NCBI GenBank assembly: GCA_020722065.1
Contig: DYLK01000016.1
Span: 1-59,607, forward strand
Length of the DNA: 59,607 nt
Origin: Melioribacter roseus
Lineage (GTDB): Bacteria; Bacteroidota; Ignavibacteria; Ignavibacteriales; Melioribacteraceae
Reading direction: 5' to 3'
The position numbers and the translations under genes were made by a program. The notes beneath the pieces were generated by a model. That model was given only the letters and a program-made list of their open reading frames with translations. It made no database searches and was not told the origin of the DNA. Positions within the stretch are counted from its first letter, which is position 1, and every line of letters starts with the position of its first letter. Positions 1 to 59,607 of this stretch are shown here, in pieces.

Positions 1-194
1 TTAAAAAATGATAAATTAATCCGATTATCTTTTTGAAAATAAAATACTTAATAATACTCAAAAAATCTTATAGTGGATTTGCTGTAAATAGCCATTAAAA
101 TACTTAAATTATTTATTAATAGAATTATAGAATAAATTTATCAAGATAGATTAAAATATTAACAGAAGTTTATCATAAGTCAAAAGGAGAAAAA

Positions 195-2108
195 ATGAAA
201 ATTTTTAACAAAATTAGTCTTTTTCACAAAATTATGTCGTTATCAACACTATTTTTAATACTTATCTTTAGTGGTTCATATTTTTTTGCTTTACCAGAAC
301 TTTATAACCTTATTTATTCTGAACGGGAATTAGGAATTAGAGAAAATGTAGAAATAGCATATTCGATTATTGAAAATGAATTTAATAAATCTCAGCAGGG
401 CGAAATAACAGTTGAAGAAGCAAAAAATAATGCTATTGCTCAAATAAAGGGGTTACGTTTTGCAAAAAATAGTGGTTATTTCTGGATTAATGATTTTACC
501 CCAAATATGATTATGCATCCAATTAAACCAGAATTAGATGGAAGTAATCTTAGTGGTAATGAAGACCCAAATGGGAAAAAATTATTTATTGAAATGGTAA
601 ATGTTGTTAAAAAAAGTGGCGAAGGTTATGTTGATTACCAATGGTCAAAAGTTGGGTCAAGCATTCCAGTAGATAAAAGATCTTTTGTAAAAGGCTTCAC
701 TCCGTGGGGTTGGATTATTGGTAATGGCGTATATGTTGATGATATTGAAAAAGTTATTTCTGAAATAGAAGGAACAATTTTGTTAATATTTATAGTCATA
801 TTTATAATAATAATTGGTGCAGCTTTAATTTTTGCTAAAAATATTTCCTCCCCGATTAAGGAATTGCAATTAATAAGTAATAAAGTAGCCGAAGGTAATG
901 TAGATGTTTTTGTTGCTGAAAATAGAGAAGATGAGTTAGGGGCATTAGCAAAATCTTTTAATAAGATGACGTTAAACATAAAAACTCTTTTAAATGAAGT
1001 AGAGCAAAAAGGAAGAATTGCAGAACAAGCGGCAAATGAAGCACATAAGTTACATAAGGAATCGCAAAAACAAGAAGAATATCTTGACCGGAATATTAAA
1101 ATATTATTAGAAGAAATGGAAAAATTAGCTCAAGGTGATTTATTAGTTAAGGTAGAAGCTGAAAAACAAGATGATAATATTGCTAAGTTATTTAATGGAT
1201 TCAATTTAACAGTAGAAAATATTAAAAGTTTAATTACACAAGTAAAAGATTCAGTAGAAGCAACGGCAAGTGCAAGTGCCGAAATTTCAGCGAGTGCCGA
1301 ACAAATGGCTGCTGGAACGCAAGAACAAGCATCTCAAGCAACTGAAGTTGCAAATTCAACACATGAAATGCTATTATCTTTCCAAGAAAATAACAAAATG
1401 GTAGAAGAATCATATAATAAAGTAAAAGAAGCAGGGGAAGTTGCAAAAAATGGTGGTAAAATAATGAATATTACAACATCAGACATAAATGAGATTGCCG
1501 AAGTGTTTAATATTGCAACAAATTCTGTTAAGGAACTTGGGAATAATAGTGATAAAATTGGAGAAATTATCCAAGTGATTGATGAAATTGCTGACCAAAC
1601 AAATTTGTTAGCACTAAATGCAGCAATAGAAGCTGCACGAGCTGGCGAACAAGGTAGAGGTTTTGCAGTAGTTGCAGATGAAGTTAGAAAATTAGCTGAA
1701 AGAACTACCAAAGCAACAAAAGAAATTGCAGATATGATAAATAAGATACAAAATGATACTAATAATACTGTATTAAACATCGAAAAAGGAAATGAAAAAG
1801 TAGAGAGGGGAAAACATAATGTCCAAAATGCTTCGCAGACACTTGGTGAAATTATTAATAAAACAAACGAAGTTGTGGAAATTGTTGCAAGTATCGAATC
1901 AAATAGTAAGAATCAAACAAATGTAGTACAGGAAATAAGTAACAGCATTTCAGGCATTACAACAGTAACTGGTGAAACTGCGTTAGGAATTCAACAAATT
2001 TCGCAAGCAAGTGATGATTTGAATAAACTAACCGAACGTTTGCAAGATTTAATTTCAATGTTCAAAATTGATGAAGGTTCAAGAAGAAATACAAAATTTC
2101 TGAGATAA
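195..2108 (+). CDS. Methyl-accepting chemotaxis protein with Cache sensor
   Basis: Inner-membrane chemoreceptor that would signal to CheA/CheW. Visible order: N-terminal membrane segment (about residues 14-34), a periplasmic single-Cache-type sensor (about 35-190, with the SGYFWINDF and [12 protein letters not shown] motifs of sCache_2), a second membrane segment (about 194-216), HAMP, a second HAMP-like stretch near 300-350, then a long coiled-coil signalling domain whose hairpin tip reads [21 protein letters not shown] near residues 464-485. No NWETF-type C-terminal pentapeptide is present. A strong AAGGAG site lies 6-7 nt before the ATG. It ends 1 nt before the Rrf2 regulator, suggesting translational coupling. 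The ligand is unknown; sCache_2 domains commonly bind small organic acids, but the neighbouring nitrogen genes leave other ligands open. Confidence 0.95.
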
Positions 2109-2109
2109 T

Positions 2110-2541
2110 ATGAGTTTAATATTTTCGAAAACTTGTGAATTAGCTTTTCAAGCAACTATTTTCTTTTCGACAAGGGAAGAATATTATGTTTTTACTGCAA
2201 AGGAAATTGCAGAAAAATTAGAAGTACCAAAAGAATATTTGGCGAAGGTTCTTCAGATATTAACAAAATTAGAAGTAATTGGTTCAAAAAAAGGCAAAAA
2301 TGGTGGGTTTTTTCTAAACAAAAATAAATTAAATCTAAAATTGATAGATATAGTACGTGAGGTTGATGGATTAGAAGTATTTGAAAAATGCTTACTTGGT
2401 TATCCAGGTTGTGGAGTAACCGATTACTGTCCAGTTCACGATACTTGGGGAAGAATAAGAGATGAAATTTATCAACTACTTGAAAATACAACACTCGATC
2501 AATTAGAAGGAAAAACTTACGAAAGACTTAAATTAATTTAA
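2110..2541 (+). CDS. Rrf2/NsrR-type transcriptional regulator, probable Fe-S cluster sensor
   Basis: DNA-binding repressor or activator of the Rrf2 superfamily (IscR, NsrR, RsrR relatives). The winged-helix part spans about residues 1-80 (FTAKEIAEKLEVPKEYLAKV recognition region, then GGFFL wing). Three cysteines, C94-x6-C101-x5-C107, fall where family members ligate a [2Fe-2S] or [4Fe-4S] cluster; the spacing is close to but not identical with IscR and NsrR. The gene starts 1 nt after the chemoreceptor stop, and a candidate promoter for the respiratory genes lies directly behind it. Control of those genes, for example in response to NO or redox state, is inferred from position only. Confidence 0.9.
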   Translation: MSLIFSKTCELAFQATIFFSTREEYYVFTAKEIAEKLEVPKEYLAKVLQILTKLEVIGSKKGKNGGFFLNKNKLNLKLIDIVREVDGLEVFEKCLLGYPGCGVTDYCPVHDTWGRIRDEIYQLLENTTLDQLEGKTYERLKLI

Positions 2542-2551
2542 AAAATATCTT

Positions 2552-2580
2552 TTGACTTTTATATCTTATTTGTATATTAA
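2552..2580 (+). promoter_or_regulatory. Candidate sigma70-type promoter for the NapH/HAO/NapC operon
   Basis: TTGACT at 2552-2557, 17-nt spacer, TATTAA at 2575-2580, in the only gap of the cluster (2542-2618). It would give the cytochrome genes their own transcript directly after the Rrf2 gene. No clear inverted repeat for the regulator was found; only a TATCTT-type direct repeat is visible. Confidence 0.4.
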
Positions 2581-2618
2581 AACAAGAAAAAAAAATCTGA
2601 TTTAAAAGAAAATTATAT

Positions 2619-3749
2619 ATGGCAAAAAAAATAAAATTAGACGAAATACAAAAATCCAGATTGTTGGTTCAGTTAACATTCGTTTTATTATCAATTTGGA
2701 TAGGAATTGAATTTTATTTTTTCGTTTCATTTTTAGAAAGTGGAAACTTAGTTAATTATGTCGTAAAACCTGGTGGAGTTGAGGCTTTTCTTCCGATAAG
2801 TTCATTGATGAGTTTTTATTATTTTGTTTTAACTGGAGTAGTAAATTCTTCACACCCAGCAGGTTTATTCATATTCCTTTCTGTTGTAACAATTTCGCTC
2901 GTTTATGGAAAATCATTCTGTAGTTATGTTTGTCCGATAGGTTTTATTTCGGAATACATTGGTGAATTTGGCGAAAAAATAAAGAAAAAAATATTCAAAA
3001 AACCACTAAGAAAACTCCCCCGAATTTTAGATTATCCGCTTCGAAGTTTAAAATATCTATTATTGTTTTTTTTCGCTTGGGGAATATTTTCAATGACTGA
3101 TGAAGCGTTAGAATTGTTTTTGGATAGTCCATATAACAAAATCGCTGATGTGAAAATGTGGTACTTTTTCGCCGAAATAACTCAATTTTCACTAATTGTA
3201 ATTACTATATTGTTCCTTTTATCAATTGTAATAAGAAATTTTTGGTGTAGATATTTATGTCCTTATGGAGCATTGCTCGGAATAGCCTCATTGCTAAGTT
3301 TGAATAAAATTAAAAGAGAAAAAAGCACTTGCATTGATTGCAAACTCTGCACAAAAGCCTGCCCATCATCAATTCAAGTTCATAAAGTAAATTATGTAAT
3401 TTCAGATGAATGCACAAGTTGTATGAGTTGCGTTTCTGCTTGTCCAGTTGAAAACACACTTTTCATTCAAAATATCATAACAAAGAAAAAACCAGGGAAA
3501 TATACAGTTCCAGTGTTCATTCTAAGTTTATTTTTGATTGTAAATCTTGGAGCGAGAATTTCGGGGAATTGGTTTTCGAATATTTCACCAAAAGAATATT
3601 TATTGTTATATGAAGGTATTGATACTTACGATCATATAAGAAGTGTAGAAGATGTCGAAAAATTAAACAAAGTGGCTGAAAAAAATAAGAATGTAAATAA
3701 AGAAAGCAAATCACTAAACAACAAACAAACAAACAAGGAGTCAGTATGA
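2619..3749 (+). CDS. NapH/CcoG-like membrane 4Fe-4S ferredoxin protein
   Basis: Polytopic membrane protein likely to take electrons from quinol and pass them to periplasmic cytochromes. Membrane segments appear near residues 15-36, 60-95, 143-157, 190-207 and 297-313. Two paired C-x3-CP motifs (C101/C105 and C210/C214) are the family hallmark of NapH/NosR. Two ferredoxin [4Fe-4S] motifs follow at C238-x2-C241-x2-C244-x3-C248P and C264-x2-C267-x2-C270-x3-C274P. The C-terminus beyond the last membrane helix is charged and low-complexity. The stop overlaps the start of the octaheme cytochrome gene by ATGA. NapH itself works with NapG, which is absent here, so a role as partner of the HAO/NapC pair is inferred. 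Confidence 0.88.
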   Translation: MAKKIKLDEIQKSRLLVQLTFVLLSIWIGIEFYFFVSFLESGNLVNYVVKPGGVEAFLPISSLMSFYYFVLTGVVNSSHPAGLFIFLSVVTISLVYGKSFCSYVCPIGFISEYIGEFGEKIKKKIFKKPLRKLPRILDYPLRSLKYLLLFFFAWGIFSMTDEALELFLDSPYNKIADVKMWYFFAEITQFSLIVITILFLLSIVIRNFWCRYLCPYGALLGIASLLSLNKIKREKSTCIDCKLCTKACPSSIQVHKVNYVISDECTSCMSCVSACPVENTLFIQNIITKKKPGKYTVPVFILSLFLIVNLGARISGNWFSNISPKEYLLLYEGIDTYDHIRSVEDVEKLNKVAEKNKNVNKESKSLNNKQTNKESV

Positions 3750-5089
3750 AGAAGTCAATTAGTATTCTTTCTGCATTTCTTTTTCTACTTTTTTTGGCAA
3801 ATATAAGTTATGCTGAAACATGGTATGCAAAAGGAAATGATGCGTCTGGAAAGTGTATGACATGTCATAAAGAAAAGACGCATGGTCTTTATAATCAGTG
3901 GAAATCTTCAGCCCACGCACAACATAATGTTACTTGTATTGATTGTCATAAAGCAAAAAGTGGCGATCCCGATGCATTTCAACATGAAGGTACGTTAATT
4001 GCAACTTTAGTTACACCAAAAGATTGTGGTGTTTGCCACAAAAAAGAAGCTGCAGAAGTGGAAAAATCACATCATGCAACAGCTGCTTTAATTCTTGAAT
4101 CTAATGATGCATATTTAGCACATGTTGGCGGTGGAAATCCAGTTGCAATTACAGGTTGTGAAAATTGCCACGGAAGCAAAATTGTTATCGACAAGAATCA
4201 AAAAAACAAATTATCTAAAAAAACTTTTCCAAATTCTGGGGTTGGAAGATTAAATCCTGATGGTTCAAAAGGCTCTTGTACAGTTTGTCATACACGACAT
4301 TCATTTTCAAAAGCTCAAGCTCGTCAACCAGAAGCATGTTCAAAATGCCATTTGGGACCTGACCATCCACAAAAAGAAATATATGAAGAAAGTAAACATG
4401 GTAATGCATATTTTACTCATTCAGATGAAATGAACATTAAATCTGATAGATGGATAGTTGGACTAGATTATTTTGAAGCTCCAACTTGTGCTACTTGCCA
4501 CATGTCAGCAACGACAAAGCAAAAAGTAACACACGATGTTGGTGCAAGAATTAAATGGTCAACTCGTCCAGCAATTTCGAAGAAATTAGATAATTGGCAA
4601 AAAAAACGAGCTAATATGAAAGATGTTTGTAGCACTTGCCACTCTGAAACTTTCTATAATGGTCATTTTTATCAATATGACGCTCTTGTAAATCTTTATG
4701 ATGAAAAATTTGCTAAACCAGCAACAGATATTATGAATATCATTAAAAAGAATAAATTATTAAAAGTTAAAGCTGAAATGGGAAATGAGATTGAATGGTA
4801 TTATTGGGAACTTTGGCATCACGAAGGAAGAAGAGCTCGTCACGGCGCTGCTATGATGGGTCCTGATTATACTTGGTGGCACGGTATCTATGATGTTCTT
4901 CACAATTTCTATTTTGAATTTATTCCAGCTGCAAGAGCTTACAAAAATAAAGAAGTTAATGCTTATATCAACAAATTGTTCAAAGAAGACAAAATGCATC
5001 AGTGGTTAAGTAAGAATACACAAGATTTGAAAAAAGATATAAAATCTGGAAAACAGAAAGAGATTTACGAACATTTATTCAAACAATAA
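3746..5089 (+). CDS. Octaheme c-type cytochrome, hydroxylamine oxidoreductase (HAO) family
   Basis: Periplasmic multiheme redox enzyme with a signal peptide (residues 1-23, cleavage after SYA). Eight CXXCH motifs start at C37, C64, C94, C138, C178, C198, C248 and C295. Order and surrounding motifs (QARQPEACSKCHLGPDHPQ, APTCATCHMSAT, VTHDVG) match the HAO family and not NrfA, which has a CXXCK heme. Family members oxidise hydroxylamine or hydrazine when a Tyr cross-links the catalytic heme, or reduce nitrite/hydroxylamine to ammonium when it is absent (epsilon-HAO of Campylobacter). A Tyr at 375 in MMGPDYTWWHG lies in the C-terminal helical part; whether it aligns with the cross-linking Tyr cannot be settled by eye. 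Translation is coupled to the upstream gene by ATGA. With a quinol-dehydrogenase-like gene after it, a reductive role is the better guess. Confidence 0.9.
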   Translation: MKKSISILSAFLFLLFLANISYAETWYAKGNDASGKCMTCHKEKTHGLYNQWKSSAHAQHNVTCIDCHKAKSGDPDAFQHEGTLIATLVTPKDCGVCHKKEAAEVEKSHHATAALILESNDAYLAHVGGGNPVAITGCENCHGSKIVIDKNQKNKLSKKTFPNSGVGRLNPDGSKGSCTVCHTRHSFSKAQARQPEACSKCHLGPDHPQKEIYEESKHGNAYFTHSDEMNIKSDRWIVGLDYFEAPTCATCHMSATTKQKVTHDVGARIKWSTRPAISKKLDNWQKKRANMKDVCSTCHSETFYNGHFYQYDALVNLYDEKFAKPATDIMNIIKKNKLLKVKAEMGNEIEWYYWELWHHEGRRARHGAAMMGPDYTWWHGIYDVLHNFYFEFIPAARAYKNKEVNAYINKLFKEDKMHQWLSKNTQDLKKDIKSGKQKEIYEHLFKQ

Positions 5090-5101
5090 GTGAGTAGTAT
5101 T

Positions 5102-6604
5102 ATGAATCTTAATAAGAAATATCAAAAATTTCTTAAGAGTATTTCAATTAACAAATTTGCAAAATATGGGGTGATACTTATGGTATCATCCTTTATTATT
5201 TTCTTTGTTTTAGAATTTTTGCGATTTGTTGGAATACTTGAAAGTGCTTTAGTTGGATTATATTCTTATCTCTCTTCACCTACTTTGTTTGTAATTGGTC
5301 TCTTGTTAATTCCTTTTGGTTGGTATAAAGAAATGAAATTAACGGGCAAACCACTTAAAGAATTAATTTCAAGTAAATTTGATGACACAGAAACAAGCGG
5401 AACCTTTTTTGGTTCTAAACTTTTTTTAACACTTTCTGGCACTGTTTTAGCAAGTGTTATTTTTCTTGCTTTTGCCAGTACTAGAATGTTAAGTTTTATG
5501 GAAGAACCAGTTTTTTGCGGAACTGCTTGCCATTCAACAATGACACCTGAATGGACAACTTACCAAGAATCGCCACACAGTCGAGTTCGCTGTGTTGATT
5601 GCCACGTTGGCGAAGGAGTTGGTGCATTAGTAGATTCCAAAATTAACGGTACTTGGCAGATGATTTCTGTTTCACTTAATTTGTATGAAAAGCCAATTCC
5701 CACACCAGTTCATAATTTACGACCTTCTCGTGAAACTTGCGAGAAATGTCATTGGCCAGAAAAATTCTACGGAAATCGTTTGAAAACAATTACAAAATAC
5801 GATTTTGATGAATTTAGTACTCCAAAATACACAACGCTTAGTCTAAAAATTGATTCTGGTGAAAAGACGGGTGTTTCAGGAATTCATTGGCATGTAAACA
5901 AAGATATTAAAGTTACATATTCATCAATTAATGATAAACGAGAAGAAATTCTTTGGGTAAAAGTTGAAGATAAAAAAGGTAACATCAGAGAGTTTAAAAA
6001 TAAAAATTATGTAAATCAATTTGCGGATACTGATGCTGACGAACGTGTAATGGATTGCGTCGATTGTCATAACAGAGCAACACATATTTATGAAAATCCT
6101 GAAAAGGCAATAGACCAAAGAATTGCAACTGGTTTATTAGATAAAAGATTGCCATTTATTAAACGAGTTGGATTAGAAGCAATTACAGGTTCATTTGCAG
6201 ATAAAGAATATGGATTAAAATTTGTGAAACAGCATGTTGAAAGTTTTTACAGCAAAAATTATGCATCAACATGGATTGGATTTTCTGAATCAATTGATAA
6301 AGCAGTAAAAGTATTACAATCAGTTTACAACAGAAATATTCATCCAGAAATGAATATTGATTGGGGAACATATCCTAATCATATCGGACATGAAAAAGAT
6401 GGCGGTTGCTTCCGTTGTCATAATAATGATATGGTTGATAACAAAGGGAAAGCAATACCTTATGATTGTACTACTTGTCATTCAATTCTTGCTTATGATT
6501 CCAAAGAACCTTATCAATTTTTAAGTTCTAAGGTTAGTGATGTAGCAGATTCTTCTCTCCACAAATATTTACAGACCGAGTTTTTGAATAGCATCCAAAA
6601 GTAA
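5102..6604 (+). CDS. NapC/NirT-family multiheme membrane cytochrome c (likely electron donor to HAO-like enzyme)
   Basis: Membrane-anchored quinol-oxidising cytochrome. Three hydrophobic segments lie in the first 130 residues, then the periplasmic heme part. Numbering from a GTG at 5090, heme motifs are an unusual C143-x3-CH (CGTACH) plus CXXCH at C168, C217, C323, C440 and C460, giving six probable hemes, more than tetraheme NapC/NrfH. I start at the ATG at 5102 because GTGAG lies 7 nt before it, while the in-frame GTG at 5090, directly after the HAO stop, has no ribosome site. In Campylobacter-type HAO systems a NapC-like HaoC neighbours HaoA, so this is the likely equivalent. The gene is followed by a hairpin terminator. 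Confidence 0.88.
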   Translation: MNLNKKYQKFLKSISINKFAKYGVILMVSSFIIFFVLEFLRFVGILESALVGLYSYLSSPTLFVIGLLLIPFGWYKEMKLTGKPLKELISSKFDDTETSGTFFGSKLFLTLSGTVLASVIFLAFASTRMLSFMEEPVFCGTACHSTMTPEWTTYQESPHSRVRCVDCHVGEGVGALVDSKINGTWQMISVSLNLYEKPIPTPVHNLRPSRETCEKCHWPEKFYGNRLKTITKYDFDEFSTPKYTTLSLKIDSGEKTGVSGIHWHVNKDIKVTYSSINDKREEILWVKVEDKKGNIREFKNKNYVNQFADTDADERVMDCVDCHNRATHIYENPEKAIDQRIATGLLDKRLPFIKRVGLEAITGSFADKEYGLKFVKQHVESFYSKNYASTWIGFSESIDKAVKVLQSVYNRNIHPEMNIDWGTYPNHIGHEKDGGCFRCHNNDMVDNKGKAIPYDCTTCHSILAYDSKEPYQFLSSKVSDVADSSLHKYLQTEFLNSIQK

Positions 6605-6611
6605 TTAAAAG

Positions 6612-6647
6612 AAAACCTTCCTCGAATTTTTTCTTGGAAGGTTTTAA
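6612..6647. terminator. Hairpin terminator between convergent cytochrome and lepB genes
   Basis: Perfect 10-bp stem AAAACCTTCC (6612-6621) / GGAAGGTTTT (6636-6645) with a 14-nt loop, A-run before and T-run after, so it could serve both strands. Confidence 0.75.
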
Positions 6648-6711
6648 TTTTAATTGAGTAAAATTTATTTATTCAGAATAGTAACAAAATTCAATTCAAT
6701 CAACTAACATA

Positions 6712-7575
6712 TTAATGAACAATTTTACCTATTCTGCTCCAACGAATAGAACTAAATAACGCGATAGGTTCTGAAAATGGAATTTCTTGTGGCCACGACC
6801 AATAAATCATCCACGCTTGACCAACAATATTTTCGCGAGGTACAAATCCCCAAAATCTGCTATCGGCACTATCATCTCTGTTGTCGCCCATCATAAAGTA
6901 ATAATCTTGTGGAATTGTAAAAGTTTCTGCGATTTCTCCGTCAATTTTAATTTTGTTCCCATAAATTGTTACTACATTTCTTCCGTAATGACGATTGATT
7001 AAAGTTCTGTAAGTTTCAATATTCTCGAGTGTTAACTTAACAATATCACCTTTTTTAGGAATGACAAGCGGTCCGTAATTATCTTCATTCCAGCCTGAAT
7101 TTTTTGGGAAAATATATGGCATTGAAAAACCAGCAGGAATTGGCATTTGTTTTTTATATTGAATGAAAGGTGGAATCCAGATTTCTTTTCCGTTAATAAA
7201 TACAACTTGGTTTTTAATTTCCAAAGTATCGCCAGGTAAACCGATTAATCTTTTCACATAACTCATTACAGTTGTTGAAATTAATGCATCTCTATCGCCT
7301 GGATAATCGAATACAACAATATCAAATCTTTCAGGCTCACGTATTCCTGGGACTTTGAAATAAGGCAAACGGATGTCAGTATATGGGATATTTCTTGGAG
7401 ATGAAGAACCGTAAATAAATTTATTTACAAATAGGAAATCACCTACAAGAATTGTTTTTTCCATTGAACCAGTTGGAATTTTTGAAGTTTCCAAAATAAA
7501 AGATTTAATTAATATTGCTGCAAAAACAATAATTAATAGGTTTTTGATGGAGATTAATATTCGTTTTAAGTTCAT
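6712..7575 (-). CDS. lepB: Signal peptidase I
   Basis: Inner-membrane serine/lysine protease that removes signal peptides of exported proteins. From the chosen start the protein has 287 residues: an N-terminal membrane anchor (about 10-28), the catalytic Ser in PTGSMEKT (box B, Ser near 37), the general-base Lys in YVKRLIGLPGD (box D) and the GDNRDDSADSR box E. The frame stays open 24 codons further upstream into lepA, but the ATG at 7573-7575 leaves a 13-nt gap to the lepA stop, has a purine-rich AAGAGAAA before it and matches the usual N-terminus. Probably one transcript with lepA, as in many bacteria. Confidence 0.95.
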   Translation of the reverse strand: MNLKRILISIKNLLIIVFAAILIKSFILETSKIPTGSMEKTILVGDFLFVNKFIYGSSSPRNIPYTDIRLPYFKVPGIREPERFDIVVFDYPGDRDALISTTVMSYVKRLIGLPGDTLEIKNQVVFINGKEIWIPPFIQYKKQMPIPAGFSMPYIFPKNSGWNEDNYGPLVIPKKGDIVKLTLENIETYRTLINRHYGRNVVTIYGNKIKIDGEIAETFTIPQDYYFMMGDNRDDSADSRFWGFVPRENIVGQAWMIYWSWPQEIPFSEPIALFSSIRWSRIGKIVH

Positions 7576-7588
7576 TAGTTTCTCTTTT

Positions 7589-9382
7589 TTAATCATCAAT
7601 TTGAAGTATAGATAAAAACGCTTCTTGAGGGATTTCGATATTTCCAACTTGTTTCATTCGTTTTTTCCCTTCTTTTTGTTTTTCAAGAAGTTTACGCTTT
7701 CTGGTAATATCGCCACCGTAACATTTTGCAAGAACATTTTTTCGCATGGCTTTTATATTTGTTCTAGCTATAACTTTGTTCCCAATTGAAGCTTGGACAG
7801 CTATTTCAAATAATTGCCGTGGAATTAAATCTTTTAATTTTGCGGTAACTTTTCTGCCCCAATCAAATGCTTTTTCTCGGTGAACAATTACTGATAGTGA
7901 ATCTACAGTATCGCCATTTAACATTATATCAAGTTTAACTAAATCAGAAGGACGATAACCAATAAATTCATAATCTAAAGAAGCATAACCACGGGAAATA
8001 GATTTTAATTTATCATAAAAATCGAAAATCACTTCGGAAAGAGGAAATTCATATTGCAAATCTGCTCTTGTTGAATCAATATAACTCGTATTTTTATAGA
8101 TTCCTCGTTTTTCCATAGCCAATTTCATCAAACTACCAACATAATCGCTTGGTGTAACAATTTGTGCTTTAATATATGGTTCTTCAATTCTGTCAATTTC
8201 CATAACATTTGGCATATCAGCAGGGTTATCAACAATTAGTTGAGTCCCATTTTTTTTATAGATAATATATTCAACGTTTGGTAAAGTTGTAACTATACTC
8301 TGATTGTATTCACGTTCCAATCTTTCTTGCACAATTTCCATGTGCAACATTCCCAAAAAACCACAACGAAAGCCAAACCCCAATGCTGCCGATGTTTCAG
8401 GTGTGAAAACCAAAGCCGAATCGTTTAATCTAAATTTTTCTAAAGCATCACGTAAATTTTCAAAATCTTCAGTGTTTGTTGGATAAAGTCCAGAATATAC
8501 CATCGGTTTTATTACTTGATAACCAGGAAGTGGATTTTTAGCTGGGTTTTTAAATGTAGTTATTGTATCGCCAACTTTTGTGTCGTGAACGTCTTTAATA
8601 CTTCCAATAACGTAACCAACATTTCCAGCTGAAATTTCTTTTTGTGGAATTTTCTTTAACCCGAGAATTCCAACTTCTTCTGCCAAAAAAGTTCGATTGT
8701 GTGCAAAAAACTTAATTTGATCTTTCGTTCTTAATATTCCATTCTTTACTCGGATGTAAGCTATTGCTCCGCGATACGAATCAAATATAGAGTCAAATAT
8801 CAATGCTTGAAGTGGAGCTTCGGGATCGCCGACTGGTGGGGGAATTTTTTGAACAATTGCTTCAAGAATTTCTTGAATTCCAATTCGTTCTTTGGCACTT
8901 GCATGAATAATATCTTCCTTTTTGCAACCAAGTAAATCCATAATTTGTTTTGATACAACTTCCACTTGTGCACTTGGTAAATCAATTTTATTCAAAACTG
9001 GAATTATTTCCAACCCAGCATCAAAAGCAAGATAAAGATTGCTTATTGTTTGAGCTTCAACACCTTGTGCAGCATCTACAACAAGAAGTGCACCTTCGCA
9101 AGCAGCAAGTGAGCGTGAAACTTCATAAGTAAAATCTACGTGTCCGGGAGTATCAATTAAATTTAAAATGTATTCATCACCATCAATTGACTTATAATTC
9201 ATTTGAATTGCGTGTGATTTTATTGTGATTCCTCGTTCTCTTTCTAAATCTAAATCATCTAAAAGTTGATTTTTAGCTTCTCGCTGGGAAATTGTTCCAG
9301 TAAATTCTAACAAGCCATCAGCTATTGTGGATTTTCCATGATCTATATGTGCAACAATGCAAAAATTTCTAAAATTCTTCAT
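7589..9382 (-). CDS. lepA: Elongation factor 4, ribosome back-translocase
   Basis: Translational GTPase acting on the ribosome. At 597 residues it has the normal length. The G domain starts with AHIDHGKST (P-loop, about 10-18), then [11 protein letters not shown] (G3) and NKIDLPSA (G4). Domain V and the LepA-specific C-terminus are present ([19 protein letters not shown]). The protein starts [16 protein letters not shown] as expected. It is first of a two-gene unit with lepB. The 223 nt upstream (9383-9605) contain no recognisable gene. Confidence 0.97.
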
Positions 9383-9605
9383 AACCTACAAAATTTAACG
9401 TGAAAATATACGGATAGCAAAAGGGAAATCCAATTTGCGATTAGATTTGTAACGAGTAAAAACTCTATCTATAGTAAACAAATATTGAAAAATGATTCAA
9501 TCAAAAAATAATTTTGGGAGAAAAATGAATTTCTGAAAATGCAAAAAGAAAGTGCATTTTGCTAAAAAATGGAATTTTATCATTTATTCAAAATCTGAAA
9601 TTCTG

Positions 9606-9950
9606 TTAATAAAAAAAAGTAAGCCAAATTGTTTGTTCATTTTTAGATGTATAACTTACTCGATGTCTTGTTTCTGCGGGAATAATTATATAATCGCCAG
9701 GCAAAAGTTTGGATTTTGGAAAGTTCTCAAATTCTATTTCAGCTTCGCCTGAAATTAAATAAACAAATTCATTTTTATCTTGGTTAAACCAAAAATTGTT
9801 GGGTGAGATTTGCCCTTCACTAATTATTCTTTCAATTTTAATATTTTCAGAAGAGAAAATTTCTTCAATTCTCTCTTCTGATAAATTTTTGGGTAAATTC
9901 TTTAAAAAATTACCTTTTTTAAGATCTTCAAAATTATTTTTCGATAGCAA
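9606..9950 (-). CDS. Small cupin-domain protein
   Basis: A 114-residue single-domain cupin of unknown substrate. The central part shows cupin strands: NEFVYLISGEAEIEF, LLPGDYIIIPAETRHRVS, with the second-motif His before the C-terminal TIWLTFFY strand. The first-motif histidines are not obvious, so metal binding is uncertain. The frame begins with TTG, overlapping the end of the FKBP gene by 17 nt without a good ribosome site, so the true start may lie a little downstream. Co-transcription with the FKBP lipoprotein is likely. Confidence 0.75.
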   Translation of the reverse strand: MLSKNNFEDLKKGNFLKNLPKNLSEERIEEIFSSENIKIERIISEGQISPNNFWFNQDKNEFVYLISGEAEIEFENFPKSKLLPGDYIIIPAETRHRVSYTSKNEQTIWLTFFY

Positions 9951-10635
9951 TTAATTCTACATCAAAAATTAGAGTACTATTTGGTTTAATTACATCGCCT
10001 GCACCACGTTCGCCATAAGCAAGTTCAGATGGAATAAAGAGTTTGAATTTTGAACCAACTGGCATTAATTTTAAACCTTCTGTCCAACCTGGAATAACAC
10101 CAGTGAGCGGAAATACAACTGGTTCACCTCTTTGAACTGATGAATCAAAAATTGTTCCATCAATTGTTGAGCCAGTGTAATGGACTTTAACTTTGTCATT
10201 GGAAGTTGGTTTTGGACCATTCCCCATTTTTATAACTTGATATTGCAAACCGCTTGCTGTAACTTGAACTCCAGCAACTGATTTGTTCTTTTCAAGGAAC
10301 TCTTTCCCAGCTTTCAAATTTTTCTCACCATCTTTTTGGGATTGTGCTTGTTTTTCAGCAATTAATTTTTGTTGGAATTTTTCCAAAATTTTAGCTATTT
10401 CATCTTCTTTAATAGTTCTTTTTACTTTTGTTGTATCAGAAGAATATTCATAAAAACCTTTATAAAGAGCTTCGGAATTAACTTCAATACCTGTTCTTTT
10501 GAATGTACGTGCAATGTCTGCACCAATTGCATAGCTTGAACTATCTTTTTGATCTTTTAATTTTGATGATTTGTAGCCTTCTTGCGAGCAAGAAATTACG
10601 GCAAATAGAACTGTAACTAACAGTATTTTTTTCAT
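9934..10635 (-). CDS. FKBP-type peptidyl-prolyl isomerase lipoprotein (Mip/FkpA-like)
   Basis: Envelope-anchored proline isomerase that assists folding of exported proteins. The signal peptide ends in a lipobox (FAVISC, Cys near residue 16). An N-terminal helical dimerisation region of the FKBP_N type (about 30-115, with SYAIGADIA and a coiled Lys/Gln/Glu stretch) precedes a C-terminal FKBP domain (about 125-232: VKVHYTGSTIDGTIFDSS, GWTEGLKLMPVGSKFKLFIP, LAYGERGAG, LIFDVELI). Length is typical of the FklB/Mip class. It is upstream of the cupin gene. Confidence 0.93.
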   Translation of the reverse strand: MKKILLVTVLFAVISCSQEGYKSSKLKDQKDSSSYAIGADIARTFKRTGIEVNSEALYKGFYEYSSDTTKVKRTIKEDEIAKILEKFQQKLIAEKQAQSQKDGEKNLKAGKEFLEKNKSVAGVQVTASGLQYQVIKMGNGPKPTSNDKVKVHYTGSTIDGTIFDSSVQRGEPVVFPLTGVIPGWTEGLKLMPVGSKFKLFIPSELAYGERGAGDVIKPNSTLIFDVELIAIEK

Positions 10636-10672
10636 GTTTATCCTTATTATTTAAAGTTGGTTGCAAAAATAG

Positions 10673-11317
10673 TTAAAAATTTTTGGAATTTGTAATTGAA
10701 TCTTGATTTTCACGATGATAAATGTATGTTTGAAAATTTACTTCTTTATAAATGAATTTAGTTGTTTTCAATCTTTCAAAGAAATCGGAATCTTCGCTGT
10801 AGGAAATATCACGAAATCCTTCTAAATGAGTAAAAACTTCCTTTTTCCCAAAAAAAGTTCCACCAATAACACATTTTGAAAGATGAATTAATTCTTTCGG
10901 ATTCCATTTATTTGGGACAAATTGTGACCCAATTATTTCAACACCGCCCATTAAAAAATCTGTTTGTGGGAATTGTTTCAGAAAATCAATTCTTTTTTGT
11001 AAATGATCGGATTTATACTCATCATCACTTCCCAAAAAAGTGATAAATTTTCCACAAGAAATTGAAATTCCAACATTTAGTGCAATTGGTAATCCCATAT
11101 TTGTTTGTTTGATATATCGTATGTTTTCGTGGTAATTCTGGAAATTTTTCACAATTTCAAATGTAGAATCTGTGCTTCCATCATCAATAATAATCAATTC
11201 CCAATTAGGAAAAGTTTGTTCGATTACTGAATTTATTGCTCTTTCAAGCAGTTTTTGACGATTGTAAGTTGGTAGAACTATCGAAACTTTCGGTATGAAA
11301 TTTTTGTATAATTGCAT
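10673..11317 (-). CDS. Glycosyltransferase family 2
   Basis: Cytoplasmic or peripheral inverting GT-A sugar transferase, probably in cell-surface polysaccharide or glycoprotein synthesis. The N-terminus VSIVLPTYNR and the IIIDDGSTDST nucleotide-binding region are typical, and LGSDDE near residue 97 resembles the DXD motif. At 214 residues it is on the short side. It is transcribed away from the GT4 gene with 48 nt between their starts, so the two could share a divergent promoter region. The acceptor is unknown. Confidence 0.88.
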   Translation of the reverse strand: MQLYKNFIPKVSIVLPTYNRQKLLERAINSVIEQTFPNWELIIIDDGSTDSTFEIVKNFQNYHENIRYIKQTNMGLPIALNVGISISCGKFITFLGSDDEYKSDHLQKRIDFLKQFPQTDFLMGGVEIIGSQFVPNKWNPKELIHLSKCVIGGTFFGKKEVFTHLEGFRDISYSEDSDFFERLKTTKFIYKEVNFQTYIYHRENQDSITNSKNF

Positions 11318-11365
11318 AGTAAATTATTAATTTAATGAGTTTTACAAAGTTAAAAGAAAAATCTG

Positions 11366-12466
11366 ATGAAAATTCTGTTAGTAAATTGGCGAGACATAAA
11401 AAATCCAGAAATGGGCGGAGCTGAAATTCATTTACATGAGATTTTCAAGATAATTGCCAAAAAAGGGAACGAAGTTGTTCAAGTTTCGCACGCATTTGGG
11501 AACTCACCAAAAGAAGAAATTATTGACGGAATTAAAATTATTAGAATAGGAAATAAGTATTTGTTCGACAAGCAATTCAAAAGGTTTTATCTGAAAAATC
11601 TTGCAAATGAGAAATTTGATTTGATTGTTGACGATATTTCAAAAATTCCCCTTGAAATTCCAAAATATGCCAAAATACCAGTTGTCGCAATTATCCACCA
11701 TATTCATGGAAAATCACTTTATCGAGAAATTGCGTTTCCTTTGGCAAAATACATAATTTGGAAAGAACAGAAAATCCCAAAAAGTTATTCAAAAACGCAA
11801 TTTTTTACAGTTTCTGAAAGTACAAAAAATGAACTTATTCAATTAGGAATAGAAAGTAGCAAAATTGATTTTCTTTATAATGGGATAAATCATACAATTT
11901 TTGAAAATACAAAAGTCGAAAAGTCCGAATTTCCACTGATTTCATATATTGGGCGAATAAAAAAATATAAGCAAATTGAAAAAATTATCGATGCACTACC
12001 GCTTGTTTTAGAAAAATTCCCAAATATGATATTTGTAATTGGTGGAAAAGGAGATAATTTGAATAATTTGGAAAATCTTGTAAAAATGAAAAACCTTGAG
12101 GGAAATGTGAAATTTTTAGGATTTTTATCTGAACAAGAAAAAGCAAAATATCTTGGGAAATCGTGGATATTTGTTACGCTTGCAATGAAAGAAGGTTGGG
12201 GAATTACGGTAATTGAAGCAAATGCGATGAAAACACCTGTAATTGGAGCAAATGTAGAAGGTTTGCGAGATTCAATTCAGAACGGAAAAACTGGGTTTTT
12301 GGTAAATTCTGAAGACAAAAAAGAAGTTGCAGAAAAAATAATTCAACTTTTAGAAAATAAAAGATTAAGAGATGAATTATCTGAGAATGCGTTTGTTTGG
12401 TCAAAAAATTTCACTTGGGAAAAATCAGCCGATAATTTTCTTGAGAAAATACAATCAATTTTATAA
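11366..12466 (+). CDS. Glycosyltransferase family 4 (GT-B, GT1-type C-terminal domain)
   Basis: Retaining sugar transferase. The N-terminal Rossmann domain opens with MKILLVNWRDIKNPEMGGAE; the C-terminal donor domain has ISYIGRIKKYKQIEKIIDAL, then FLGFLSEQEKAKYL, and the E-x7-E-like stretch KEGWGITVIEANAMKTPVIG. Length (366 residues) is normal. It heads a rightward run with a small unknown gene, a methyltransferase and a DUF2723 protein, suggesting surface glycoconjugate synthesis. The substrate cannot be named. Confidence 0.9.
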   Translation: MKILLVNWRDIKNPEMGGAEIHLHEIFKIIAKKGNEVVQVSHAFGNSPKEEIIDGIKIIRIGNKYLFDKQFKRFYLKNLANEKFDLIVDDISKIPLEIPKYAKIPVVAIIHHIHGKSLYREIAFPLAKYIIWKEQKIPKSYSKTQFFTVSESTKNELIQLGIESSKIDFLYNGINHTIFENTKVEKSEFPLISYIGRIKKYKQIEKIIDALPLVLEKFPNMIFVIGGKGDNLNNLENLVKMKNLEGNVKFLGFLSEQEKAKYLGKSWIFVTLAMKEGWGITVIEANAMKTPVIGANVEGLRDSIQNGKTGFLVNSEDKKEVAEKIIQLLENKRLRDELSENAFVWSKNFTWEKSADNFLEKIQSIL

Positions 12467-12529
12467 ATCAATCGGAATGTTAAAAACAACATATATTTTC
12501 TTATATTTTGCGGTCAATTTTTAAGGATT

Positions 12530-12757
12530 ATGAGTTACAGAGAACAGAAAAAATTATTTGAAGATTTAAGAAGTTTTGAACATAAATTTAGTTCTGCTGA
12601 TAAAGATTTGTATAAATCATTTTTGAAGCGACATAAAGATGATGAAGATTTGGATACAATTTCAATGAGGAAACTGAAAGAAATGTATGAAAAATACTAT
12701 CAAAATCAACCAAAACGCGACTTAAATTCCCTATTCAAGAAAGAGGTTGAAAATTGA
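12530..12757 (+). CDS. Small charged protein of unknown function
   Basis: I do not recognise this 75-residue protein. It is rich in Lys, Asp and Glu, has no membrane segment, and looks largely helical (EQKKLFEDLRSFEHKFS, SMRKLKEMYEKYY). It is probably real: it begins with ATG, fills the gap between the GT4 and methyltransferase genes, and its stop overlaps the methyltransferase start by TTGA, which implies coupled translation. Confidence 0.7.
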   Translation: MSYREQKKLFEDLRSFEHKFSSADKDLYKSFLKRHKDDEDLDTISMRKLKEMYEKYYQNQPKRDLNSLFKKEVEN

Positions 12758-13425
12758 TTTCTTGGAATGATTATTGGAAAACATATTCCACTTCTAAAGC
12801 AGAAAAATGGTTAATTCTCGAACGTAATAAAATCTTACAGAAATATTTTAATATTATTGAAGGAAACGAGAAAAGCGTAATAGAAATTGGTTGTGGTTTC
12901 GGCTCAAATATTTCCTTATTAAAAGAAACATTGCCAAACTGTAATTGTTTTGCTTTGGATAATAGTATTGAAGCTGTAAATTTGGTTAAACAGAGAATCC
13001 CAAATACAGTTTTAGCTGATGCTTCTGATACAAAATTTGATAATGAAACTTTCGATTTGGTTTATAGTTCTGGATTAATGGAGCATTTTCGCGATGAAAA
13101 GCCGCTAATTGATGAATGGAAACGTATTCTTAAACCAAATGGAATTATGGTTACTTTTATTCCAGCAAGGTTTTCACTTTGGCAATTGTATCAAATTATG
13201 CACTTTGGCAATTGGCAACACGGTTACGAAAAATCGTACACACAAAAAATGTTAATAGATTTATTTTTATCAAACAATTGGAAGATAATTGATATTATCG
13301 GAATTGATCCTTTTAGTATGAATGGTTTTGCGATGAAATTATTTAATATTTCATTTCAACCAATATGGAAAAAATCATTTCTGAAAAGTGGTTATACCGA
13401 ATTGTGCATTATTACAAAAAAATAA
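12754..13425 (+). CDS. Class I SAM-dependent methyltransferase
   Basis: Methyl transfer from S-adenosylmethionine to an unknown acceptor. Motif I is VIEIGCGFGSN (about residues 42-52), followed by CFALDNS (acidic residue for ribose) and FDLVYSSGLMEHF, typical of the Methyltransf_11/25 group. The start is TTG, part of a TTGA overlap with the preceding gene, with AGAGG 7 nt upstream. Its position between glycosyltransferases and the DUF2723 gene suggests action on a glycan or lipid carrier, but this is inference. Confidence 0.87.
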   Translation: MISWNDYWKTYSTSKAEKWLILERNKILQKYFNIIEGNEKSVIEIGCGFGSNISLLKETLPNCNCFALDNSIEAVNLVKQRIPNTVLADASDTKFDNETFDLVYSSGLMEHFRDEKPLIDEWKRILKPNGIMVTFIPARFSLWQLYQIMHFGNWQHGYEKSYTQKMLIDLFLSNNWKIIDIIGIDPFSMNGFAMKLFNISFQPIWKKSFLKSGYTELCIITKK

Positions 13426-13438
13426 TTTTAGGTGAAAA

Positions 13439-16372
13439 ATGAATTCAAAATATATTAATTATGCAATAGGGACTTTAGTATTTCTTGTATCGCTTATTGT
13501 CGGATTACAAACAGTTCAACCAAGCGTTCCTTTTTGGGATTGTGGAGAATTTATCGCTTCTGCATACGGACTGCAAGTACCTCATCCACCTGGAACACCG
13601 TTTTTCTTAATTCTTGGTAGAATTTTCGCAATGCTTCCAATTGATTTGAATATTGGACTGAAAGTAAATTTAATTTCTGTCTTTTCGAGTGCTTTTTCGG
13701 TTTTATTCCTTTATTTAATTGTCGTAAAACTGATAAATAATGCTAGAAAAATCTCTCAGAAAGAAAATTCACTTTTCGAAAATATATTGACTTACATTTC
13801 TGCCGCAATCGGAGCTTTATCTTTAAGTTTTAGTGATACTTTTTGGTTCAATGCTGTTGAAGCTGAAGTTTATGCACTTGCTACATTTTTGATGGCATTT
13901 GCAGTTTATTTAGTTTTAGTTTGGTTTGAAAAAGCTGAAGAAGAAGGTAGTGATAGATATATTTATTTTATTGCTTATTTAATGGGACTTTCAACAGGCG
14001 TACATTTAATGTCGTTACTTGCTATTCCTTCGATAATAATGTTAATTTATTTCAAGAAATACATTACAGATGAAAAAATTCTAAAACAATCTGGTTATTA
14101 TTTATTGATTCATTCTGTTTTGCTCCTAGGAATTGCAATTGCACTTTGGACAACTTTTACAAACACAGTTGCACCTTCACCAGATGAATACAGAGCAACT
14201 GACAAACGTTTTGTTTTCATCTTTTTAGGAGTTTCGGTAGTATTTATTGGAGTTTTCTTCAAAAAATTATTCAATAAAAATTCAATCTATTTCCCAATTG
14301 TTTTTGGTGGGTTAGGACTTGTTCTTGTTTATCCACTAATCGTAAAATATGTGCCAAACGTCCTTCAAGCAGTTGGAACTGATAGTCCTTTTATTGATAT
14401 ACTTATTTTTATGTTATTTTTTGTCGCCACAATTGGTGGCTCATTTTGGGCAAAAAAGAAAGGGTTGGAATTAGTTCGTGTACTTTTGCTCAGCGTTGCT
14501 TTTGTCTTGATTGGATTTACAACTTATACAATGATAATTATTCGTGCAAATCAGAATACTCCAATCAATTTAAATAATCCAAAAACATTTAACGGTTTTA
14601 TGAGTTATTTAAATCGAGAACAATATGGCGAAGCCCCAATTTTCCGAAGAAGATATTCCGCCGAACCAATGCACCGAGAAATGTACACAAAATATACCAG
14701 TGATTTTGATTTCTTTATAAATTACCAATTCCAACACATGGTTACAAGATATTTATTATTTAACTATGTTGGAAGAGAATCAACAGAACAAGATACTGGA
14801 GTTGATTTTAATCAACTTTGGGGAATTCCATTTTTATTTGGATTATTAGGTATTTATTGGCATTTCAGAAAAGATTGGAAAATGGCTTCAGTTTTTATGC
14901 TGTTGTTTTTGATGCTTGGTTACATAATGGCAATTTATTTTAATAGTCAGGAACCACAACCGCGTGAAAGAGATTATTTCTATGTTGGAGCTTATTTTGT
15001 CTTTTCAATTTGGGTTGGCTTGGGAGTTCGTGGTTTAATCGAAATGATTCAAGATGCTAAACAATTGTCAAAATCTTATAAAATACTTGCAATTTCTACT
15101 GCAATTGCGGCATTCATTCTTGTCCCTATAAATATGTTGATAAAGAATTATCCTTCTCACGATAGATCAAACAATTATTTACCTTGGGATTATGCTTACA
15201 ATTTATTACAAAGTGTGGCACCGAATGCAATACTTTTCACAAATGGCGATAATGATACTTTCCCACTTTGGTACTTACAAGATGTTGAAGGAATTCGTCG
15301 AGATGTTAGAATAGCAAATTTGAGTTTGTTAAATACACCTTGGTACATTGACCAACTGAAAAATCAAAGTCCTTATGGTGCAATGAAAGTTAAATTTGCG
15401 CTTACCGATGATGAGATTGCACAACTTACACCATCAAGATGGGAAGAAATAACAGTTTCGATTGATGTTCCAAAAGAATTGAATTTAGATTCAAATTCAC
15501 TAAATAATGCAAAAATCGAAAAAATTATGCAGGGGGATGAAATAAAAACATCGAAACCCACTAATTCCGTATGGCAAAAAGTAGATAAAATTGTTTGGAA
15601 GATGAAACCTACTTTAAATTATGGAACTGTTCAAGCTGTACGTGCCCAGGATATTGCTGTTTTAGATATTGTAAAAAGTTTTAATTGGGAAAGACCAATT
15701 TATTTTTCTGTTACTTGTGCTGATGATGCCAGAATTGGATTGGATAATTACATGAAAATGGAAGGATTAGCATATCGGTTAGTCCCAGAGCGATCAGAAA
15801 ATGATTTAATTTTTATTAATGAACCAATTATGAAAGCCCAGCTATTCGATTCAAATCCTGAAGAATATTCTGCAAATTACCGACCAGGGTTAAAATTCCG
15901 TGGTTTATCTGACGAAAGCGTATTTTTTAATGAAAGTGAAATGAGATTAGTTCAAAATTATAGAAATTCATTTATCCGACTTGCTTTGTATTATCTTTAT
16001 GTTGAAAAGAATAACGAAATGGTTACAAAAACTCTTGATAAAATGGAATATTACCTCCCAAGAAAAAGAATTGAACTTGATTATCGTTTACTTTTTGACG
16101 TAGCTGGAATTTACAGACAAGTTGGTAATTATAAAAAATACAATGAAATTTCCAAAGAAATTGAAAAACTTGCTTGGAAGATGATAGAAACTAATCCAAA
16201 TAACTTAACAAATACTTATAATCCATACAGATTGTTATTTGAAATCTATGAAAATACAAATCAGTACGAAAAAGCTTTAAAAGTTGTTGATAAGTTAGAA
16301 AAACTTATTCCAGGCGATCAAACAGTTGATGGATTGAGGAAAAAATTCACAGCTCTAAAAAACAATAAATAA
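13439..16372 (+). CDS. DUF2723 polytopic membrane protein (GT-C-like)
   Basis: A 977-residue membrane protein of the DUF2723 family common in Bacteroidota and Ignavibacteria. Many hydrophobic segments fill about residues 5-560. The conserved N-terminal block VPFWDCGEFIASAYGLQVPH followed by PPGTPFF resembles the acidic loop of GT-C glycosyltransferases such as protein O-mannosyltransferases. The C-terminal 400 residues are soluble, probably periplasmic, ending in helical TPR-like repeats (NQYEKALKVVDKLEKLIPGD). A lipid-linked-sugar-dependent glycosyltransferase role is likely but unproven. It closes the glycan run and is followed by a strong terminator. Confidence 0.88.
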   Translation: MNSKYINYAIGTLVFLVSLIVGLQTVQPSVPFWDCGEFIASAYGLQVPHPPGTPFFLILGRIFAMLPIDLNIGLKVNLISVFSSAFSVLFLYLIVVKLINNARKISQKENSLFENILTYISAAIGALSLSFSDTFWFNAVEAEVYALATFLMAFAVYLVLVWFEKAEEEGSDRYIYFIAYLMGLSTGVHLMSLLAIPSIIMLIYFKKYITDEKILKQSGYYLLIHSVLLLGIAIALWTTFTNTVAPSPDEYRATDKRFVFIFLGVSVVFIGVFFKKLFNKNSIYFPIVFGGLGLVLVYPLIVKYVPNVLQAVGTDSPFIDILIFMLFFVATIGGSFWAKKKGLELVRVLLLSVAFVLIGFTTYTMIIIRANQNTPINLNNPKTFNGFMSYLNREQYGEAPIFRRRYSAEPMHREMYTKYTSDFDFFINYQFQHMVTRYLLFNYVGRESTEQDTGVDFNQLWGIPFLFGLLGIYWHFRKDWKMASVFMLLFLMLGYIMAIYFNSQEPQPRERDYFYVGAYFVFSIWVGLGVRGLIEMIQDAKQLSKSYKILAISTAIAAFILVPINMLIKNYPSHDRSNNYLPWDYAYNLLQSVAPNAILFTNGDNDTFPLWYLQDVEGIRRDVRIANLSLLNTPWYIDQLKNQSPYGAMKVKFALTDDEIAQLTPSRWEEITVSIDVPKELNLDSNSLNNAKIEKIMQGDEIKTSKPTNSVWQKVDKIVWKMKPTLNYGTVQAVRAQDIAVLDIVKSFNWERPIYFSVTCADDARIGLDNYMKMEGLAYRLVPERSENDLIFINEPIMKAQLFDSNPEEYSANYRPGLKFRGLSDESVFFNESEMRLVQNYRNSFIRLALYYLYVEKNNEMVTKTLDKMEYYLPRKRIELDYRLLFDVAGIYRQVGNYKKYNEISKEIEKLAWKMIETNPNNLTNTYNPYRLLFEIYENTNQYEKALKVVDKLEKLIPGDQTVDGLRKKFTALKNNK

Positions 16373-16390
16373 TCAATTTTGATTAGGAAA

Positions 16391-16415
16391 GGGCGTCTTT
16401 TTGACGCCTTTTTTA
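16391..16415 (+). terminator. Intrinsic terminator after the DUF2723 gene
   Basis: GGCGTC (16392-16397), TTTTT loop, GACGCC (16403-16408), then six T. It is 20 nt after the DUF2723 stop and separates that run from pyrG. Confidence 0.9.
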
Positions 16416-16509
16416 TTATTAATACGTGTAAAAAATCATAAAAAAATAATTGTAAACTTAATTTCCAAATATTCATATTTTTGCTAAACTCTAATCTTTC
16501 GGATTTAAT

Positions 16510-18147
16510 ATGCTAAAATTCAAACATCCAAAAAATGTAAAATTCATTTTTGTTACTGGTGGCGTACTTTCTTCATTAGGAAAGGGAATTACTGCTGCGT
16601 CGCTCGGACTTCTACTAAAACAACGAGGTTATTCTGTAACAATTCAAAAACTTGATCCTTATATAAATGTTGACCCTGGAACTATGTCGCCGTTTCAACA
16701 CGGTGAAGTTTTTGTTACTGATGATGGTGCGGAAACAGATTTGGATTTGGGGCATTATGAACGATTTTTAGATGTTAGTATGACGAAAAATAACAATACA
16801 ACAACAGGACAAGTTTATTACGAAGTTATTTCAAAGGAAAGGCGAGGTGATTATCTTGGTGCCACTGTTCAAGTAGTTCCTCATATTACTGATGAAATTA
16901 AAAGAAGAATGTATCTTTTAGCTGATACTAAAAAATATGATATAATAATAACTGAAATAGGCGGAACAGTTGGCGATATCGAAAGTTTACCATTTTTAGA
17001 AGCAATTAGACAAGCTGTAGTTGAGTTGGGAAAAGTTAACGCAATTTCAATTCACGTAACTTATGTCCCCTATATTCAAGCTGCTGGAGAATTAAAAACA
17101 AAGCCAACTCAGCATAGTGTAAAGAATTTATTGGAATTAGGTATTCAACCAAACTTTTTAGTCTGCCGTTCAGATGAAGAATTACCTAAAGAAATAAAAG
17201 AGAAAATTGCGAATTCCTGCAATGTTCATAAAAATAATGTAATTTCAGCATTCAACGCATCTACAATTTATGAAGTCCCTCTCGTTTTAGCTCGCCAAAA
17301 TTTCGATAAAAACGTATTGAAAGAATTAAGATTGAACGATTCAAAACTTAATATTGATGAATGGAAAAATTTTGTAAGAAAGATTAAATCGCCAAGCGGA
17401 GTTGTAAAGATTCTTGTTGCAGGAAAATATGTCGAAGTTCCCGATGCCTATAAAAGTATAATGGAAGCATTTGTTCATGCTGGTGCTGAAAATGACGTTG
17501 TTGTAAAAGCTGATTATTTTAGTGTCGAAGAAATAAATGAATCGAATGCAGAAGAAATTGTTAAAAAATATGACGGAGTTTTAGTGCCAGGTGGTTTTGG
17601 CGATCGCGGAATTGAAGGTAAAATCTCAGCAATAAAAGCTGCACGCGAAGGCAAAATCCCATTTTTTGGAATATGTCTTGGGTTACAAACTGCGGTTATC
17701 GAATTTGCAAGAAACGTTGCTGGTCTGAAAAATGCAAATAGTACTGAATTCAAAAAAACAAAATATCCTGTAATTGATATTATGCCTGGACAAAGAAATC
17801 TGAAAACAAAAGGGGCAAATATGCGACTTGGTGCATATCCTTGCGAACTTGTGAAAGGGACAAAAGCATTAAAGGCTTATAAAAAAACAACAGTTTCTGA
17901 AAGACACAGACACAGATATGAGTTTAACAACAAATTTCGGATAGATTTAGAAAAAGCTGGTTTAATAATAAGCGGTACTTCTCCAGATGGAGAATTGGTT
18001 GAAATGATTGAATTGAATAATCATCCTTGGTTTGTAGCTTGCCAATTTCATCCCGAATTAAAATCACGAGCAACCCAAGCTCATCCACTTTTCCGTGAAT
18101 TTATTTCGGCAGCCAAACAATTTGCACACGAAAAGGAAAACAATTGA
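16510..18147 (+). CDS. pyrG: CTP synthase
   Basis: Converts UTP to CTP with ATP and glutamine ammonia. The N-terminal synthetase domain has [20 protein letters not shown] and [20 protein letters not shown]. The C-terminal class I amidotransferase domain has the nucleophile Cys389 in FFGICLGLQ and the His-Glu pair in FHPELKSR. At 545 residues it has the normal length. It is the first gene after a terminator and overlaps the following TPR gene by TTGA. Confidence 0.98.
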
Positions 18148-19616
18148 AACGATTAATTCTAATCTTTCTGGCTTTTCAAATTAATTTTTCTCAAGATGTG
18201 AAAAAAATGGAGAATCTTTATCACGAATTTCTTCTAAAGGCATATAATTTTGAATTTAATGAAGCCGAAAAATTAGCTGATAAAATGATTAAAGATTTTC
18301 CAAATTCACCTTATGGTTACCACGGAAAATCGATGCTTACTTCGTGGTATTATTTTGGGACAAGGAAAAAAGAATATGTTAAGATTTTTAAAAAATATTC
18401 TGATTTGTCAATAGCAAAGTTTGAAGCTTGGCTGGAAAATAAAAGTTCATCGGAATTACTTTTCAGATTAGGTGAACATTATTCTTATAAAGGAATTTTA
18501 TTAATAATTAGCGAAGAAAATCTCGATGCTTTTTGGAATATAAAAAAAGCGATTGGGTTTTTTGAAGAATCACTTGAGCAAAATCCAAAATTCTATGATG
18601 CCTATACTGGAATCGGGGTTTTCAGCGTTACACTAAGTATGGCGCCATCATTTGTAAGAACAGCACTTTCTACTCTTGGTTTTAACTCTGATGCAGAAGA
18701 AGGTCTAAAACAACTTAAATTAGCTGCAAAGTATGGTGAAATCAGTAAAATTGAAGCTAATTATCAATTAGGCAAAGTTTATTCCGATTTTTATAACGAG
18801 CAAGATTCATCAAATATATATTTATATTCGTTAACAAAGCAATTTCCGAAGAATATATTTTTCAAATATCAGTTGGCAGTAAATAAAATTAAACAGAAAA
18901 AGTATTCAGAATCTGAGAAAATTTTGCTTGAACTAATTAACTCAAAAAGTAATGAAATGCTACAAATTGTAGCTTTTTCTCATTTTTTACTTGCTGAAAT
19001 TAAGTTCTCCCAAAATAATTACGATGGAGCGATTAAGCATTATAATTTCTTTTTTGATAAAACACAGGGTATAAATTTTCTTGGTTACGCAAATTATAAA
19101 ATTGCTCAGTGTTTTTTAATGAAAGATAATCAGAAAAAGGCTGAGGAATATTTGTTTTTGGCGCAGAATGGTGAAGAATACAACACGAAAGATGTGGAAG
19201 CAAAAAGGATAAGTTTGAATCTGATTGAATCAAAGTATAAAGATTTCAATAAAAATTTGGTTTTTGCTCAAAATGCGTTGGAAATGAATAAATGGCAAGA
19301 TGCAATTAAGTTAATCGAGAATATTAAATTGTATGGAAATGAAGCAAACCAGCAGAAAAATTTAATTTTAGGAGAAAGCAATTATTATCTTGGAAAAACT
19401 GCTTTAGCTGAAAACTATCTGAAAAAAGCAATACAATTGAAAAGTAAAAACAATAATCACTTAGCAAGAGCTTATTTGAATTTGGTTAAAATATCATTAA
19501 AAAATAGAAAAAGAAGCCAAGCGAAAAAATATTTTGAAGAAGCAATTGATTTAGAAACAGTTGATTTAGAGATAAAATCACAATTACGGGGTATTTCGAG
19601 AAAACATCGATTGTAA
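18144..19616 (+). CDS. Exported TPR-repeat protein
   Basis: Unrecognised by name. A short hydrophobic signal ([17 protein letters not shown]) suggests export, followed by helical repeats through the 490 residues that look like tetratricopeptide repeats ([38 protein letters not shown]). Such proteins serve as scaffolds. The start is a TTG inside a TTGA overlap with the pyrG stop, with AAAAGGAAAA ahead of it. Confidence 0.82.
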
Positions 19617-19736
19617 AATCATCTAAAAATATCTAAAATAATTCTTCAAAGTATTTAATTGCTTCATTGTAAATTTCCAAAAAATAAGGTTCTAATTCTT
19701 ATATTTCTATTCCAAAAAAATCAATTTGAGATTATA

Positions 19737-20624
19737 ATGAACATTCTAAAAAACACAAATTTCCCAAAGCTAAAACTCGTAAAACAAGGTAAAGTACGAG
19801 ATATTTATGAAATTGAAGATAAATATTTGATAGTTTCTACTGACCGACTTTCAGCTTTTGATGTAATTATGGAAGATGGAATACCACAAAAAGGTAAAGT
19901 TTTGAATAAAATATCTGAATTTTGGTTTAAAATGACTGAAGATATTGTGGAAAATCATTTAATTACAACAAACGTTGAAGAATATCCTCAAATTACAAAA
20001 GAATATAAATCAGAACTTGAAGGTCGTTCGATGCTTGTTAAAAAAGCAGAATTAATTCCATTAGAATGTATTGTACGTGGTTATCTTAGCGGAAGTGGTT
20101 GGAATGAATATAAACAATCTGGTGAAATTTGCGGAATTAAATTGCCACAAGGTTTGGTTGAATCGGATAAATTACCTGAACCAATCTTTACTCCTTCAAC
20201 TAAAGCAGAAATTGGGGTACACGATGAAAATATCTCTGAAGAAAAAGCAGTTGAAATTGTTGGAAGGGAAACATTCGATTCGCTAAAGCATTATACTATT
20301 TCAGTTTACAAAAAAATTTATGATTATGCCTATTCCAAAGGGATTATTATTGCTGATACCAAATTGGAATTTGGATATTTTAATGGGAAAATTATATTAA
20401 TTGACGAAGTAATTACACCCGATTCTTCCAGATTTTGGCCGAAAGACGAATACAAGCCAGGAAAATCGCAAAATAGTTATGATAAACAATTCGTTCGTGA
20501 TTATCTAATTTCAATTGGGTTTAATAAACGTCCTCCATCACCAAAATTACCCGCTGAAATTATACAAAAAACATCAGAAAAATATCTTGAAGCAGTTAAA
20601 ATTTTAATTGGGGGAACTCTTTGA
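19737..20624 (+). CDS. purC: SAICAR synthetase (phosphoribosylaminoimidazole-succinocarboxamide synthase)
   Basis: Purine biosynthesis step joining CAIR with aspartate using ATP. Motifs include [53 protein letters not shown] and DTKLEFGYF with [13 protein letters not shown] start at ATG 19737 (295 residues) and not at the in-frame ATG 19659, because the 26 extra residues are low-complexity and unlike the family, whose conserved N-terminus begins just after 19737. A TTGAG stretch precedes it. The stop overlaps the DUF971 start by TTGA. Confidence 0.96.
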
Positions 20625-20920
20625 TAAATCCATTAAAAATAAAAGTTGAAAATCAGAAATTTCTCAATATTCTTTGGGAAGATAATTTAGAAAGTAAAAT
20701 TGACCTCAAAACTCTTCGTTCTGCTTGTCCGTGTGCAGTTTGCACAACCGGAAAAGATCCAAATAAAGATAATTTGCCATTTCAATCATTAAAAATTGGT
20801 GGTGAATTAGAAATTGCTGACATAAAATTAGTTGGCAACTACGCACTAAATATTTTTTGGAAAGATGGGCACAATACTGGCATTTATGAATTTTCACTTC
20901 TCCGAAGGCTTGGAAAATGA
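20621..20920 (+). CDS. DUF971 domain protein
   Basis: A 99-residue member of DUF971, related to the N-terminal domain of gamma-butyrobetaine hydroxylase and found alone in many bacteria. The signature [10 protein letters not shown] (Cys near 32, 34 and 37) could bind a metal; the C-terminal part ends [25 protein letters not shown], typical of the family. Function is unknown; family members are often linked to Fe-S assembly. TTG start with GGGGAA before it, coupled to purC by TTGA and to pgsA by ATGA. Confidence 0.87.
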
Positions 20921-21507
20921 TTTTACCAAATCAATTAACGGTAGCAAGAATTGTATTAACGCCAATCTTCCTATATTTATTTTTAAGTGAAAATCCATTA
21001 TTCAATTTGATTTCAGTATTTGTTTTTGTGATTGCCGCACTTACAGATTGGTATGATGGTTGGTTAGCAAGAAAATACAATTACATCACAAATTGGGGAA
21101 AATTCCTTGACCCATTAGCCGATAAAATTCTTACATCAGCTACATTTATTGGATTTGTAATATTAGATCAAATAGATCTTTGGATGGTGATTTTAATAAT
21201 ATTTCGGGATTTTCTTGTTACTGGAATGCGAATTTGGGCGGAATTCAACGATTTAGAATTCAGAACGAGTTACATTGCAAAAGTTAAAACATTTCTTCAG
21301 ATGCTGTTTTTGTATTATTTAGTCCTTATCTTTTTCCTTCAAAACATATTATCACAAAACCAAATAGCATTAGATTATCTTCAAATTATAGGAAATAAAA
21401 CTATATATTTCTGGGTTCTTCTTGGAATAACCATTTTAACTTTGTACACATTATTTGATTATTTTACCTATAATCAAAAACAAATAAAAGAGTTTTTTAG
21501 AAAGTGA
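20917..21507 (+). CDS. pgsA: CDP-diacylglycerol-glycerol-3-phosphate 3-phosphatidyltransferase
   Basis: Membrane enzyme making phosphatidylglycerophosphate, the first committed step to phosphatidylglycerol. The CDP-alcohol phosphotransferase signature D-x2-DG-x2-AR-x8-G-x3-D-x3-D is complete (begins DWYDGWLAR near residue 42). Several membrane helices follow; 196 residues is normal. Coupled on both sides, ATGA with DUF971 and GTGA with pgpA, which performs the next step of the same pathway. Confidence 0.95.
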   Translation: MILPNQLTVARIVLTPIFLYLFLSENPLFNLISVFVFVIAALTDWYDGWLARKYNYITNWGKFLDPLADKILTSATFIGFVILDQIDLWMVILIIFRDFLVTGMRIWAEFNDLEFRTSYIAKVKTFLQMLFLYYLVLIFFLQNILSQNQIALDYLQIIGNKTIYFWVLLGITILTLYTLFDYFTYNQKQIKEFFRK

Positions 21508-21944
21508 AATTAACTACATTCGAAAAATTAATTGGTAGCGGATTTTTTTCAGGCTACATTCCAAAAGCAAGTGGTACTTTCAGTAGTTTGATAGCAATCC
21601 CATTCATTTATTTTGGGGATGAAATTTTATTGATACTAATTATAACTTCGTTAATTTTTGGGGGAAAAATTGCGGAAAAATTTGAAGCAGTTTATGGTAA
21701 AGATCCAAAAAACTACACTCTTGATGAATTTATAGGAACTTGGATAAGTTTTTTATATGTTAATGTAAGTTTAAATTCAATAATTATTATTTTTCTTTTA
21801 TGGAGAATATTTGATATTTTAAAACCATTCCCAATTAATCGATTAGAATTAATAAATGGTGGATGGGGAATAATTTTGGATGATGTTTTGGCGGGAATTT
21901 TTGCAAATATTGTTGGACAATTAATAATTTATCTTATAATATAA
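21504..21944 (+). CDS. pgpA: Phosphatidylglycerophosphatase A
   Basis: Removes the phosphate from phosphatidylglycerophosphate to give phosphatidylglycerol. Family motifs SGYIPKASGTFSSL near the N-terminus, LDEFIGTWISF with the acidic residues, and ILDDVLAGI near the C-terminus are visible in a small membrane protein of 146 residues. GTG start inside a GTGA overlap with pgsA, so the two successive enzymes are translated together. Confidence 0.93.
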   Translation: MKLTTFEKLIGSGFFSGYIPKASGTFSSLIAIPFIYFGDEILLILIITSLIFGGKIAEKFEAVYGKDPKNYTLDEFIGTWISFLYVNVSLNSIIIIFLLWRIFDILKPFPINRLELINGGWGIILDDVLAGIFANIVGQLIIYLII

Positions 21945-21958
21945 ATCAGTAAAAAAAT

Positions 21959-23209
21959 ATGAAAGCACAGATAATTAGTATTGGCGATGAAATTCTAATT
22001 GGTCAGATTGTAAATAGTAATGCCTCTTACATTGCAGAAAGATTGAACGAAATTTCAATAGATATAATTAAAATGTCAGTTGTCGCAGATGATGTAGAAA
22101 GAATTAAAACTGAATTGGCCGATGCATTTAAAAATGTCGATTTAGTTTTAATGACAGGCGGTTTAGGACCAACACATGATGATGTAACTCGAAACGCAAT
22201 TGTAGAGTATTATAAAAGTGAATTAGTTTTTAATGCAAAAGTGTTTGAAAAAGTTACAGAATTTTTGAAAAATCGGAATATTATAGTCGATGAAATTCAT
22301 AAAACACAAGCATTAGTCCCAAAAATTGCTGAAGTTCTTCCTAATTCATCAGGAACTGCGCCTGGGATGTGGATAGAAGAAAACGGTAAAATACTTATTG
22401 TAATGCCAGGTGTCCCAAGCGAAATGAAAAGTATAATGAATGATTCAGTTTGCACACGTTTACGCACACACGAAAATCTTGGAAAGAAAACAACAGTTCG
22501 AAAAACATTACTAACAACAGGAATGCCAGAGTCTGAATTATTTATGAAACTTGGTAATCTCAATGACCTTTTGGAAGGAGCACAACTTGCATTTTTACCA
22601 AACCAGTTTGGCGTAAGAATGCGAATTACAGCTAGTGCGGAATCCAAAGAAGTAGCAAATGATTTGTTACTTTCTGTAGAACAGAAAATTAGAAGTAAAG
22701 TTGGAAAATATATTTATGGAAGTGATAACACAAAACTTGAGGAAGTTGTAGCTCGATTACTTTTTGAAAGAAATCTAACTCTCTCAACAGCCGAATCTTG
22801 TACAGGTGGTTTAATAGCATCACGGTTAACCGATATTCCTGGTTCTAGCTCTTTTTTTGAAAGAGGAATAGTCAGTTACAGTAATGGGTCCAAAGTTGAA
22901 TTATTAAACGTAAGTGAAGAAGTTTTACAAACTTACGGTGCAGTTAGTAAAGAAGTTGCTGAACAAATGGCTGTGGGATTAAGACAAAGTTGTGGAACTG
23001 ATTTAGCTTTAGCAGTTACGGGAATAATGGGACCAGGTGGAGCTTCGATAAATAAACCTGTCGGGTTAGTTTATATTGCACTTGCTACTGAAAATGAGTG
23101 CAAAGTACAAGAATTTCGTTTTGGAGAAGATAGACTCACCAATAAAGATAAAACATCGCAAAAAGCACTCGATATATTACGTCGATATTTACACGGAATT
23201 GATGAATAA
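21959..23209 (+). CDS. cinA: CinA: competence/damage-inducible protein, nicotinamide-nucleotide amidase
   Basis: Two-domain CinA of normal length (416). The N-terminal MoCF-like domain (ISIGDEILIGQIVNSN, MTGGLGPTHDD) carries the pyrophosphatase activity in characterised members; the C-terminal domain (STAESCTGGLI, AVTGIMGPGG) deamidates NMN for NAD salvage. It lies upstream of recA, an arrangement known from Firmicutes, but the 207-nt gap with its own regulatory-looking palindrome suggests recA is separately controlled. Confidence 0.95.
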   Translation: MKAQIISIGDEILIGQIVNSNASYIAERLNEISIDIIKMSVVADDVERIKTELADAFKNVDLVLMTGGLGPTHDDVTRNAIVEYYKSELVFNAKVFEKVTEFLKNRNIIVDEIHKTQALVPKIAEVLPNSSGTAPGMWIEENGKILIVMPGVPSEMKSIMNDSVCTRLRTHENLGKKTTVRKTLLTTGMPESELFMKLGNLNDLLEGAQLAFLPNQFGVRMRITASAESKEVANDLLLSVEQKIRSKVGKYIYGSDNTKLEEVVARLLFERNLTLSTAESCTGGLIASRLTDIPGSSSFFERGIVSYSNGSKVELLNVSEEVLQTYGAVSKEVAEQMAVGLRQSCGTDLALAVTGIMGPGGASINKPVGLVYIALATENECKVQEFRFGEDRLTNKDKTSQKALDILRRYLHGIDE

Positions 23210-23346
23210 AAATTTCTAAATTATAAATAAAATTGTAAACCATCGATTTTTAATGATAATTTAGATAAAAAGTAAAGAACAAATAAATGAAATTGTATAA
23301 TTCATCCACATCGTTTTATTGACAGAACAATTTTATGTTTCAACAT

Positions 23347-23362
23347 TGATTTCTAGAAATCA
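23347..23362. promoter_or_regulatory. 16-bp perfect palindrome before recA, candidate operator
   Basis: TGATTTCTAGAAATCA reads the same on both strands. It lies 54 nt before the recA ATG and directly follows a TTGACA (23319-23324) - N17 - AACATT (weak -10) candidate promoter, so it would sit at the start of transcription. No T-run follows, so it is not a terminator. Binding by a LexA-type repressor is a guess; the sequence is not the Gram-positive or Escherichia SOS box. Confidence 0.5.
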
Positions 23363-23416
23363 TATTTAAAGAAACAGATGTTATAAAAATATTAAAAATT
23401 AATTTAGGAGAATAAA

Positions 23417-24442
23417 ATGTTAGAAAATTATGATAAACAAAAAATGGAATTGTTAGAACAAACAATAAAAGGTCTGGAGAAAACTTACGGGAAAGGTACG
23501 ATTATGCGTCTTGGAGACCATGTTGAGAATAAAATTGATACTATTTCAACAGGTTCCCTTTCAGTTGATTGGGCGTTAGGTATCGGAGGGCTACCACGTG
23601 GAAGAATTATTGAAATATTTGGTCCTGAATCTTCTGGAAAAACAACAATTTGTTTACATGTAATAGCAGAAGCTCAAAAAAAAGGTGGAATTGTAGCATT
23701 TATTGATGCGGAGCATGCACTTGATGTTAGTTATGCCAAAAGACTAGGAGTTGATGTAAATAATTTACTACTTTCACAACCGGACTATGGCGAACAAGCA
23801 CTTGAAATAGTGGACACACTTGTTCGAAGCAACGCATTAGATGTTATAATAGTAGATTCAGTAGCTGCACTTGTTCCTAAAAGTGAACTCGAAGGAGATA
23901 TGGGAGATGCACAAATGGGAGTGCAAGCTCGATTAATGTCGCAAGCTCTACGAAAAATAACTGGAGTAGTAAGCCGTTCTAAAACAATAGTAATTTTTAC
24001 CAACCAACTTCGAAGCAAAATTGGAGTTATGTTTGGAAATCCTGAAACCACAACCGGTGGGAATGCTCTAAAATTTTATTCATCAGTTAGAATTGATATT
24101 CGAAAAGTTAATTCAATTAAAGATGGTGAAGAAGTAATTGGTAGCAGAACAAAAGTAAAAATTGTTAAAAATAAAGTAGCTCCACCATTCCGACAAGTTG
24201 AATTTGATATTTTATATAATGAAGGAATAAGTAAATTAGGGGATTTAGTTGATCTTGGAATTGATAATGGAATTATTAAAAAAAGCGGTTCTTGGTTAAC
24301 TTATGGAGAAGAAAGATATCAAGGAAAAGAACAGTTCAAAAGAAGATTGGCTGAAAATGTTGATTTTCAAAATTCAATTGAATTAGAATTGAAACAAAAA
24401 CTTGGTATGATAGAAACTGAAAATGCAACAAAAGTAGAGTAA
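23417..24442 (+). CDS. recA: Recombinase A
   Basis: DNA strand exchange and SOS co-protease. Walker [10 protein letters not shown] is near residues 69-77, Walker [16 protein letters not shown] follows, and the L2-region block [20 protein letters not shown] is intact. Length 341 is normal. AGGAG precedes the ATG by 6 nt. It is followed 7 nt later by recX, its usual partner. Confidence 0.98.
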
Positions 24443-24449
24443 ATAGTTC

Positions 24450-25061
24450 TTGAGAGTTGAGAAGATAACTTATTATAAATCAAAAGTTTATGTACAGTTT
24501 GATGAAATTAGAGTTGAATTAAATCAAGAAGTATTCAAAAAAAATATTTTGCTTGTTGGGAATGAATATTCTGAAGATGAAATTAAAGTAATTCAAGATG
24601 TTAATGAAAAATTTCAAATACGAAGAACTATAAAAAATTTAATACAGAGACGGGAGCATAGTAAAAAAGAAATTATTGACAAGTTAAAAACAAAAAAGTA
24701 TTCCATAAAAAATATCAATGAAGAAGTTGAAGAATTTTTAAAACTTGGACTCATTGATGATAATAGATTCGCTAAAATGTTTACTGAAAATCGAATTAAT
24801 TTCAAGAAAAAATCACCAAAATCAATTGCTTATGAACTGATGATAAAGGGAATTAATAAAGAACAAATTTCAGAAAACCTTAAAAATATTAATGAAGAAA
24901 TAATTAGAGAAAACGCTTTAAATATTGGCATTAAAAAGCTTTATACGCTAGAAAAATTTACTAAAAATGACAAACTAATGAAAATTCGAAATCATCTTTT
25001 ATACAAAGGTTTTAGCATTGAAGTTGTAAATTTTGTCTTAACAAAGTTGAAAGGGAAATAA
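24450..25061 (+). CDS. recX: RecX, regulator of RecA
   Basis: Binds RecA filaments and modulates their activity. Three-helix RecX repeats are visible (RRTIKNLIQRREHSKKEII, VEEFLKLGLIDDNRFAKMF, KNHLLYKGFSIEVVNFVL-like end). The protein is 203 residues. It begins with TTG 7 nt after the recA stop, with GAG upstream; no ATG start exists near. Position next to recA supports the call. Confidence 0.9.
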   Translation: MRVEKITYYKSKVYVQFDEIRVELNQEVFKKNILLVGNEYSEDEIKVIQDVNEKFQIRRTIKNLIQRREHSKKEIIDKLKTKKYSIKNINEEVEEFLKLGLIDDNRFAKMFTENRINFKKKSPKSIAYELMIKGINKEQISENLKNINEEIIRENALNIGIKKLYTLEKFTKNDKLMKIRNHLLYKGFSIEVVNFVLTKLKGK

Positions 25062-25064
25062 TAA

Positions 25065-26231
25065 ATGAGTTCAAAAATACTTGATTATTATTCTATTGAA
25101 GATTTACTTACACACGAAGAAAAACTTATTCGAGATACTATTGCAGAATTTGTTGATACTGAGTTCATTCCGATTATTGAAGAATATTATATGAAAGGAG
25201 AGTTTCCAAAATATTTAATTCCAAAACTCGGTGAATTAGGTATTTTTGGAATGACATTACCCGAAGAATATGGTGGCTCGGGAGCATCTAACATTGCTTA
25301 TGGATTAGCGATGCAAGAACTTGAACGAGGTGATAGTGCTTTAAGAAGTTTTGCCTCTGTACAAAGTGCACTCGTGATGTATCCAATTTATGCTTTTGGT
25401 TCAGAAACTCAGAAAAAAACTTACTTAAAAAAATTAGCTTCAGCTGAAATTATAGGTTGTTTTGGTTTGACAGAACCAGATTTTGGTTCAAATCCCGCAG
25501 GCATGCTTACAAAAGCAGAAAAAATAGATGGAGGTTTTCTTCTAAACGGAACTAAAATGTGGATTACAAATGGGTCAATTGCTGATATTTCAATAGTTTG
25601 GGCTAAGTTAGATAATGTTGTAAAAGGATTTATTGTTGATACAAAAACTAAAGGATTCTCTGCTCCAATTATGAAAGGAAAACTTTCATTACGTGCTTCA
25701 ATTACATCAGAATTGATTTTGCAAGATGTATTTGTTCCAGAAGAAAATATACTCCCAATGTCTAATGGTTTGAAAACACCCTTAATGTGTTTAAATCAAG
25801 CAAGATATAGCATTGCTTGGGGAGTTATTGGAGCAATGTTAGCAACGTATAAATCAGCTCTTGATTACTCAAAAACCAGAATTCAATTCAAAAAACCAAT
25901 TGCAAGTTTTCAACTTACGCAAGAAAAACTAGTAAAAATGGCTACAGAAATTACAAAAGCCCAATTATTAGCTTTTCAACTTGGAAAATTAAAAGATATG
26001 GGAAAAATTAAACATACACATATTTCAATGGCTAAAAGAAATAACGTAGAACAAGCTCTAAATATCGCAAGAATTTCAAGAGAAATACACGGAGCCAATG
26101 GAATATTGAATGAATATCCTGTTATGCGACATGCTGCGAATCTTGAAACTGTAAAGACTTATGAAGGAACACATGAAATGCATACATTAATTATTGGAGA
26201 AGATTTAACCGGAATACCGGCTTTTGAATAA
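25065..26231 (+). CDS. Acyl-CoA dehydrogenase, glutaryl-CoA dehydrogenase-like
   Basis: FAD enzyme oxidising an acyl-CoA thioester. FAD/substrate motifs CFGLTEPDFGSNPAGM and MWITNGSIADI are present; the catalytic Glu lies in the C-terminal TYEGTHEMHTLIIGEDLTG, in the position used by glutaryl- and isobutyryl-type enzymes. The closest resemblance by eye is glutaryl-CoA dehydrogenase (lysine/tryptophan breakdown), but the substrate cannot be fixed. It begins 3 nt after recX; guaB follows with a ribosome site that overlaps its end. Confidence 0.9.
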   Translation: MSSKILDYYSIEDLLTHEEKLIRDTIAEFVDTEFIPIIEEYYMKGEFPKYLIPKLGELGIFGMTLPEEYGGSGASNIAYGLAMQELERGDSALRSFASVQSALVMYPIYAFGSETQKKTYLKKLASAEIIGCFGLTEPDFGSNPAGMLTKAEKIDGGFLLNGTKMWITNGSIADISIVWAKLDNVVKGFIVDTKTKGFSAPIMKGKLSLRASITSELILQDVFVPEENILPMSNGLKTPLMCLNQARYSIAWGVIGAMLATYKSALDYSKTRIQFKKPIASFQLTQEKLVKMATEITKAQLLAFQLGKLKDMGKIKHTHISMAKRNNVEQALNIARISREIHGANGILNEYPVMRHAANLETVKTYEGTHEMHTLIIGEDLTGIPAFE

Positions 26232-26241
26232 AGGAGATTAT

Positions 26242-27711
26242 ATGGAAAAAATACTTTATGAAGGTTTAACTTTTGATGATATTTTGCTGCTTCCAGCGGC
26301 TTCTTCCGTCTTACCAAGGGAAGTAGATTTGCGTACAAAATTGACAAACGAAATTATGCTGAATATCCCATTTCTTTCAGCAGCAATGGATACTGTAACA
26401 GAATCTAAAATGGCTATTGCAATGGCTCAAAATGGTGGCATAGGAATAATTCATAAAAATATGACTCCTGAAGAACAAGCAAAAGAAGTTGATATTGTAA
26501 AGCGTTATGAAAGTGGAATGATACACGACCCAATTACTTTAACTATTGATAAAACAGTTGGAGACGCAGAAGAAATTATGAGTAGATTTAAAATTTCGGG
26601 CATACCAATTATTGATGCAAATAATAAATTAATTGGTATAATAACAAATCGAGATCTTAGATTTGCTCCAAATTATTCATTGCCCGTCTCTCAATTAATG
26701 ACAAGTAAAAATCTAATTACTGCTCCCGTGGGAACAACTTTAGATGGAGCAAAGGAAATACTACAGAAATATCGCATCGAAAAATTACCAGTTGTTGATG
26801 AAAACAATTTATTAAAGGGACTTATTACTTATAAAGATATTCTTAAAAAAGAAAAATACCCGAATGCAGCAAAAGATAATTTGGGGAGATTAAGAGTTGG
26901 AGCGGCAGTTGGAATTGCTAGTGATACTTTAGATAGAGTAGAATGTTTGGTTAAAGCAGGTGTCGATATTATTGTTATAGATACTGCTCACGGACATTCT
27001 AAAGGCGTTATCGAAATGACTAAGTCTATCCGTAATAAATACAAAGATTTACAATTAATCGCTGGAAACATTGTTACACCTGAAGCAGCAGAAGATTTGC
27101 ATAAAGCTGGAGTAAATGGAATCAAAGTTGGAATTGGAGCTGGTTCAATTTGTACAACAAGAATTATTGCTGGCGTTGGAGTTCCGCAAATTTCAGCAAT
27201 ATTAAAAGTTTCAGAATATGCTAAAAAAGCAAATTTACCGCTTATTGGAGATGGTGGAATTAAACAAACTGGAGATGTTGCAAAGGCAATTGCCGCCGGA
27301 GCAGATACTGTGATGATTGGTGGAATGTTTGCTGGCGTTGATGAAACTCCAGGAGAGAAAGTACTTTTTGAAGGTAGAAGTTTCAAAGTTTATAGAGGAA
27401 TGGGTTCTTTAGGAGCAATGAAAAAAGGAAGTAAAGATAGATATTTTCAAGATATGGAAGATGATATAAAAAAATTAGTCCCCGAAGGAGTTGAAGGTAG
27501 AGTTCCATACAAAGGTTCACTTTCAGATACAATTCATCAATTTATTGGAGGATTACGTTCATCAATGGGATATGTGGGAGCACGTAATATTCAAGAAATG
27601 AAAGAAAATACACAATTCATAAAAATTACAGGTTCGGGTTTGGTTGAAAGTCATCCCCACGACATAATTATAACTAAAGAATCACCAAATTATCAATCGA
27701 CAAAAAAATAA
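26242..27711 (+). CDS. guaB: IMP dehydrogenase
   Basis: NAD-dependent conversion of IMP to XMP, the first step to guanine nucleotides. TIM-barrel motifs AAMDTVTESKMA and GIGAGSICTTRI with catalytic Cys304, and GMGSLGAMKKGSKDRYF with the Arg-Tyr flap. Two CBS domains (about residues 95-205) are inserted as usual. I use ATG 26242, which has AAGGAG 6 nt ahead, over an in-frame ATG at 26224 that lies inside the previous gene. The stop overlaps the next ATG by 1 nt (TAATG). Confidence 0.97.
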   Translation: MEKILYEGLTFDDILLLPAASSVLPREVDLRTKLTNEIMLNIPFLSAAMDTVTESKMAIAMAQNGGIGIIHKNMTPEEQAKEVDIVKRYESGMIHDPITLTIDKTVGDAEEIMSRFKISGIPIIDANNKLIGIITNRDLRFAPNYSLPVSQLMTSKNLITAPVGTTLDGAKEILQKYRIEKLPVVDENNLLKGLITYKDILKKEKYPNAAKDNLGRLRVGAAVGIASDTLDRVECLVKAGVDIIVIDTAHGHSKGVIEMTKSIRNKYKDLQLIAGNIVTPEAAEDLHKAGVNGIKVGIGAGSICTTRIIAGVGVPQISAILKVSEYAKKANLPLIGDGGIKQTGDVAKAIAAGADTVMIGGMFAGVDETPGEKVLFEGRSFKVYRGMGSLGAMKKGSKDRYFQDMEDDIKKLVPEGVEGRVPYKGSLSDTIHQFIGGLRSSMGYVGARNIQEMKENTQFIKITGSGLVESHPHDIIITKESPNYQSTKK

Positions 27712-28991
27712 TGTATAAAGTTTTAGTTGTAGCATACTATTTCCCACCTATTGGACTAAGTGGAGTTCAAAGAACACTGAAATTCGTAAAATATCTGCCA
27801 GAATTCGGTTGGCAACCTACCGTAATAACTTCTGGAAATATTGCATATTTTGCGCACGATAATTCACTTATTAAAGAAATTAAGCCGAATATTAAAATAA
27901 TTAGAATAGAAGGAAATGAGCCAAATTCCAAATTAAAGAAGTTTGGTACAATTCAATATCCTAGAGAAAAAATTAGAAAGTTATTAAATAGAATTTCTCA
28001 AACTTTTTATTTGCCTGATAACAAAAAATCATGGTCGATAAAAGCTAAAGAAGCGGTTGAACAAGAACTTAATTCTGAAAGATATGATATTGTTTTTATC
28101 ACTGCTCCTCCTTTTTCAGCATTTTCAGAAATCATTAAGTTAAAAGCAAAATTTGAAATTCCATTTGTATTTGATTACCGAGATTTGTGGTTTGAAAGTT
28201 ACTTTTCATTTTACCCAACTCCAATGCATAAAAAATATATTAACGAATTAGAATATGCTACAGTTAGAAATGCTGATTTGGTTACAGTAACCAATCGAAA
28301 TATTAAAGAAAAACTTATAAAAAACTATCCATATTTAAACCATAGTCGGGTTGAAATTATTAGCCATGGGTATGATCAAGAAGATTTTGATTCTGCTTCA
28401 GTATCTAAAAAAAACACAAACAAATTACTTTTTGTACACTCAGGCAATTTTATTGAATACACTACACCTAAATATCTCTTAAAAAGTTTAGTAGAATTAA
28501 AGCAAATGTATCCTGATGTTTTTGGTGATATTGAGGTGCATCTTGTAGGAATTTTAGACAAAAGTAATAAAAAAAGAATTAAAAAATATGGACTTGAAGA
28601 AGTTGTGAAAGTTTTTGGTTATTTGGAACATAGCGAAGTTATTAGCAAAATAAAAGGAGCAGATGTACTTTGGTTCATGATTTCCGAAAGAAAAAATATT
28701 GATGCAATTTTACCTGGAAAAGTTTTTGAATACGTTGGAGCTAGAAAGCCAATTTTTGCAAACATTCCTAAAGGAGCAGCAGAAAACGTTTTGGAAGAGT
28801 ATAAAGGAAGCTATATTACTTCTCCTTATAATATTAAAGAAATTGTAAATAAAATTGTCGAAATTTATTCAGATTACAAAAAAAATAATTTTCCTAAGAT
28901 TGATTTAAATTATGTAGAAATGCATGATAGAAAAGTTCTAACTGAATTATTGGCAAAGAAATTCCAGTTTTTGATGCGGGTAGAAGAATGA
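27711..28991 (+). CDS. Glycosyltransferase family 4-like protein
   Basis: GT-B sugar transferase of 426 residues. The N-terminus VLVVAYYFPPIGLSGVQRT is typical of the GT4 set found in surface-polysaccharide loci; the C-terminal half has LLFVHSGNFIEYTT, then VFGYLEHSEVISKIKGADVL and GKVFEYVGARKPI. The donor and acceptor are unknown. It is placed between guaB and purD by 1-nt and ATGA overlaps, an odd location for a lone transferase that suggests operon fusion rather than functional linkage. Confidence 0.87.
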   Translation: MYKVLVVAYYFPPIGLSGVQRTLKFVKYLPEFGWQPTVITSGNIAYFAHDNSLIKEIKPNIKIIRIEGNEPNSKLKKFGTIQYPREKIRKLLNRISQTFYLPDNKKSWSIKAKEAVEQELNSERYDIVFITAPPFSAFSEIIKLKAKFEIPFVFDYRDLWFESYFSFYPTPMHKKYINELEYATVRNADLVTVTNRNIKEKLIKNYPYLNHSRVEIISHGYDQEDFDSASVSKKNTNKLLFVHSGNFIEYTTPKYLLKSLVELKQMYPDVFGDIEVHLVGILDKSNKKRIKKYGLEEVVKVFGYLEHSEVISKIKGADVLWFMISERKNIDAILPGKVFEYVGARKPIFANIPKGAAENVLEEYKGSYITSPYNIKEIVNKIVEIYSDYKKNNFPKIDLNYVEMHDRKVLTELLAKKFQFLMRVEE

Positions 28992-30259
28992 AAATACTAA
29001 TAGTTGGCAGTGGTGGCAGAGAACATGCAATTGGAAAAGCACTCAAACGAAGTTGTTCTGAAAATAAATTATCATTCCTCCCTGGAAATGGAGGAACACT
29101 CGAGATTGGTGAAAACATAGAAATCAATATCAACGATATTGATTCAATAGTTGACTATTCTCGATTAGAAAATATTGAATTAGTTGTTATTGGACCTGAG
29201 CAACCTTTAGTTGATGGATTAGCTAATAAATTAAGAAAATATGGAATTCCAGTTTTTGGACCAAATAGCGAAGCTGCAATAATTGAAGGGGAAAAATCCT
29301 TTTCGAAGAGTTTGATGAAAAAGTATAAAATTCCAACTGCTGATTACGAAGTATTCCATAAAAGTGAATATCAAAAAGCTATAAATTATTTAGAAAAAAG
29401 TGTTTATCCGCTTGTAATTAAAGCTGATGGTTTAGCTGCAGGAAAAGGGGTTGTCATTTGTAATTCGTTTGAAGAAGCAAAAAGGGAACTTATTGAATAC
29501 TTTCAACATGCCAAATTTGGTGTTGCTGGAGAAAAAATAATAATTGAAGAATTTCTTGAAGGTGAAGAAGTCTCAATATTTGCTCTTACAGATGGAAAAA
29601 AATATTATATTTTACCATCTTCACAAGATCATAAAAAATTATTGGACAATGATGAAGGTCCAAATACTGGAGGAATGGGAGCATATTCTCCAAGTAGAAT
29701 TATTACTCAAGATTTAATATCTAAAATTGAAAATAGAATTATTATTCCAACACTAAAAGCAATGGAGACTGAAAATCGACTATTTTCAGGTTGTCTTTAT
29801 TGTGGTTTAATAATTGACAAAAATGAACCAAAAGTAATTGAGTTTAACGCAAGATTTGGAGATCCTGAAACAGAATCTGTTCTATCATTAATTGAAGGAA
29901 GATTTGATAAATTATTGTTATCAATAGCTTTAGGTGAAATTGATTATTCAGAAATTCAGGTGAAAAATGAAGTTGCAATAAATGTAGTTATTGTAAGTGA
30001 AGGTTATCCAAATACTTACAAAAAGGGAAAGGAAATATCCATTATTGATAAATTATCAGAAAATGTTGATCTTTTCCACATGGGAACAAAATGGGATAAT
30101 GGCAAATTAGTTACTTCTGGTGGAAGAGTTTTGAGTTTGAATGCTACTGCTCCCAATTTAGAATTGGCTACAAAAACTGCTTATGAAAATGTTTCAAAAA
30201 TTCAATTTGAAGGAATGTTTTATAGAACCGATATTGCAGCAAAGGCAATAAAAAAATAG
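28988..30259 (+). CDS. purD: Phosphoribosylamine-glycine ligase (GAR synthetase)
   Basis: ATP-grasp enzyme of purine synthesis. Motifs: MKILIVGSGGREHAI at the N-terminus, VIKADGLAAGKGVV, SSQDHKKLLDNDEGPNTGG and FNARFGDPETE. 423 residues is normal. ATGA overlap with the upstream glycosyltransferase. No terminator-like hairpin follows in the next 260 nt. Confidence 0.96.
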   Translation: MKILIVGSGGREHAIGKALKRSCSENKLSFLPGNGGTLEIGENIEININDIDSIVDYSRLENIELVVIGPEQPLVDGLANKLRKYGIPVFGPNSEAAIIEGEKSFSKSLMKKYKIPTADYEVFHKSEYQKAINYLEKSVYPLVIKADGLAAGKGVVICNSFEEAKRELIEYFQHAKFGVAGEKIIIEEFLEGEEVSIFALTDGKKYYILPSSQDHKKLLDNDEGPNTGGMGAYSPSRIITQDLISKIENRIIIPTLKAMETENRLFSGCLYCGLIIDKNEPKVIEFNARFGDPETESVLSLIEGRFDKLLLSIALGEIDYSEIQVKNEVAINVVIVSEGYPNTYKKGKEISIIDKLSENVDLFHMGTKWDNGKLVTSGGRVLSLNATAPNLELATKTAYENVSKIQFEGMFYRTDIAAKAIKK

Positions 30260-30263
30260 AAAA

Positions 30264-30467
30264 TTATTTATTCTGAAAAAAATATAATAAAGGATAATGA
30301 AATCTATTTGCCCAGGCTGACTCAAAATGTTCGGCTTTGTAATCTTTTATATAGTATAAATTTTCATTAAGATTGTAGTTATTATCATAAAGTACTTCAA
30401 GCATTTTATCAATTCCAAGCTGTAAAAAAGTTAGAAAGATAATTAAGGAAAAGAAGTGATTTTTCAT
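30264..30467 (-). CDS. Possible small hypothetical protein
   Basis: A 67-residue frame with a hydrophobic N-terminus (HFFSLIIFLTFLQLG) that could be a signal or anchor. It fills the gap between convergent purD and the Nudix gene. No good ribosome site is seen and I recognise no family; it may be a decayed gene fragment or not a gene. Confidence 0.3.
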   Translation of the reverse strand: MKNHFFSLIIFLTFLQLGIDKMLEVLYDNNYNLNENLYYIKDYKAEHFESAWANRFHYPLLYFFQNK

Positions 30468-30519
30468 TTCAAACTCAGAAATGTGTTAAAAATTTAAGTG
30501 TGCAAAAAATACAGATAAT

Positions 30520-31071
30520 TTATAGATTAGCGATTATTTCAATAATTTTCTTTTTAGAAAGAGACCACGCTGCCAATGTCATTCCATCAGTTAAAACATT
30601 ATTTTCTATCAAATTCTCAATTTCTTCGAAACTATATTCCAACAATTCAAATTCTTCATTTTCGTCTGGTTTTAGAGGATTATTTTTAAGATTCCAAGCT
30701 ACAAACACATAACATATTTCATTACTGACGCCAGAATAAGGAACAAAGCTGGCAACTAGTTCAAGATTTTTTGCTTCGTAACCAGTTTCTTCCCGCAATT
30801 CTTTTTGAGCATTTTCATGTATAGTAAGATTTTCCTCGAGTACTCCGCAAGAAAATTCAAGTGCTTCTTTCTGAATTAAATATCTGAACTGATTTACAAG
30901 TAAGATTTTTTTTGATGGAAGAATAGGAATAATCAAAGTTGAACCATTTGTGTGAACATAATGATATTCACCTTTGCCGTTTGGTTCTATTTCAAACTTA
31001 TCTAATTTGTATGTCCAATGACTATTCCTATTAATAATCTCTTCCGAGATTTTATTCCATCTTTTTAACAA
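30520..31071 (-). CDS. Nudix hydrolase, ADP-ribose pyrophosphatase-like
   Basis: Hydrolase of nucleoside-diphosphate derivatives. The Nudix region reads GVLEENLTIHENAQKEL followed by REETGY: the metal-binding Glu pair is kept, but the first Glu of GX5E is Leu and the Arg of RE is Lys, so the box departs from consensus. The rest (VNQFRYLIQKEALEFSCGV, VASFVPYSGVSNEICYVF) resembles ADP-ribose pyrophosphatases. It abuts ndk directly (31071/31072) and is last in the minus-strand run. Confidence 0.85.
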   Translation of the reverse strand: MLKRWNKISEEIINRNSHWTYKLDKFEIEPNGKGEYHYVHTNGSTLIIPILPSKKILLVNQFRYLIQKEALEFSCGVLEENLTIHENAQKELREETGYEAKNLELVASFVPYSGVSNEICYVFVAWNLKNNPLKPDENEEFELLEYSFEEIENLIENNVLTDGMTLAAWSLSKKKIIEIIANL

Positions 31072-31503
31072 TTATAAACCGTAGTTTTCTAATAATTCTT
31101 TGCGAGAAAAGAAATGTAGTATTTCCTTTGCTGCATTCTCATCTGAATCGGAACCGTGAATTATATTTGCTTCGATACTATCAGCATACATTTTTCTTAT
31201 TGTTCCTTCTGCAGCATTTTGTGGATTTGTAGCACCAATCAAAGTTCTAAAATCTTCAACTGCGTTCTCTTTTTCCAATGCAATTGGTACAACTGGACCA
31301 GAAGTCATATATTTTACTAAATCATTATAAAAAGGTCTTTCTTTGTGAATCTCATAAAAACCACCAGCAGATTCTTTTGTCAAATGAGTCATTTTCATTG
31401 CTACAACCTTAAATCCTGCTTCAGTAATATGTGTAATAACTTTTCCAATTAAATTTTTTTGAACACAATCTGGTTTTAGTATTGCTAATGTTCTGTTTCC
31501 CAA
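31072..31503 (-). CDS. ndk: Nucleoside diphosphate kinase
   Basis: Transfers gamma-phosphate between nucleotides through a phosphohistidine. The start [17 protein letters not shown] and the active-site His116 in [11 protein letters not shown] are diagnostic; 143 residues is normal. A hairpin terminator for sucD lies before it, so ndk and the Nudix gene probably have their own promoter. CTCC on the plus strand gives a GGAG ribosome site. Confidence 0.97.
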
Positions 31504-31524
31504 TTTATTTCTCCTTTGTTATTT

Positions 31525-31556
31525 AAAAAAAAGGTTGTTCCGATAAGAACAACCTT
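31525..31556 (-). terminator. Intrinsic terminator of sucD
   Basis: On the minus strand: AAGGTTGTTC stem, 6-nt loop, GAACAACCTT stem (31531-31556), then a run of T (A-run at 31525-31532 on plus). It lies between the sucD stop and ndk start. Confidence 0.88.
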
Positions 31557-31576
31557 TGTATTTGAAAATCAATTAA

Positions 31577-32629
31577 TTATTTATTCTTTTTAACTTCTTT
31601 TTTCTTTTTTGAATCTTTTGAAATCTTCACTTCAGATTTTTTAACTTTATTAGTAGTTTTTTTTGGTTCAGATTTTTTATCTGTTTTGGTTATTTTCTTT
31701 GTTTCAGATTTCTTTTCAGATTTATCAATTTTAGTAACTTTTTTGGCAGTTTTTCTACTTTCCAAAGCCATTTTCATTGTAATACCAATTTCCGCTGGGC
31801 TTTCTGAAACATGAATGCCTGCAGCTTTCATAGCCTGTATTTTTTCTGATGCAGTTCCTTTGCCTCCAGCAATAATTGCTCCAGCATGTCCCATTCTTCG
31901 CCCAGGAGGTGCTGTTCTTCCAGCAATAAATCCAACAACAGGTTTTTTAACATGCATTTTGATAAATTCAGCTGCTTCTTCTTCGGCAGTTCCACCAATT
32001 TCACCAATCATAATAATTCCTTCTGTATCAGGATCTTCATTGAATAACTTGATAATATCAATGAATTGCGATCCAATTACAGGATCTCCACCAATTCCAA
32101 CGCAAGTTGATTGGCCAATATTTAAATCTGATAATTGTTTAACAGCTTCATAAGTCAAAGTCCCAGAACGAGAAACAACGCCAATTTTTCCTTTTTTATG
32201 GATAAAACCTGGCATAATTCCAATTTTAGCTTTTCCTGGGGAAATGATGCCTGGACAATTTGGACCAATTAAACGCACATCTTTTCCTTTGATAGCATTA
32301 TAAACTTTCACCATATCTTTTGCAGGAATTCCTTCTGTAATACAAACAATAAGTTTGATGCCTGCATTTGCAGCTTCAAGAATTGCATCGGGAGCAAAAG
32401 ATGGTGGAACAAATATTGCAGAAGCTTCTGCTTTAGTTACTTGAACAGCTTCAGCCACTGTATTGAAAATTGGAACAACTTTTTCAAATTTTTGTCCACC
32501 TTTTCCAGGAGTAACTCCAGCGACAACGTTTGTGCCATATTCCAACATCTGCATAGCATGGAATGATCCTTCACTTCCTGTAATTCCTTGAACAACAACT
32601 TTCGTTTTTTTGTCTAAAAGAATACTCAT
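31577..32629 (-). CDS. sucD: Succinyl-CoA ligase alpha subunit with lysine-rich C-terminal extension
   Basis: TCA-cycle enzyme subunit that binds CoA and carries the phosphohistidine. [12 protein letters not shown] (CoA site), GIGGDPVIG and the GHAGAII block with His248 are intact over about 293 residues, the normal full length. Residues 294-350 form an added tail built from Lys, Thr, Ser and Glu (25 Lys in 57) with no catalytic role known for it. sucC is not in the window; purQ lies upstream by 43 nt. Confidence 0.95.
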
Positions 32630-32672
32630 TTTTTTACCTTTAAGATTTCATTAATTAATGTCAAAAATTTAG

Positions 32673-33371
32673 TTATTTATTTATAAAATTTGAGATAATC
32701 GATTCAAATATTCCACTTCCATCTCTATTCCCGAGAATGCTTTCACTATTTCGTTCAGGATGTGGCATCATTCCCAAAATATTTCCTTGCTTATTGATAA
32801 TTCCAGCAATATTCAATTTTGACCCATTTGGATTAAATTCATCCGATACAATTCCATCTTGTGAAGAATATTGTAAAACAATTTGATTATTTTCTTGCAA
32901 CTCAGTTAGAACTGAATCTTCTGCAAAATAATTCCCTTCACTATGTGCAATTGGAATTTGTAGAACATCTTTTTCAATTTTGGATGAAAAAAACGTGTTT
33001 TTATTTGTAACTTTTACAAAAATATCTTTACTGATAAATTTAAGTGAAGTGTTTTTTAACATAACTCCTGGCAACAAATTCATTTCAAGTAAAATTTGAA
33101 AGCCGTTGCAAATTCCCAACACAATTCCGCCATTATTTGCAAATTTAGCAACTTCATTCATAATTGGAGAAAATTTGGCAATTGCACCGGTTCGGACATA
33201 ATCTCCGTATGAAAAACCTCCAGGAAGAATTATTACATCGCTTCCTTTAATATCAGTATCTTTATGCCATAAGAATTCAGTATGGGCATTAAAAATTGTA
33301 TTTAATACATAAAAAGTGTCGTAATCACAATTTGAACCTGGAAAAACGACAACACCGAATTTTACTTTCAT
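32673..33371 (-). CDS. purQ: Phosphoribosylformylglycinamidine synthase, glutaminase subunit
   Basis: Supplies ammonia from glutamine to PurL in purine synthesis. Class I amidotransferase motifs: VVFPGSNCD at the start, LPGGFSYGD, nucleophile Cys in VLGICNGFQ and the MMPHPERN His-x-Glu. 232 residues is normal for the stand-alone PurQ that pairs with PurS. Its start overlaps the purS stop by 1 nt. purL is not in the window. Confidence 0.97.
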
Positions 33372-33619
33372 TAAAATTTTTCCAATTTGAATTCGTATTC
33401 TTCCATATTCGGATTTGTAAGAATTTTATCGCAATATTGTTTTAATTCTTCTTCAGCTTGAGAAATTTCATCAACATGTATTTCGAAACAAATAAATTTA
33501 TCAATTCTGGTTTGCTTGATATTTTCAAACCCAAGTAATTTGGCTCCTTGTTGAGCTGCTTTTCCTTGTGGATCTAAAATTGCGGGTTTTCTTTTTACAA
33601 TTACAGTTGCTTTGAACAA
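33371..33619 (-). CDS. purS: Phosphoribosylformylglycinamidine synthase subunit PurS
   Basis: Small structural subunit bridging PurQ and the small-type PurL. The N-terminal [20 protein letters not shown] is the PurS signature; 82 residues is normal. It is coupled to purQ, and 2 nt downstream of pssA. Confidence 0.95.
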
Positions 33620-33621
33620 GG

Positions 33622-34359
33622 TTACCTCGTGCTGTTTTGTTTTTTTGTAAAAATATACTTTTCAATTTTCGAGTTGACAAAACCCGAAAGTACTAAAATT
33701 AGAAAGTAAAAGAAGATTGACCTTCCTTTTGTGATAAAAACCGAAATTAAAAAACCAACTGTTATTACAAAAAAAAATGTTTTTGTCGGTTGCTTCATTG
33801 TAAGCAATTTTGACATTGCAAAATATTTAATTTCAGATACCATTAATACACTTAAAATAAGAAATAATCCAACTGCAAAATAATCATAAGGATTTGAGAT
33901 TGTTGGATTTGGTTTGACCCAAAGCATAAATGATGAGAAAGTTAATGCAGCCATTGGAATAGGCAAACCTTTAAAATCTGGTTTTGAATTGATATTATCC
34001 AACATTATATTGAAACGGGCAAGTCTGAATGCACCAAAAAGAAGAAAAATTGTACTGAAAATTGTACCCCAATAACCATATTGAAAAGAAAATGAATAAT
34101 AAAATAAAGCTGAAGGTGCAGCTCCAAAACTAACAACATCTGCTAAAGAGTCAAGTTCGATACCAAATTTGCTGGAAGTCTTGAACAACCGAGCTACTGC
34201 CCCATCAATTGCATCAAAAAGTGCAGCTACAAAAATTAGATAAATTGCAATTTGGAATTGATATTGGCTCGCAAAAATAATTGATAAAAATCCACTTGCT
34301 AAGTTTAAAGTAGTAAATGAATTTGGGATAATTGCTTTTGTAGGATGAAATTTTTTCAT
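33622..34359 (-). CDS. pssA: CDP-diacylglycerol-serine O-phosphatidyltransferase
   Basis: Membrane enzyme forming phosphatidylserine. The CDP-alcohol signature is complete: DAIDGAVARLF, then KFGIELDSLAD, near residues 48-74. Multiple membrane helices follow; 245 residues is typical of the Bacillus-type enzyme. It overlaps psd by ATGA, so the two successive steps to phosphatidylethanolamine are coupled. Confidence 0.95.
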   Translation of the reverse strand: MKKFHPTKAIIPNSFTTLNLASGFLSIIFASQYQFQIAIYLIFVAALFDAIDGAVARLFKTSSKFGIELDSLADVVSFGAAPSALFYYSFSFQYGYWGTIFSTIFLLFGAFRLARFNIMLDNINSKPDFKGLPIPMAALTFSSFMLWVKPNPTISNPYDYFAVGLFLILSVLMVSEIKYFAMSKLLTMKQPTKTFFFVITVGFLISVFITKGRSIFFYFLILVLSGFVNSKIEKYIFTKKQNSTR

Positions 34360-35000
34360 TTTAGCTCAAAAATTATTGTTTCGCCAGCAGTAACTTTATC
34401 TCCAACTTTTACAATTGGATTCCATTTCTTTGGCACTATTATATCTGAACGACTTCCAAATTTTATCATCCCGAATCTTTTTCCCGCAATTACGTTATCA
34501 CCAATGTTTACCTCTGAAACAATTCTTCGGGCAAAAGCACCAGCTACTTGCGTGAATAAAACTTTTCCGAATTCGGAATTAATTCCAATTACGTTTCGTT
34601 CATTTTCTGAATCGGCTTTATCATCAAATGCTGCTAAAAATTTTCCAGAAATATAATTAATGTATTCAACTTTGCCGCTTATTGGAATTCTATTTACATG
34701 CACATCAAAAGGGGACATAAATATTGAAATCTGAATTGCTTCTTCTTTTAGGAATTCATTTTCTTCAACTTCTTTAATTAAAAGAACTTTTCCATCTGCA
34801 GGAGAAACAATTATATTCGGTTTTGTTGGTGTTGTACGTTCAGGATCTCGGAAAAAATAAAGTGTAAAAACAAATAAAATTGTTAAAAAGACGAAAATGG
34901 AAAAACGAATCCAATCAATTTTAATAAAAAATGAAAGAAAAATTATTAGAAATATTCCAACAGAAATTGCAACAACTGTTGAACTACCATATTTTGTCAT
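34356..35000 (-). CDS. psd: Phosphatidylserine decarboxylase proenzyme (short type)
   Basis: Pyruvoyl enzyme converting phosphatidylserine to phosphatidylethanolamine. An N-terminal membrane stretch (about 8-50) precedes the catalytic part: VSPADGKVLLI, ISIFMSPFDVHVNRIPISG and, near the C-terminus, KFGSRSDI, where Gly-Ser is the self-cleavage site. 214 residues matches the short archaeal/Bacteroidota class. It is first in the minus-strand run and starts 110 nt from the divergent ybaB gene. Confidence 0.95.
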   Translation of the reverse strand: MTKYGSSTVVAISVGIFLIIFLSFFIKIDWIRFSIFVFLTILFVFTLYFFRDPERTTPTKPNIIVSPADGKVLLIKEVEENEFLKEEAIQISIFMSPFDVHVNRIPISGKVEYINYISGKFLAAFDDKADSENERNVIGINSEFGKVLFTQVAGAFARRIVSEVNIGDNVIAGKRFGMIKFGSRSDIIVPKKWNPIVKVGDKVTAGETIIFELK

Positions 35001-35051
35001 TATAAATCTACTATTTGTGAAAAATATCTTAAAAAAAATTATATTTCAAAA

Positions 35052-35080
35052 TTGAAGTCAAAAAATAATAAAATTATATA
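35052..35080 (+). promoter_or_regulatory. Candidate promoter of the ybaB-recR-exopolysaccharide operon
   Basis: TTGAAG at 35052-35057, 17-nt spacer, TATATA at 35075-35080, 31 nt before the ybaB ATG. In such A+T-rich sequence chance matches are common. Confidence 0.35.
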
Positions 35081-35110
35081 TCTAAAACCTAAAAGAAATT
35101 TGGAGTTTAT

Positions 35111-35449
35111 ATGTTCAAAGGTGGTATGCCAAATATGCAAGGAATGATGAAACAAATTCAGAAAATGCAAGCTGAAATGGAAAAAAAGCAAGCAGAATTA
35201 AAAAATAAAACGGTTACTGAAGAAAGTGGTGGTGGAATGGTAAAAGCTACAGTAAACGGCGCAAAAGAAGTAATATCAATATCTATAAATCCTGAAGTAA
35301 TTAATTCTGATGACAAAGAAATGTTGGAAGATTTAATTGTTGCTTCGGTAAATAAAGCATTAACTTCAGCCGGCAAATTAGCAGAAGATGAAATGTCTTC
35401 TTTAACAAAGGGAATGATTCCTCCGGGACTAAATATTCCAGGATTTTAG
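35111..35449 (+). CDS. YbaB/EbfC nucleoid-associated protein
   Basis: Small DNA-binding protein of 112 residues. The N-terminal MFKGGMPNMQGMMKQIQKMQ plus a Glu/Lys coiled helix and the SINPEVINSDDKEMLEDLIV block are characteristic. It starts an apparent 8-gene operon and lies 3 nt before recR, the classical arrangement. Confidence 0.95.
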   Translation: MFKGGMPNMQGMMKQIQKMQAEMEKKQAELKNKTVTEESGGGMVKATVNGAKEVISISINPEVINSDDKEMLEDLIVASVNKALTSAGKLAEDEMSSLTKGMIPPGLNIPGF

Positions 35450-35452
35450 CAA

Positions 35453-36049
35453 ATGCAAGTAGCTATTCCTTTACAAATTGCAATTGAAGAATTGAGTAAA
35501 CTTCCTTCAGTGGGCGAAAAAACTGCTCAAAGAATTGCATTACATTTGCTTAGTCTTGATGAATACAATGTACAGATGTTAGCAAAATCATTAATTAATT
35601 TGAAAGAAAAACTGCATTTTTGCAAAAGATGTTACAATATTACAGAAAAGGAATTTTGTGAGATTTGCGAAAATCCAAAAAGAGATAGTAATTTAATTTG
35701 TGTCGTAGAAAATATAAATGATGTTATATCAATTGAAAAATCTAATGAATTTAACGGTTTATATCATGTACTCGGTGGAGTTTTAAATCCGCTCGCTGGT
35801 ATTGGAATTGAAGATATTAGAATTAAAGAACTTGTAAAAAGAGTTCAAATTGAAAAAATTGATGAAATCTTTTTAGCACTAAATCCAGATACCGAAGGCG
35901 AAACAACTACCTTATATTTAACCAAAGTTCTAAAACCATTTGGAAAGAAAATTACTAAAATTCCAACTGGGTTACCTGTCGGCGGAGATTTAGAATTTAC
36001 TGATAGAGCAACGATAGGCAGAGCAATTTTGAGCAGAGTTGAAGTTTGA
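35453..36049 (+). CDS. recR: Recombination mediator RecR
   Basis: Works with RecF/RecO to load RecA on gaps. Helix-hairpin-helix region LPSVGEKTAQRIALHLL, Cys4 zinc finger CKRCYNITEKEFCEIC (about residues 57-72) and Toprim core (LICVVENINDVISIE, LNPDTEGETTTLYL, KITKIPTGLPVGGDLEF) are all present in 198 residues. The stop overlaps the next start by TTGA. Confidence 0.97.
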   Translation: MQVAIPLQIAIEELSKLPSVGEKTAQRIALHLLSLDEYNVQMLAKSLINLKEKLHFCKRCYNITEKEFCEICENPKRDSNLICVVENINDVISIEKSNEFNGLYHVLGGVLNPLAGIGIEDIRIKELVKRVQIEKIDEIFLALNPDTEGETTTLYLTKVLKPFGKKITKIPTGLPVGGDLEFTDRATIGRAILSRVEV

Positions 36050-36624
36050 AAAGTAAAATTTTGATTATCAGTATTTTATTCCTATTAGTTTCGTGTGAAA
36101 TATTCTCAATCCGCGATTCTGAATTACCAGATTCTGATAGTGACGAATTTTTGCCTGCAACAACTCCAACAATACTCTTCGATAATCTGAAAAAATCATT
36201 TGAGAAGAAAAATGTTGAAAATTATGTGGAGTGCTTTGCTAATTCATCTTTTACAAATTTTCAATACAGATTTTATCCAACAGTAAATGCAGTAGGAACT
36301 TTCCCTGTATTTGTAGATTGGGATATTTCTTCAGAACAAAGTTATTTCACAAATCTTGTCTCAAGTCTTTCCGAACAAACGCCAATTACTTTAGCATTAA
36401 CAGAGCTTGGATATAATCAATACGCCGATAGTGCAGTTTATAATTTTGCATACAATTTGCTAATATTTCCAAATCAAAATGAAAATATTTCAGAAACATA
36501 TAAAGGAAATCTCAAGTTTACAATTATCCAAGATTCGAGGAATCAGTGGGTAATTTATAAATGGTGGGATTATGAAAATGATAATCCATTAACATTTAGT
36601 CAGTTGAAAGGGGATTATTATTGA
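36046..36624 (+). CDS. Predicted lipoprotein of unknown function (first of a pair)
   Basis: 192 residues with a signal peptide and lipobox (FLLVSC, Cys near 17). After an acidic linker, the sequence PTILFDNLKKSFEKKNVENYVECF and the C-terminal FTIIQDSRNQWVIYKWWDYE suggest an NTF2/SnoaL-like fold. It resembles the next gene in layout, so the two look like diverged duplicates. TTG start in a TTGA overlap with recR. No specific function can be given. Confidence 0.8.
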   Translation: MKSKILIISILFLLVSCEIFSIRDSELPDSDSDEFLPATTPTILFDNLKKSFEKKNVENYVECFANSSFTNFQYRFYPTVNAVGTFPVFVDWDISSEQSYFTNLVSSLSEQTPITLALTELGYNQYADSAVYNFAYNLLIFPNQNENISETYKGNLKFTIIQDSRNQWVIYKWWDYENDNPLTFSQLKGDYY

Positions 36625-37121
36625 AAAAAGGAGTTATAATTATATTAATTACTATTTCAATAACATCTTGTTTTAATCCATTTTCGCCAAAATATGATGA
36701 GAATATTGGTAACGGAGACGCATTGATTTCAAACCAAAAATCTATTGAAGGTGTATTTCAGAATTTTTCATATTCTTACACTTTTCAAGATACTTCAATA
36801 TATGGGAAACTATTGGCGAGTGATTTTCAATTTACATATCATGATTATGAAAATGGTGTTGATGTTTCGTGGAATCGTGATGAAGAAATGAGAATTACAA
36901 ACTCGTTATTTAACAATACCTCAAATTTAGATTTAGTATGGAATAAAATTATTTCTATTTCTGAAGATTCTACAAATGTTGTTCGAAGTTTTAATTTGAC
37001 AGTTACTTTTAACCCAACAGATGTTATTTTTGTTGATGGAAAAGTAAATTTGTTGTTAAAAAAGGACGCTTCAGGTAAATGGTTAATTGAAAATTGGATA
37101 GATGATTCGAATTTTAAATGA
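36621..37121 (+). CDS. Predicted lipoprotein of unknown function (second of a pair)
   Basis: 166 residues with a lipobox (TISITSC, Cys near 17). The C-terminal half reads NLTVTFNPTDVIFVDGKVNL and ends KDASGKWLIENWIDD, matching the end of the preceding protein, so an NTF2-like domain is likely here too. TTG start in a TTGA overlap; its stop overlaps ftsX by ATGA. A role at the outer membrane or periplasm is inferred from the lipid anchor. Confidence 0.8.
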   Translation: MKKGVIIILITISITSCFNPFSPKYDENIGNGDALISNQKSIEGVFQNFSYSYTFQDTSIYGKLLASDFQFTYHDYENGVDVSWNRDEEMRITNSLFNNTSNLDLVWNKIISISEDSTNVVRSFNLTVTFNPTDVIFVDGKVNLLLKKDASGKWLIENWIDDSNFK

Positions 37122-37969
37122 TTTTTTATATTAAAGAAACATATCGTATAATTCGTACAAACCTTGCTTCATTTCTATTGATTGCAATTTTTACTACAAT
37201 TACTTTGATTTTTTTATCATTTGCAACTTTATTCTTAGCTAATTATGGAAAAATTGAAGCAAAAATTAGTAATTCACTTGAAGCTAAAATTTTTCTAAAA
37301 GAAAATATTTCCCATTTTGAAGCAAAAACATTTGAACAAGAAATAAACCAACATCCGATTATAAATAAAATTCATTTTGTTGACAAATCAGAAGCCAAAG
37401 AAATAATTACAAAGAAAATGAATTTGAAAAAGGAGAGTTTGTCTGAAATTGAATTCCCATATTCTTTTACTTTGAATTTCAAGACAACAAATTCCCAAGA
37501 TTTATACAAATTTTTGGATGAAATTACACGCAAAAGAATAGTTGATTCTGTTATTTACCCAAAAGTAGTATTAGTTAATGTATTGAAAAATCTTAAAATT
37601 ATTCTTATTTCTTTTGTTTTTATGGCTTTATTTATATTTTTAGGTGTCGTTTTAATTAATAAAAGACTTTATATCTCAATATTAAATAATGATAAAGATA
37701 TACTTCAGATAAAAGAATATGTAGGAACTGATTTTTTTAAGGTAATTATTCCATATTATTTAAGTTCGTATTTTATTGTTATATTTGTATTAATTTTGCT
37801 TAATATCACATCTATTTCAATAAATACTATTATTTTTGACAACTTATTAAAAATAATTACTTTGGATAAATTTTTGATTTTAATTAATATTGTACTCTTT
37901 TTTTTCAGCCTAATGTTGGGCTTATATCAAATACCAAATAAAACAATAAACAATATTTTGGGAAAATAA
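37118..37969 (+). CDS. ftsX: FtsX-like permease (cell division/peptidoglycan hydrolase control)
   Basis: Four membrane segments (near 17-40, 163-185, 212-235, 250-272) and an extracytoplasmic domain between the first two (about 42-160, LEAKIFLKENISHFEA, PYSFTLNFKT) match FtsX, which with the ATPase FtsE controls peptidoglycan hydrolases. 283 residues is normal. ftsE is not next to it or anywhere in the window. It is coupled to neighbours by ATGA upstream and a 1-nt overlap downstream. Confidence 0.85.
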   Translation: MIFYIKETYRIIRTNLASFLLIAIFTTITLIFLSFATLFLANYGKIEAKISNSLEAKIFLKENISHFEAKTFEQEINQHPIINKIHFVDKSEAKEIITKKMNLKKESLSEIEFPYSFTLNFKTTNSQDLYKFLDEITRKRIVDSVIYPKVVLVNVLKNLKIILISFVFMALFIFLGVVLINKRLYISILNNDKDILQIKEYVGTDFFKVIIPYYLSSYFIVIFVLILLNITSISINTIIFDNLLKIITLDKFLILINIVLFFFSLMLGLYQIPNKTINNILGK

Positions 37970-38478
37970 TGCGAAAAATTCTATTAATCATGTTTTTTAT
38001 AATTCCGATACTTACTTTTTCACAAGATGCTAAGTATGAAATCGGTACACGAAATTCAGATATACAAAGGTATAACGGAGGTTTTTATGATTATTCCGTC
38101 CCAGGCGGAGTAAATATAAAAGTTAGCGTCTGGGGATTTGTTCGTTATCCTGGCAAATATATCGTTCCAAATTATACGAACGTTTTAGATTTGCTTTCTT
38201 ATGCTGGCGGTCCAAACGAAGAAGCTCATCTTGATGAATTACGTATTATAAGAATAAATCCAGATTCTACTCAAGCAATGCTTAAATTTAATTTAGAAGA
38301 TTATTCTTGGAATGACGCTTTATCAGAGCAAGTTTTAAATGTACCAGAATTAAAAGCAGGTGATATTTTATCTGTTCCTGGAAGTCAGAAATATTATTTA
38401 AGAGATTGGTTGTCAATGGCATTATCAATCTTTTCTGCATTAATTTCTTTAGCAATTTTATTAACAAGATTTTATTAA
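37969..38478 (+). CDS. SLBB-domain exported protein, polysaccharide export-related
   Basis: Signal peptide (MRKILLIMFFIIPILTFSQ), a soluble-ligand-binding beta-grasp region (VNIKVSVWGFVRYPGKYIVP, LDLLSYAGGPNEEAHLDELR) and a C-terminal membrane helix (near 145-166). Such proteins resemble the SLBB part of Wza but lack the Poly_export domain, so it is not a full export channel. Directly upstream of a Wzc-like kinase, hence part of an exopolysaccharide assembly module. Confidence 0.88.
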   Translation: MRKILLIMFFIIPILTFSQDAKYEIGTRNSDIQRYNGGFYDYSVPGGVNIKVSVWGFVRYPGKYIVPNYTNVLDLLSYAGGPNEEAHLDELRIIRINPDSTQAMLKFNLEDYSWNDALSEQVLNVPELKAGDILSVPGSQKYYLRDWLSMALSIFSALISLAILLTRFY

Positions 38479-38498
38479 CAAGATAATTTGGGATTCAA

Positions 38499-40736
38499 TT
38501 GGAAAATTTTGAGCAAAATCGTTTTGAAGAAACTAATAGTTTAAGAGATTATCTTTTACTATTAAGGCAATATTTAACACCAATAATAATCATAACTTCT
38601 GTTGCATTAATTGTAGCAATTGTTTATGCAATAACTGCAAAAAACATATACTCGTCAACAACTTTATTAAAAGTGCAAAAACCAAGCGGAAGCATTCTTG
38701 ATGCACCACTTATTCCAGAATTTCAAGATTTTGGTAGCGATAGATTTATTGCAAATGAGATTGAAGTACTTAAAAGTTATACAATTAGAGAAAGAGTTGC
38801 AAAATATATAACAGACTATTTCAATACAATTAATCAACCAGATAGTTTTTCTATTATAATTAATGATAATTTTCTCGAGGGTGAGCAAGATACAAATAAA
38901 ATTTACCCGATATTTGAATTAGCTAAAATGTTCGAAAAAATAATTACAATCGAACAAAAACGAGGTTTGGATATTGTTGAAATAAGTGTAGAATCTCATG
39001 CCCCGTATGAAGCAGCTCTTTTAGCTAATTTGTATGCAAAAGCTTATAAAGAAATTAATCTTGATTATAACAGGGAACAATTAGTCCTTGTTCGAGAATT
39101 TTTGGAAAACCAACGTGCTAGCATGCAAACTGCATTAAAAGATGCTGAGAACAAACTGAAAGTTTTTCAAGAAGATAAAGGAATTATTGAACTTTCTGAA
39201 CAGGCAAAAGCATTAATTGAACAAATTACAGATATGCAAACCAAAGTAAATGAAGCTAAATTGAACTTAACCATTTCTGAAAAAAGTATTGCCATTTTGA
39301 AGAAACAATTAGCTGATCAAGATCCAAAACTACAAGCATATTTGGATAATTTTGGAAATGAAGCTTATGTCAAAACACTTCAAGAACAAATTGCGCGTTT
39401 GGAAGTACAAAAAGATGTAGCAATTTCATCAAAACAGAATGACCAAAATATAAGTCAAATTCTTAATGATTATGATCAAAAAATCAATGAATTAAAAGCT
39501 AAATTAGATAAAAAGATTTCAGTTTTCAAACAAAGTATTTTTGCATCAAGTCCAGAAGAAGTTAAAGAGTTAACACAAAAATTAATAGAAGAAGAAGTTA
39601 AATATCAAGGTTTAAAGTCGTCTGTAAATGAATTACAAACACTTCTTTCAAAACTTGAACGTGAATTTAATTCACTCCCAGCAAGTTCGATAGAAATTGC
39701 TAGACTTGAACGAGAAAGATTAGCCAACGAAAAACTCTATCTACTCGTTGAAGAAAAGTATCAAGAAGCTCAAATAAATGAGCAAGCAACACCAGGCAAT
39801 GTTTTAATTATTGATGAAGCACGCCGAGCAACTGAACCTTCGAAACCTAATAGAAAATTAATTGTATTAATAGGTTTAGTTTTAGGATTAGGTTTTGGAT
39901 TTAGTTATGCTTTTATTAGAAATTACTTCGACAATACAATCAAAACTCCAGAAGATATTCAAAAAAAGAACATTAACGTACTTGCATGGATTCCTGAAAT
40001 TGAAGGTCTTGACGAAAAAAATAAAGACTTCGAGTTTATTGTCTATAAAAAACCAGATTCAATTCCAGCTGAAGCATTTAGAGCATTAAGAACGCGATTA
40101 CATTTCTCGAAAATGGCAAATGATAAAATAAAAACAATTTTAGTTACATCTGCGGCTCCAAAAGAAGGAAAAACTACAGTTGCCGTAAATCTTGCTGCTA
40201 CAATTTCTTTAGCACATAAAAAAACAATAATAGTTGATTTAGATTTACGAAAACCGAGAATGCATCACATGTTTGAAACGCAGAAAACTCCTGGAGTAAC
40301 TAACTATCTCTTTGGTGATATTGAATTAGAAAAAGTAATCAGAAAATCACATTTAGAAAATCTTTACTACATACCAGCGGGAACAATTCCGCCGAATCCA
40401 TCTGAAGTACTTGCTTCTGAACAACTTGAAATGCTTATTTCAAAGCTAAAAGAGCAATTTGATACTGTTGTTCTTGATTCACCTCCAATTGTTGCAGTAA
40501 CTGATGCTGAAATTATTTCAAAAATTGCTGATGCTACCATTCTTGTTGTTGCTGCAAATTTAACTGAAATAGATTTAATGCAGAAAGCTGCAGAGCTTTT
40601 ATCAAGTAACTCTGGTTCATTTGTAGGTGTTTTATTGAATAGATTCAGTTATCGAAATGGTTACGGGTCTTATTACAAGTATTACTATTATTACTCACGC
40701 ACTGAAACAAATAAAAAGAAAGAGTTAAAATCCTAA
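38499..40736 (+). CDS. Wzc-like polysaccharide co-polymerase with tyrosine autokinase domain
   Basis: Inner-membrane regulator of polysaccharide chain length and export. Wzz domain with membrane helix near 27-46, a long periplasmic coiled coil (about 185-420), second membrane helix near 450-470, then a BY-kinase domain: Walker A APKEGKTT (about 553-560), A-prime [11 protein letters not shown], Walker [11 protein letters not shown]. The C-terminal tail has a Tyr cluster ([10 protein letters not shown]), the usual autophosphorylation site. 745 residues, fused single-protein form. TTG start 20 nt after the SLBB gene with GGGA before it. 1-nt overlap with the next gene. Confidence 0.93.
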
Positions 40737-41668
40737 TGAAAAGAGCTGTTGTTACTGGCGGAGCTGGATTTCTTGGCTCACACTTATGCGATAAATTACT
40801 CGCAAATGATATTGCAGTAGTTTGTATTGATAATCTACTGACTGGCGATTTAAAGAACATTGAACACCTTTTTGGAAACCCAAATTTTCAATTCATTAAA
40901 CACGATGTTACAAATTTTATCCACGTTCCTGGTAATGTTGATTACATATTACATTTCGCTTCTCCAGCAAGTCCAATTGATTATTTAGAATTACCCATTC
41001 AAACATTAAAAGTTGGTTCTCTTGGAACTCACAAAGTTTTAGGATTAGCAAAAGAAAAAAATGCAAGATTTTTACTCGCTTCTACATCCGAAGTTTATGG
41101 TGATCCAGAAATTCACCCGCAAAATGAAGAATATTGGGGAAATGTTAACCCAATTGGACCACGCGGAGTTTATGATGAAGCAAAAAGATTTGCTGAAGCA
41201 ATCACAATGGCATATCACCGCTATCACGGAGTAGAGACAAGAATTGTTAGAATTTTTAATACTTATGGACCTCGAATGCGATTGAATGACGGAAGAGCTT
41301 TGCCTGCATTTGTTTCACAAGCTTTAAAAGGAGAAGATATTACGGTTTTTGGAGATGGTTCACAAACAAGAAGTTTTTGTTATGTATCGGATTTGATTGA
41401 AGGTATTTTTAGATTATTGATGTCTGATATTTCAGATCCTATAAATATTGGAAATCCATCTGAAATAACAATCAAAGAATTTGCTGAAGAAGTTGTTAGT
41501 ATTATGAATTCAAACAGCAAAATTACTTATAAACCTTTGCCAGTAGATGACCCAAAAGTAAGAAAACCAGATATTACTAAAGCAAAGAAATATTTAGATT
41601 GGGAACCAAAAGTAGATAGAAATGAAGGATTAAAGAAAACTATTGAATACTTCCAAAGTGTTGTTTAA
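40736..41668 (+). CDS. UDP-glucuronate decarboxylase (UDP-xylose synthase)
   Basis: Extended SDR enzyme making UDP-xylose from UDP-glucuronate. NAD motif [11 protein letters not shown], the UXS block [20 protein letters not shown], the Ser in STSEVYGDP, catalytic Tyr-x3-Lys in GVYDEAKR, and [18 protein letters not shown] all fit. 310 residues is normal for bacterial UXS. It ends the operon and suggests a xylose-containing polysaccharide; a UDP-glucuronate 4-epimerase-like gene near 58445 would compete for the same precursor. Confidence 0.93.
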
Positions 41669-41695
41669 AACATTAAAATAATAGAAATTTAAAAA

Positions 41696-41723
41696 AAACC
41701 GATTCTTATGAATCGGTTTTTTT
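41696..41723. terminator. Bidirectional terminator between UDP-xylose synthase and groEL
   Basis: AAACCGATTC (41696-41705), TTAT loop, GAATCGGTTT (41710-41719), flanked by A-run and T-run. Confidence 0.9.
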
Positions 41724-41742
41724 GTTAATATTAGATTTAATA

Positions 41743-43404
<1,662 letters not shown>

Positions 43405-43413
43405 TTATTTCAA

Positions 43414-43695
43414 TTAATCAATTATTACAGCTAAAATATCATTACGTTGGATTATTTTATAGTCATGTCCGTCAAATGTTAGCTCTTCGCCACCATATTT
43501 CCCGAATAGAACTTTGTCTCCAACTTTAATGTGTTGTTGCAAATCTTCGTCTGTTCCAACTGCTACAACTTTACCAATTGTTGGTTTTTCTTTTGCTGTA
43601 TCTGGGATTATTAATCCACTTGCTGTTTTTGATTCTTGTTCAACAAGTTCTACAAGAATTCTGTCGTCCATAGGCTTTATTTTTAAGTCAGCCAT
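43414..43695 (-). CDS. groES: Co-chaperonin GroES
   Basis: 10-kDa partner that caps Gro[22 protein letters not shown], the mobile loop [13 protein letters not shown] and [11 protein letters not shown] are typical; 93 residues. A perfect AGGAGG lies 5 nt before the ATG. Confidence 0.99.
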
Positions 43696-43729
43696 TTTTC
43701 CTCCTGAGTTTATTATTATTATTAAATTA

Positions 43730-43756
43730 TTAGCACTATTATTTTGGGAGTGCTAA
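43730..43756. promoter_or_regulatory. CIRCE element (HrcA operator)
   Basis: TTAGCACTA - 9 nt - GAGTGCTAA, the consensus TTAGCACTC-N9-GAGTGCTAA with one mismatch (last base of the left arm on the plus strand). It starts at the downstream edge of the groES -10 box, so bound HrcA would block transcription. hrcA is not in the window. Confidence 0.93.
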
Positions 43757-43783
43757 AATAAGTTAAAAAAAATTTTTTGTCAA
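43755..43783 (-). promoter_or_regulatory. groESL sigma70-type promoter
   Basis: On the minus strand TTGACA (43778-43783 on plus as TGTCAA), 17-nt spacer, TATTTT (43755-43760). It immediately precedes and touches CIRCE, which strongly supports it. Confidence 0.8.
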
Positions 43784-43832
43784 TTAGTTCTAAATTGTTA
43801 AAATTAGCTTAACACTAAAAAATGGTGATAAA

Positions 43833-44297
43833 ATGTCAAAAGCCAAAAAATGGAAAGAACAACTAAACGCTAAAAGTGATTTACCGAAAATTGTTGTTTT
43901 AGATGAATCGAGAATGCAAAGATGGGGCGGAAAAACGATGGTAATTCCTCATCCAAAAGATGTTGAGGAAATTATGGCTTCAGTTACTTTAGGGAAATTA
44001 ATTACTGTGAACGAAATCAGAATTAAGCTTGCAGATAAATATAAAGTTGATATTGCTTGTCCGCTTACTACTGGGATTTTTACTCGAATTGTTGCTGAAA
44101 CCGTTGAAGAAGATAAAAATGCTGGAATTAAGAACAAAATTGCTTGGTGGAGAACATTAAAATCTAAAGGAATTCTGAATGAAAAATATCCTGGCGGAAT
44201 ACAAAATCAAATAAATTTACTGCAGAGCGAAGGATTTTCAGTTCTTGCAAAAGGCAAAAATATCATTGTGGAAGATTATGAAAAATACATTAAATAA
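43833..44297 (+). CDS. Alkyltransferase-like (MGMT-family) protein lacking the acceptor cysteine
   Basis: 154-residue MGMT-family protein. An HTH-like part (VEEIMASVTLGKLITVNEIR) precedes a segment that lines up with the Ogt active-site region: AWWRTLKSKG against PCHRVIGINK, then YPGGIQNQINLL against YAGGIDKKRYLL. The alkyl-acceptor Cys position is Trp105, as in ATL proteins (PWHR), which bind O6-alkylguanine and flag it for repair without removing the group. It overlaps the true Ogt gene by 20 nt. Confidence 0.8.
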   Translation: MSKAKKWKEQLNAKSDLPKIVVLDESRMQRWGGKTMVIPHPKDVEEIMASVTLGKLITVNEIRIKLADKYKVDIACPLTTGIFTRIVAETVEEDKNAGIKNKIAWWRTLKSKGILNEKYPGGIQNQINLLQSEGFSVLAKGKNIIVEDYEKYIK

Positions 44298-44757
44298 ATA
44301 TTTTGGTTATTTAGATTCGCCAATTGGTACTTTGAAAATATCAGCATCAGAAAAGGGAATTACAGCTATCAATTTTGTGGAAAGTAATAATGAAGAAGAA
44401 AATGAAAATTCATTTATCAGAAAGGCAAAAGATGAACTCGAATTATATTTTCTTGGAAAGTTAAAAAAATTTTCGGTGAAGTTAGATTTATCTGGTAGCG
44501 AATTCCAAATCCGAGTATGGAACGAATTGATGAAGATAAAATATGGGGAAACAATAACTTATGGCGAAATCTCAGAAAATCTTGGATATGGTAAAAAAGC
44601 CTCGCGGGCTGTTGGATTAGCAAATAATAAAAATAAAATTCCAATAATTATTCCGTGCCACAGAGTTATTGGAATTAACAAAAAATTAGTCGGATACGCT
44701 GGAGGAATTGATAAAAAAAGATATTTACTCCAAAAAGAACAAGATTTTTTGAATTAA
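44278..44757 (+). CDS. ogt: Methylated-DNA-[protein]-cysteine S-methyltransferase
   Basis: Suicide repair protein removing O6-alkyl groups from guanine. Catalytic Cys127 in IPCHRVIG, HTH region ITYGEISENLGYGKKASRAV, and GYAGGIDKKRYLL are intact. I start at ATG 44278 (159 residues), which has GGAAG before it and a normal family N-terminus (KYFGYLDSPIGTLKI); the frame is open 11 codons further. Coupled to the ATL-like gene upstream and followed by a terminator. Confidence 0.95.
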   Translation: MKNTLNKYFGYLDSPIGTLKISASEKGITAINFVESNNEEENENSFIRKAKDELELYFLGKLKKFSVKLDLSGSEFQIRVWNELMKIKYGETITYGEISENLGYGKKASRAVGLANNKNKIPIIIPCHRVIGINKKLVGYAGGIDKKRYLLQKEQDFLN

Positions 44758-44800
44758 CACATTTATGTATTTATTTTAGTTTGCTGATAAATTGGATAAA

Positions 44801-44828
44801 AAAAGACGGTTAAAAAACCGTCTTTTTT
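44801..44828. terminator. Bidirectional terminator between ogt and the isocitrate-dehydrogenase-family gene
   Basis: AAAAGACGGTT (44801-44811), AAAA loop, AACCGTCTTTT (44816-44826), then T-run; serves both convergent genes. Confidence 0.9.
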
Positions 44829-44851
44829 GTTTTAAAAATAAATTAATAAGG

Positions 44852-46030
44852 CTATAAATTAGCAATAACTGCATCTGTAATTTGTTGAGTTGTTGCAGCT
44901 CCTTGATTAATTACATTTTCACCGCCACGTAATTTCATCATATCATAAGTGCGAACTTTTCCTTCTTCAACAACTTTTGCTATTGCATTTTTAATTTTAG
45001 TTGAAATCTCTTTTTCGCCAATATGATCAAGCATCATACAAGCACTCAAAAACATTGCAATCGGATTAACAATACTTGGATTTAGATTTTCGTATTTTGG
45101 GGCAGAACCGTGAGTTGGCTCGAAAACAGCAACATCTTTTCCAATATTAGCCGAACACGCAAAACCTAAACCTCCGATTAATCCCGAAAAACCATCGGAA
45201 ATTATATCACCAAACATATTTTCAGCAACTATAACACCATAATCTTCAGGATTTTTAGTTAACCACATCATTTGTGCATCAATGTTTGTGTCCCAAAGTG
45301 CAATTTCTGGATATTCCTTTGCAATTTGTTTAGCGATTTTTAAATACATTCCCGAAGTTTCTCGCAATACATTTGGTTTTTCGCAAACAGTTACGCTCTT
45401 GTATCCATAAGTTTTGGCATACTCAAAAGCAGCTCTAAAAATTCTTTCTGTAGCTTTTTTTGAAACAATTCTTGTCGAAATTGCTAATTCTTCACTTGGA
45501 ACGTGAGCAAAATTTTTCATTTTGGGATGTGTTTCAAAAGCTTGGCGGACTTGTGCTGGTGGATTTGTCCATTCAACTCCGCCATACAATCCTTCTGTAT
45601 TTTGTCGAAAAATAACTGTGTTTACAATTGGTTCTTCGAAACCACCATTAGCAGTTTTTCTGATAAAATTTAGTGGATTTCCTTTGAAAGATTGACAAGG
45701 ACGAATGCAAATATCCAAATCAAAATGCTGGCGTAAACCAATAATTGGGCTAAAATAAACAAAACCTTTTCCTTGTAATTCGGGAGCTAATTCTTTCGCC
45801 GCATCGTCTTTTGGTTTGGATGTAATTGCTCCAAACAAACCGATTTTATGCTTTTCTAATAAATCGATTGTTCTTTGCGGAAGAGCGTTTCCTTCTTTTT
45901 TCCAAAATTCCCAACCAATATCTCCGTGAACATATTCAGCTTTAAAACCAGCAGCATCTAATAATCTGATTGCTTCTGGTAAAACAATTTTACCAATTCC
46001 ATCGCCAGGCATCGAAACTATCGTTCTCAT
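44852..46030 (-). CDS. Isocitrate/isopropylmalate dehydrogenase family enzyme, probably isocitrate dehydrogenase
   Basis: NAD(P)-dependent beta-decarboxylating dehydrogenase. Starts [20 protein letters not shown]; substrate residues lie in [11 protein letters not shown] and IRPC, the Lys in [10 protein letters not shown], metal Asp in [18 protein letters not shown], and the cofactor loop in [10 protein letters not shown]. 392 residues. The family also contains LeuB and homoisocitrate enzymes; the lack of leu genes nearby and the presence of sucD favour a TCA role, but specificity is not certain. Confidence 0.85.
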
Positions 46031-46088
46031 AAATATCCTTATTTTATTTATATTTTATTAAGTTTGAAGCCAAAAATATTGAGTTTTA

Positions 46089-47081
46089 TTGAAAGAACAA
46101 ATTGTTAAAATATTCAGTCAATTTGCTGATGAAAGAATTGTAAAAATCGAAGAAATTCCCGAATCGGCTTCTGCAAGGAAATATTTTCGAATTTACACGA
46201 ACGACAATTCCTATATTTTTTGCAAGAATGATAATCTTGAAGAAAATGAGGCATTTTTTCATTTTACTGAAAATTTTAATCGAAAGGAAATTCCTGTCCC
46301 AAAATTACTTTTTATCGATTCGATGAAAAAAAATTATATTATTTCAGATTTAGGAAATGTACGTCTGAATGATTTTCTTGAAAAAAACAAATTTGATGAA
46401 AGAACAATGAAAATTCTGTATCAAATTATTGATGAATTGTTAAACTTGCAATTTTCTGGTTTGGATAATTTGAATTTGGAATTGGCTTATCCAAGAAAGG
46501 AATTTGATAAACAGTCAATTATGTGGGATTTGAACTACTTTAAGTATTATTTTCTAAAATTGTTTGATTTTGATTTCAACGAAAATAGGTTGGAAACAGA
46601 TTTTGGTAATTTTGCTGATTTGCTTTTGCAAGCCAACTCAAATTTTTTCTTATTTCGTGATTTCCAATCAAGAAATATTATGATTATGAACGAAAAACCG
46701 TATTTTATTGATTATCAAGGTGGACGAAAAGGTGCTTTGCAATATGATTTGGCTAGTTTTTTGTTTGATGGAGTTGTAAATTTCAACGCGGAAATTCGCC
46801 AAATTCTGCTACAATATTACATCAAAAAATTAAAAGATAAATCTGAAATCGAAGCAAATCTATTTATGAGATATTTTTATCATTTTGCAATTGTGAGACT
46901 TTTTCAGGCACTCGGAGCTTTTGGTTTTCGCGGAATTATTCAGAAAAAACAGCAATTTATTGATTCAATTCCAAATGCCGTGAAAAAACTATTCGAAGCA
47001 TTTGAACCGATTAGTGAGGAATTTCAGTTTGAAGAAATCAGAAATATTTTGGCTCAAATTAAGGTGAAATTCAATTTATGA
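46089..47081 (+). CDS. APH-family sugar kinase, AmgK-like
   Basis: Aminoglycoside-phosphotransferase fold kinase of 330 residues. The catalytic loop reads FRDFQSRNIMI (Asp and Asn of the Brenner motif) and the metal-binding region FIDYQGGRKGALQYDLA. Paired by ATGA with a MurU-like nucleotidyltransferase, the arrangement of AmgK-MurU, which phosphorylates and activates N-acetylmuramate recovered from peptidoglycan. TTG start with only a weak site; the gene is divergent from the dehydrogenase, and no ATG start is near. Confidence 0.85.
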   Translation: MKEQIVKIFSQFADERIVKIEEIPESASARKYFRIYTNDNSYIFCKNDNLEENEAFFHFTENFNRKEIPVPKLLFIDSMKKNYIISDLGNVRLNDFLEKNKFDERTMKILYQIIDELLNLQFSGLDNLNLELAYPRKEFDKQSIMWDLNYFKYYFLKLFDFDFNENRLETDFGNFADLLLQANSNFFLFRDFQSRNIMIMNEKPYFIDYQGGRKGALQYDLASFLFDGVVNFNAEIRQILLQYYIKKLKDKSEIEANLFMRYFYHFAIVRLFQALGAFGFRGIIQKKQQFIDSIPNAVKKLFEAFEPISEEFQFEEIRNILAQIKVKFNL

Positions 47082-47800
47082 AAACTGCGATGATTTTGGC
47101 AGCGGGTCTGGGAACAAGACTTCAGCCAATTACAAATACAAAACCAAAAGCTTTGGTTGAATTTCAAAAAATTCCGATGATTGTTCATACAATAAATAAA
47201 TTAGTCAGTTTTGGTTACGAAAAAATAGTTGTGAACGTTCATCATCATCGCGAAATTTTGATTGATTTTCTAAAAATGAACGATTTTGGAGTAGAGATTG
47301 TAATTTCTGACGAAAAAGAAGATCATCTTCAAACTGGTGGTGGAATTAAAAATGCAAAGCATCTTTTTGAAAGTGATAATATATTGGTGCATAATGTTGA
47401 TATTATTAGTTCGCTTGAGATTGATAAGTTAGAAGAATTTCACTTGAAAATGAATAATGAAATCACGCTTGCAATTCGAAAAAAGAATGATAACAGAGTA
47501 CTTCTTTTTGATGAAAATCTTAACTTAGCGGGTTGGAAAGATAAAGTGAAGCAAATTAAAATTATATCAAAAAACTCAAGTATTTTAGAAGAATTCGGTT
47601 TTACGGGAATTTATATGATTTCGCAGAGGTTAATTGAGAAATTTCCATCTGAAAGAAAGTTTGATATAATTCAATTTTTGCTTAAATATTCAGAAATGAA
47701 TCGAGTTTCTGGATTTATAGATAATTCGCAATTTTGGTTCGATTTAGGCTCTGAAAAACAAATTAATGAAGCTGAAAATTATTTTGAGAATATAAAATGA
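47078..47800 (+). CDS. Sugar-1-phosphate nucleotidyltransferase, MurU-like
   Basis: Transfers UMP or another NMP to a sugar-1-phosphate. MILAAGLGTRLQPITNTKPKAL is the nucleotide-binding signature; NVHHHREILIDFL and VHNVDIIS follow; 240 residues fits MurU. With the AmgK-like kinase it would return N-acetylmuramate to UDP-MurNAc, bypassing MurA. Sugar specificity is inferred from the pairing. Confidence 0.87.
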   Translation: MKTAMILAAGLGTRLQPITNTKPKALVEFQKIPMIVHTINKLVSFGYEKIVVNVHHHREILIDFLKMNDFGVEIVISDEKEDHLQTGGGIKNAKHLFESDNILVHNVDIISSLEIDKLEEFHLKMNNEITLAIRKKNDNRVLLFDENLNLAGWKDKVKQIKIISKNSSILEEFGFTGIYMISQRLIEKFPSERKFDIIQFLLKYSEMNRVSGFIDNSQFWFDLGSEKQINEAENYFENIK

Positions 47801-49113
47801 AAATAAAATTTGTAGCAATATTTTTAATAAACATTACACTTTTTGCACAAACTGGAATTGTAAAAGCATATTATCCAAACGGGAATTTGCGTTCGGAAGA
47901 ATCGTGGGTGAAAAGTGTTCTCGATGGAACGTCATTCTATTATTTTGAAAATGGAAATCTGAAAGCAGAAAAAACTTTTTCAAATGGTGTTTTAAATGGT
48001 TGGTTACGACTTTATTATGTAAATGGTTTGTTGCGTGAAGAATTTTATATTGATAACGGCGTTCGAGATGGAGTTGATAAAATATATTATACAAATGGGG
48101 CGTTGGAAGAAATAAGATTTTACAAACAAGGACGGTTAGATAAGAAAATTCAACTTGATTTTGATAAGAATTTTGTTGCTCCAACTGAATCTTATGTTGG
48201 AAGTATGCAACAGAGAATTAACGAAAAGAAGAATGCTATAAAATGTGATGCCGATGTTTGTCCCGTTCCAATCGGTGGAATTACGGAAATTGAAAAGAAA
48301 ATTGTTTATCCAGAAAATGCAAAACTTTACAATTTAGAAGGAAGAGTTTTAGTCGCAGCAACAATAGATACTTTGGGAAATGTACTTCAAACTGCTGTAA
48401 TTCACGGATTAGGTTTAGGTTTGGACGAAGAGGCTGAGCGTGTTGTAAAAGCTACACAATTCATTCCAGCAACCAAAAACAAAAAGAAAGTTCAATCAAA
48501 TGCAACAATTCCGTTGAATTTTAGGATGAAGCCTTCAGAAATTATTGTAGCGAAAAACTCGGTAAATGATCAATATTTCCCAGAAATAATAGAAGAAAAG
48601 AAAGAAGAAAAAATAGATTTAACACAAGATTTAACTAAAAATGAGCCACAAATTGCTGAAAATGAAGTAGAAATTCAGCAGCAAAATGAAGTAAAACCAA
48701 AAGTTGAAGTTGTTCATAAAACTACCAAAGAAAAACAAATTTTAGCACAGAATGAAGAAAAAAATGTCGAGCCAAAAGTTGAGAATGTAGCTCAACAAGA
48801 AATTATTAAATCTAATGAATTTATCAATTGCTCAGAAAATACTTGTGCTGAACCGATTGGCGGTTATCAGAAATTATTGGAAAATTTCAAAATACCGAAA
48901 CGAGTAATTGAGAAAAAAGTTACGGGCGAAATAATTGTTATTGCTGAAATTGACAAAAATGGAGATGTGAAAAGTACTTCAATTAAAACGGGTTTGCCAC
49001 ACGGAGCAAATGACGCTGCTGAAGTTGCTGTTTTGTACACTAAATTTAAGCCAGCAATACATAATGGGATTCCAGTTGATAGTAAAACAGAAATTAAATT
49101 CGTAATTAAGTAA
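47797..49113 (+). CDS. Exported protein with MORN-variant repeats and two TonB C-terminal domains
   Basis: Signal peptide (MKIKFVAIFLINITLFAQ). Residues about 20-115 are MORN-2 type repeats (YYPNGNLRSEESW, YYFENGNLKAEKTF, YYVNGLLREEFY). A first TonB_C domain (about 155-245, ending in PLNFRMK) and a second (about 350-438, GYQKLLENFKIPKRV to the end) flank a charged Lys/Glu/Gln linker. There is no inner-membrane anchor beyond the signal, so it is not a classical TonB energy transducer. Coupled to the MurU-like gene by ATGA; a link to envelope maintenance is plausible. Confidence 0.85.
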   Translation: MKIKFVAIFLINITLFAQTGIVKAYYPNGNLRSEESWVKSVLDGTSFYYFENGNLKAEKTFSNGVLNGWLRLYYVNGLLREEFYIDNGVRDGVDKIYYTNGALEEIRFYKQGRLDKKIQLDFDKNFVAPTESYVGSMQQRINEKKNAIKCDADVCPVPIGGITEIEKKIVYPENAKLYNLEGRVLVAATIDTLGNVLQTAVIHGLGLGLDEEAERVVKATQFIPATKNKKKVQSNATIPLNFRMKPSEIIVAKNSVNDQYFPEIIEEKKEEKIDLTQDLTKNEPQIAENEVEIQQQNEVKPKVEVVHKTTKEKQILAQNEEKNVEPKVENVAQQEIIKSNEFINCSENTCAEPIGGYQKLLENFKIPKRVIEKKVTGEIIVIAEIDKNGDVKSTSIKTGLPHGANDAAEVAVLYTKFKPAIHNGIPVDSKTEIKFVIK

Positions 49114-49452
49114 GAGCTAAAAGTTAAAAGTTAAGAGTTTCATTGCAAAATAATATTACAAAAGTTAGGGCATTACATTTGCAAAATATTGGTGAAAAAT
49201 TTCCATAAAATTGAATTTATTGTTTAATCCAAAATCAATTTATGAAAACAAATTATCCATTAGAAAATAATGCTGTTTCAAAATGAGAAAATGAATTGAA
49301 ATAATTCTCATAATATTCCACGGAAAAATCATTCCAATTAAAAAACCTCGAAATTAGAATAAAAACGCAACTTTAATAGTTGGCACTAGACTTGTTTTAA
49401 CAAAGCCAAAGTTTGAAAAAAAGTTTAATAAAAATGAATATCAGAGGTTCAA
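49114..49452. other. 339-nt intergenic stretch before the T9SS protein gene
   Basis: No gene is seen. It begins with short direct repeats (AAAAGTTAAAAGTTAAGAG near 49117-49138) and ends with a candidate sigma54 promoter (separate entry). Confidence 0.6.
49380..49396 (+). promoter_or_regulatory. Candidate sigma54 (RpoN) promoter
   Basis: TTGGCACTAGACTTGTT against the consensus YTGGCACGRNNNTTGCW: the -24 TTGGCAC is exact and the -12 element is TTGTT in place of TTGCW. It is 57 nt before the ATG of the T9SS-exported protein. Confidence 0.45.
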
Positions 49453-52400
49453 ATGAAAAAAATATCAGTACTTTTCGCAATTTTGGTAATGTTCTTCAGC
49501 ATGAATAACGCACAAGTTGTTGTTCAAGGAATAGACCAAGTTACAACCGTAAGTATGACAAGTCCAATAAGCGGCAGTTTTAGTGCTGGAACTTTCAGAG
49601 CTACTTTAAACGGACAAAATGAAAAAATGTATTGCGTAGATTTATTCCACACAGTTCAATGGAACACTACTTACGTCCCAGATGGCAATACAAGTCCAGA
49701 AGTAACATATATCCTAAATAATTATTATCCTTATGTAACAAATAAACCTGGTGCTTTATCTGATGTTAGACGCGAAGCTGCAGCAGTACAAGGTGCAATT
49801 TGGACATTCGTTGATGGAATGACAGGTTTTACTTCTCCAGCTGATGTTGAAGCAAGAAGACTTGAAATTGTTGCAGATGCTATCGCGAATGCAGGAGCAA
49901 CCACACCAGCTTTAACATTAGTTATTACTCCACAATATCAAGCACTTCACGAAGGTGTAGATGCAGCATTTACAGTTGAAGTTTATGATGAAACAAACGC
50001 TCCAGCAGAAAATGTAGTTGTTACATTATCTACTACAGATGGAACTTTGAGTAGCACAACATTAACAACTGGCGCTAATGGAATTACAGATACAGTTTAT
50101 TTAGTACAAGGAACTTTAGAAGAAGCAACAGTTACAGCTTCAGCTCAAGTTGTTATTCCACAAGGGACAAGATTTGTAAGACAAGATGCTCCAAATAGTT
50201 ATCAAAAATTAGTTCTTGCAACTCCAACAATTGATACACGTTTTGTTGTTGCAAACGTTCGTTGGTTTCCTGAAGTTGACTTATCATTAGTAAAAACAGT
50301 AGATGAAAGTGAACCAGAAGATGGCGATGTTATTACTTTTACAATTACCTTAAGCAACTTAACTCAAGAAAATGCTTATGATATTCAAGTTACTGATGTT
50401 TTACCTGACGGATTCCTTTTTATGTCTTCTTCAGCAAGTGTTGGAAGTTATGATGAAATGACTGGACTTTGGACATTAAATCAATTAGACGGAAATTCAC
50501 AAGCTACTTTACAAATTACAGTTCAAGTAGATTATGCAACAATGAACAACGCAACTTTGAATTTAGGTCCAGTAGCTGATTTTAATTTATTCGTTTTGAA
50601 TAATCTAACACAACCTTCATCAGATACTGAAGGGAAAGTTGCAGTAGGAAGAAATGCTACTTTGTCAAATTATAGCATTGGTGATAAACTAACCTCAAAT
50701 GGCGAAGATGTTTTGGTAGTTGGAAACAAACTTACTTATACAAGTGGGCGAGTTTATAACGGAAATGTAGTTTATGGCAGATTTCAAGATATTCACCCAA
50801 CAATGGTTAGTGTTGATGAAGGAACAATCAGACGCGATACTGTAATTGATTTTCCAGCAGCAAAAACTTATTTGTTAAATTTATCAAATACTCTAAAAGG
50901 TTACACTGTAAACGGAACAACACGATTTGAATGGGGTGGTTTAACTTTAGTTGGTACAAATCCTTTCTTAAACGTATTTAATGTTGATGGAAATGAATTA
51001 TCAGCAGCAAACAACTTCGAAATTAATGCTCCAAATGGTTCAGTAGTTATTGTAAATATTTCCAGAAGAAACGTTTCTTGGACTGGTGGTGCTTCAGTTG
51101 TTGGTACAAGCAAAGAAAATGTAATTTACAATTTTTATCAAGCCAACAATTTAACAATTCAAGGAATTGCAGTACTTGGAACAATATTAGCCCCAAAAGC
51201 AAGCGTAAATTTTGTAAGTGGTGTTCAACACGGACAAATGATTTGCAAAAATCTAACGGGTCAAGGGCAATTCAACCTTGCTAATTTTATTGGAAACATT
51301 CCAGTTGATCCTTATATAACAAACGTTGCAGAAATTACGGCTTTAGCAAATCCAGAATCAAACGTAGCAAATAATTCATCTTCAGTAACTGTTCACGTAA
51401 ACTTTGGAGCAAATGGCACCAACAACAATCAAGGAAATTGGGAATTATATTCTCAAGTTGGTACAGAAATGATTTGGTCGATGACTTATGATAACAGCGG
51501 AAATTCACTTTTCGGAACTGTTGGTGGAAAATTATACAGAAATAATGGAACTGAAAACGTTCTTTTGAATGAAGGAATGAATGTCGGTTTTATATGGGAT
51601 ATTGCAGTTGATAGAATTAACGGAAAAATTTGGATTGCAACAGAACGTGGTGTTTATATTTCACGTGATAACGGTGCAACTTGGGAATTACGTGGTTTAG
51701 ATGGAGTTGATGTTCGTGCAATCGTTTCAGCTGGCGAAGATCATGTATTTGCTGGTACGTGGGGACAAGGTGTTTACGAGCTTTCAGCTTCAACTGGTTA
51801 CTTATTTGTAGCGGTAAACGATGGTTTAACTCTTCCAATAGTTCACGCACTTGAAATAAATGCAAATGGCGATTTATTTGCTGGTACTTTTGGAATGGGA
51901 ATAATGAAATTAACACACGGAACAACAACTTGGTCGCAATTACCAGTTGGTTATAATTACATCTGGTCTTTAGCAAAAGATAGTCAAGGTAAAATTTATG
52001 CTGGTACTTATGGTGGCGGCGTTTATTTTAGCGATGATAATGGAAGTTCTTGGATTCCAGATAATGATGGTTTAGCAAATAATTATATTTATTCACTTTC
52101 CGTAAATCCTTCAGATGAAGTTTTTGCTTCAACTTGGGGAGCTGGTGTTTATAGACTTGAAACATCAAAATCAAACAATTGGGTAACAATTGGTTTGGCT
52201 GGAATGAACGTAACATCAATTATTACTGATTCTAAAGATGGTTCGATTTATGCAGCAACAGAAAATGGGAATATCTACAAATTTATCGAAGGTGTAACTT
52301 CTACTGAAGATTTGTCAAATGTTGAAAAATTTGAATTAAGCCAAAACTATCCAAATCCATTCAATCCTTCAACAACAATCAATTTCAGTGTTGCTAAAAC

Positions 52401-52587
52401 TGGAAATTATAAATTAGTTGTTTATAACTCACTTGGCGAACAAATAGCTGAATTAGTTAATAGTCAATTAACAAATGGTAATTATAATGTACAATTTGAT
52501 GCAAGCAAATTATCAAGCGGAATGTACCTATACAGATTGATTGGTGAAAATGTGAATATTACAAAGAAAATGATTTTAATTAAATAA
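49453..52587 (+). CDS. T9SS-exported surface protein with thioester, Big_1-like, DUF11, choice-of-anchor A and beta-propeller domains
   Basis: 1044 residues. Signal peptide 1-20 (NNA|QVV). Residues 22-145 look like a thioester domain: MYCVDL with Cys61 and AAVQGAIW with Gln113, the residues that form the internal bond in Gram-positive thioester adhesins. A Big_1/invasin-like Ig domain spans about 152-235. A DUF11 domain starts at about 275 (VDLSLVKTVDESEPEDGD), is interrupted after about 363 by a choice-of-anchor A domain (about 369-616) and resumes at about 620 (ITNVAEITALANPE, NNSSSVTVHV). Residues 660-948 are propeller repeats (GVYISRDNGATW, GGVYFSDDNGSSW). The C-terminal type A sorting domain (957-1044) begins FELSQNYPNPFNPSTTI. 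Probably an adhesin; the target is unknown. Confidence 0.88.
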   Translation: MKKISVLFAILVMFFSMNNAQVVVQGIDQVTTVSMTSPISGSFSAGTFRATLNGQNEKMYCVDLFHTVQWNTTYVPDGNTSPEVTYILNNYYPYVTNKPGALSDVRREAAAVQGAIWTFVDGMTGFTSPADVEARRLEIVADAIANAGATTPALTLVITPQYQALHEGVDAAFTVEVYDETNAPAENVVVTLSTTDGTLSSTTLTTGANGITDTVYLVQGTLEEATVTASAQVVIPQGTRFVRQDAPNSYQKLVLATPTIDTRFVVANVRWFPEVDLSLVKTVDESEPEDGDVITFTITLSNLTQENAYDIQVTDVLPDGFLFMSSSASVGSYDEMTGLWTLNQLDGNSQATLQITVQVDYATMNNATLNLGPVADFNLFVLNNLTQPSSDTEGKVAVGRNATLSNYSIGDKLTSNGEDVLVVGNKLTYTSGRVYNGNVVYGRFQDIHPTMVSVDEGTIRRDTVIDFPAAKTYLLNLSNTLKGYTVNGTTRFEWGGLTLVGTNPFLNVFNVDGNELSAANNFEINAPNGSVVIVNISRRNVSWTGGASVVGTSKENVIYNFYQANNLTIQGIAVLGTILAPKASVNFVSGVQHGQMICKNLTGQGQFNLANFIGNIPVDPYITNVAEITALANPESNVANNSSSVTVHVNFGANGTNNNQGNWELYSQVGTEMIWSMTYDNSGNSLFGTVGGKLYRNNGTENVLLNEGMNVGFIWDIAVDRINGKIWIATERGVYISRDNGATWELRGLDGVDVRAIVSAGEDHVFAGTWGQGVYELSASTGYLFVAVNDGLTLPIVHALEINANGDLFAGTFGMGIMKLTHGTTTWSQLPVGYNYIWSLAKDSQGKIYAGTYGGGVYFSDDNGSSWIPDNDGLANNYIYSLSVNPSDEVFASTWGAGVYRLETSKSNNWVTIGLAGMNVTSIITDSKDGSIYAATENGNIYKFIEGVTSTEDLSNVEKFELSQNYPNPFNPSTTINFSVAKTGNYKLVVYNSLGEQIAELVNSQLTNGNYNVQFDASKLSSGMYLYRLIGENVNITKKMILIK

Positions 52588-52620
52588 TCTCATACCCTCT
52601 TCGTAGGAATTAAATCAAAA

Positions 52621-52647
52621 GCCCGCTATTTTCAGCGGGTTTTTTTA
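52621..52647 (+). terminator. Intrinsic terminator after the T9SS protein gene
   Basis: CCCGCT (52622-52627), ATTTTC loop, AGCGGG (52634-52639), then a run of eight T. Confidence 0.9.
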
Positions 52648-52746
52648 TTTAAAAGTTTTAAAAGAGTTTATTTCTTTTTTTTGAAAATACTATTTTGCAA
52701 AGAAGAAAATGAAGTTTATTATTAAAAACAAGCAGAAAGGTATAAG

Positions 52747-53958
52747 ATGAAAAAAATATTAGTAATTTTTGTTGTTTTTGCAGTTGCTCAAATTAGTTAT
52801 AGCCAGGATAAGGGACAATTTATTCAACCTAAAAATGAGTTTTGGGAGAAAATAGAAAAAAGTCTTGCTGAATTTCATAAAGTTGAAAAAGAAGAAAAGA
52901 CAAGTTTTAAGATGGATTTTTCTGGTAAGAAATATCCAACTGACATAACAAAATACAAGCAATTTTGGCATACTTCTCCAATTTCTCAAGGAAACACTGG
53001 AACTTGCTGGTCATTTTCAACTTCTTCATATTATGAATCTGAGGTGAAAAGGTTACATGGAATTGAAGTCCGTATTTCTCCAATTTATAATGCATATTGG
53101 GAATATGTTGAAAAAGCAAAGCAATTTATTGAAAAAAGAGGGAATTCATATTTCTCACAAGGTTCTGAATCGAATGCTGTAGAAAGAGTGTGGCGTAAAT
53201 ATGGTGCCGTCCCAACTGAAGTTTATTCTGGCTTGTTAAATGGGCAAGAATACCATGATCATACTGCAATGTTTGCAGAAATGGAAAGCTACTTGAATTC
53301 AATTAAAGCAAATAATTCATGGAATGAAGAAGAAAATATAGCAACAATAAAAGCAATTATGAATCATTATATAGGAACTCCACCCGAAAAATTCACATAT
53401 CAAGGAAAAGAATACACCCCAAAATCATTTTTAAGTGATTACCTAAAATTAAATCTTGATGATTATGTCGAAGTGCTATCATACATGCAAAAACCATATT
53501 GGGAAAAAGTTGAATATCAAGTTCCCGATAATTGGTGGCATAATTCTGATTATTACAATGTTCCACTTAATGAATTTATGAAAATTATTAAGAAAAGTGT
53601 AGATAACGGTTACTCAATTTGTATTGGCGGTGATGTTTCAGAAGCTGGTTACGAAAGCCACGCAGAAGTCGCGGTTGTTCCAACTTTTGATATCCCATCG
53701 GAATATATTGATGAAAATGCGAGACAATTCCGTTTTAGTAATGGGACTACAACAGACGACCACGGAATTCACATTGTAGGTTATACAAAAGATGAACAAG
53801 GGAAGTATTGGTTTTTGATTAAGGATTCAGGTTCGGGGGCACAAAATGGGACAAATATTGGATATTATTTCTATCATGAGGATTATGTAAAATTAAAAAT
53901 GATGGGAATTACAATCCACAAGGATATGGTTAAAGATATTCTGAATAAATTTGAATAA
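52747..53958 (+). CDS. Exported papain-like (C1) cysteine protease, bleomycin-hydrolase-like
   Basis: Signal peptide of about 19 residues (ends SYSQ). Oxyanion Gln81 and nucleophile Cys87 in ISQGNTGTCWSFS, catalytic His339 in DDHGIHIVGY. The position of the active-site Asn (NSWG in papain) reads KDSGSG, with Asp360. Length 403 and the insert between Cys and His fit the C1B/aminopeptidase C branch. Bacteroidota encode similar exported enzymes. No type A sorting domain, so probably periplasmic. It lies between two terminators as a single gene. Confidence 0.88.
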   Translation: MKKILVIFVVFAVAQISYSQDKGQFIQPKNEFWEKIEKSLAEFHKVEKEEKTSFKMDFSGKKYPTDITKYKQFWHTSPISQGNTGTCWSFSTSSYYESEVKRLHGIEVRISPIYNAYWEYVEKAKQFIEKRGNSYFSQGSESNAVERVWRKYGAVPTEVYSGLLNGQEYHDHTAMFAEMESYLNSIKANNSWNEEENIATIKAIMNHYIGTPPEKFTYQGKEYTPKSFLSDYLKLNLDDYVEVLSYMQKPYWEKVEYQVPDNWWHNSDYYNVPLNEFMKIIKKSVDNGYSICIGGDVSEAGYESHAEVAVVPTFDIPSEYIDENARQFRFSNGTTTDDHGIHIVGYTKDEQGKYWFLIKDSGSGAQNGTNIGYYFYHEDYVKLKMMGITIHKDMVKDILNKFE

Positions 53959-53982
53959 AGAAGAATTTTAGATTTTCTAAAT

Positions 53983-54010
53983 AAAAAAATCCACGAAAGT
54001 GGATTTTTTT
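53983..54010. terminator. Terminator after the C1 protease, facing tRNA-Gly
   Basis: AAAAAAATCCAC, GAAA tetraloop (53995-53998), GTGGATTTTTTT; A-run and T-run make it usable for both strands. Confidence 0.9.
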
Positions 54011-54025
54011 ATTTGTTATTTGTAG

Positions 54026-54098
<73 letters not shown>

Positions 54099-54171
54099 AT
54101 TTCGTTATTTCAAACGAACTATCAATATTTTGAGTTGCAAATATAAGTTGTGCTTCTATTTTTTACAAATA

Positions 54172-55206
54172 TTATTGTAAATTTTCTTTTAAATAATGAA
54201 TATTATCAATCTCAATTGGGTCTTTTCCTCGTTGAACTGCATGATAATAAGTTACCCAATCCGCAAAGTAAATTATGTCAAATAATCTCTCTTTGAATTC
54301 AGATTTATTACTTGTAAAAGATTTGACTTCGCAACCCATTTTTGAAATAAGTTGTTTTGTTATTGCGATCCTTTTTTGAATTTGAGGATGGTAAGATTCA
54401 TCTTCAATAATAATAACTTTTGCATTTATTTGATTTGCATTAAAACTTTCCCAACCAATAATTTCGTTATGATTAAGTTCGGCAAAATTGTTGTAGAATG
54501 CGTGTAATTTGGAGTTTTCGTTGAATTGTCCTTTTATGCGTATTGCAACAGAATCTGTTCTACCAGAAACACCATAAATTATTGGAATAAAACCAATTAA
54601 ATCACGTGAAAATTGTTCGGCTTCGTTCGTTTCTTTTGTGAATTCTAAAGACATTTCCTTCAAATTTGTAATGATTTTATTTGTAGTAGAGTTCTGAAAA
54701 CCGATTAAGCTCAATTCTTGTAATATTTTTAGAAGAGCGAAAAAACTTGAGTAAAGTGCAAATCTTGGTTGGAAACCTTTCATCAATTTAAAAATTGGTA
54801 GTTTATTAAATTTTGCAACTTCTTCTAATTTGCCACCAGTTGTAACGCAAACAATTTGAGCATTTCTCTCAATTGCTTCGTTTAAACTAGAAAGTGTTTC
54901 TTCTGTAAAACCAGAATAAGAAGAAGCGATGAAAAGTGTATTTTCGTTAATGTAATTTGGGAGCGAGTAATTTCTATTAACTTGAAAAGGGAATTTAAGT
55001 TCTTCTCCCAAAAAAGCGGGGAGCAATTCGCCACCAATTGCCGAGCCACCCATTCCCGCAACAATAATATTCTGAATTTTGCTTACATCGATATTATTAC
55101 TTTCCAATTTCCCTTCCCACGCAGTTTGTATTTGCAGATAGGAATCTCGCAAAACTTGAAATTGATTTTGTAAATCGTATTTGCTAATTAAATCTTTATT
55201 TGTCAT
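54172..55206 (-). CDS. Phosphoglucose/phosphomannose isomerase (bifunctional SIS type)
   Basis: Interconverts fructose-6-phosphate with glucose- or mannose-6-phosphate. SIS-fold motifs: NIIVAGMGGSAIGGELL, FIASSYSGFTEETLSSL, AFYNNFAELNHNEI, and C-terminal YYHAVQRGKDPIEIDNIHYLK. I start at the ATG at 55206 (344 residues), preceded by GAGGAAG; the longer frame reaches well into ptsI. It overlaps ptsI by 11 nt, so translation is probably coupled to the PTS genes. Confidence 0.93.
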   Translation of the reverse strand: MTNKDLISKYDLQNQFQVLRDSYLQIQTAWEGKLESNNIDVSKIQNIIVAGMGGSAIGGELLPAFLGEELKFPFQVNRNYSLPNYINENTLFIASSYSGFTEETLSSLNEAIERNAQIVCVTTGGKLEEVAKFNKLPIFKLMKGFQPRFALYSSFFALLKILQELSLIGFQNSTTNKIITNLKEMSLEFTKETNEAEQFSRDLIGFIPIIYGVSGRTDSVAIRIKGQFNENSKLHAFYNNFAELNHNEIIGWESFNANQINAKVIIIEDESYHPQIQKRIAITKQLISKMGCEVKSFTSNKSEFKERLFDIIYFADWVTYYHAVQRGKDPIEIDNIHYLKENLQ

Positions 55207-56980
55207 TGTCTTCCTCGAAAATTTTATCTTCAATGCTAAGTGCATTTGTTTTTAAGAAATTGTTCAAAATAGCCATTATTTCTTCGTGAGTATCAAGTTT
55301 TTTGATTTGATCAACTAAAATTTGGCAATCTTGAATTGATACATTATTTATTAATTTTTTTATATATGGTATTGAAGAAGGTGAAACACTAAACGAACGT
55401 AAACCAAGTCCGAGCAAAAGTGGTGTTGCTAAAGTGTCGCCAGCCATTTCTCCGCAAAGTGTAACTTTTAGATTGTTTTCAGATGCTGTTTTGAAAATAT
55501 AACCCAAGGTGTCAATTACCGAAGGGTGAAATTCTTGATAAAGCTCAGAAACAATTTCGTTTGTTCTATCAACTGCAAGAAGATATTGAATTAAATCGTT
55601 TGTTCCGATGCTTAAAAAACTAATTAATTGTGCAATTTTTGGGATTAATACAACGATTGCTGGAACTTCAATCATTACCCCGACTTCAAGATTTTCATCA
55701 TAAGGAATGTTTTCTGACCGAAGTTGATTTTTGCAATTATTTATTAATGTAATTGTTTCTTTAACTTCACTAACCGTAGTAACCATTGGTAAAAGCAATT
55801 TAACTTTTCCAAATGCTGATGCTCGGATAATTGCACGGAGTTGATCTTTGAAATAAGGTTTATTTTCAAGTAAAAATCTTATTCCACGCCAACCAAGGAA
55901 TGGGTTTGTTTCTTTTATATCAATAGGCAAAACTTTATCACCGCCAACATCAAATACGCGAATTACAACTTCTTTTCCTTGCATTTGTTGGACAATGTTT
56001 AAATATTGTTCAAATTGCATTTCTTCAGTCGGTAAAATTTCACTTTCAACAAAAACTTGTTCAGTTCTTACTAAGCCAATTCCATCTGCATTGTGTGCCT
56101 TTACCATCTCAATTTCTTGTTCAACATCTAAATTCCCTAATAATTCGATACTATGTCCGTCCTTTGTGATTGTTGGTTTTTGTGCTAAATCGTTAAATTC
56201 GCCTTCAATTGAGTTCACAATTTTAATTTTGCGTTCGTATTTCGACAATGTGTTTTCTGCTGGATTGACAATTACGCGTCCGTAATATCCGTCAACAATT
56301 ATTAAATCATCTTCTTGAATTTCGATAGTAGCATCGTGCAAACCAACTACCGCTGGAAGATTTAACGAGCGTGCAAGAATTGCAGTGTGCGAAGTTAATC
56401 CGCCAAAATCAGTTACAAAACCTTGTGCATCTCGTTTTGAGAAAAGTATTGTGTCAGATGGAGTAAGTGATTCGGCAACAATTATTCTGCTGAATGGAAT
56501 TTTTGATTTCCATTTTTCCTTACGAAGATTACGAATAATTCGGTTTTTAATATCTTCGATATCGTGAGCTCTTTCTTGCAAATAACTGTCTTTTGATGAA
56601 CTGATTAATTTTGTGTACTTAGTCATTTCATCTTCAACAATATAAGCTGGGGTAAGTTTTTCTTCACGAATTCGGTTCTCAATTGATGTAATCAAAAACG
56701 GGTCATCTAAAATCATAATTTGAGCTTCAAAAATTACAGCTCTATCTTTGCCAATTTTATCAATCGCTAAATCGAGAATTTTTTTCAATTCTGATTTTGA
56801 TTTATCTAACGAAAAGCGAAATTGTTCAATTGCTCCATCAATATCAGTAATTTCAAGTTTGATTGCTTGAAATACTTTTTTATCAAAAATGTAGGCTTTC
56901 CCAATTTTTATTCCGTGAGCAGCGGCAACTCCTTCAAGGATTACTTCCTTTTTGATATTAAAATCAGAATTAGAGTTCAT
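55196..56980 (-). CDS. ptsI: Phosphoenolpyruvate-protein phosphotransferase (enzyme I)
   Basis: Takes phosphate from PEP and passes it to HPr. The N-terminal phosphohistidine motif is GGLTSHTAILARS; PEP-site motifs VRTEQVFVE, GWRGIRFLL and the catalytic Cys in TLCGEMAGD follow. About 594 residues from the chosen ATG at 56980, preceded by GCGAGG; an in-frame ATG at 56995 lies further inside ptsH. It overlaps ptsH by 11 nt. No sugar-specific enzyme II is in the window. Confidence 0.95.
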   Translation of the reverse strand: MNSNSDFNIKKEVILEGVAAAHGIKIGKAYIFDKKVFQAIKLEITDIDGAIEQFRFSLDKSKSELKKILDLAIDKIGKDRAVIFEAQIMILDDPFLITSIENRIREEKLTPAYIVEDEMTKYTKLISSSKDSYLQERAHDIEDIKNRIIRNLRKEKWKSKIPFSRIIVAESLTPSDTILFSKRDAQGFVTDFGGLTSHTAILARSLNLPAVVGLHDATIEIQEDDLIIVDGYYGRVIVNPAENTLSKYERKIKIVNSIEGEFNDLAQKPTITKDGHSIELLGNLDVEQEIEMVKAHNADGIGLVRTEQVFVESEILPTEEMQFEQYLNIVQQMQGKEVVIRVFDVGGDKVLPIDIKETNPFLGWRGIRFLLENKPYFKDQLRAIIRASAFGKVKLLLPMVTTVSEVKETITLINNCKNQLRSENIPYDENLEVGVMIEVPAIVVLIPKIAQLISFLSIGTNDLIQYLLAVDRTNEIVSELYQEFHPSVIDTLGYIFKTASENNLKVTLCGEMAGDTLATPLLLGLGLRSFSVSPSSIPYIKKLINNVSIQDCQILVDQIKKLDTHEEIMAILNNFLKTNALSIEDKIFEEDNDK

Positions 56981-57236
56981 CGAAACCTCGCTCAAAATAA
57001 CCGATTATTTCCTCAGCAGCTTCTTTTTCATCATTTCCTTCAAATTCTAAAATGATGGTAGAACCTTTTTCGGCTGCAAGTGTCATTACGCCAATTATAC
57101 TTTTCCCGTTTATTTTCATTCCGTCTGTGTACATATAGAAATCACATTTGTACTTTGAGGCTAATTTGACTAAAGTAGCTGCTGGGCGAGTATGCAATCC
57201 AGCATTATTTAGAATTTTAACTTCTCGTTCAATCAT
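56970..57236 (-). CDS. ptsH: HPr phosphocarrier protein
   Basis: 88-residue phosphocarrier. Taking the ATG at 57236 as start puts the active His in GLHTRPAA exactly at 15 and the regulatory Ser in NGKSIIGVM exactly at 46, both canonical. The frame is open 12 codons further upstream, inside the prenyl synthase gene, but that would shift these positions. The start overlaps the prenyl synthase stop by 1 nt (TAATG). The Ser46 site suggests an HPr kinase elsewhere. Confidence 0.95.
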   Translation of the reverse strand: MIEREVKILNNAGLHTRPAATLVKLASKYKCDFYMYTDGMKINGKSIIGVMTLAAEKGSTIILEFEGNDEKEAAEEIIGYFERGFDEL

Positions 57237-58222
57237 TAGTTTTTTCTTTTGATTAGTTGATGAATTAGCCATTGTAACATTGCTTTTGCATCGCTTTCTG
57301 GAATATTTTTTAATGATTCTTCAGCTTTTTGGGAATATTTAATAATTTCTGATTCTGTAGTTTCAAAAACCCCGAGTTTTCTGAACATGTTTATAAATTC
57401 TGGAATTTCATCTTCTGTAATTCCTTTATTCTTAACAAATTTCTGAAGTATTTGTTGATTCTTTCCTTTTGCAATTTCTATTGCTTTAATAATAAGATAA
57501 GTCTTTTTCCCTTCCAATAAATCGCCGCCGACTTTCTTGCCAATTTCATTTTCATCGCCAAGTAAATCGAGCATATCGTCTTGAATTTGAAAAGCGAGAC
57601 CAATATTTTTTGCATATTCTGCTAAAGCATTGATTTGTTTTTTGCTTCCACCACCTAATTTAGCTCCGATTTTGCAAGCGGTTTCAAGTAAAACGGCTGT
57701 TTTTTTGTGAATCATTAATAGATAATCTTCTAAAGAAAAAACTGTGGAGTTCTCCAAATCTTTATCGTAACTTTGTCCTTCGCATACTTCAATCATTGCT
57801 TGTGTGAAATCTGCAACAACATCAATATTCTTCGATTTACAGTCTTTTAACAAATATTGATATGCTAACGCAGTTAAACCATCGCCTGATAGAATTGCAG
57901 TGTTAATATCATATTTTTTGTGAATTGTTACTAAATTTCTTCTTTTATCTGCATTATCCATAATATCATCATGGACAAGTGTAAAATTGTGGAATAATTC
58001 GATTGCAACTGATGCATTATATACATCATTAAATTTACCACCTACAGCTTTAGCCGATAATTGAACAAGTAGCGAGCGAATTCTTTTTCCCCCACTTTGC
58101 GAAATATATGCAGCGGGTTCATAAAGAGAAGTAGGTTGCAATCCAGAAAATACTGAGTTAATTCTGGTTTCAATAATTGCACGTTGTTTTTCGTAAATCT
58201 TAGAAAATTTTGAATCGCTCAT
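57236..58222 (-). CDS. Polyprenyl (geranylgeranyl/farnesyl-type) diphosphate synthase
   Basis: Trans-isoprenyl chain elongation from IPP. First aspartate-rich motif LVHDDIMDNADKRR, second QIQDDMLDLLGDENEIGK, and SGGKRIRSLL for substrate binding. 328 residues. The product length cannot be read with confidence. It heads the minus-strand unit with ptsH, ptsI and the phosphosugar isomerase. Confidence 0.93.
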   Translation of the reverse strand: MSDSKFSKIYEKQRAIIETRINSVFSGLQPTSLYEPAAYISQSGGKRIRSLLVQLSAKAVGGKFNDVYNASVAIELFHNFTLVHDDIMDNADKRRNLVTIHKKYDINTAILSGDGLTALAYQYLLKDCKSKNIDVVADFTQAMIEVCEGQSYDKDLENSTVFSLEDYLLMIHKKTAVLLETACKIGAKLGGGSKKQINALAEYAKNIGLAFQIQDDMLDLLGDENEIGKKVGGDLLEGKKTYLIIKAIEIAKGKNQQILQKFVKNKGITEDEIPEFINMFRKLGVFETTESEIIKYSQKAEESLKNIPESDAKAMLQWLIHQLIKRKN

Positions 58223-58392
58223 AATCTTTCTTTTAATTAATTAGCCAAATTTAAGAAAAATAATTTACCAAAAATATCAAGTTTAGAATTTCTGAAATAC
58301 TATTTTGAGATAAATTAATAAAATTCAAAGTTATATGTTTGTTTAATAGGATTTAATAGTTGAATTGTAATATCAAAAATAAATTGGTAATT

Positions 58393-58422
58393 TTGAAAAG
58401 ACAAAATATTATGTGGTACGAT
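58393..58422 (+). promoter_or_regulatory. Candidate promoter of the epimerase gene
   Basis: TTGAAA (58393-58398), 18-nt spacer, TACGAT (58417-58422), 22 nt before the ATG. The rest of the 222-nt divergent gap (58223-58444) shows nothing recognisable. Confidence 0.3.
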
Positions 58423-58444
58423 AAGAAAAGGACAAATTATTTTT

Positions 58445-59524
58445 ATGGAAGTTACAGATAACAAAGTAAGTAAAAAGATATTAATTACTGGCGCTGCTGG
58501 TTTTATTGGTTTTCATTTAGTTGGGAAAGTAATTGCTGATACAAATTGGCAAATTATTGGGATAGATAATATTAACGATTATTACGATGTTAATCTCAAG
58601 TATGCTCGGTTGTTGGAATGTGGGATTAAGTCTGAAAATATCGAATATAATAAGTTGGTGAATTCAGAAAAGTACTCAAATTATCAATTTATTAAAATGG
58701 ATTTAACAGATAAAGAAAGTTTATTTAAGCTCTTTGAAAACGAACATTTCGATTATGTGGTAAATTTAGCGGCACAAGCTGGTGTTAGATATTCGCTTAT
58801 TAATCCAGATGTGTTTATTCAGAGTAATGTTTTAGGTTTTTACAATTTGATTGAAGCAATTAGAAAGACTAAAATTGAACATTTTGTTTATGCAAGTAGT
58901 TCAAGTATATATGGTTTGAATTCAAAAACTCCTTTTTCTACTTTGGATAATGTTGATCATCCAATTTCACTTTATGCGGCATCAAAAAAATCTAATGAAC
59001 TTTTTGCTCATACTTATAGTTATTTATATAACATCCCAATGACTGGGTTACGGTTTTTTACAGTATATGGACCTTGGGGAAGACCAGATATGGCGTATTT
59101 TAATTTTACTAATTCCATTCTTAAAAAACTTCCAATTAAAGTGTATAATAATGGTAATTTATTCCGTGATTTCACCTACATTGATGATATTATTGATGGT
59201 TTGTTTAGAGTGATAAATTCAATTCCAAGTAAAAATCCAATCGGTACTAAGTTAAATCCATCAATATCTTTGGCTCCATATAAGATTTTCAATATCGGGA
59301 ATAATAATCCCGTGCAACTAAAAGAATTTATAAATATTTTGGAAGAGATAATAGGGAAGAAAGCTGTTTTAGAATTTGTTGAGATGCAACCTGGCGAGGT
59401 GTTTACCACACACGCAGATATTTCTCCAATTAATGAAGAACTTGGGTTTGTTCCAGTTACTTCATTAAAAGACGGTTTAGGTAAATTCTATAATTGGTAC
59501 ATTAATTATTATAATAACATTTAA
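58445..59524 (+). CDS. NAD-dependent epimerase, UDP-glucuronate 4-epimerase-like
   Basis: Extended SDR nucleotide-sugar epimerase of 359 residues. NAD motif TGAAGFIGFHLVGKV, Ser in YASSSSIYGLN, catalytic Tyr-x3-Lys in YAASKKSNE, then FFTVYGPWGRPDMAYFNF, which is typical of UDP-glucuronate (or UDP-N-acetylglucosamine uronate) 4-epimerases. It would feed galacturonate units into surface polysaccharide. It stands divergent from the prenyl synthase gene; what follows downstream is beyond the window. Confidence 0.9.
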   Translation: MEVTDNKVSKKILITGAAGFIGFHLVGKVIADTNWQIIGIDNINDYYDVNLKYARLLECGIKSENIEYNKLVNSEKYSNYQFIKMDLTDKESLFKLFENEHFDYVVNLAAQAGVRYSLINPDVFIQSNVLGFYNLIEAIRKTKIEHFVYASSSSIYGLNSKTPFSTLDNVDHPISLYAASKKSNELFAHTYSYLYNIPMTGLRFFTVYGPWGRPDMAYFNFTNSILKKLPIKVYNNGNLFRDFTYIDDIIDGLFRVINSIPSKNPIGTKLNPSISLAPYKIFNIGNNNPVQLKEFINILEEIIGKKAVLEFVEMQPGEVFTTHADISPINEELGFVPVTSLKDGLGKFYNWYINYYNNI

Positions 59525-59607
59525 TTAGATGTTTTTTTATTTCACGAAGTTCCCGCACCAAAGGTGGGCAGGTATGAAGTAATATTTTAAGAAAGTGGCG
59601 GATGGTT

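Follow-up and report, generated by a model that had tools for sequence, protein, structure and literature searches.

The octaheme cytochrome c (OCC) encoded in the window, i.e., the whole stretch of 59,607 nucleotides analysed here, is directly followed by a six-heme membrane cytochrome of the ImcH family (ImcH6), and this pairing recurs across phyla. Gene content, heme and cysteine motifs, a missing cross-link Tyr, the recurrence of the pair, and a palindrome with its neighbouring genes can all be read directly from the DNA, and the best explanation of the whole, to which we assign a probability of roughly 0.7, is a module acting as an Rrf2-controlled, quinol-fed periplasmic reductase of nitrite, hydroxylamine, or NO. 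The genes and sites concerned are the following.

195..2108, + strand: Cache-domain methyl-accepting chemotaxis protein (PF00015, PF08269, PF17200)
2110..2541, + strand: Rrf2-family regulator of 143 aa with three Cys (PF02082, 89 bits; TIGR00738, 92 bits, cut-off 73.3)
2577..2606, no strand: candidate Rrf2 operator upstream of napH, with one half-site (ATCTGATT) intact and the other degenerate
2619..3749, + strand: NapH-like membrane ferredoxin-type protein of 376 aa (two CX3CP, two [4Fe-4S] motifs)
3746..5089, + strand: OCC of the HAO family, 447 aa (eight CxxCH; PF13447, 100 bits)
5090..6604, + strand: ImcH6, ImcH-family six-heme membrane cytochrome of 504 aa (CX3CH and five CX2CH)
6612..6645, + strand: T-rich 10-bp perfect inverted repeat after imcH, read from the sequence

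Gene calls and profile matches place the four open genes for Rrf2, the NapH-like protein, OCC, and the membrane multiheme cytochrome in tandem on the + strand, as an earlier note on this DNA had it. Since the reading frames of napH and occ share 4 bp and imcH6 (start codon GTG, or ATG at 5102) abuts the end of occ, these three genes probably share one transcript; the inverted repeat behind them is a possible terminator.

Membership of the OCC in the HAO family, likewise proposed earlier, is borne out by profile, heme count, and fold alike, and its N-terminus carries a signal-like segment (by eye). The closest solved relative is IhOCC of Ignicoccus hospitalis (4qo5), both by sequence (E 1.3e-43; 2.9e-74 with a profile) and by fold (Foldseek 4.1e-17; VIA Z 27.5, rmsd 3.4 over 372), followed in VIA by kustc0458 (6h5l, Z 21.6) and HAOs (Z 20.4–21.6), the whole-structure comparison covering Foldseek's candidates. 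NrfA and ONR (Z 9–11) as well as OcwA (Z 9.1) have the general fold in common. IhOCC lacks the cross-link and reduces nitrite and hydroxylamine; it differs from the window's protein in its archaeal origin, in sequence (26–32 % identity), and in a Phe opposite Trp378 in the profile alignment.

When aligned with six HAOs, the cross-link Tyr of all six falls on Trp378, with Met370 eight residues earlier. Tyr375, which the earlier note had named as a possible counterpart of the cross-link Tyr, is rejected, as it aligns with Gly in all six and lies three residues before the position in question. In oxidative HAO/HDH, the P460 center depends on a cross-link between a Tyr and heme 4 of the adjoining subunit; at this position the OCC has Trp378, and an oxidative HAO is rejected on the same ground. 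A Trp at the key Tyr position together with a Met eight residues before constitutes the published signature of eHao (HaoA; PMC8940962), and because Met370 and Trp378 match it, the OCC is, judged by its alignment, a reductive-type HAO-family cytochrome devoid of the Tyr cross-link, in line with the earlier note's preference for a reductive role. The Asp–His pair of HAO is kept as D206/H207. Among homologues with a residue at the respective position, Met370 is found in 93/93 and Trp378 in 91/93 (Phe in two), a conservation that is partly due to selection, as one of the two peptide search patterns spanned M370 to W378.

The membrane partner had been described as a NapC-like quinol oxidase, a label that does not hold. 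HaoC is a tetraheme protein of the NapC/NrfH family, whereas ImcH6 is longer and ImcH-like, with six heme motifs of which the first is CX3CH (CGTACH) and the other five are CxxCH; an NrfH/HaoC-type identity is thus rejected. According to PMC6295460, ImcH proteins comprise about 500 aa, three N-terminal transmembrane helices, an adjacent CX3CH, and five to nine CX2CH motifs, and ImcH6 fits this rule, with three helices predicted at 22–46, 53–85, and 110–137 (model, mean pLDDT 71.5). Identity with seven-heme homologues of the class is 32–40 % among the matches listed and 37 % with a homologue from a Geobacter MAG. In the ImcH tree, which omits the ImcH of L056 (frame fused in the gene call), ImcH6 and the seven-heme Geobacter ImcH lie on different sides of a supported branch; the clade with ImcH6 also includes two paralogues with seven hemes (L130, L134), both from a single Neomarinimicrobiota genome, in the 1.5-kb flanks of which OCC is absent. 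The family is known from extracellular electron transfer, and its members are proposed as respiratory quinol oxidases (PMC6295460); a quinol oxidase is also the probable function of ImcH6.

How closely the two cytochromes belong together was assessed on OCC loci mostly from draft MAGs, including 80 named ones listed among 576 matches to the two peptide patterns. The window's type of OCC falls into a clade of 36 rows with SH-aLRT 100, and among the loci listed, ImcH6 stands directly downstream in 22 of its 28 testable members (six lack it) and in none of the 38 testable loci outside; these counts omit L040, a duplicate of L022 on the same contig, and loci that show no ImcH6 and end less than 1.5 kb behind OCC (eight in the clade, 12 outside). 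The pair spans at least seven named phyla among the loci listed, so that its supposed restriction to a single phylum has to be abandoned. Eight of the 36 rows group on a branch of records from Thermodesulfobacteriota, Myxococcota, and Delongbacteria; none of the eight shows an ImcH6, and four of them have enough sequence to tell. As for the linkage of all four genes, the OCC–ImcH6 part is conserved, while NapH lies within 6 kb of at least 10 and Rrf2 of at least three of the 36 clade members, which are minimum figures, as many of the loci are short; among the loci examined, one relative genome only (L022) has all four in the window's order. Rrf2 and NapH are thus looser partners of the OCC than ImcH6 is; this, the six clade members lacking ImcH6, and the two seven-heme paralogues weigh against the best explanation given above. 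The titles of the literature matches listed contain neither an ImcH–OCC pair nor the palindrome described below, and passages from the listed publications that hold ImcH and octaheme together do not describe the pair.

The presence of an Rrf2 protein with three Cys was confirmed. Their spacing, C94-x6-C101-x5-C107, recurs in 35 of 41 Rrf2 homologues from the fetched loci (six lack it), and the set appears to be of the Fe–S-binding (NsrR/IscR-like) kind. The protein combines an Rrf2 domain with three Cys as NsrR does, while scoring 41.4 bits on the NsrR equivalog (NCBIfam) against a required 182. Inspection by eye shows two CX3CP motifs in the NapH-like protein, which also has Fer4 matches; on TIGR02163 it reaches 80.6 bits, below the cut-off of 213, and NapG is absent from the operon. 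NapH homologues occur in 132 of 294 genomes of the class at E <= 1e-40.

A palindrome, AATCAGAT-N6-ATCTGATT, recurs among loci of the class, in which the Rrf2–NapH unit precedes varied nitrogen-oxide genes. As written, it differs from the NsrR operator, gATGyAT-N5-ATrCATc (PMC1274295). Its core turned up 41 times at distinct places, spread over 35 of the 79 class loci, against an expectation of 0.96. Sites lie before napH, rrf2, and ferredoxin genes and in single cases before hcp, ric, and nirK; most of these loci were chosen because they carry NapH, so that part of any enrichment near napH follows from the selection, and one place (L206, identical to L032) was counted twice in the site and gene-rank tallies. 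The weight matrix was built without the window, the site of which is an independent test of the palindrome: the best match (2577..2606) scores 16.6, compared with 8.7 for the next and 12.0 for the best of 20 shuffles, and napH ranks first of the 56 window genes, the site centre lying 27 bp before its start. Taken by itself, the consensus match at 2581–2602 with three mismatches lacks significance, as 1.29 such matches are expected per window; this and the degenerate arm count against the site. We infer that Rrf2 binds this site. Sites also precede occ in L023 (15.0) and L070 (12.9), and one of 19.6 is found at a single seven-heme ImcH locus (L151); the lack of any site of at least 12 before occ in L021, L024, L025, and L139 counts against the regulatory reading. 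At the same threshold, none is found at the NOR locus of the window's own genome (L264), a further point against it, and none of at least 12.5 lies within 200 bp of the nrfH (28), nrfA (26), porin (19), and ImcH6 (4) genes of the class loci.

The neighbours in relatives point in the same direction as the site. Among 66 distinct NapH loci (67 rows less the duplicate L206/L032), 32 have Rrf2 directly upstream and 24 have NrfH/NrfA no more than two genes downstream; other loci encode either a NorB-type protein or a NirK-like one along with RIC and hemerythrin. In the class, the Rrf2–NapH unit precedes NrfHA, NirK with RIC, or OCC–ImcH6; genome G110 (L223) even joins NapH-NrfH-NrfA-OCC-ImcH6 in a single run, and one Zixibacteria MAG (L044) has Crp-ferredoxin-NapH-Hcp-OCC-ImcH6. 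The proposed role in nitrite, hydroxylamine, or NO conversion thereby gains support from neighbours and a common site in relatives rather than from activity. For the related Melioribacter roseus, successive locus tags denote an Rrf2, a five-TM electron-transfer protein, NrfH, and NrfA, and nitrite may serve as electron acceptor (PMC3534657); the five-TM protein presumably corresponds to the NapH-like protein here. The same source proposes the nos cluster as the target of this Rrf2, which speaks against our best explanation, as does the lack of a nitrate reductase supplying nitrite in the window's genome. Profile searches there found no NrfA over the cut-off, no Hcp, and no PF00384 (molybdopterin oxidoreductase) protein, hence no Nap or Nar, but a NorB-type protein beside another Rrf2, a combination that favours the best explanation. 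The NirK search gave one Cu-oxidase_3 match just above threshold (21.9 bits, cut-off 21) in a 253-aa frame, a possible NirK.

In the proposed mechanism, ImcH6 would oxidize quinol of the cytoplasmic membrane pool and relay the electrons through its hemes to the soluble OCC. There, at a heme that has no Tyr cross-link, nitrite, hydroxylamine, and/or NO would probably be reduced; by likeness to eHao, the product would most likely be ammonium. Rrf2 may sense NO or Fe–S damage and control napH-occ-imcH via the palindrome before napH. The least certain step concerns NapH, which could provide a second quinol-linked electron entry or be an accessory. Taken further, one branch of ImcH, either drawn from extracellular electron transfer or separated before that role arose, may in at least seven named phyla have come to serve an octaheme nitrogen-oxide reductase as its dedicated quinol oxidase, with an Rrf2 and its operator running, in Ignavibacteria-type bacteria, a slot in which NrfHA, NirK–RIC, and OCC–ImcH6 are interchangeable; to both holding jointly we give even odds.

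The same reductase might serve detoxification, clearing away NO, hydroxylamine, or nitrite that neighbours produce, with no significant energy gain. This variant, which overlaps with the best explanation, has a real though somewhat less than even chance: the window's genome has no Nap or Nar but a NorB-type gene next to a second Rrf2, and RIC, hemerythrin, Hcp, or NorB-type genes lie beside NapH or Rrf2–NapH in some relatives, whereas the respiratory role proposed for ImcH homologues (PMC6295460) and the possible nitrite respiration of M. roseus with its NrfHA (PMC3534657) argue for energy conservation. A sulfur compound (sulfite, tetrathionate) as substrate seems unlikely. It has been proposed, from distribution only, for a Desulfobacterota group of HAO-family clade I (PMC9213671), and the eight-row branch without visible ImcH6 would agree with it; however, in relatives the neighbours, like the genes bearing the site, belong to nitrogen-oxide metabolism, and M370/W378 is the signature of nitrite-reducing eHao.

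That OCC and ImcH6 form an extracellular-electron-transfer chain, with the nitrogen context incidental or secondary, is improbable as well, despite the ImcH family membership, a 16-heme protein with a cytochrome b561-type domain near the L022 cluster, and the precedent of OcwA, a cell-surface cytochrome that reduces nitrite and hydroxylamine as well as iron oxides (PMC7096707): the OCC is nearest to IhOCC and HAO-like enzymes, it retains the Asp–His pair, and its relatives have nitrogen-oxide genes as neighbours. Its family would also allow a true HAO oxidizing hydroxylamine and delivering electrons to quinone through a backwards-running ImcH6, yet with Trp378 in place of the cross-link Tyr and ImcH homologues considered quinol oxidases only (PMC6295460), this is very improbable. 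The periplasmic nitrogen-oxide reductase is thus preferred. The function of this OCC clade is directly testable, given its statistical support, the partner that recurs with it, and a regulatory site that it shares with nitrogen-oxide genes.

eHao/HaoCA of Campylobacterota, on which Haase 2017 is reportedly a further source, has the gene order haoC-haoA. The window, with OCC upstream of its quinol oxidase, is the reverse of this, as the earlier note said, and it has a six-heme ImcH homologue after the OCC instead of a tetraheme HaoC before it, with NapH and Rrf2 added and neither PF00384 protein nor Hcp found in its genome. Both systems (for reverse-HURM see PMC3701875, PMC8940962) combine an HAO-family OCC bearing the Trp/Met signature with a quinol-oxidising membrane cytochrome, and Hcp is also found in the Zixibacteria relative. 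NrfHA behind Rrf2–NapH, found in many class genomes and apparently in M. roseus (PMC3534657), has the window's leader genes and quinol-fed periplasmic nitrite reduction, but with pentaheme NrfA and tetraheme NrfH in place of OCC and ImcH6. Geobacter ImcH resembles ImcH6 in length, N-terminal membrane helices, and initial CX3CH, but has seven heme motifs and is paired with extracellular-electron-transfer cytochromes (PMC6295460). In Caldithrix and Deferribacter, an eHao-type OCC next to Nap is proposed to reduce nitrite without NrfA, as here, although Nap is missing from the window's genome (PMC5317091, PMC6896113); electron entry is proposed via Rieske/cytochrome b or alternative complex III in Caldithrix, and the Deferribacter cluster includes a decaheme protein, with ImcH not reported in the relevant passages.

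For most HAO-family proteins of clades I and II, the Campylobacterota lineage apart, no function is known (PMC9213671). If our reading is true, ImcH homologues are unsafe as extracellular-electron-transfer markers unless the neighbouring gene is checked, some ImcH genes counted as markers of iron reduction are nitrogen-cycle genes, and nrfA surveys miss an ammonium-forming route in lineages without nrfA. Finally, the chemotaxis protein gene ends 1 bp before rrf2 and is possibly co-transcribed with it; it lies outside the conserved unit.

The feature consists of four forward-strand genes near the start of the window, followed by an inverted repeat that may mark the end of the gene unit.

Gene unit and adjoining repeat
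2110-2541, +, Rrf2 gene (rrf2; putative Fe-S regulator with three Cys)
2619-3749, +, NapH-like gene (napH; membrane Fe-S protein)
3746-5089, +, octaheme cytochrome gene (occ)
5090-6604, +, membrane multiheme cytochrome gene (product ImcH6)
6612-6645, perfect inverted repeat, 10 bp, read directly from the sequence

The end of napH overlaps the start of occ by 4 bp, and the membrane cytochrome gene begins directly where occ ends. A Cache-domain chemoreceptor gene (195-2108) stops one base before rrf2 and may be co-transcribed with the regulator; in L022, the only relative found to share all four genes, no chemoreceptor stands beside Rrf2.

The assignment of the octaheme cytochrome (OCC) to the HAO family was borne out by a match to Pfam PF13447 (100 bits) and by its closest solved structures in both sequence and AlphaFold2 model, namely the Ignicoccus hospitalis OCC (4qo5), followed by kustc0458 (6h5l) and HAOs. 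The model (mean pLDDT 87.8), compared by Foldseek and VIA, matched 4qo5 with a VIA Z of 27.5 and an rmsd of 3.4 over 372 residues, followed by 6h5l (21.6), HAOs (20.4-21.6) and HDH (19.5). The earlier note had furthermore raised Tyr375 as a possible cross-link Tyr, which is ruled out: in two alignments with six HAOs (from genomes of one Betaproteobacteria order, 84-95% identity to a Nitrosomonas HAO stretch), Tyr375 stands opposite a Gly, and the Tyr of the HAO motif WTYTEGWGP opposite Trp378. Asp206-His207 lies opposite an Asp-His pair present in 6/6 HAOs, where it is distal to the active heme. In eHao, the reductive HAO-family enzyme of Campylobacterota, a Trp replaces the key Tyr and a Met lies eight residues earlier, according to an excerpt of PMC8940962, and the window OCC has this pair as W378 and M370. 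Among 94 OCC rows, many of them from loci chosen by a pattern over M370-W378, M370 is conserved in 93/93 and W378 in 91/93 rows with a residue there.

The membrane cytochrome, called NapC-like in the earlier note, matches the NapC/NirT N-terminal region at 36.9 bits and carries six heme motifs with CX3CH first. It fits the description of ImcH homologues in part of PMC6295460: a length near 500 residues, three TM helices at the N-terminus, a single CX3CH and 5-9 CX2CH motifs. A quick tree built from 53 ImcH rows places it inside a 23-row set (SH-aLRT 100) comprising 20 rows labelled OCC-linked, L139 (OCC-linked too), and L130 and L134. The latter two are paralogues of one Neomarinimicrobiota genome with seven heme motifs, and no OCC was found in the 1.5-kb flanks of their genes. 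All 21 OCC-linked rows have six heme motifs; seven were found in the 31 other rows counted and in L107. Class (Ignavibacteria-type) ImcH homologues without an OCC link, among the homologues listed, are 32-40% identical to the window protein across some 450 residues.

Pairing of OCC with ImcH6 extends well beyond the window. Counting the window, ImcH6 follows immediately after 22 OCCs, and these fall in one 36-row clade (SH-aLRT 100) of a quick 100-row tree in which long branches were flagged for rows outside this clade. As eight clade rows have less than 1.5 kb of downstream sequence, this amounts to 22 of 28 testable members, the six without ImcH6 being L052, L053, L058, L062, L066 and L068. 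Outside the clade, an ImcH homologue above 300 bits was directly downstream in none of the 38 testable loci (38/50 with enough sequence); in L107, a seven-heme homologue lies 1.9 kb upstream of OCC. Across relatives, linkage holds for the OCC-ImcH6 pair and is sparser for the other two genes: within 6 kb of OCC, NapH occurs in at least 10/36 clade rows (window, L021, L022, L023, L041, L044, L046, L048, L070 and, through L223, L139) and Rrf2 in at least 3/36 (window, L022, L047). Additionally, L025 has NapH immediately before its OCC, which is not a member of the clade. The OCC-ImcH6 pair is not confined to one phylum: by record title, linked rows span Ignavibacteriota, Bacteroidota, Zixiibacteriota, Calditrichota, Neomarinimicrobiota, Myxococcota and Acidobacteriota, besides one GN15 MAG and two unassigned MAGs, and the clade further includes Gemmatimonadota, Electryoneota, Delongbacteria and Thermodesulfobacteriota.

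Of 294 class genomes, 132 carry a NapH homologue (E <= 1e-40). In 66 distinct neighbourhoods (60 taken mostly from the top of the homologue list and 7 others, less one duplicate), Rrf2 lies directly upstream of NapH in 32, and NrfH or NrfA at most two genes downstream in 24. By Pfam, a Cu-oxidase/cytochrome c protein, read as a probable NirK, is found nearby in L232 and L218, a ScdA_N/hemerythrin protein (RIC) and a hemerythrin in L232, and a NorB-type protein in L260; by similarity to the L232/L218 proteins, 79 class loci hold 15 NirK-like and 18 RIC-like genes. Single runs join these elements to the pair, as in L223 (NapH-NrfH-NrfA-OCC-ImcH6) and the Zixibacteria loci L044 (Crp-ferredoxin-NapH-Hcp-OCC-ImcH6) and L041 (Crp-ferredoxin-NapH-DUF438/hemerythrin-DUF1858-porin-OCC-ImcH6). 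For M. roseus, an excerpt of PMC3534657 states that nitrite may be used, lists Rrf2, a five-TM electron-transfer protein, NrfH and NrfA under successive locus tags, and suggests Rrf2 as controller of a nearby nos cluster. In L232 (6138-8987), FGE-sulfatase-type and SCO1/SenC-type genes follow the NirK-like gene; some other loci have genes of similar length there.

When upstream stretches of NapH/Rrf2 loci (up to 79, the window's among them) were searched for inverted words, TCAGA-N8-TCTGA turned up in 25, whereas no word exceeded 5 in any of 20 block shuffles. Among the 79 class loci (903 kb), 35 contain the exact core, at 41 distinct places in all, where base composition predicts 0.96. A weight matrix derived from these sites, window left out, gave 72 site rows (71 places) scoring >=18 in class loci, with gene placements within 350 bp at napH (37), rrf2 (26), ferredoxin (13), duf438 (3), hcp, ric, nirK, hemerythrin and an ImcH gene (1 each) and unlabelled genes (27). 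Counted per gene within 200 bp upstream, such sites precede rrf2 in 20/39, ferredoxin in 10/15, napH in 23/66 and other genes in 17/536 cases, and nrfH (0/28) and occ (0/19) in none of the class loci. The best window match (2577-2606) scores 16.6, followed by 8.7, the best of 20 shuffles reaching 12.0, and ranks first among 56 window genes; the strict consensus, with three mismatches in the window, has no significance alone. From the position of the site, we infer that Rrf2 binds this candidate palindrome, which is unlike the NsrR motif gATGyAT-N5-ATrCATc given in part of PMC1274295. L070, which is not a class locus, carries sites of 17.1 and 20.9 next to napH and to a divergent eight-heme gene.

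These comparisons support a reading of the window unit as a putative quinol-fed reductive OCC that an Rrf2 regulator with three Cys would control within a nitrogen-oxide regulon. The substrate would be nitrite, hydroxylamine or NO, and the purpose may be energy or detoxification. Rivals to the nitrogen-oxide reading are that OCC acts on sulfur compounds, as proposed in an excerpt of PMC9213671, and that OCC and ImcH6 serve extracellular electron transfer. The genome containing the window (2.38-Mb draft, 69 contigs, listed as 100% complete) was covered by single-family searches. Its single PF13447 protein is the window OCC, which is also the sole weaker match to PF02335, with none above cut-off; there is no PF00384 protein, and therefore no Nap or Nar, and no Prismane/Hcp. 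One ImcH homologue (E <= 1e-40), one Cu-oxidase_3 match just above cut-off and one COX1 protein were found, the latter NorB-type (740 aa) with a NorB cytochrome-c-like domain. A second Rrf2 gene adjoins it (L264 1420-4134), at a locus without the palindrome.

Relatives also hold other multiheme proteins. In L022, a protein of 800 aa (5583-7982) near the OCC-ImcH6 cluster bears 16 heme motifs and, by Pfam, a domain of the cytochrome b561 type; another genome of that genus has a similar 16-heme frame (801 aa, L238) close to Rrf2-NapH. A different, longer OCC (~537 aa) behind Rieske- and cytochrome b-like genes, with tetraheme and molybdopterin-type genes by eye, occurs in L030, L031, L032 and L034 and resembles a published Caldithrix arrangement. 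A third eight-heme type (~420 aa, PF13447) sits beside NapH or Rrf2-NapH in L070 (4418-5683, preceded by the palindrome) and L262 (3104-4357); L254 has an eight-heme frame of comparable length. Finally, a seven-heme protein of ~540 aa beside Rrf2-NapH in L262 (6874-8508; PF02335, 193 bits) and L257 (7486-9102) is possibly an unusual NrfA relative.
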